A DNA stretch of 21,603 nucleotides from a virus. Of this stretch, positions 1 to 21,603 are shown one piece after another. Each line of letters starts with the position of its first letter. The first letter of the stretch is position 1. The notes under the pieces were generated by a model. That model was not told the origin of the DNA and made no database searches. It worked only from the letters and a program-made list of their open reading frames with translations. Both the position numbers and the translations under genes were made by a program. The stretch covers positions 1-21,603 of IMG/VR virus record IMGVR_UViG_3300042375_000102; one strand, given 5' to 3'.

Positions 1-4
1 CGTA

Positions 5-133
5 ATGAGCAACCGTAGGCGCAAGCGAACAGGTCAGAACAAGATCGCGGCGAACCTGAAGGTCCGCCTTGACCGTGGCGCCGCGAAGCTGGCTGCGAAG
101 TCTAAGCGTCGAGCGGCGAAGGCGGCTGCGTAA
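5..133 (+). CDS. Small, very basic protein of unknown function (42 aa)
   Basis: A 42-codon frame starts MSNRRRKRTGQNK and ends in an Ala/Lys/Arg-rich tail (SKRRAAKAAA). About a third of the residues are Arg or Lys, so nucleic-acid binding is plausible, but no family is recognised. The start ATG overlaps a TAA at 3-5, which probably ends a gene lying outside the window. The stop TAA at 131-133 overlaps the next ATG (TAATG). That chain of overlaps suggests translational coupling in a compact plus-strand operon and is the main support for the call. Confidence 0.55.
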   Translation: MSNRRRKRTGQNKIAANLKVRLDRGAAKLAAKSKRRAAKAAA

Positions 134-558
134 TGCCTCGGTTGTCGCCAAGTCGCGCGCTAATGATCGAGTTGGAGATCGATGCGGACGAGCTCGCTAA
201 GGTGATTGGATGCGAGCGTCCACGCGTCACGCGCTACGTCACGGGCGATCGGCGTATCCCGAAGGGTGCGCGTCACCAGATCATCGCGCGCTGGGGTCCA
301 CGCGCGCAGACGTTCCTCGACGCGATCGACCTAGCGCGTGGAGATGGTGAGTTGTACGCGCCCTGGTCGAATGACGCCGGCGCGAAGTACGGTAAGCGTA
401 AAGGCGGAGAGCCGCCCATCGTCAGCGTCCACGTCTTTGACGATGGTACAGACGATTGTACGTACACGATCACCGAATGGCGCAAACGCTTCGGCGCACC
501 CGGCTCGGGCGCCGATGTTCACGGGCGCCAATTCGGCGCGTACTCGACGGAGGATTAG
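133..558 (+). CDS. HTH-like DNA-binding protein (141 aa)
   Basis: The N-terminal third contains a segment resembling an XRE/Cro-type helix-turn-helix: ELAKVIGCERPRVTRYVTG at about residues 20-38, followed by DRRIP. The hallmarks are a small-residue turn after the first helix and an R-x-T-R-Y recognition helix. The remainder (a DDGTDDCTYTITEWRKRFG stretch and a short tail ending FGAYSTED) is not recognised. The start overlaps the stop of the upstream small gene. The last 45 bp, including the stop, recur imperfectly at 1528-1572 beyond the next gene. A regulatory role in the early operon is inferred from the HTH only. An in-frame ATG at codon 11 is an alternative start. Confidence 0.6.
   Translation: MPRLSPSRALMIELEIDADELAKVIGCERPRVTRYVTGDRRIPKGARHQIIARWGPRAQTFLDAIDLARGDGELYAPWSNDAGAKYGKRKGGEPPIVSVHVFDDGTDDCTYTITEWRKRFGAPGSGADVHGRQFGAYSTED
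514..558 (+). repeat. Direct repeat copy A (3' end of the HTH-like gene)
   Basis: This 45-bp segment matches 1528-1572 at 40 of 45 positions when aligned by eye. It encodes the C-terminal residues DVHGRQFGAYSTED plus the stop and contains the GGAGG that serves the next gene. The two copies flank the Mom-like gene. Confidence 0.75.
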
Positions 559-1485
559 ATGCAAGGCGCCCTGCAACTATGGCAGGAAGAATCGACGCAG
601 CCGAACGCGCCGGAGACTCGCGAGTATACGGAGTCGCATTGCTGGCAGTACGACATTCGTCTGCGTAACCGCGTAGACGACTTACTCGACGCCGGCATGA
701 CCGAGGACTACGCCGCAACCTTGCGCGTGTCAGACTTCGAGTTTCGCCAAGTCACCAGTACCGAAGACAAGCGGGATCTTACGCGGTTCATCCATCGGCA
801 CGAATGGCTCGGCAACCTATCCCAATACACGACGCATTGGTATGGCGCGTATCACGGCACGATCCTCGCCGGCGCCCTCCTGTTCAACATGCCTAACGCG
901 TTTAGCAAACTCCTCGGCGAAGATACTCCGAACCTTGAACGTCTAATCAGTCGAGGCGCGTGCGTGTCCTGGTCGCCGAAGAATCTCGCCAGCGCGTTCA
1001 TCATGTCGAGCATCAAAGACATGGCGCAGACCACGCAATACCGATTGTTCACGGCGTACTCCGACCCGATGGCGAAGGAACTCGGCACGATTTACCAAGC
1101 CTGCAATTTCTACTACCTCGGTCAGACCTCGGGCGCGGCGACGCGACACATAAATCCGTACACGGGGAAGTACGTGTCGGATCGCTTCTTCCGTTCCCGT
1201 TCGGCATACAAGAGGTACGCCAAAGAGCTCGGTATCCGTTGGCGTCCAGACTGGTGCCACGCGACGGGGATGGCGTGGGACAACATCCCCGACGACATCG
1301 AGCAGCAACTACGCGAGCAAAGCAAAGTCAAGCACGCCGAATCGGATAGCATCCCCGTCCCGCCGAAGCACAAGTACGCGATGCTTTGCGGTGCCAATAA
1401 AAAAGAGACAGCGCAACTGCGCGCGAGATTCTCGGAGATCAATAAGACGTACGAGTATCCGAAGGATCGTGGCGGAGTCGCGTAA
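559..1485 (+). CDS. Mom-like GNAT-fold DNA modification protein (candidate, 308 aa)
   Basis: The central region has the layout of phage Mom-type proteins, GNAT-fold enzymes that hypermodify adenine in phage DNA to block restriction. An RFIHRHEWLG segment (residues 77-86) and WYGAYHG (94-100) are followed by NLERLISRGACV (125-136) and a KN-xx-S-xF-I helix (141-148). Then come AYSDPMAKELGTIYQACNF (167-184) with YYLG, and near the end PPKHKYAML (268-276). SYADP-GTIYQA-type blocks are what I associate with Mom relatives in phages. ATG follows the upstream stop directly, with GGAGG 5 nt ahead. An ordinary GNAT acetyltransferase is the main alternative. No com-like translational regulator is recognised in the window. 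Confidence 0.55.
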   Translation: MQGALQLWQEESTQPNAPETREYTESHCWQYDIRLRNRVDDLLDAGMTEDYAATLRVSDFEFRQVTSTEDKRDLTRFIHRHEWLGNLSQYTTHWYGAYHGTILAGALLFNMPNAFSKLLGEDTPNLERLISRGACVSWSPKNLASAFIMSSIKDMAQTTQYRLFTAYSDPMAKELGTIYQACNFYYLGQTSGAATRHINPYTGKYVSDRFFRSRSAYKRYAKELGIRWRPDWCHATGMAWDNIPDDIEQQLREQSKVKHAESDSIPVPPKHKYAMLCGANKKETAQLRARFSEINKTYEYPKDRGGVA

Positions 1486-1488
1486 CTC

Positions 1489-1522
1489 TGCGACGTGCGC
1501 CGGTAGGGCGCGCTTACCTCGC
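1489..1522 (+). repeat. Structured imperfect repeat, copy 1
   Basis: A 34-bp segment matches 1627-1660 at 28 of 34 positions. Inside it, GTAGG (1503-1507) can pair with CTTAC (1513-1517) around a 5-nt loop. CGACGTGC (1491-1498) can pair with GCACGTCG (1521-1528), giving a two-tiered hairpin. Confidence 0.6.
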
Positions 1523-1527
1523 ACGTC

Positions 1528-1572
1528 GATGTTCATGCGCGCCAGTTCGGCGCGTACGCGACCGAGGATTAG
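1528..1572 (+). pseudogene. Remnant duplicate of the 3' end of the HTH-like gene (repeat copy B)
   Basis: In frame, this reads DVHARQFGAYATED and then TAG, almost the same as the C-terminus of the 141-aa protein upstream. The frame is open for only a few codons further upstream before a TAG at 1504-1506, so it is a fragment. With 514-558 it forms a 45-bp imperfect direct repeat around the Mom-like gene. Confidence 0.65.
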
Positions 1573-1574
1573 GC

Positions 1575-1607
1575 TTGGATAGTATCCGTCTGGGCGATAC
1601 TATCCAA
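1575..1607. other. 12-bp perfect hairpin
   Basis: TTGGATAGTATC (1575-1586) and its exact reverse complement (1596-1607) surround a 9-nt loop. There is no T-tract on either side. It could be a rho-independent-like stop for convergent transcription, an operator or an RNA-stabilising structure. Confidence 0.6.
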
Positions 1608-1626
1608 TACCTAAGTCGCGCAATCT

Positions 1627-1660
1627 TGCGACGTGGATCGGTAAGGCGCTCTTACTTCGC
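1627..1660 (+). repeat. Structured imperfect repeat, copy 2
   Basis: This partner of 1489-1522 keeps the inner hairpin. GTAAG (1641-1645) pairs with CTTAC (1651-1655) around a 5-nt loop. Compared with copy 1, a G-T wobble pair becomes A-T, so pairing is maintained across the change. Confidence 0.6.
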
Positions 1661-1676
1661 GTGAATGCGCGGCTAG

Positions 1677-1697
1677 AGCGTATCTGGTTGATACGCT
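1677..1697. other. 8-bp perfect hairpin
   Basis: AGCGTATC (1677-1684) pairs with GATACGCT (1690-1697) around the loop TGGTT. This is the second of three hairpins in this non-coding region, all with GATA/TATC in the stem. Confidence 0.5.
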
Positions 1698-1710
1698 TCC
1701 GCACCATCTT

Positions 1711-1735
1711 GTAGATAGGTGCCGTGGTTATCTAC
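1711..1735. other. 7-bp hairpin
   Basis: GTAGATA (1711-1717) pairs with TATCTAC (1729-1735) around an 11-nt loop. This is the third hairpin, 51 bp from the stop of the convergent phosphoesterase gene. Confidence 0.4.
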
Positions 1736-1786
1736 GCGGCATCGCCCCAAGTCCTACGCAGTTCACGCCGGACGTGTACGGCGAGC

Positions 1787-2788
1787 CTAGTCGAGCCAGA
1801 TGACGTACTCAGCCGTGACGCGCCCGGCTCGCGGGTCGACGAAGTGCAAGCGCTGCGATGCCTTGCCCTTAGCGCTGACAAACTCGCGTGCATACTCGCT
1901 GCCAGATTCGGTGCTACCCGTCATGAACACCCGGCCACCGTTCGGGATCTGAAACTGCGATACGTGGTGATAGTGGCCAAGATACAAATCGTCCCACCCT
2001 TCCAGCACGCCCGAGCTCCACGCTGTAGCTTTGCGAATGATCCCGAACGCCGGCGTATTGCCGCCGAACGATTTGATCTGATCACCGTGGACCAAGAGGA
2101 ATCGATACTCGCCGATCTCGCCGATGGCGTACCAGTTGTCTGGTACTTCCCACGCGAGGCGCGGATCAATTAGGCGCTCGCGGACGATCCTGCCGACGAC
2201 GCGATCCCAGTTGTCTGGAGTCTCGCCCTTCTGCCCGATCCTGCCGTGGTTGCCGCGGACCTCATGGACGACGACGCGCTCGAAGTTCTCCAGCAGCGTC
2301 AGCAGCACGGACTCGATCAGGGTTGCAGCTGCGAAGACTTGCATCGTCGCAGACGAATCCACCTCAAAGGGCTGCATCTTGAATATGGTCACGTTCTCGA
2401 TCAGGTCGCCGCCGAGCATGACGTGAATCTCATCGACGGGATGCGCTGCGCGTTGTATCTCCGTCAGCCGTAGCACTTTTGCTACGGTCACCATCACCCG
2501 CCGCCGACAAACCTCGGTGTCGTACGATTCGGTCTGCTTACCTAGCTGCCAATCAGTCAGGTGGAGCAGGGCGACCTCGCCGCCTGGTCGCTTGTCACGC
2601 TTCGGCGCCTTGACTGCCTTGCCACGACCGGCGATGCTCGACGACTCTAGCGCGGCACGCTCGACGGCATCGACCAGATCCGCCGACTTCCCCTTCGCGC
2701 GTGCAAGTTGCCGCTGCAAATGCGCGCACGTTTGCGCTAGTTCGTCACACCGCACTTCGAGCGCGAGTTCGTGGCCTAGCCCCGACAT
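1787..2788 (-). CDS. Calcineurin-like metallophosphoesterase (333 aa)
   Basis: The metal-binding blocks of the family appear in order, numbered from the chosen ATG. They are LHLTDWQLGK (D79), MLGGDLIEN (D128), VRGNHGRIG (N180, H181), LVHGDQ (H234) and LGHYHH (H272, H274). The first block has DWQ where most relatives have DxH, as I recall from other phage members. Residues 1-70 are charged and helical, ahead of the catalytic domain. I chose ATG at 2788, which overlaps the 3' end of the upstream HTH gene by 13 bp. The open frame runs on to 2965, but that extension is Arg-rich shadow of the upstream gene. DNA repair or nucleic-acid processing (Mre11/SbcD-like) is a family-level guess. Confidence 0.88.
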   Translation of the reverse strand: MSGLGHELALEVRCDELAQTCAHLQRQLARAKGKSADLVDAVERAALESSSIAGRGKAVKAPKRDKRPGGEVALLHLTDWQLGKQTESYDTEVCRRRVMVTVAKVLRLTEIQRAAHPVDEIHVMLGGDLIENVTIFKMQPFEVDSSATMQVFAAATLIESVLLTLLENFERVVVHEVRGNHGRIGQKGETPDNWDRVVGRIVRERLIDPRLAWEVPDNWYAIGEIGEYRFLLVHGDQIKSFGGNTPAFGIIRKATAWSSGVLEGWDDLYLGHYHHVSQFQIPNGGRVFMTGSTESGSEYAREFVSAKGKASQRLHFVDPRAGRVTAEYVIWLD

Positions 2789-3015
2789 TGACAGGATCCG
2801 TGACGATGGTTGGCGACCTGCTTGCCGTTCGGCGCGACGGGATAGCCACGGTTGACGAGTACGCGCGTGATCGCGGTGTGAGTCATCGCCGCATCGTCGA
2901 GGGCTAGCTGTAGTTCTCGCGCGTCCTCGATTGGCAAGTCGTCGAGGATCTCCGTCACGATGCACGGTCTATGTCGCGACTTCGTTTGTGCGCCGATCTC
3001 GTCTAGCAGTCCCAT
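2776..3015 (-). CDS. Small HTH-type phage protein (79 aa)
   Basis: The 79-aa protein begins MGLLDEIGAQTK. From about residue 44 it reads THTAITRVLVNRGYPV, then a V-x-N-H-R segment and a C-x-C tail (GSCQCRG). This layout, a small N-terminal helix pair followed by a winged-helix-like AI-x-R-x-L block and NHR-x-GxC, is frequent in actinophage genomes. The function there is generally unassigned. GGAGGG lies 8 nt before the ATG. The gene lies directly between the endolysin and the phosphoesterase, overlapping the latter, so the last two are probably co-translated. Confidence 0.7.
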   Translation of the reverse strand: MGLLDEIGAQTKSRHRPCIVTEILDDLPIEDARELQLALDDAAMTHTAITRVLVNRGYPVAPNGKQVANHRHGSCQCRG

Positions 3016-3043
3016 GCCGAATCCCTCCCGGTGGTGTCGTCCG

Positions 3044-3895
3044 TTATTGTACGCGTACCGCCGCGCGGATGACGGTCAGGCTTCGCGTGCGGATCGCAAC
3101 GCAGCCTCCGTTAGCGTCGCTGCCGCTGGCGTCATAGGAGGTGTTACCCTCCACGGTGACCACGGAGTTCTTGCCGGGTCGCCACGTCTTACCGCCAGCC
3201 TTGACGACTTGACCAGGCTTGCCGAGGGCGATGCCGATATGGTCGACCTCGGTGCCGTTCGAGCCGCCGAAGTCGAACAGGAGCGCGGTGCCTTTGACGA
3301 TCGTCGTCTTCGATTGGGTAGCCAAGCCGTACGCGCCACGCTCGGCTACCGCGCGGATCTCTGGCGTGTAGAGCGCGTTGTATTTGCCCTCACGTAGACC
3401 GTACTTCCCGGCCGTAGATCCTTCGGCGAGATAGGCGGTAAACGCTGCGAGCGCGCACCATGCATAACCCATCTGGTAATAGTACGCAGCAAGCTTCATA
3501 TCCTTGCAGAGCAGAGACAACTGCGGCACGACATTCGACCCGGCCGGCTTCTCACTCCATCGCGCCATGTACCAGCTCACCATCCGGTCAGCGGCACGCT
3601 CACCGAGAGTCACGGACGGCAGCGGCTTACGCTTACGCGCCGCTACTCGGGCGCGCATCGCCACCGTCGGCTTCGTCTTGCCACTCATGTACGCCTGTAA
3701 CGTGGCGTCGTACGTCCCTACGGTGTCTGCGTAGCCCAGCAGGTACTTAGCCCTCTTCGCTGCGTTCGCCGTAACGGGACCATAGATGCCGTCTACGGCG
3801 GTTTTTGCCAGCACGCCATACTTGACGAGGTGCTGCTGCGCGAGGGCGACGCCGGTGCCCTCGGTCAGCGGCGAGGTCAGGCGGAGGATCTTCAC
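3044..3895 (-). CDS. Endolysin: peptidoglycan-binding domain plus CHAP-type amidase/peptidase (283 aa)
   Basis: Residues 1-70 look like a PG_binding_1 domain (LAQQHLVKYGVL, then VDGIYGPVTANAAKRAK). After a Lys/Arg-rich linker, a cysteine-peptidase-like domain carries YAWCALAAFTAYL (C147), EVDHIGIAL (H219) and VEGNTS (N251). That is the Cys-His-Asn/Glu order of CHAP enzymes, which cut peptidoglycan at the end of infection. The start is GTG at 3895, overlapping the holin stop as GTGA. The N-terminal wall-binding domain and single-enzyme design suit a Gram-positive host. No mycolate esterase (LysB) is seen nearby. Confidence 0.88.
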   Translation of the reverse strand: MKILRLTSPLTEGTGVALAQQHLVKYGVLAKTAVDGIYGPVTANAAKRAKYLLGYADTVGTYDATLQAYMSGKTKPTVAMRARVAARKRKPLPSVTLGERAADRMVSWYMARWSEKPAGSNVVPQLSLLCKDMKLAAYYYQMGYAWCALAAFTAYLAEGSTAGKYGLREGKYNALYTPEIRAVAERGAYGLATQSKTTIVKGTALLFDFGGSNGTEVDHIGIALGKPGQVVKAGGKTWRPGKNSVVTVEGNTSYDASGSDANGGCVAIRTRSLTVIRAAVRVQ

Positions 3896-4065
3896 GACCG
3901 CGCTGGGTCGCGTACGACGTAGCCAGCAGCGGCAACGAGGATGGTAATGATCGCGCCCTGGACGACGGTCGGGATCTCGACGCCGGCGAGACTGGCGCCC
4001 CAGACGATGATGGTGACGAGCGCGGCAGCAAGAGCGGCTGCGGTGACTTTCGGACTGATCTGCAT
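3892..4065 (-). CDS. Holin-like two-TM protein (57 aa)
   Basis: This short frame starts MQISPKVTAAALAAAL. It contains two hydrophobic segments, roughly residues 8-28 and 34-51, separated by a short turn with E30 and P32, and ends VVRDPARS. Size, topology and position directly upstream of the endolysin with a 4-bp GTGA overlap fit a small holin that permeabilises the membrane for the endolysin. GGGAG lies 7 nt before the ATG. Assignment to a named holin family is not possible by eye. Confidence 0.8.
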   Translation of the reverse strand: MQISPKVTAAALAAALVTIIVWGASLAGVEIPTVVQGAIITILVAAAGYVVRDPARS

Positions 4066-4074
4066 TGTGACTCC

Positions 4075-4308
4075 CTACAGTAGATTCGTGACAACAGCAC
4101 TAATGATACCCGTCACCGCGGCGATCCCCGCAATATACGCCAACGTCACACTCCGCGTCATCGTGCGCTGATCCTCACGCGCATCGACCTCGGCGCTGTG
4201 AACCTCTAGCATCCGCAGCCTGCCATTGAGATCCGCGCGGTACTGCACGACCTCGATGCGGAGAGCTTCCATCGCCCGATACAATCGCTCAACTTCGGCA
4301 TCAGACAT
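4075..4308 (-). CDS. XhlA-like coiled-coil/TM lysis accessory protein (77 aa)
   Basis: The N-terminal 45 residues are charged and heptad-like (EVERLYRAMEALRIEV through RMLEVHSAEVDA). The C-terminus is one membrane span (LAYIAGIAAVTGIISAVV). A coiled coil plus a C-terminal span, placed beside a holin and endolysin, is the layout of hemolysin XhlA-type lysis accessory proteins. ATG at 4308 was chosen because TACAAT sits exactly 6 nt upstream, as for other leaderless genes here. The open frame to 4425 runs into the inverted-repeat region and encodes low-complexity shadow sequence. The gene is 9 bp from the holin, so the three form one lysis operon. Confidence 0.75.
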   Translation of the reverse strand: MSDAEVERLYRAMEALRIEVVQYRADLNGRLRMLEVHSAEVDAREDQRTMTRSVTLAYIAGIAAVTGIISAVVTNLL

Positions 4309-4314
4309 GAGCCT

Positions 4315-4320
4315 ATTGTA
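4315..4320 (-). promoter_or_regulatory. Leaderless -10 element (TACAAT) for the lysis operon
   Basis: On the minus strand TACAAT is followed by exactly 6 nt and then the ATG of the XhlA-like gene, with no Shine-Dalgarno sequence. Four other genes here share this spacing. No clear -35 box is visible. Confidence 0.55.
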
Positions 4321-4343
4321 ATGGACTTCGTGGCAAGGTTCAC

Positions 4344-4880
4344 GTGCTGGCAGCTGGCGATGTAGCGACGGCAGCCGCTTGGAATGTGTTGACGAATGAT
4401 GTGATCGCGTTGGCGGCTGGACCAATTAGTCATCCGAGTGCGACGTATCAATGGACTCGTTGGAATCCAACTAATGTATCTGGAACAGATACCGCACCAT
4501 CGGCGACGGCTTTGGCTTCTTACGCAAACTCAACGTATTTTACGTTGGCAAACTCGGGTGGCACGTTGACGGTCACGCTTCTTGCTGCTGGGTATTATGA
4601 AGTTGCCGTAACGATGGAACTGCTTGCGGCACAGGCGTTCACCGTGTTCCGAGGTACAACTAATTTTGGGGGAACATCTACAAAGTATTACGAGAGCACT
4701 ATGTCGTGTACGGCAGAGCCAACAACAGATAACAACTCCTCGTCTTGTGCAGTATTTTCTGTTCTTGCTACAGCAAACCAGACGCTAACGATCTTGCCAA
4801 CTTTCAATGTTACCGCTGGAGCAGCAGCCGCTAATTACTTTGCAGAAGCAAGCATGTTTATAAAGTATCTCGGAGTCTAA
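4344..4880 (+). CDS. Silent inverted cassette: alternative C-terminal module of the tail fibre/receptor-binding protein
   Basis: This frame is on the strand opposite to all neighbouring late genes. Codons 2-21 coincide with the 58-bp repeat shared with the 4951-5466 gene and encode AAGDVATAAAWNVLTNDVI. The next roughly 155 residues are unrelated in sequence but similarly Ser/Thr/Ala/Gly-rich and beta-prone, ending FIKYLGV as many small receptor-binding heads do. The only in-frame starts are GTG codons such as 4344. It lacks the first seven codons, the leaderless promoter and a good ribosome site, and an in-frame TGA lies at 4308-4310. It is therefore probably not expressed in this orientation. 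Flipping it would give an in-frame protein of about 185 aa. Composition is visibly more AT-rich than the structural genes, suggesting acquisition. Confidence 0.75.
   Translation: MLAAGDVATAAAWNVLTNDVIALAAGPISHPSATYQWTRWNPTNVSGTDTAPSATALASYANSTYFTLANSGGTLTVTLLAAGYYEVAVTMELLAAQAFTVFRGTTNFGGTSTKYYESTMSCTAEPTTDNNSSSCAVFSVLATANQTLTILPTFNVTAGAAAANYFAEASMFIKYLGV
4348..4405 (+). repeat. 58-bp inverted repeat, left arm
   Basis: Perfectly identical over 58 bp to the reverse complement of 5384-5441, with identity ending abruptly on both sides. It lies within coding sequence in the same codon phase in both copies. Confidence 0.95.
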
Positions 4881-4950
4881 TCCCACCCGTCACGCTCGGG
4901 GAGTTGGGGATACGTGTCGAGTCGCAAGCAACCCGGCGGGGGACGCTAGG

Positions 4951-5466
4951 TTAGGCTGGGATTTCGGTGAGGATTATGTGACCAGGAGAGTTTACGCCGT
5001 ACGAGTGGAGTTCTACTGTTTGACCGGCTACTGTTGAAGCGAAGTAGAGCGTATAGGTTGTGGCGCTTGTGGTTGCTGGGGAGTGTATAAACGCATTGTC
5101 CACAGTAAAAACCACATTAGTGCTGGCACCAACGTTTCCCATTTGTTGTCGGGTACTTGGCACAATTTGACTTGCGCCAACGTAGACAATGAGATTCATT
5201 CCAGTAGCGGTTACGCCTGAAGGCTTGTAGCCCTGAACGTGATATTCGACTTTGATTCTTGAAGCGGTCGAAAAAGGTGTGATCGTGGCGGCAAGATTAC
5301 TTGTTGCGTAAGTAACTGTCGAATTGGTGACAGCGGTTGAATACGTTCCCTCAACTACGTTGCTCATGATGCTTTGATGGGCAATCACATCATTCGTCAA
5401 CACATTCCAAGCGGCTGCCGTCGCTACATCGCCAGCTGCCACAGTTCCCGGAGTTACATACGCCAT
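4951..5466 (-). CDS. Tail fibre/receptor-binding protein, currently expressed variant (171 aa)
   Basis: The protein starts MAYVTPGTVAAGDVATAAAW, a short N-terminal segment of the sort that attaches small fibres to the tail tip. From about residue 30 onward it is Thr/Ser/Val-rich and beta-prone, ending GHIILTEIPA. That resembles trimeric jelly-roll or C1q-like receptor-binding heads, but no family can be named. It is the last tail gene before lysis, the usual receptor-binding position. The shared 58-bp repeat covers codons 9-28. The start is set by TAGAAT exactly 6 nt upstream. Receptor binding is inferred from position, size and the alternative-cassette arrangement. Confidence 0.7.
   Translation of the reverse strand: MAYVTPGTVAAGDVATAAAWNVLTNDVIAHQSIMSNVVEGTYSTAVTNSTVTYATSNLAATITPFSTASRIKVEYHVQGYKPSGVTATGMNLIVYVGASQIVPSTRQQMGNVGASTNVVFTVDNAFIHSPATTSATTYTLYFASTVAGQTVELHSYGVNSPGHIILTEIPA
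5384..5441 (-). repeat. 58-bp inverted repeat, right arm
   Basis: Exact reverse complement of 4348-4405. It lies inside the N-terminal coding region of the expressed tail fibre gene. Confidence 0.95.
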
Positions 5467-5472
5467 GAGTCT

Positions 5473-5478
5473 ATTCTA
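5473..5478 (-). promoter_or_regulatory. Leaderless -10 element (TAGAAT) for the tail fibre gene
   Basis: TAGAAT, 6 nt, then ATG on the minus strand. The upstream and downstream bases (GGCAGG before it, AGACTC after it) are identical to those before the tape measure gene. It lies outside the inverted-repeat segment, so it would serve whichever variant is present. Confidence 0.6.
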
Positions 5479-5485
5479 CCTGCCC

Positions 5486-6796
5486 CTAGAGTCCGAATGT
5501 CGACGTGCCAATAATACTAAACGGGTACTCGGCTGCGACTGCCGTGCCACTCGTCACGGTACCACCCGCCCAGACCATCGCAGCCGTGTCCGTTGACGCC
5601 AGCGAGAACGTGACCTTATGCGTCATCGGACGCATCTCGTTTCGGATGCCAATGATCTGCACGTTCTTCGAGATCCGCGTCCCGATCCGATTGGGCTGGT
5701 ACTCCAGCAGGATGATGTCTGCGATCTCCAAGCCGAGAACCTTCGATTGGTCAGCGGTGCCGAGTCCAGCCAGCTCGACCGTCATCGTGTCGAAGCGCAG
5801 GTCTGGCTCGTCATACTTGCCAACTAGGTATTGCGAGAGCGCGAGCGCGTTCGCGTCGGTGTCGATCAGCAGCCCGTTGTAGTCCAGCGAAGTGATGCCG
5901 TACTCACTCTGCGATGCGCTTCCGGCAGCGGTCTGGATTGAGCCACCTAGCCGCGCGATGTTCACCCGGTTATACAAGAGCTCGGTGCCGTACGACACGG
6001 TGATGTCGGTGTACGGGATCGTGGTGCCGCCGGCGTCCGAGAACGTGACGGTGCCGATCGTCGCGCCAGAGTTCCGATTCTTGAACGTCACCGCGTTCGA
6101 CTTCGACATGAAGAGTTGACCAGGCTCAGACGCCTCGATCAGCTGCAAATACCCGAGCGCATCCGTGCCAGCATCTACCACGTCAGCCTGTAGCGTCTGC
6201 GCGCCCGTGTCAATGTTCCGCAATGTTGTCGGCCAGTCGATCTCGGTGCGGTTCAGGATCGCCGCGATACGCGCTCCCGACGTCTGACTCGTTGCCGTGT
6301 GCGCGGATATCTGCTGACCACCGAACGTGATGAATCCATCAGCAGCAACCGCGCCAGCCGTAGACTCGCCGCTGACGTTGTAATCAAGTCCCCAGTCCTC
6401 GATGATCCCGGTGAATTGGACAGCCGTTGACGCGCCCGTGATCGTCGAGATCGTCACGTTCCGGCGCGGCTTGATATCCGGGTAATAGGGCGACGACGTG
6501 TAGAACGGATCGAATGCGCGGTCTTGATTATTGAAGGTAATGTTGGCAACGCCGGTCTGGTAACGATCCAACTCGCGCGACCTGCCGCGCGTGATCGACA
6601 CGGAACGGACGCGAGTCGTCACGTCATAGTTCAGCGTCCCGCCAAAGCGGTAGTCCGTGTTGTCAAAGATGCTCTGCGGATTCGCAGCTATAGCCGCTGG
6701 CGTATTCGTCGCCGTCCCCGATCCCCACAGAAAGAACGGACCACCCTGGCTCGACGTGTCGAAGCCGATCTGGACTAGCAGGCTCGGCGTCGCCAC
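5486..6796 (-). CDS. Minor tail / tail-tip protein (436 aa)
   Basis: The protein directly follows the tape measure gene. Its GTG start abuts the tape measure TAG, with AAGGA just upstream. It begins with a beta-rich domain (VQIGFDT, RVRSVSITRGRSRELDRYQTG, ITFNNQDRAFDP). The RGRS-x-ELD-x-YQTG and N-x-D-R-x-FDP blocks are recurrent in actinophage minor tail proteins of the Dit/Tal type. The C-terminal half (YNRVNIARLGG, LEIADIILLEY, VTFSLAST) matches the usual late part of such proteins. It likely forms the distal tail hub that carries the small fibre. It is the only large tail-tip protein between the tape measure and lysis genes. Confidence 0.75.
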   Translation of the reverse strand: MATPSLLVQIGFDTSSQGGPFFLWGSGTATNTPAAIAANPQSIFDNTDYRFGGTLNYDVTTRVRSVSITRGRSRELDRYQTGVANITFNNQDRAFDPFYTSSPYYPDIKPRRNVTISTITGASTAVQFTGIIEDWGLDYNVSGESTAGAVAADGFITFGGQQISAHTATSQTSGARIAAILNRTEIDWPTTLRNIDTGAQTLQADVVDAGTDALGYLQLIEASEPGQLFMSKSNAVTFKNRNSGATIGTVTFSDAGGTTIPYTDITVSYGTELLYNRVNIARLGGSIQTAAGSASQSEYGITSLDYNGLLIDTDANALALSQYLVGKYDEPDLRFDTMTVELAGLGTADQSKVLGLEIADIILLEYQPNRIGTRISKNVQIIGIRNEMRPMTHKVTFSLASTDTAAMVWAGGTVTSGTAVAAEYPFSIIGTSTFGL

Positions 6797-9163
6797 CTAG
6801 TTCTTCCTTAGGTTGCGCGTCTGCGTTCCACCGTTGGTCGAGACGCCAGCCGAGGTGGCTTGAATCTGCGGACCAGCGAACACTTGCCCGTTGCGCTTCT
6901 CAAACTTCTTGATCGACTCGACGATCGTGCGACCGAGCTCGTCAGGGTTCGTGCCGAGTCCAGCGTTGATCACCAGATTGTAGGTTGCCCCGCCTCCGCC
7001 ACCACCGAGCGCATCCCGCATGATTCCCATCGCCTCACTCGACCCGAGCGGGATCACCGCCTCGCGACCAGCCTCACCAGCCGTGAAGACCTGACGCTTT
7101 AGGATGCCGCCGGCGGCCATCGCAACAGGCTTTGGATGGTCCTCGTCCCACTTCTTCATGATGTTATTGATATCAGTTTGCTCTTCCTTCGTGATGCCGT
7201 CTTTCTTCCGACCATCACGAGCCTTCTTCAACCGAGCAGCACGATCCTCTTTCCATTGATTGAGCGCAGCAGTACGAGCAGCATCCATCGCCGGCGTCGG
7301 CTTGTCAGCCGTGATCGGGAGATTGCCCTTGCCGTACCGATCGATCACGTTCTGGATATCACTCGCCGCAGCCTTGATCGATTCCAACTCCCGACCAAAC
7401 GCGCCAGCAAATGCTGCGCCGAGTTCGCCACCTCGGTCAGCACCAATGATCGCGTCAAGACCCGCCGAGAAAGCCTGCGCGCTAATATTGCCCCGATTGA
7501 ACGACTCAATCAGATTATCGATCGACCGCTGATTCGCAGACTGCGCGATCGCCACGCGCTCTTCAGCAGATGTCGCGTCAACCTCCAACTCGAAATCAGC
7601 AAGATCCTGCTTGGCTTGCGCGAGATCTTCATCAGTAGCGGCAGAATCCCTCACAAGCGTCAGGCGCGCACGCTCGCGCGTAGTCGCTTCAGCCTTCTGC
7701 TGCGCGCGAATCTCGGCAGCACGCTTCGCGTCCGGCGAGGACGTACCTGTGATCGTCGAGAGCATCCCGCCAAGCGATGAACCAAGACCAGCCAGTCCCT
7801 GGCGCGCAGCGTTCACGGCTTCGCGCACGGTCTTCGTGATGACACCAATGAAGACTGGAGCGCCCTTGCGTGCTTCTCGCGTCATCGACCTGAATGCTTC
7901 ACCAATAACGCCACCAATCGAATCGCCAGCAGACATAAACCAGTCTTTGATCGCCTTCGTAGCGATGCCGGGATTCTCGTTCAGCCATTGCGTAATACCG
8001 TCCCACAATCCAGCAATCATCTCTCGACCAACGCCACCCGCCCACTCGTTCAGCGCAACAGGATTGAGCAACGTGACAAATAGTCCGAGGGTATTCTTCG
8101 CGTTCTTACCAGCCTGCGACTTCGCCCCGCCAAAGATCGCATCCATAATGCCAAAGCCAATGGTATTACCAAACTCGTTGGCCTTCTGTTTCATCGCAAT
8201 ATTTAGTGATGTAAAGAACGCGGCGACCTGATCCTTACCAGCCGGGATCAACTTGATATGCAGTCCACTCGTTGGACTCTTCTCAAACTCTGTCTTCGGT
8301 GTCGTCCACCAATCGATGATTGACTGGACCCCGCGCCACGCAGCACCAGCAAAAGTCCCAATAACAAACTGGATCTTTGCCGATAGCGTCGGCTGCTTCG
8401 CAATGTCACGAACAAAACCGAGGAATATCTCCGCACCACGACTGACCGCTGGAATGAATCCGGCGATTAGATCAGCGGCAAGATTGCGGAATGTCTCCTT
8501 GAGAATATTGAGCTGACCCGGTAGCGTCTGACCAGCCGCTTTCGCGCTCCCACCAAACTGCACCTCGAGCTCTTTTAGGATCATCTTCTGGGCGCCCATG
8601 ACGTTGCCAGAATCTACGAGCGCCTTGATCGTGTCCTTCTGCGACGCCGTGAATTGAACGCCAGCACGGGACAAGGCTCCGACACCCTTGACGGGATCGT
8701 TCAGCGCCTTACCAACAAGGATCGCCGAAGAGCTCAGATCCTTCCCCATCGCAACGGACAGATTCGTCATCGCCAGCGTAGCCTGGTCGAAGATATTATT
8801 TCCCTTGCCAGTCTCGTTGCGTATTTTGGTGAACGTCAACAATAAGTTTTGCCCGGATTGGATCGCTTCGTCATCGACGCCACTCAACTTCATCAGGCTT
8901 TCCGACATCGTGGTGATCTGCTTACTCGTGACGTTTGCAGCGCCACCCGTCGACTTCAGCACCGCGCCCGTCTGCGCCAATACCTTCTGCGCACCCATGA
9001 ACTCGTCGACGCCGATCTTCAACGTCGCGACCAAGCCACCAAGCGCAGCTGCGCCGCCGACAATGGCAGCCATCTTGCCGAACTTGCGGAGACCGCTAGT
9101 GCCTTGCGAGAGTCCGCGCGATAGACCGGAGGTATCAACGCCAATCGGAATTACAATAGCCAT
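6797..9163 (-). CDS. Tape measure protein (788 aa)
   Basis: This is the longest gene of the window and follows the tail chaperone region. It begins MAIVIPIGVDTSGLSRGLSQ and has a Gly/Ala-rich hydrophobic stretch at residues 31-50. Long helical, Gln/Lys/Ala-rich segments follow, with interspersed hydrophobic patches. Near the C-terminus is AAGGILKRQVFTAGEAGREA then VIPLG, a signature very common in tape measure proteins. At roughly 0.15 nm per residue, the family rule of thumb, 788 aa implies a tail of about 120 nm. The start is supported by TAGAAT exactly 6 nt ahead of the ATG. Confidence 0.93.
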   Translation of the reverse strand: MAIVIPIGVDTSGLSRGLSQGTSGLRKFGKMAAIVGGAAALGGLVATLKIGVDEFMGAQKVLAQTGAVLKSTGGAANVTSKQITTMSESLMKLSGVDDEAIQSGQNLLLTFTKIRNETGKGNNIFDQATLAMTNLSVAMGKDLSSSAILVGKALNDPVKGVGALSRAGVQFTASQKDTIKALVDSGNVMGAQKMILKELEVQFGGSAKAAGQTLPGQLNILKETFRNLAADLIAGFIPAVSRGAEIFLGFVRDIAKQPTLSAKIQFVIGTFAGAAWRGVQSIIDWWTTPKTEFEKSPTSGLHIKLIPAGKDQVAAFFTSLNIAMKQKANEFGNTIGFGIMDAIFGGAKSQAGKNAKNTLGLFVTLLNPVALNEWAGGVGREMIAGLWDGITQWLNENPGIATKAIKDWFMSAGDSIGGVIGEAFRSMTREARKGAPVFIGVITKTVREAVNAARQGLAGLGSSLGGMLSTITGTSSPDAKRAAEIRAQQKAEATTRERARLTLVRDSAATDEDLAQAKQDLADFELEVDATSAEERVAIAQSANQRSIDNLIESFNRGNISAQAFSAGLDAIIGADRGGELGAAFAGAFGRELESIKAAASDIQNVIDRYGKGNLPITADKPTPAMDAARTAALNQWKEDRAARLKKARDGRKKDGITKEEQTDINNIMKKWDEDHPKPVAMAAGGILKRQVFTAGEAGREAVIPLGSSEAMGIMRDALGGGGGGATYNLVINAGLGTNPDELGRTIVESIKKFEKRNGQVFAGPQIQATSAGVSTNGGTQTRNLRKN

Positions 9164-9169
9164 GAGTCT

Positions 9170-9175
9170 ATTCTA
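9170..9175 (-). promoter_or_regulatory. Leaderless -10 element (TAGAAT) for the tape measure gene
   Basis: TAGAAT, 6 nt, then ATG on the minus strand. The surrounding 20-odd bases are the same as those at the tail fibre gene start. Confidence 0.6.
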
Positions 9176-9186
9176 CCTGCCTATCG

Positions 9187-9768
9187 TTACCGGTAATGAG
9201 GGGAGCCGCTCGGCCGGCCGCGCGTGTAGCCACGTAGCCGCAACTCTTCATTGATAATGTCCTCCATACTAGTCACGCTCCTTTTGATCGACGCTAAGAC
9301 GGTTGGCTTGTGCTTCTCCACGGTCGGCCACATAAGGCGCGACGGTCCGCCCCACTTTGCAGATAGGTTGCGCGTAAAGGTGTTGCTAGTTTGCTTGCCA
9401 GCCATATCGAAGACCTCGCCTGCACCGTTTGTCTGACGAATGCTGACAAGAATCTGCTTCCCTTTCATCTGGCGTGCGCTCTGTCTCTTGACACTCGATC
9501 GAACACCACTCTTGGCCTTGCCCAATTCCCAGTAAGGTGTCCCCGCTGCACCACTACGACCAGCAGAGACAGTTCCCCGCCGCGCGCTTGACTGCTTCGG
9601 AGGAACCCAGTTAGATAGCGGAGCCTTCGGCAGCCCAGCCTTGATAGCGGACACGATCGGCTGCACGTCTTTCTTGACTGTCTTGACGGCCTCTCGACGC
9701 AGCACCGGATCCATCTTGCCTAGCGTCTTCAGCGCATCATCCAAGCCACGTATCTGCTGCGTAGCCAT
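9187..9768 (-). CDS. HK97 gp10-like tail/neck protein (193 aa)
   Basis: The N-terminus (RGLDDALKTLGKMDPVLRREA, then VKTVKKDVQPIVSAIKAGLP) is the helical start of HK97 gp10-like/minor tail completion proteins. It is followed by a basic Ser/Arg-rich middle and W-GGPSRLMWPTVEKHK near residue 140. Such proteins usually sit between the connector and tail terminator genes. Here it lies between the chaperones and the tape measure gene. TAGACT 6 nt before the ATG suggests leaderless expression. The family assignment is moderate because it rests on general pattern and context. Confidence 0.55.
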   Translation of the reverse strand: MATQQIRGLDDALKTLGKMDPVLRREAVKTVKKDVQPIVSAIKAGLPKAPLSNWVPPKQSSARRGTVSAGRSGAAGTPYWELGKAKSGVRSSVKRQSARQMKGKQILVSIRQTNGAGEVFDMAGKQTSNTFTRNLSAKWGGPSRLMWPTVEKHKPTVLASIKRSVTSMEDIINEELRLRGYTRGRPSGSPHYR

Positions 9769-9774
9769 ACGGTC

Positions 9775-9780
9775 AGTCTA
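9775..9780 (-). promoter_or_regulatory. Leaderless -10 element (TAGACT) for the gp10-like gene
   Basis: TAGACT, 6 nt, then ATG on the minus strand. Its first three bases are also the TAG stop of the frameshifted chaperone. Confidence 0.5.
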
Positions 9781-10181
9781 CCGGTTCGCGTGAACGCTTC
9801 GCCAGCGAATATAGCCCAGCATCGTCCAGAGCATCCGCTCCGACTCCAGCATCAGAACACTAGGCGCGATGCCTGTCTCTACTGCGAGACTGGCGACGAG
9901 CCAATGGCTGGAGGATTCTCCAAAGGGACAAGCGTAGTCTCCTCAGCGCCCTCGATCTCATCCAACGTGGCGACCCAATCCATGAAGTCCAGAGTCGTCG
10001 CGCCCGTGCGCTTCTGCGAATGCCACGCCAGCCACACGAAGTCGCGCGCGAAGATCGAATCGCCACCCATCGTCGAGGATGGTCGCTCGAAGCGATCCTC
10101 CCACGCCACGATGTCGACCAAGGCAGCGCGTACCAGCACGCTGTCCTTGCCTGTCTCTTTGATCTTGAATTGTAGTTCCAC
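9778..10181 (-). CDS. Tail assembly chaperone, long form by -1 ribosomal frameshift (134 aa)
   Basis: The short chaperone reads C-CCT-TTG at codons 85-87 (minus strand 9927-9921), a canonical X-XXY-YYZ slip site. After a -1 slip the frame adds 47 residues: GESSSHWLVASLAVETGIAP, then SVLMLESERMLWTMLGYIRW to the stop at 9780-9778. The added part has the typical second-chaperone pattern (ALAVETGI-P-S-L then an RML-TML helix). This gpG/gpGT arrangement is conserved in siphoviruses. Both forms bind the tape measure protein during tail assembly. A 5-bp hairpin (TGGAG/CTCCA) begins within the slip site. The frequency of slipping cannot be judged. Confidence 0.85.
9879..10181 (-). CDS. Tail assembly chaperone, short form (100 aa)
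   Basis: The protein begins MELQFKIKETGKDSVLVRAA and carries DIVAWEDRFERP and ARDFVWLAWHSQKRTG. This W-E-x-F...LAW-x-x-x-KR layout is typical of gpG-like chaperones, located as expected between the major tail protein and tape measure genes. It ends acidic, E-E-T-T-L-V-P-L-E, where the slip site lies. GTG start with GGGAGGG 6 nt upstream. Confidence 0.85.
   Translation of the reverse strand: MELQFKIKETGKDSVLVRAALVDIVAWEDRFERPSSTMGGDSIFARDFVWLAWHSQKRTGATTLDFMDWVATLDEIEGAEETTLVPLENPPAIGSSPVSQ
9921..9927 (-). promoter_or_regulatory. -1 frameshift slippery heptamer CCCTTTG
   Basis: In the zero frame it is read C-CCT-TTG. The CCT codon starts at 9926, 255 nt (85 codons) from the GTG start, so the phase is right for simultaneous P- and A-site slippage. 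Confidence 0.85.
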
Positions 10182-10218
10182 GTCAGCCCTCCCTGGGCGT
10201 AGAGGTTACGCGATCAGA

Positions 10219-10623
10219 CTAGGCGACAGCCTTCGTTACCGTTCCCGAAACTGGCCACGAGATATCGACCGAGGCCAGTTCTCCGACGGCTCCATTTACT
10301 GGAGACCACCCGGTAACAAGGGCCGTCATCGAGTAGGAGGGATTGGCCGTCGAAACAGCAGTACCGTTCGGCTTTACGACGATTGTCGTCGTGCTGCCGA
10401 TCAGCGGATAGACAAGACCCTCGATTGCGCTGTAGTCATTGTGCATCGACAGCGAGATCGTCGTGTCGAGCAGACCACCGACGCGCGTCTTGCCGTTGCC
10501 CGGACCAAACGCAGTCGTTTCCACCTCGTCGACGGAAGTCTCAATCTGGACGCTGGCGACGTTGGCCGAAACGTCCGTGCCGCCGATGGTGATGTTTGCG
10601 TTGGTGAGAACGAGCTTAGCCAT
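10219..10623 (-). CDS. Major tail protein (134 aa)
   Basis: A short beta-rich protein starts MAKLVLTNANITIGGTDVSA, with VASVQIETSVDEVETTAFGP in the following stretch and VDISWPVSGTVTKAVA at the end. The N-IxIGGTDVSA...V-x-I-E-x-S-x-D-EVE-TTAFG pattern is that of siphovirus tail-tube proteins. Its place directly before the frameshifted chaperones is the conserved position. GGAGGAG precedes the ATG by 9 nt. At 134 aa it is at the small end for the family and shows no extra Ig-like domain. Confidence 0.85.
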   Translation of the reverse strand: MAKLVLTNANITIGGTDVSANVASVQIETSVDEVETTAFGPGNGKTRVGGLLDTTISLSMHNDYSAIEGLVYPLIGSTTTIVVKPNGTAVSTANPSYSMTALVTGWSPVNGAVGELASVDISWPVSGTVTKAVA

Positions 10624-10629
10624 ATTGGG

Positions 10630-10815
10630 TTACTCCTCCTCGGAGCCGGACACGTCGGGTTGTGCCTTCATTGTAGACGACGATTCTGCGCCTTTGACAA
10701 TCACGCGCCCAGACTCGATCATCACGTCCAAGCGATCCACGTCGGACGCCTTGACCTCTTGTCCTTCGGTCTTACCGGCAACAATAAAGCCGGGTGCCAC
10801 GATAAACTTTGCCAT
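10630..10815 (-). CDS. Small acidic-tailed protein of unknown function (61 aa)
   Basis: The sequence starts MAKFIVAPGFIVAGKTEGQE, continues with a short beta/helix segment (KASDVDRLDVMIESGRVIV) and ends in an acidic tail (VSGSEEE). It sits between the tail terminator-like and major tail protein genes, 6 bp from the latter. ATG at 10815 has AAAGGAG about 7 nt upstream. The frame could also open at TTG 10821. Phages often carry such a small protein here; its function is not known to me. Confidence 0.7.
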   Translation of the reverse strand: MAKFIVAPGFIVAGKTEGQEVKASDVDRLDVMIESGRVIVKGAESSSTMKAQPDVSGSEEE

Positions 10816-10827
10816 CGTCAAACTCCT

Positions 10828-11232
10828 TTAGGTGTAGACCAAGACGCGGAAATCTACCGACAGATATAGCGTGTCGTTGCCGTCGATCGTGCCGATGGTG
10901 CCAGCCGATTCGACGATGCAGGTTTGGACAACTCCGCCGAGCGTGGTATCCGCTTCGATCGCGGCACGAATGCCACCCGAGCCGTAGCCGAGGTAAGTGT
11001 CGAGCAGATCCTCGGCAGCGCGCTCAGACGCGCGACCAACTACGACGGTCAGCGTGTACGTCTGAAGGATGGAACCGGCGCCCATAGCGCCGTGATAGTC
11101 AATCGACTGAAGCGAAGGGAAAGCGAAGGGTGCGTTCAGATTGTCGGGCTGCCGGTCGTACGTGCGTAAGCCCGTGATCGTTGCGGCAGCTGTCGCGAGT
11201 GCCGTCTTGACTTGCCCGACAGTAGCCGTCAC
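10828..11232 (-). CDS. Tail terminator / head-tail joining protein (134 aa)
   Basis: The protein starts GTG: MTATVGQVKTALATAAATIT, with GLRTYDRQPDNLNAPFAFPS next and QTYTLTVVVGRASERAAEDL in the middle. An N-terminal helix, a proline-rich P-x-A-x-P segment and a central beta strand followed by an ERAAEDLLD helix are the usual outline of siphovirus tail terminator (gpU/Ne1-like) proteins. The last strand is LYLSVDFRVLVYT. The GTG overlaps the connector stop by 4 bp (GTGA). The named role comes from outline plus position. Confidence 0.65.
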   Translation of the reverse strand: MTATVGQVKTALATAAATITGLRTYDRQPDNLNAPFAFPSLQSIDYHGAMGAGSILQTYTLTVVVGRASERAAEDLLDTYLGYGSGGIRAAIEADTTLGGVVQTCIVESAGTIGTIDGNDTLYLSVDFRVLVYT

Positions 11233-11846
11233 CGGAACAATCGCATCTTTTTATACGGCTCGACAAGCATCTGTACGTCAGGATCTAGGAAGCGGCTAAC
11301 GCGTACCACGCCGAAGTCACCGAAGCCAGCGACACCAAGCGGGGAGTCGTAACGCTTGAAGTGACGCGCCGCCTGGAGGATCGTCGCCTGGACAATTGCT
11401 ACCGGAACCGCCGGCCATCCCCAGACGCCCGTAACCTTGACGAGCGCCTGCTCACCGAAGTTAGCGGACACCATCGGAAACGCGTAGTCACCGACTGCGC
11501 GAATGCGATCGTACGCCCACGGGATGCCGTCCAGATTACCGTTCAGCGGTTCAAGTTGATAGTCAGTCACCGTGAACGTAACGTCGAAGATGCCGTCTGC
11601 CTGCGTCGAGGTCTGGATCGTGATTGCCGTACCAGCGAGATCGTCCACGGGACAGTAAAGCGGATCGGGTGCCGTGAATAGTCGCGTAGCCGTGCCGACC
11701 GAGTAAAAGTTCCGCAGCGTATACCCGTCAATCAGACGCGATGCTGCTTCGACACTACCCTCAATCAGCGTGTCGTCGGTGTTGTCGGTAATACGCAGCG
11801 CAGCCTTGACTTGTGCGAGCGTGCAGTAGCCATTGGTGATCGCCAT
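11229..11846 (-). CDS. Head-tail connector (gp6-like adaptor, 205 aa)
   Basis: The N-terminal block CTLAQVKAALRITDNTDDTL, then IEGSVEAASRLIDGYT, is the standard opening of gp6-like/Ad1 connectors (two helices around L-x-I-D-DT-DD-LI). A beta-rich middle and GVWGWPAVPVAIVQATILQA, then ARHFKRYDSP, close the pattern. These proteins form a ring below the portal. TAGAAT lies exactly 6 nt upstream of the ATG, so this gene can start its own leaderless transcript after the sugar cassette. Confidence 0.85.
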   Translation of the reverse strand: MAITNGYCTLAQVKAALRITDNTDDTLIEGSVEAASRLIDGYTLRNFYSVGTATRLFTAPDPLYCPVDDLAGTAITIQTSTQADGIFDVTFTVTDYQLEPLNGNLDGIPWAYDRIRAVGDYAFPMVSANFGEQALVKVTGVWGWPAVPVAIVQATILQAARHFKRYDSPLGVAGFGDFGVVRVSRFLDPDVQMLVEPYKKMRLFR

Positions 11847-11852
11847 GCCTAT

Positions 11853-11858
11853 ATTCTA
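11853..11858 (-). promoter_or_regulatory. Leaderless -10 element (TAGAAT) for the connector gene
   Basis: TAGAAT, 6 nt, then ATG on the minus strand. Its TAG is also the stop codon of the last glycosyltransferase. It would restore structural-gene transcription downstream of the inserted sugar cassette. Confidence 0.6.
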
Positions 11859-12398
11859 CAGCGCCGCAGATAGGTTCTCGCCGTGGAAGCGATAGACCCA
11901 CGTCACGAACGGAACGCACACGAAGCGAGCGCCGGCGTCGAGGGCGCGTATCCAGAAATCCCAATCCTCAAATCCGTGCGCCGCGTCCGTCCGCCAGCCG
12001 AGCTCGCTGCATAGTTCGGTGCGGATCAGCGTGGTTGCGGGGATGTAGTTGCCAGCGCGTAGCCTGTCCGCGTCGAAGGGTGCCGAAGGATTCCAACCAC
12101 CTCGCCCAGTCACGTCGCAGTAGGAATACACCACGTCGGCATCAGTCTCCCCGGCGAGCAACTCCAGATGACGCGGCAGCATCAGATCATCATCGGCGAT
12201 CTGCGCGACCCACTCCGCACCAGTCTCGACGGCAGCGGGTAGCATCGCGTTGAGACAAGCAGCTGGTCCGATCCGCTCATAGTCCAAGTGGATGATGTGC
12301 GCGACAGGCTGGAGCGTTTGCGCCATGACTGACGCGACGCACTCGGCTCGAAGATCAACCCGGCTCGGAAGGCTCGGCGTGACGACAACTACGCCCAT
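11856..12398 (-). CDS. Glycosyltransferase, GT-A fold, family 2-like (180 aa)
   Basis: MGVVVVTPSLPSRVDLRAEC is the first strand of a GT2-type enzyme. It is followed by ACLNAMLPAA, a DxD-type motif in QIADDDLMLP, and FEDWDFWIRALDAGARF, which carries the usual ED/W-D-x-W acceptor-site block. ATG at 12398 overlaps the preceding acyltransferase gene by 10 bp. An upstream extension of the frame to 12440 is shadow. It is the last gene of the five-gene sugar cassette. Donor and acceptor cannot be read from the sequence. Confidence 0.85.
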   Translation of the reverse strand: MGVVVVTPSLPSRVDLRAECVASVMAQTLQPVAHIIHLDYERIGPAACLNAMLPAAVETGAEWVAQIADDDLMLPRHLELLAGETDADVVYSYCDVTGRGGWNPSAPFDADRLRAGNYIPATTLIRTELCSELGWRTDAAHGFEDWDFWIRALDAGARFVCVPFVTWVYRFHGENLSAAL

Positions 12399-13036
12399 AA
12401 CCGCCGCGTGCCTGCCTGCCGATCCCTCAACCCAGCCCAACGCTCCCAGACGGACTCGGATAGAACGCTTGCAGAATACTCCGCCGGCAGACTACGATCC
12501 TTGCTGGTGTTTGATCCGAGCAGTCGAGCCGGAGATCCGGCGACCTTTGCAAACGGATCAACATCCTTGACGACGCTGGAGTTCAGACCGACCATTGCCC
12601 TCTCGCCAATGATGATCCACGGATGGGTCACGACGCCCTGCCCGAAGGTTGCCTCGTCATCGATGATCGTGAAGCCGCCAAGGATACTGAAGCTTCCCAT
12701 CGTGACACCGCGTCCAAGTTGCGAATCGTGAGCGATATGCGCGCCAGCCATCAGCAGCGAATCACCACCGACGATCGTTGGGCGCAAGATGCCCTGGTGA
12801 ACCTGCACAAACTCGCGCACGCACGCACCATCGCCAATCGTTACGCCCTCGGCGCGATGCTTGGAATCCAGCGAACAGGGATACGATCCGCGATGCTGCG
12901 CCGGCGCCCCAATCACCGCATACGCGCCGACGTAGACGCGATCACCAATCGTCAACGGTCCCGTCAGGATCGCCGTTTCGGCAATCTCGCAGCCCTCGCC
13001 GATCGTGACTGCTCCGCGTGTCTCGTCAATAATCAT
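12389..13036 (-). CDS. LpxA-like left-handed beta-helix acyltransferase (215 aa)
   Basis: Hexapeptide repeats run from residue 10 to about 155 (VTIGEGCEI, LTIGDRVYVG, VTIGDGACV, and so on). The LpxA-specific features are there: IGAPAQHRGSYPCSL, VREFVQVHQGI and AGAHIAHDSQLG, whose H103 matches the catalytic His of LpxA. LpxA itself acylates UDP-GlcNAc for lipid A and would be out of place with a Gram-positive host. A sugar N- or O-acyltransferase acting on a nucleotide sugar is therefore more likely. The gene overlaps the upstream CapD-like gene by ATGA and the downstream glycosyltransferase by 10 bp. Confidence 0.82.
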   Translation of the reverse strand: MIIDETRGAVTIGEGCEIAETAILTGPLTIGDRVYVGAYAVIGAPAQHRGSYPCSLDSKHRAEGVTIGDGACVREFVQVHQGILRPTIVGGDSLLMAGAHIAHDSQLGRGVTMGSFSILGGFTIIDDEATFGQGVVTHPWIIIGERAMVGLNSSVVKDVDPFAKVAGSPARLLGSNTSKDRSLPAEYSASVLSESVWERWAGLRDRQAGTRRLWA

Positions 13037-13863
13037 GCCGCATCCGGGTCGTGGGGCGATTCGATGCGGACGATATTCGGGACGATGGTCGTATGTAGAG
13101 TCTCGCTGGCAGCGTGCAGAGGCTCATCCATTCGGTCGCCCCGGCGCCGAGGCATACCTACCCGCACGCGATCGGGATAGAGCGCGCGGGCAACCGAGAA
13201 CATATCTCGCGGTGGTCCAGGTGCGACCGCATATCGCCCCGGAACTAGCACCGCCGCCCAGAGCAGTAGTGCTAGAGCCTCGTTGAGCGAAACAAAATAT
13301 CGCTCGCACATTGTGACCGGGATTGAATCGCTGTCTGGCAGCGCCTTCCATATCTCAAACACGTTGCCGGACGACTCGGGTACGTTGTAAAAGCGTGCCA
13401 CGCTGCCGCCGGCGTTGAGCGTGATGCGTTCAGCCACTAGCTTAGTTGCCCCATAAGCGGTTTCCGGGTCGCATGACTTGCATGTGCTGGCGGTGATTAC
13501 GCGCGCGCTGGTCGAGCGGACGACATTCGCGGTGCCAGTAATGTTTATGGTCGCTGCGTCGAGAGGGTCGATCTCTCCGTCTGGCGCGTGCTTGGCACCC
13601 GCGAGGTGAAATACCAGCGTAGGCTTGACCCGCGCCATCACGTCGGCGAGCATGGTGCGGTTCGTCACGTCGCAATCGGCGATATCTGTTCCGATCGTAG
13701 ACACACCACGATCATTGAGTAGCATGGTGATCGCTGATCCGATGCTGCCCTCCGCACCGGTAACAAGGACGCGGTGCCTTTGCAACTCATCCAGCGGCGT
13801 ATCGATCTCTGGTGGATGCTCTGGTCGTCCGAGGATGGCTTCGATATTGAGGGAAGTAGTCAC
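13033..13863 (-). CDS. CapD/FlaA1-like nucleotide-sugar dehydratase/epimerase (276 aa)
   Basis: An extended SDR fold is evident. RVLVTGAEGSIGSAI (residues 31-45) has the glycine-rich NAD(P) motif, VFHLAGAKHAP (84-94) matches the HAAAxKHVP block of FlaA1/CapD proteins, and AYGATKLVAE holds the Y137-x3-K141 catalytic pair. Relatives convert UDP-GlcNAc to 4,6-dehydrated sugars. At 276 aa it is shorter than full CapD and has no membrane region, so it is a soluble type. GTG start overlaps the upstream stop (GTGA). It probably makes the sugar that the neighbouring acyltransferase and glycosyltransferases use; the product is inferred. Confidence 0.82.
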   Translation of the reverse strand: MTTSLNIEAILGRPEHPPEIDTPLDELQRHRVLVTGAEGSIGSAITMLLNDRGVSTIGTDIADCDVTNRTMLADVMARVKPTLVFHLAGAKHAPDGEIDPLDAATINITGTANVVRSTSARVITASTCKSCDPETAYGATKLVAERITLNAGGSVARFYNVPESSGNVFEIWKALPDSDSIPVTMCERYFVSLNEALALLLWAAVLVPGRYAVAPGPPRDMFSVARALYPDRVRVGMPRRRGDRMDEPLHAASETLHTTIVPNIVRIESPHDPDAA

Positions 13864-14561
13864 TCGCCGCCGTCGTCATTCCACGAGTTAGCCAGCCTAG
13901 TCGACAACCGCCAGTCAGCATCGGGTGGGAGTTGGTTGTCTGCCACGTCACGCCAACGCTCGTCAAAGTATCCAGCGTTCGCTGCGTGCGTTCGCGCATT
14001 GTGCGCCTTCAGATTCGGGGATGCTTCGATGGTGCTGGAGTTGTCGTGCTGAACGTGAGCCGATGATCCCGCGAAACCGATGCCGCAGACTTGTGCGCGC
14101 CGCTGCCAGTCCATGTCCTCGCAATACGCTGGGTAGAATCGCTCGCAGAACAAGCCGACCTCGGCAATGGCTCGGCTGCTAATCCACGTACAGCACCACG
14201 GTGGGCGACCGGCTTGCAGAACGTCTACTCCGTCAGTCTCGCCGGCGAAGACCGAGAACGCATCATCCGCGAAGTACGCGTCCGAGTTCAAGAGTAACCA
14301 CCCGTCCGATTCTGGTGTTGCCTTTATCCCTAGATTCCAACTTGTCGCAACGCCGAGGTTCGACGGCATCGTCAATAGATACGTCTTGCCGATGCCTTCC
14401 ATCTGCCCGTCGGTTCGCCAGAGATCGACATCCTCGTCGCCGAGGTTGTCGCCATTGTCGATGATCACTAGGCGCTCGACTTCACCGAGGCTGCCGATCG
14501 CACGCTCCAGCAGGTCGTAGCGGTTCAAGACCGGGATGATGACGGTCGCTAGTCCACTCAT
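13860..14561 (-). CDS. Glycosyltransferase, GT-A fold, family 2-like (233 aa)
   Basis: MSGLATVIIPVLNRYDLLER is the classical GT2 opening. Later come NLGVATSWNLGI, the metal-site-like LLLNSDAYF (residues 89-97) and AYCEDMDWQRRAQVCG (about 145-160). The order matches rhamnosyl/GalNAc-type transferases. ATG overlaps the stop of the upstream glycosyltransferase as ATGA, so the two are translationally coupled. An in-frame ATG at 14609 exists but lies inside the upstream gene and adds a non-homologous segment. Confidence 0.87.
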   Translation of the reverse strand: MSGLATVIIPVLNRYDLLERAIGSLGEVERLVIIDNGDNLGDEDVDLWRTDGQMEGIGKTYLLTMPSNLGVATSWNLGIKATPESDGWLLLNSDAYFADDAFSVFAGETDGVDVLQAGRPPWCCTWISSRAIAEVGLFCERFYPAYCEDMDWQRRAQVCGIGFAGSSAHVQHDNSSTIEASPNLKAHNARTHAANAGYFDERWRDVADNQLPPDADWRLSTRLANSWNDDGGE

Positions 14562-15820
14562 GCCGCGGCTGGGTCCCACGCTGCAAGCTGCTCCAACGCG
14601 GGACGCCAATACTTTGCGTAGACAATATCCGCATCGTAGTCGGCAGCGAAGTCGATCGCCTGCTGGCTCGGTCCGCGCTCGGTAGCGTACGCTTCCTCTA
14701 GCGCGTCAACGATGCGCGGAATCATTGGGGTGGCGAACCACGCGTCCTGGTACGGATCCCAGAGAGGCTGTACCTCGACCGCCCAGCCATCGCCGACGAG
14801 CTCGGTCTGTGCAGTCCAGTCGCTTACGATGACGCGCGTACCGCACGCCTGCGCCTCGACTACGGGCACGCCGAAGCCTTCGCCAGCCGATGTCGCCAGC
14901 AAAACGTCGGCGGCGCTGTAGAGCGACGCTAGCGCCTGCTGTGGCAGGTTCATCCGGTAGAGGTATTGATCGACGAAGCAGACCTGATTCTCAGGGATGC
15001 CGCACCCGCGGATCAGCGCCCGGAGGTCTACGCCAGTTGCGATCGCCGACGCTTCGGTGTGGAGGTACAGGATCGCGTCAGGATGCTTGGCAGCGAAGAT
15101 CGAGAACGCCAGCAGGTTCTCACCGAAGCACTTGCGGACTGGCGTCCTGCCCTTGTTTGCAGAGTTCATCATCACGACGAAGCGATCAGACTTGACGCCC
15201 ATCAGTTCGTGACCCGTGACAAGGGTGCCATCCGCATCAGCGAATGATGGTGTCGGCTTGAAGACCGGCTCGACAGCGTGCGGAACATAGATCGACTCGA
15301 TGCCATCGTCCGCCATCATCCGCTCGGCAAATCGGCTCATCGCGATCGGCTTGACGTTGGGACGCTTCAACCATTGCAGCACCTTGGGCGGTGCTGGCTG
15401 GTGATCGATTGGCGCCCACGCGGCGATCTTCGGGATCTGCTTTATGCCCGGATTCTCTAGCGCCCACACGTCAAACAAGATCACGACCAGGCTGGGGAGT
15501 TCGGTGCCGTGCGCCCAATGCTGCGCGTGCGCGTTCAAGATATCATCGCTATAACCGGAGATCCCGCAGGGATACAGCTTTACCCCACCATTCCAAGTAG
15601 TCTCCGCGCCCTGCAAGCCATAGTTGCACGCGATTGCTACTTCGTGCTGATCGCGCGTTAGGCGCTGAACAACCTGCGCCGTCTGGACGCCGTAGCCTGT
15701 AGCAGAAAATGGAGCGTTCGAGGCCCAAAGCACGCGCTGCCGCGTCACGCCCTCGGCTTGTGGTGGTGCTGGTGGCTTTGTGTGCTTCGCCTGTTGGCGT
15801 CGCGTCGCGCGATTCGACAT
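14558..15820 (-). CDS. Glycosyltransferase, GT-B fold, family 4-like (420 aa)
   Basis: After a basic N-terminus (MSNRATRRQQAKHTK) comes RVLWASNAPFSATGYGVQTA, the N-terminal Rossmann strand of GT4-type enzymes. The C-terminal domain has YSAADVLLATSAGEGFGVPV then VEAQACGTRVI, which contains the E-x7-E motif (E314, E322). I chose ATG 15820 because GGGGGAG lies just upstream and the frame further up runs through the terminator hairpin. It is the first gene of the sugar cassette, directly behind the capsid gene terminator, so its expression depends on read-through or a separate promoter. Confidence 0.88.
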   Translation of the reverse strand: MSNRATRRQQAKHTKPPAPPQAEGVTRQRVLWASNAPFSATGYGVQTAQVVQRLTRDQHEVAIACNYGLQGAETTWNGGVKLYPCGISGYSDDILNAHAQHWAHGTELPSLVVILFDVWALENPGIKQIPKIAAWAPIDHQPAPPKVLQWLKRPNVKPIAMSRFAERMMADDGIESIYVPHAVEPVFKPTPSFADADGTLVTGHELMGVKSDRFVVMMNSANKGRTPVRKCFGENLLAFSIFAAKHPDAILYLHTEASAIATGVDLRALIRGCGIPENQVCFVDQYLYRMNLPQQALASLYSAADVLLATSAGEGFGVPVVEAQACGTRVIVSDWTAQTELVGDGWAVEVQPLWDPYQDAWFATPMIPRIVDALEEAYATERGPSQQAIDFAADYDADIVYAKYWRPALEQLAAWDPAAA

Positions 15821-15832
15821 ACTCCCCCGTCC

Positions 15833-15877
15833 AAAAAAAATAGTGGCTACCCGACAAACGATCTGCCGGGTAGCCAC
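15833..15877 (-). terminator. Rho-independent terminator behind the capsid gene
   Basis: An 11-bp perfect stem (15867-15877 with 15843-15853, GTGGCTACCCG and its complement) surrounds a 13-nt loop. It is followed on the minus strand by TA and eight T residues. It lies 16 bp beyond the capsid stop and ahead of the glycosyltransferase ribosome site. It should cap the abundant head-gene message. Confidence 0.9.
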
Positions 15878-15892
15878 CATTCTACCTATCGA

Positions 15893-17074
15893 TCAGGATG
15901 CGCCACCGATGAAGTGGTTGACGTGACTGACCTGCGGCAAGTTGCCGTCCACGCGAAGGATCGTGCGGAGCGTGACCAGATCCGTCGAGAACGCGAAGTC
16001 ACTCGAAGAATCGACACGAATGCCGCCGACCTGACGAACGTAGTAGCTGGGGAGGTGGCCGAAGATTACGCTCTTCACGGCAGTACCTGCATCAGCCATT
16101 GCTGGGTTCTCGTAGAGCGGGAAGCCGAGCAGCGTGTCGGGGGTGTTCTCGTTGAGGCGAGGCGCGAAAACGTAATTCCCGGCCGTATCTTTGAGTTTCC
16201 TGACAGCACCGATGGACTTGCCGTTCATCATGTAGCCGGCACCCGGCAACATCCGGGCTGCCCCGTCTACCGAGTAGGCCAGGTCGATCAGGTTATCGGC
16301 TGTGAATGCACCAGTCGTACCCGTGCCACCAGTAACGCCGAGGGTCGAAGCGGTAACGATACCGTTCGGCTGCGTCGTGGCCGTGCCAGTTGTCAAGGCC
16401 GCGTTCACGTTGAAGCCAATGCCTTGTCCAACCTGGTCGGCAAGGAAGCCGAGGATGTCGACGCCGGAGTCTTCGATCATCTCACGCGAAACCTGCACGA
16501 GATACGAAAACTTGAACGCGCTCATCGTGATGAATGCCGAGAAAGCCGGATCGCTCTCGCCAATAGCACCGGCTTCAGCAGCAATCGTTGCAGCCGAGTA
16601 AGTATTTACGCGAGGGATCTGGAGGTTTTCGCCGCCGGCAGTCGTGAGGACTGTCGAGGTGGTGAGCATCGGACCAACAAGGCGAGCCTTGAGAATGATC
16701 TGATCATAGAATGACGTGGCCACTGGGGCCCCGGTGTTGCTCTTCAAGACGTCGCGCTTCTCGAAGTTGAGCGAACGAACCTCGCCGCGAGCAAGCTTGC
16801 GGAGAGCCTCGGTGTCGTCGTCGTCGGCAGGTGCAACCTCGTCCGTGCGGACGCTAGCGGCAGCAACGTCGAGGCGCTGTGCGCGCTCTTCGTCCTTGGT
16901 GATCTGCTCGATGACGCGAGCGCGGTTGTCCATGTCCTCGGAGATGCGATCATAAATCACGTTCTCTTCGGCGGTCAGGTCGCGGGACTCGGCGGCAGCT
17001 GCGTCGAGCAGGTGCTTTGCCTCTTCCCATGCGTTCAGGCGCAGTTCGTTCTGGCGCTTCAAGTAATCAGACAT
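15893..17074 (-). CDS. Major capsid protein, HK97 fold with N-terminal scaffolding domain (393 aa)
   Basis: Residues 1-95 are charged and coiled-coil-like (DYLKRQNELRLNAWEEAKHL through TKDEERAQRL), the delta domain removed by the prohead protease. The mature part contains GAPVATSFYDQIILKARLVG (E-loop and N-arm region), GENLQIPRVN, FKFSYLVQVSREMIEDSGVD, FNVNAALTTGTATTQPNGIV and ending HVNHFIGGAS. This is a typical HK97-type capsid protein in order and length. ATG at 17074 was chosen with AAAGGATC 9 nt upstream; an upstream in-frame ATG at 17092 would place that ribosome site inside the gene. A strong terminator follows. Confidence 0.95.
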   Translation of the reverse strand: MSDYLKRQNELRLNAWEEAKHLLDAAAAESRDLTAEENVIYDRISEDMDNRARVIEQITKDEERAQRLDVAAASVRTDEVAPADDDDTEALRKLARGEVRSLNFEKRDVLKSNTGAPVATSFYDQIILKARLVGPMLTTSTVLTTAGGENLQIPRVNTYSAATIAAEAGAIGESDPAFSAFITMSAFKFSYLVQVSREMIEDSGVDILGFLADQVGQGIGFNVNAALTTGTATTQPNGIVTASTLGVTGGTGTTGAFTADNLIDLAYSVDGAARMLPGAGYMMNGKSIGAVRKLKDTAGNYVFAPRLNENTPDTLLGFPLYENPAMADAGTAVKSVIFGHLPSYYVRQVGGIRVDSSSDFAFSTDLVTLRTILRVDGNLPQVSHVNHFIGGAS

Positions 17075-17199
17075 GCGGTGTGATCCTTTCAAGAATCAAA
17101 AGTTTGGTCTAACGGATGTCCCGCGCGGCTCCGCACCGGGTGCGCCTGCCGCGGCTCCGCAGATCAGACAACCCCAATGGTAACAGCGCAAAAGTACGT
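17075..17199 (-). promoter_or_regulatory. 5' untranslated region of the capsid gene with three GC-rich palindromes
   Basis: On the minus strand a GCGGAGCCGC palindrome (within 17151-17161) and a CGCACCCGGTGCG palindrome near 17132-17144 are followed by a second GCGGAGCCGC (within 17125-17135). An 11-bp direct repeat is therefore interrupted by a different hairpin. No T-run follows. The region could terminate partly, protect the capsid message from decay or hold a promoter. I cannot name a convincing -10/-35 pair. Confidence 0.45.
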
Positions 17200-18687
17200 C
17201 TAGACGCGCGAGAACAAAAGGTCAAGCTGCTTGCGCTTCATGTCTAGCGACGCCTTGGCCTCGGCACCGATGGTCGTATCGGCGCGCAGCTTCTGCACGA
17301 CGGACTCGATCAGCATTGCTGCGTCTTCGTCGAGCATCTCGCCGGCCTCAAGCTTCGTGATCGCAGCATCAAGCTGCGAAGCGTCGGCGCCAGTAGCAGC
17401 AGCAAGATTGTCAAGGCTGCGAACGCCGGCACTCGTTGCCGTATATGCCGGAAACGCAGTCACGATAGAAACTTCATGCAAGCGAACCTCGCGCAGTTCG
17501 CGCGTTGCACCGTCCGGCGACCAAGTATCGCCACCGCTCGGAACGCTAAATCCAAAACTCATGGAATCGACATCGCCACGCTTCATCAGGATTGCAAGAT
17601 CCTTGCCGTCCGTCGTCGGCGGCAAGTCGGCCTCGACCCGCAAGCCGTGAGAATCCTCAGAGAGTCGCAACGTACCGGCACGCTTCGAGGCCAGCACGCG
17701 GGTGGTGTCGTGATTCACGAACATCTTGATCTCATTACGCGAAGAGAGCGAATTCGCAAACGCGCCGGGGGCGATGCGCTCAATAAATGGCAGCGGCTCT
17801 GACTCGGAGTTGAAGACAGCAGCGTAACCCGTGAAAGCCATTCCGTCGCCTTCGCCGAGATCGCGGATCTCAAACTCATTGACGGTGATTCGACGTGTCT
17901 CGACGGCAGTAGTCATAGCGTCAATGGTAGCACCGCGAGGTTCGCTAACGACAAACGCGCTACGCTCTTCTGCTTGGATCTGCTCTGCCTTCAACGCGAA
18001 CCAGTCGATTGCTGGCTGCGGATCTAGTGGGTTGATTCCCCAAAGATAGAACGCAACTGCGCCAGCTCCGGGGAATCCCTCAGCGTCGGGGTCACGGTTA
18101 TCCTCGGAATCAAGATCGACTAGGTGGCGCGCCGCCCATGCGTTCGTTCGGATCACCTTGTCTTCGGATACTTCTCCATCAGCCATCAGACGCGCTTCGC
18201 GGATCGTGCGATCAACAACACCATCGCCAGACAATCCAGCCGCGTGATACTCCAAGCCGCGCGCTGCGGCTTCCATCACGTACTCAGGGAGCATCAGATC
18301 AACCGCACGATACCCGGCCTCTTGCTCATCAGCGTCGTCGCCCTCGTCAGGCTGCCAAGCGTTGCAGTAGTAAGCGCCGTTGACGTACTCATCCCACCGC
18401 TCACACCACGCCTTGTCATCCTGCACGTTCGACTCGTCATAGAAATAACAGTTGCCACATGCGCGCCCATCGGGGACATCCTCGGCGAGCGCCGGTCGAT
18501 AATTGTCTGGCAGCACGCGCTCCCCACCCGGCTCCAGCCCCTCCTTGATCGAGATCGCTACCATCTGATCGATCGCCTCCTGTTTCGTCGCGTGGCAATG
18601 AATCACAATCAGATCACCGCCGACATCTTGTTTGACCGTCGCCCACCCGGCACAGTCCGCTTGCTGATCGCTAATGAAGTAAGGCAT
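17200..18687 (-). CDS. Prohead protease fused to an N-terminal Cys-containing phage domain (495 aa)
   Basis: Residues 260-420 are an HK97-type (S78/U35) prohead protease: FTGYAAVFN, FIERIAPGAF, MFVNHDTTRVL (H326), DSMSFGF (S377) and EVSIVTAFPAY. It trims the scaffold and capsid proteins. Before it lie two further regions. Residues 75-111 have four cysteines (C77-GN-C80, C95, C108) and end YYCNAW, resembling a HiPIP-like iron-sulfur layout. Residues 135-240 hold ARGLEYHAAGLSGDGVVDRT then AWAARHLVDLD and AFYLWGINP, a module often seen in phage head proteins. The full length is about twice that of a plain protease. An internal ATG at 17916 (M258) could give the protease alone. The C-terminus is helical (residues 420-490). 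Confidence 0.88.
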   Translation of the reverse strand: MPYFISDQQADCAGWATVKQDVGGDLIVIHCHATKQEAIDQMVAISIKEGLEPGGERVLPDNYRPALAEDVPDGRACGNCYFYDESNVQDDKAWCERWDEYVNGAYYCNAWQPDEGDDADEQEAGYRAVDLMLPEYVMEAAARGLEYHAAGLSGDGVVDRTIREARLMADGEVSEDKVIRTNAWAARHLVDLDSEDNRDPDAEGFPGAGAVAFYLWGINPLDPQPAIDWFALKAEQIQAEERSAFVVSEPRGATIDAMTTAVETRRITVNEFEIRDLGEGDGMAFTGYAAVFNSESEPLPFIERIAPGAFANSLSSRNEIKMFVNHDTTRVLASKRAGTLRLSEDSHGLRVEADLPPTTDGKDLAILMKRGDVDSMSFGFSVPSGGDTWSPDGATRELREVRLHEVSIVTAFPAYTATSAGVRSLDNLAAATGADASQLDAAITKLEAGEMLDEDAAMLIESVVQKLRADTTIGAEAKASLDMKRKQLDLLFSRV

Positions 18688-18690
18688 TCC

Positions 18691-18954
18691 CTATGCCATC
18701 TTCTGAATCATCACGCTGACAGAGTTGGTATTCGCCGAGATTCCCCACAAGCCCTCGCCCGGATTGAGGATGATCTGGCGCTCCTGTTTGCCGTCCAAGT
18801 GGATACCCGTCGAAATCGTCACGCCGGAATCGCCTAGAAAGATCTGCTGACTTGTTTCGTTGTTATGGACTGTCACGCGCTGCGACATCGCATTAGCAGC
18901 ACACAAAAGCGTCGCCGCCGTTGTCACGCTGATCTGCGCCGTCGTCATCGTCAC
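18691..18954 (-). CDS. Small beta-rich structural-type protein of unknown function (87 aa)
   Basis: The sequence shows ISVTTAATLLCAANAMSQRV, TVHNNETSQQIFLGDSGVTI and a G-xH-L-D-GK segment, ending SVMIQKMA. V-x-V-x-N...IFLGDSGVT with a closing V-x-V strand is a beta-sandwich outline seen in small proteins near phage portal genes, with no function known to me. It begins GTG at 18954, overlapping the portal stop (GTGA), or ATG at 18948. It ends 3 bp before the protease gene. A minor head or decoration role is only suggested by position. Confidence 0.75.
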   Translation of the reverse strand: MTMTTAQISVTTAATLLCAANAMSQRVTVHNNETSQQIFLGDSGVTISTGIHLDGKQERQIILNPGEGLWGISANTNSVSVMIQKMA

Positions 18955-20306
18955 GAAGACACCGGATACGCCGCCGCTGGATCTTCTGGATCGACCTGCG
19001 CGATACCTTGCAACTGCACGGACGGGAGGCCCGTATGCGGCAACGCGTCCAAGCCGAGCGACGCAAGCGTCGCGGAGGGATCGAATCCAGCCTGCACGAG
19101 CTTCACGGCGATCGAGGTCTTCTTCTCCAGCTCGGTCAGGTTCGCAGCAGCCAGATCGACGTTCGCAAGCGGCACTCGGTACACGTCGCCACCATCCGCC
19201 GGCGGCATGTCTTCTAACCGGTGGATGTCATTGATTGAGAGGAACCCGGACTGGATGCCAGTCGAGAAAGATGCGTATCGGCTAGCCTGGTCGCCGCGTA
19301 GCAAGCCGTCGACGTTGATCTTCAGGAAGGCATCACCGGGAATCAGGTTGCTGTAGGCATCCTCGATCTTGACGATGTACGGGCGTAAGCAGTACGTGAC
19401 GAAGTGAATACCGTTCATCTCGACGGATGCGTACGACATCGCGCCGGGAGTCGTCACGCCGAGCAGCGCTGGCGGACAGCGGAACGCGCGCGCGATCTCC
19501 TCCGTGCTGTATTGGCGAGACTCCAACATCTGCGCCTCATTAGGCGCCGCCGAGGTCTGCGAATATTTTGCGCCGCCGAATAGCACGCCGGGACGATGGG
19601 AGCGGCGGACGGATCGGTGCTGCTCCTCGAATGAGTCGCTTAGGTCTTTGGCTTGCTCGCGCGTCAACGCGCCCGGAAACTCGATGACTCCTCCCAGCGT
19701 GCTGCCCTGCCCAAAGAACAATTGGGCGAAAGTGTCGAGCGCCCTACCGAGTCCAAGCGTGTCGCGGATCAGATCGATGCGCGAACGTCCACGCAACTCG
19801 CCCGGAAGCAAGAGCTCGGTTAGGTGCATCATCTCATCATGCGGGACGATCTCGCGACCATTGTCGATCGAATACTCGACGCGGCGGGTTACGTTGTTGC
19901 GCTGGACTTCGACCTTGCGCGGGTTCAAGACGACTAGGCCAGCGATGCCCTGATCGTCGCGCAAGATGCGGATGAAGGCGTTGCCGTTCATCAGCAGCGA
20001 GATCAGCACCTGCGAGAAATGCGTCGTCCTAGACATGCCAACCTCGGGCAAGTCGAGCCAGACCGGTCGCGGATAGGGGATGCGTTCGGTGCCATCGCGG
20101 CGGAACGTGTCGATAGGCAGAGTCGAGATCGAATCAGCGATCAAGCGCACGCACGCGTAGACGGTGCCGAGCTTGAGCGCCTCGTCTTGGTTCATCGTGA
20201 CACCGGAGTTCGTCGTCAATGCAAGCGAATCGCCCGAAGCGAAGATAGTCTGGAACGAGATCGATCGCTCCTCAGAATTATTCCGCCCGAACAGTCCGCC
20301 TAGCAT
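18951..20306 (-). CDS. Portal protein, HK97 family (451 aa)
   Basis: The N-terminus (MLGGLFGRNN) leads into ALKLGTVYACVRLIADSIST, then LPIDTFRR, the hallmark portal opening. LLMNGNAFIRILRD, VVLNPRKVEVQRNN and MMHLTELLLPGELRGRSRID follow, and RAFRCPPALLGVTTPG is the conserved P-PALLG block. The length is usual for phage portal proteins. It forms the dodecameric ring through which DNA enters the head. GAGAGGAAC lies 8 nt before the ATG. The C-terminal 40 residues are Ala/Pro-rich and presumably flexible. Confidence 0.95.
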   Translation of the reverse strand: MLGGLFGRNNSEERSISFQTIFASGDSLALTTNSGVTMNQDEALKLGTVYACVRLIADSISTLPIDTFRRDGTERIPYPRPVWLDLPEVGMSRTTHFSQVLISLLMNGNAFIRILRDDQGIAGLVVLNPRKVEVQRNNVTRRVEYSIDNGREIVPHDEMMHLTELLLPGELRGRSRIDLIRDTLGLGRALDTFAQLFFGQGSTLGGVIEFPGALTREQAKDLSDSFEEQHRSVRRSHRPGVLFGGAKYSQTSAAPNEAQMLESRQYSTEEIARAFRCPPALLGVTTPGAMSYASVEMNGIHFVTYCLRPYIVKIEDAYSNLIPGDAFLKINVDGLLRGDQASRYASFSTGIQSGFLSINDIHRLEDMPPADGGDVYRVPLANVDLAAANLTELEKKTSIAVKLVQAGFDPSATLASLGLDALPHTGLPSVQLQGIAQVDPEDPAAAYPVSS

Positions 20307-20309
20307 TCG

Positions 20310-20471
20310 TTAGTTCCTCTCAATTGCGACGGCGAACGCGATCATGAACGCTCCGGCTAGGGTGATTCCTGCTGGCACGAACATCAGCCCGACACCCGTC
20401 GAGATAATGATCGCGCCTAACACTTGTAGACATATGATAGCCGCCCTAAAAGGCGTAGAATCCCGGCGCAC
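20310..20471 (-). CDS. Small two-span membrane protein (53 aa)
   Basis: After VRRDSTPFRA the protein is almost entirely hydrophobic (AIICLQVLGAIIISTGVGLM, then FVPAGITLAGAFMIAFAVAI), ending ERN. Two spans with a short turn are likely. It lies between the terminase and portal genes. The GTG at 20471 has GGGAGAG 5 nt upstream and overlaps the terminase end by 26 bp. The frame is also open from ATG 20504, giving 64 aa. The function is unknown. It resembles small holin-like or membrane proteins, but the window has a separate lysis cassette. Confidence 0.6.
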   Translation of the reverse strand: MRRDSTPFRAAIICLQVLGAIIISTGVGLMFVPAGITLAGAFMIAFAVAIERN

Positions 20472-21603
20472 TTTGCTCTCCCTCTGTTTGTAGAATAGCC
20501 CCATAGTTAGCCATCACCGCAGCGACCAGCGCATCGATGCGCTGACGCTGACGGATCTTGCTGATCTTCCAGCCCCGATCAGTCTGCGCGGCAGCCGTCG
20601 AAAGGACGTGCGCCGCGAGCTCGGCATCGTCGCCGGCATGGACGATGCGCCCCTCACCGAGCATCGAATAGAAAGCCTGGTACGCGTCTGCCATGATCGC
20701 CGACGACTGGACCATCGTCACCATCGTCACGCCCTCATCGTCGAGCGCCTGCGCGGATCGCTCGAAGAAACGCGGATCGTAAAAGACGCCAGCGACCGCG
20801 TAGCGCGCCGTCAGTTCACGAAGGTGCGCCTCGACATCCGCAAGATCAACATTCTTACCGGGTTGCGGCGTCCATATCTGCGCCTCAATCAATACCTTCT
20901 CATCGTCCGGGCGCTGGTACGCAACCACGCACGCCGTCGCATCGTGGACGATGCCGACATCGATGCCGATCGAAACGCGCGCCCCCTCGGGGATCTTCGC
21001 ATCCCGTTCGATCGCATTGTTCCACCAGTCGGCGCTGATCCATGCTGAAGATCCTGCGACCCAAACGCAGCCGTGCAGCTGCAAGACTTCCTCGACGGAG
21101 AGCTCAGGATTGTTCGCTTGGCGCTGGAGATAATCGTCCGTGATCCACGATGCGGGATTCGCCAGCCGCATATTTGCGATGTCGGTTGGGTCTTTCGTTG
21201 GCGCGCTGTAGTTGTAGATCAGGGTAGCCGCGTCATGGTTGCGGCTGATCGTCAGGCCGGGGATCTTCTCCACGTCACCGACGGCTTCGTTGCGGTTGAC
21301 CATTCTGCCGAGGATCGACTCGTCGCGCTCGTTGGCGTCGCCGGCGGTCGTGATCGTGAAGGTCTGCGTCTTCTTTCGAGCGCCACCACCCGTCGTCAAT
21401 GCCGCCCACGCCTTGCGTTGCATCGGCTTGGTCCAGGCGTGTAGCTCGTCAGCCACGACTAGGCTCGGGCTGTAGCCGTGCAGGGTGTTCGGGTCCGACG
21501 CCATGCGGAGAATCTTGCCGCCACCATCGGCGCGAGCGATCTCGCCAATGTAATCACGAAGAACGACCTGCCCCGCCAGCTCTGGATTCTTGCGGATGTA
21601 CGC
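20446..21603 (-). CDS. Terminase large subunit, C-terminal part (385 aa visible, N-terminus outside)
   Basis: The frame is open to the right edge, so the Walker A part lies outside. The visible sequence begins AYIRKNPELAGQVVLRDYIG. The Walker B/ATPase block SLVVADELHAW follows, then a TTAGD-type coupling motif region. The RNase-H-like nuclease has SIGIDVGIVHDA (first Asp), AGVFYDPRFFER (second) and RQRQRIDALVAAVMA (third). It matches the HK97-type TerL architecture that packages DNA into the prohead. An in-frame ATG at 21504 is internal, not the real start. The 3' end overlaps the small membrane gene. Confidence 0.95.
   Translation of the reverse strand, partial: AYIRKNPELAGQVVLRDYIGEIARADGGGKILRMASDPNTLHGYSPSLVVADELHAWTKPMQRKAWAALTTGGGARKKTQTFTITTAGDANERDESILGRMVNRNEAVGDVEKIPGLTISRNHDAATLIYNYSAPTKDPTDIANMRLANPASWITDDYLQRQANNPELSVEEVLQLHGCVWVAGSSAWISADWWNNAIERDAKIPEGARVSIGIDVGIVHDATACVVAYQRPDDEKVLIEAQIWTPQPGKNVDLADVEAHLRELTARYAVAGVFYDPRFFERSAQALDDEGVTMVTMVQSSAIMADAYQAFYSMLGEGRIVHAGDDAELAAHVLSTAAAQTDRGWKISKIRQRQRIDALVAAVMANYGAILQTEGEQSAPGFYAF

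Follow-up and report, generated by a model that had tools for sequence, protein, structure and literature searches.

How a DNA-modification gene came to lie between two copies of the end of the gene that precedes it is the question raised by the left end of the window analysed here, a 21.6-kb virus record (IMGVR_UViG_3300042375_000102, positions 1 to 21,603). Three genes follow one another there on the plus strand: a gene for a small basic protein of 42 aa (5-133), which is the first operon gene within the window and precedes the HTH gene in relatives too; an HTH-like gene of 141 aa (133-558), present in relatives with and without Mom; and ORF 559-1485, of 308 aa. An exonuclease-like gene on the minus strand (1787-2965; PHROG 284, E 2.8e-47) converges on this ORF and bounds the slot in which it sits, and is drawn from its first possible start, the real one probably being nearer 2785. 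The HTH-like gene gave weak HTH matches below the Pfam cut-off and matched PHROG 3626 at E 9e-4.

The window gave no Rfam match at gathering score and holds no tRNA. No DNA relatives of positions 1-4000 were found in the phage collection, nor any relatives of the HTH protein there at E 0.01, and of 199 stretches in genome contigs matched by a pattern for the HTH family none was confirmed. By portal protein the closest isolate is Pontimonas phage phiPsal1 (47.7%), a likeness that may be taken as a hint, and only a hint, to the host.

Identity of the gene between the repeats

The sequence-only reading had taken ORF 559-1485 for a relative of Mom, and both profile and fold comparisons bear this out. 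PF25680 (Mom) was the sole Pfam match at E up to 1, passing the curated cut-off with 47.1 bits against 27.1 (E 3e-12, residues 71-211), and PHROG 1384 (Mom-like DNA modification protein; E 1.7e-16) was the sole PHROG match at E up to 0.1. A total of 139 relatives of the protein were confirmed in viral contigs; the best 80 make up the set of Mom-A loci referred to below. An AlphaFold model built from 30 sequences had a mean pLDDT of 90.6, and with this model Foldseek ranked Mu Mom (8bv8) first in the PDB (E 4.5e-8; best other entry 2.7e-5), as did VIA-align (Z 16.8, 200 aligned, rmsd 3.9; next Z 12.8); in a search of viral models a phage Mom leads (E 1.4e-13). A better structural match to an unrelated acetyltransferase was the outcome named beforehand as speaking against Mom; since Mu Mom outranks every other acetyltransferase listed, the structural comparison leaves the identification standing. 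Ser124 of Mu Mom aligns with Ser145 of the window protein, which is invariant across 30 aligned sequences including that of the window; that a change of this residue (S124A) is “inactive” is taken only from the PDB title of crystal 8bv8. The window protein also keeps the Asn-x-x-Ser and G-x-x-Y-Q-A-x-N-F segments as well as the YPK tail, and throughout the family the Mom protein shows high conservation. HMM and fold together support ORF 559-1485 as a Mom-type member of the GNAT-fold family.

Comparisons by sequence only are much weaker: BLAST against Mu Mom gave 21% over 99 residues (E 0.002), a profile comparison with Mu Mom covered 26 columns at 39% probability, and when PDB sequences were searched with a profile, 1tiq (a general acetyltransferase, E 2.3e-4) was the only match and Mu Mom was missed. 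Such low identity and weak matching are what would be seen if the protein had the Mom fold and another job, for example acylating a small molecule or a protein. With Mu Mom ahead of all other GNAT entries by fold, and with the motif segments and tail described above retained, we regard another job as improbable. A protein working as its family suggests would modify adenine in the phage DNA, and might thereby allow escape from host restriction.

A repeated gene end and the relatives of the site

The 45-bp repeat that the sequence-only reading had placed around the gene, stop included, is borne out: positions 514-558 and 1528-1572 are identical at 40 of 45 bases, and both copies end in the TAG stop of frame 133-558. 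The first is the 3′ end of the HTH gene itself and the second an untranslated remnant of that end, faintly recognisable from 1518, as both the repeat comparison and alignment with relatives indicate. The likeness extends weakly upstream (504-558/1518-1572, 85% over 55 nt; 493-558/1507-1572, 80% over 66 nt), and three of the five differences fall on third codon positions of the HTH frame. Chance can be ruled out as the source of the repeat: when the HTH gene is compared with positions 1486-1740, the top-scoring segment without gaps reaches 31, and in 200 shuffles of 1486-1740 that preserve dinucleotides no score exceeds 13. Nor can the second HTH end be translated together with Mom, as the Mom stop lies at 1485 and is followed by another in-frame stop.

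A further repeat, absent from that reading, links 1476-1522 with 1614-1660 (79%), and shows that the 3′ end of Mom is joined to a second copy of the downstream hairpin element. The last Mom codons, GTC GCG TAA, match the element, and most Mom-A relatives terminate near YPKxR or YPKxRG. In relatives the hairpin element comes after the HTH gene. The resident element of the window (1614-1660) is preceded by a spacer (1574-1607) with the inverted repeat TTGGATAGTATC/GATACTATCCAA, which in empty sites is the first DNA past the HTH stop.

Besides the window itself, eight contigs were found to have the HTH gene, one of them a close twin (L002, 99.8% alike to the window over 2,196 aligned bases). Together with further loci these make seven lineages, all metagenomic fragments: window/L002; L003/L004 (two contigs with the same match values, treated as one); L085/L095/L099; L086/L091/L101; L087/L094/L102; L088/L089/L103; and L100. 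The comparison of gene order that the sequence-only reading had proposed was informative, since relatives that lack Mom show an empty site: in L085, L087 and L100 the insert (559-1572) is missing at the same place, the HTH stop being followed by at most one extra base and then by the spacer and hairpin that the window has past its second repeat, and the slot of L088 is taken up by other DNA (about 115 bp), which is the pattern of a slot for accessory genes. L004 has Mom, element and second HTH end as in the window.

In L086 the slot holds a different Mom of 242 aa (Pfam E 2.2e-32, PHROG E 4.6e-39), which, judged by its comparison with the window protein (BLAST 30% over 50 residues; profile-profile 96% probability), is deeply diverged from it. 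The last 18 bases of this gene resemble the HTH end at 16 of 18 positions. Among 1010 TAG-ended 18-mers from five loci seven score at least 16, these being the L086 Mom end, five HTH ends and one remnant, and the other 1003 score 12 or less; none of the L086 Mom relatives inspected ends in the same residues. Behind the L086 Mom lies a 141-aa ORF whose family is unassigned (6276-6701), preceded by promoter-like DNA and followed by a strong terminator-like hairpin.

Other parts of the window hold features of their own. A 61-nt inverted repeat (4348-4408/5381-5441, 98%) surrounds 972 nt, each arm carrying the early codons of a different tail-type ORF (4344-4880 on the plus strand, 4951-5466 on the minus strand), and the conserved middle is flipped relative to its flanks in L095, L100, L094 and L089 and has the same orientation in L091; region 4348-5441 is likely to be an invertible switch of tail proteins. 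A 36-nt direct repeat (5449-5484/9146-9181, 89%) lies across the start codons of two minus-strand genes. Amid the head genes is a run of sugar genes (11856-15880) with two glycosyltransferases and a third below the cut-off, an epimerase/polysaccharide-synthesis protein and a hexapeptide transferase.

Movement of the block and a proposed origin of the scar

Comparison with L004 delimits what has moved. Between 550 and 1578 the two differ at 27 of 1028 positions, against 398 of 3165 outside, and the edges of this tract are supported within 545-568 and 1529-1587, in agreement with the insert at 559-1572; the least divergent 1000-bp stretch elsewhere carries 93 mismatches, compared with 26 here. 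The dS between the window and L004 is 0.117 for Mom, compared with 0.470 for the HTH gene, 0.636 for the exonuclease, 0.285 for a 79-aa ORF, 0.465 for the endolysin and 0.945 for part of a tail gene, so that Mom lies 2.4- to 8-fold under five other genes. Against the first four of these pooled (HTH, exonuclease, 79-aa ORF and endolysin) the difference has p 1.2e-13, and in the weakest single comparison, with the 79-aa ORF, p 0.017.

One account of these data needs no exchange at all, only an ancestor with Mom and remnant, loss of both from the empty lineages by recombination between the repeats, and a Mom gene held slow by constraint. Recombining direct copies would indeed restore the empty site exactly, and the Mom protein is strongly conserved. 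However, synonymous sites are low as well, and the low tract stops sharply with the insert. Moreover, the HTH gene, the exonuclease and the endolysin of the window are no closer to L004 than to the empty-site lineage represented by L095 (dS 0.470/0.457, 0.636/0.495 and 0.465/0.411, respectively), although the 79-aa ORF is nearer L004 (0.285) than L095 (0.589), and loss alone leaves the other Mom in the L086 slot unexplained. We consider such vertical descent no likelier than the other-job reading of the protein above. Empty sites, a bounded tract of low divergence that matches the insert and a different Mom in the L086 slot bear out the suggestion of the sequence-only reading that the module has moved. 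Literature searches brought to our notice no report of mom genes being exchanged at a single phage site, which is no proof of absence.

We think it probable that Mom is cargo in a fixed slot, that it arrived by unequal crossover between phages, and that the block was later passed between lineages. The slot would lie between the HTH stop and the convergent exonuclease gene. A donor reading HTH-Mom-hairpin element would have crossed unequally with an empty genome, its hairpin tail becoming joined to matching letters within the HTH 3′ end of the recipient; the recipient's own HTH end and spacer would have stayed downstream as the second repeat, and the Mom block would subsequently have moved from one diverged lineage of the group to another. 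In an empty site the order is HTH end, spacer hairpin and hairpin element; in the window it is HTH end, Mom, element copy, a further HTH end, spacer hairpin and element. The whole structure would result if a Mom-bearing genome and an empty one crossed over once at shared letters. The element copy and the second HTH end are joined at CTCGCACGTCGATG, to be compared with TTCGCACGTATG in the element tail of L088 and CTCGCACGTCGACG in the HTH gene of L004. From these we infer the crossover and the short letters shared at it, which amount to 8 bp (TCGCACGT) only if the L088 tail stands for the donor, the tails of L085 and L087 giving about 5. The donor form (HTH-Mom-element without remnant) was not found among the relatives, and the scar is seen in two lineages only. 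At site 1554 the remnant matches site 540 of its own genome's HTH gene, both in the window and in L004, so that gene conversion or separate right ends are possible.

The sequence-only reading had expected either insertion or tandem duplication with loss. Insertion holds up, as one unequal crossover suffices; duplication fares worse, as it takes more steps. A unit running from the HTH 3′ end to the element would have to be doubled within one genome, after which either Mom took the place of the spacer in the first copy or one of two Mom genes disappeared, and the presence of both HTH end and element twice, in order, fits such a history. It nevertheless requires an extra gain or loss of Mom where a single crossover gives the same structure, and none of eight records has two HTH ends without Mom, or two Mom genes, and for these reasons duplication seems unlikely to us, if a little less so than vertical descent.

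How far the slot extends beyond this group can be judged from a scan with the exonuclease, which gave 42 loci, of which eight belong to the group, 33 are 47-72% identical and one is a weak match. An HTH relative adjoins the exonuclease in 10 of the 33, and the gap between the match ends is 21-65 bp in six of these and 399-545 bp in the other four (L154, L158, L159 and L160), where it is occupied by a small gene accompanied by what looks, on visual inspection, like promoter and terminator DNA. Because these gaps are filled in distant relatives, slot 1, as we call the place behind the HTH gene, is a wider cargo site. L159 and L160 are 99.3% alike in the slot and 58% in their HTH genes, and the alike tract continues into the exonuclease gene. 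Their HTH genes (6541-6963 and 6541-6939) are mosaic, 50-bp bins at 6700-6999 being 20-54% alike and nearby flanks more than 90%, as if the DNA-binding half had been swapped. In the record of L183, a distant relative with the exonuclease in common, there is another Mom at 29558-30151 (Pfam E 6.8e-60).

The same loci bear on site-specific integration, in which the HTH 3′ end would be the attachment site of a small element moved by a recombinase in trans. Direct repeats at a gene 3′ end that keep the gene intact do resemble attachment sites, and the L086 Mom likewise ends in HTH-like letters. Yet no recombinase was recognised in the insert, where the Mom frame was scanned, the inserts of the four distant relatives have no clear repeat of the HTH end (best 13-14 of 24), and the element DNA at the right end of the insert in the window is explained by ordinary recombination. 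This is the least likely account that we considered, and we give it little credence. Only the window type bears the scar, with a short form of it in L086.

Control, a second slot and known systems

The sequence-only reading had seen no Com-type regulator, and a wider search agrees: no record of 37, all of them fragments, exceeded the Pfam cut-off for Com (PF10122), the one match below it, in the record of L024, reaching 11.1 bits against 22.9, in a search whose built-in control was positive in one of 14 genomes. With no Com seen, control of Mom expression would rest on the HTH operon. The Mom ATG directly abuts the HTH stop with zero gap, and the last HTH codons contain GGAGG (549-553), a candidate Shine-Dalgarno run five bases ahead of the ATG, which is CGAGG in L004; in L086 GAGG lies nine bases ahead of a possible TTG start. 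The conserved HTH end could thus provide a ribosome site for whatever cargo lies behind it, translation of Mom may be coupled to that of the HTH gene, and a Mom promoter within the HTH gene is possible. How a Mom without visible Com avoids acting too early is the puzzle that this arrangement poses.

In relatives the operon reads orf62, orfHTH2, small42, HTH, and a second slot lies between its first two genes. In L099 this slot is occupied by a C5-cytosine methyltransferase, which the ORF list divides between two frames (Pfam E 3.2e-50), and in L102 by a fusion of ABC-ATPase and GNAT (PHROG 11143, E 2.4e-95; GNAT E 2.8e-7, ABC under its cut-off), both lineages being without Mom; in L098, L100, L101 and L103 orf62 is joined to orfHTH2, and the window's own slot 2 falls past its left end. 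A search with orfHTH2 for more such loci returned the same seven contigs. Both slots are visible in six lineages, of which, as far as fragmentary records tell, four have one modification gene and two have none. Over whole records Mom was found in five of 41 (those of the window, its twin, L004, L086 and L183) and a C5 methyltransferase in seven of 41, within the group only in that of L095. Outside the group a C5 methyltransferase shares a locus with Mom-A (L008) or lies near Mom-B relatives (L122, L132); given this co-occurrence, and records that are fragments, we do not claim as a rule that a genome carries no more than one modification gene. In six of the best 80 Mom-A loci (L026, L028, L044-L047), several of them near-doubles, a relative of the fusion gene and Mom-A overlap by 4 bp, and in a seventh (L038) the two share the locus; fusion and Mom-A perhaps form a two-enzyme modification pair.

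More tentatively, and at somewhat less than even odds, the operon (orf62 - slot 2 - orfHTH2 - small42 - HTH - slot 1) may be a socket for interchangeable DNA-modification enzymes, with the HTH 3′ end as both recombination linker and ribosome site of slot 1, a proposal drawn from few genomes: two diverged Moms in slot 1, a C5-cytosine methyltransferase or ABC-ATPase/GNAT fusion in slot 2, and at most one per genome so far. If so, one crossover would switch the decoration of the DNA and the restriction escaped. Because near relatives carry different modification enzymes, it becomes possible to test directly whether phages swap decorations to keep up with host restriction. The locus shows a DNA-modification gene caught soon after a move, with empty site, displaced gene end and exchanged block all comparable across relatives.

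Set beside Mu Mom (PF25680; PDB 8bv8), the window protein shares the GNAT core, G-x-x-Y-Q-A-x-N-F, Asn-x-x-Ser with the residue changed in 8bv8, and YPK in the tail. It differs in its longer N-terminus, in a longer stretch ahead of the tail and in overall sequence (15% identity in the structural alignment, besides the low BLAST figure given above), and the gene directly upstream is HTH here and com in Mu. Mom-like proteins of other phages belong to the same subfamily (Vibrio phage 501E54-1 at 58.9%), and among the best 80 of the 139 relatives the Mom-A loci apart from L002-L004 are 49-71% identical; their surroundings differ, the upstream ORFs of 78 of the 80, called mechanically, falling into 44 clusters, with the HTH gene only in L002-L004. 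The window protein is a previously undescribed member of the Mom family. Accessory phage cargo genes are termed morons, and the slot described here is a further example of a phage cargo slot. With morons and with counter-defence hotspots such as the T-even Ip loci and anti-CRISPR loci, as portrayed in the portions of the literature consulted (PMC12373910, PMC9122126), slot 1 has in common a fixed place, variable cargo and sporadic occupancy. Compared with the hotspots as described there, it is set apart by cargo recognised as base-modification enzymes, by a Mom that abuts the HTH stop and by a displaced HTH end that stays behind as a scar.

Follow-up and report, generated by a model that had tools for sequence, protein, structure and literature searches.

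The segment at 4348-5441 of the viral DNA analysed here is, with a probability that we put at about 0.87, a two-state invertible cassette, which would determine the C-terminal head, one of two, that follows the single start of a putative receptor-binding protein. The window, i.e. the whole stretch of 21,603 bp, is an IMG/VR virus fragment whose minus strand carries a siphovirus-like late region, in which the terminase gene is followed by genes for the portal, protease, capsid, sugar modification, tail and tape measure, and then by the tail protein, the fibre, a small gene, the holin and the endolysin. Several of these names were given by gene order and by likeness to Pontimonas phage phiPsal1. 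The parts of the cassette and its fixed surroundings are listed in Table 1.

Table 1. Parts of the candidate switch and its fixed flanks (positions in the window)
Feature	Position	Strand	Remarks
Constant 5' end, outside the cassette	5442-5484	-	Leaderless-type promoter TAGAAT at 5473-5478; ATG at 5466-5464; first codons MAYVTPGT
Arm, expressed side	5381-5441	-	Codes for the shared helix VAAGDVATAAAWNVLTNDVIA; contains a 58-bp perfect inverted match to 4348-4405
Arm, silent side	4348-4408	+	Inverted partner of 5381-5441
Expressed fibre, putative receptor-binding protein, 171 aa	4951-5466	-	ORF with ATG; N-terminal helix and beta-rich head (model)
Silent alternative head, 178-aa ORF	4344-4880	+	GTG; without promoter and without ATG; in-frame intact counterpart in 8/8 phages
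Central element between the convergent ORFs, ~70 bp	4881-4950	none	Non-coding; conserved; both orientations among relatives
Fixed outer flank, silent side	4309-4347	-	Colinear in relatives; TACAAT at 4315-4320 is the leaderless-type promoter of the next gene
Upstream tail protein gene, fixed flank	5486-6796	-	Orientation reference; also used for the tree
Downstream 77-aa gene, fixed flank	4075-4308	-	Orientation reference

The first-pass annotation of this DNA had described two convergent ORFs in the same codon phase that share a perfect 58-bp inverted repeat, and both points were confirmed: 4348-4405 pairs exactly with 5384-5441, the sequences are unrelated beyond the repeat on both sides, and the minus and plus ORFs have equal codon phase within the arms. 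Over their full length, the arms are identical at 60 of 61 positions in opposite orientation. This is by far the longest inverted repeat of the window, the next longest having arms of 32-34 nt with 71-75% complementarity. The predicted product of a flip, a 185-aa in-frame protein made of the constant MAYVTPGTV start and the other head, was also reproduced. Likewise, the promoter is one-sided as had been claimed: TAGAAT stands 6 nt ahead of the fibre ATG and belongs to the minus ORF only, and the plus ORF has neither this promoter nor an ATG, its GTG being preceded at 5 nt by a weak AAGG. The promoter TACAAT on the silent side faces away from the silent ORF. Promoter and start are found on one side only. 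The leader at the fibre start is alike in all 10 loci compared. Moreover, the 36-bp leaders of the fibre (5449-5484) and of the tape measure (9146-9181) are 89% alike, with TAGAAT 6 nt before each ATG; judged by these motifs, both are leaderless-type promoters inside the late operon.

In the proposed mechanism, the inverted arms coding for the shared helix would recombine and flip the 972-bp interior, bringing the silent head in frame behind the fixed promoter, the start codon and the N-terminal helix, while the former expressed head would then be stored without a promoter or a proper start. The flip may be carried out by RecA-type recombination of the host or by the replication and repair recombination of the phage, and the same recombination may also homogenise the arms. 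If the two heads bind different receptors, a flip would change or hedge the host range. Heads would additionally be traded as cassettes bounded by an arm and the central element.

Related IMG/VR contigs were gathered by viral-contig searches with the arm, both ORFs, the upstream tail protein, TerS, the downstream gene and the central element. The complete invertible locus was found at the same genomic place in eight distinct phages (the window, L003, L007, L021, L022, L028, L029 and L039). L004 is the same phage as the window (99.97% identical over 11.8 kb) and L011 and L013 are identical to L029, so that none of the three was counted separately. In the eight phages, the arms measure 46-62 nt, are 94-100% complementary and are spaced 933-1186 nt apart; both convergent ORFs are intact and in phase in every case, and the silent ORF lacks an in-frame start codon in five. 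Since eight distinct phages, recovered from different metagenomes, share this layout with ORFs that are intact and modules that differ, an assembly artefact can be ruled out. The switch is absent from L027, where two full-length genes stand in tandem, both carrying the shared motif and each with a start of its own, and from L024, L037, L025 and the Baikal MAG contig L042, with only one fibre gene each. The central element of L027 lies 3' of the second gene, directly before the fixed downstream flank.

The central element 4881-4950 is strongly conserved, though the heads on both sides of it are unrelated. It is 92-96% conserved in seven phages, and in L022 41 bp of it are conserved at 90%, so that it is usable as a marker of orientation. 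A role as terminator was considered for this element and rejected, as its predicted RNA fold is not significant (z -0.01 and -0.62) and no terminator was called there.

The opposite orientation of the interior, for which a search among related genomes had been recommended, was found among the relatives. Relative to the colinear flanks, the interior stands in one orientation (P) in three phages (the window, L022 and L029) and in the other (Q) in five (L003, L007, L021, L028 and L039). In pairwise DNA comparisons of P with Q phages, every detected central-element match over 66 bp was on the minus strand, whereas both flanks matched on the plus strand. Between L022 and L007, the clearest pair, both flanks match plus/plus (89% and 95%), and L022 11942-12552 aligns in minus orientation with L007 9048-8423 (632 columns, 73%), with the central element, a head and an arm inside this block. 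Thus, an interior block is inverted between colinear flanks, and a module kept silent by one of the two phages is the expressed one of the other. At least one inversion, from P to Q or from Q to P, must have taken place. Both orientations occur in each of two clades with 100/100 support in the tree of the upstream gene, which indicates at least two flips, or else transfers of the locus. P is probably the ancestral orientation, because the central element of L027 stands in P beside the fixed downstream flank.

The suggestion that recombination here is ongoing or recent stands in part. Both orientations are found among relatives; however, near-identical contigs of the same phage all share one orientation (L004 with the window; L011 and L013 with L029). 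A search for the window's phage in the flipped configuration yielded no contig, its silent module being recovered only in L004. For these reasons, inversion in the present-day population is only a prediction. Contig ends near the locus were also considered as a sign of mixed orientation; two end in the arm region and others earlier in the upstream gene, and they were set aside as uninformative.

Heads that are active in one phage have counterparts that are silent in another. The active head of L007 and the silent head of L022 share 70% of amino acids over 171 residues, and the active head of L021 and the silent head of L007 share 72% over 172; dN/dS is ~0.25 for both pairs. The silent head of L022 is more distant from the expressed head of L028 (49%). 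The family of the window's expressed head also occurs in L007, L022 and L028, and modules otherwise differ strongly between phages. No relatives of the silent head were found in cultured phages. One head was observed in opposite slots in L021 (5958-6516) and L007 (9604-9043), between which the central element is not flipped. Some changes of slot must therefore have a cause other than the flip, and the comparison points to a further mode of cassette exchange, with its limit at the central element, by which heads may also move.

The evolution of the arms bears on how the interior might be flipped. A 38-bp arm core shows no difference within the genome in any of the eight phages, whereas between phages it differs at 1.86 positions on average (permutation p = 0.00055); for example, both arms of L028 carry the same four changes relative to the window. 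This identity within each phage includes silent sites, which differ between phages. Synonymous divergence of the arm between phages is 0.18 versus 0.26 for the neighbouring gene, at the 20th percentile of 12-codon windows, which is not significant, and a conserved crossover site in the arms was rejected on this ordinary divergence. On the right-hand side of TGGAATGT, differences between the two arms of one phage do occur (L021 and L022). A conservative invertase exchanges half-sites and requires a conserved site. Arm cores that are equal within each genome, drift between phages and contain no specially conserved site suggest homology-driven recombination rather than a fixed invertase site, and it is rather probable that the flip, if it takes place, is driven by homology without a dedicated invertase.

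Searches for recombination enzymes were extended to the relatives, which jointly cover the genome from terminase to terminase (~32 kb as a summed size), as shown by the overlap of L046 and L064. Profile searches of 38 virus records gave no serine recombinase (PF00239), with control genomes matched, and no tyrosine recombinase (PF00589); three integrase matches in G038 were discarded, as they lie on other contigs of the bacterial MAG and not on its 6.3-kb phage contig L042. No IS110-type enzyme (PF01548) was found in 11 virus records, and no match to RecT (PF03837) in the virus records searched; the Pfam matches obtained for 59 ORFs of the early region included no recombinase. For several early genes, no family was matched. 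The phages encode an Mre11-like exonuclease, and a RuvC-like resolvase was weakly matched (E = 7e-4), so that no recombination protein is firmly identified by these profiles.

The best-surviving alternative keeps the same switch and has it flipped in trans by a site-specific invertase, from the host or from a phage gene that escaped recognition, with the crossover site in the arm. Every phage fibre switch that has been studied well relies on an invertase (PMC12529663), and for one bifidophage locus, which no recombinase flanks, an invertase acting in trans has been proposed (PMC6109161). The early genes without a family match leave room for such an enzyme, and the outer arm boundary falls at the same base in 8/8 phages (TGGCAGC, or GCAGC in L028). 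However, concerted evolution across the whole 38-bp core is not expected from a fixed crossover point, the synonymous sites of the arm are not specially conserved and the searches of the 38 and 11 records yielded no candidate. We regard this alternative as possible but on the unlikely side.

A less probable view, which we consider improbable, is that no flipping occurs within a phage, the present arrangements being due to rare recombination between phages at the arm and the central element, with the silent ORF as a passive reserve or relic. The equal orientation of near-identical contigs, the slot change between L021 and L007 and the strong differences of modules between phages all fit this view. 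It accounts poorly for silent ORFs that are intact and in phase in all eight phages and for a dN/dS of ~0.25 between active and silent heads, nor does it explain why arm cores are matched within each genome, why at least one inversion is needed between P and Q or why both states occur in each clade. Finally, that the plus ORF encodes a further tail protein, expressed separately and sharing a tail-docking helix with the fibre, is very improbable: its GTG and weak AAGG and the two tandem genes of L027 can be cited for it, but the arm DNA is perfect within a phage even at silent sites that differ between phages, the plus ORF lacks the MAYVTPGT start and the promoter, 5/8 phages have no in-frame start, and the central element and the modules flip.

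Returning to the homology-driven cassette, we give about even odds to the fuller proposal that a phage lineage, probably of planktonic actinobacteria, flips its receptor-binding protein by homology without an invertase, the sequence coding for the N-terminal helix serving as substrate, gene conversion keeping the two copies matched and the central element letting heads move between slots and phages.

The model of the window's fibre has a helix at residues 11-31 followed by strands (pLDDT 61), with weak matches to TNF-like lectins and phage tail-fibre domains, those making biological sense. The arm would thus code for the predicted N-terminal helix, and the swapped part would be the beta-rich head. 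The model of the silent head was unusable (pLDDT 38). A small tail-tip receptor-binding protein is the best reading of the expressed fibre, because the gene comes directly after the tape measure and the tail protein and because of the modest fold match. The nearest cultured relative found is Pontimonas phage phiPsal1 (MG835450), and an actinobacterial host is therefore likely. The two phages resemble each other in the major capsid protein (45% over 98%), the tail protein (37%) and the order terminase-portal-capsid-glycosyltransferases-tail, but no inverted repeat of the window's kind was seen in the 31-kb genome of phiPsal1.

A Mom-like DNA-modification gene (559-1485) lies between direct repeats (493-558/1507-1572, 66 nt, 80%; 1476-1522/1614-1660, 47 nt, 79%); the gene was called at full length in L046 but not at this place in L043, L045 and L047. 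Flanked by repeats and present or absent among relatives, it looks like an exchangeable cassette. Between the capsid and the head-completion genes, the block 11856-15880 contains glycosyltransferase, epimerase-like and hexapeptide-transferase genes; it differs in L049, and in L048 and L051 it carries an inserted ORF that appears GIY-YIG nuclease-like by eye. Most of the relatives' contigs L052-L063 end exactly at the TerS start, which suggests a fixed physical genome end there, and L064 reads through this junction.

Invertible fibre switches that have been studied well are those of phages with their own site-specific invertase, whereas this uncultured family has no recognisable recombinase and ~58 bp of coding homology. 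If the proposal is true, any phage could acquire receptor switching through one inverted duplication of a tail gene; such switches would escape searches for invertases and could be counted directly in existing long-read metagenomes. For uncultured bacteria, the locus would also provide receptor-binding heads in natural, interchangeable pairs.

Mu and P1 invert at short sites. Each has its own serine invertase, and the segment flipped is 3-4.2 kb long, whereas the window locus spans ~1.1 kb with coding arms of 46-62 bp among its relatives, and no such enzyme was found; the serine invertase encoded with the segment, by which the Gin/Cin/Hin group is recognised, was thus not found in the 38 virus records. 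Inversion of the Mu G segment (Gin) and the P1 C segment (Cin) alters host adsorption, and these loci share with ours an invertible segment, two convergent alternative fibre genes and a constant start outside. In Mu and P1, one orientation is expressed per state (PMC12529663); the window locus would produce one small protein per state. The earlier likening to Mu and P1 is therefore borne out by the layout and by both orientations, but not by an invertase in the 38 related virus records. The general marks of an invertible fibre or receptor-binding protein switch, namely inverted repeats, facing alternative C-termini, a constant start outside and both orientations among relatives, were all found.

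Among actinobacterial phages, the Rin shufflon of Bifidobacterium prophages uses a tyrosine recombinase and 11-bp sites, and a second inversion, in tRNA-Met bifidophages, has 8-bp sites and no flanking recombinase; in both, as proposed here, the C-termini of receptor-binding proteins are swapped behind a constant N-terminus (PMC6109161). Unlike Rin, the window locus has only two heads, long concertedly evolving arms and a central element that is conserved; it shows neither an integrase nor a prophage signature, and the tyrosine recombinase that would stand beside a Rin-type locus was not found in the 38 virus records. Inverting Type I hsdS loci likewise combine convergent or duplicated variable genes, inverted coding repeats and exchange of specificity domains, and a recombinase has not been shown for all of them (PMC7394358); they determine the specificity of bacterial restriction-modification, whereas the window locus encodes a virion protein. 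Lacking the recombinase that marks those systems, the window locus appears to be an invertase-less form of the Mu/P1/Rin kind of switch, for which the closest partial precedents are the second of the bifidophage inversions, where no recombinase flanks the locus (PMC6109161), and the inverting hsdS loci (PMC7394358).
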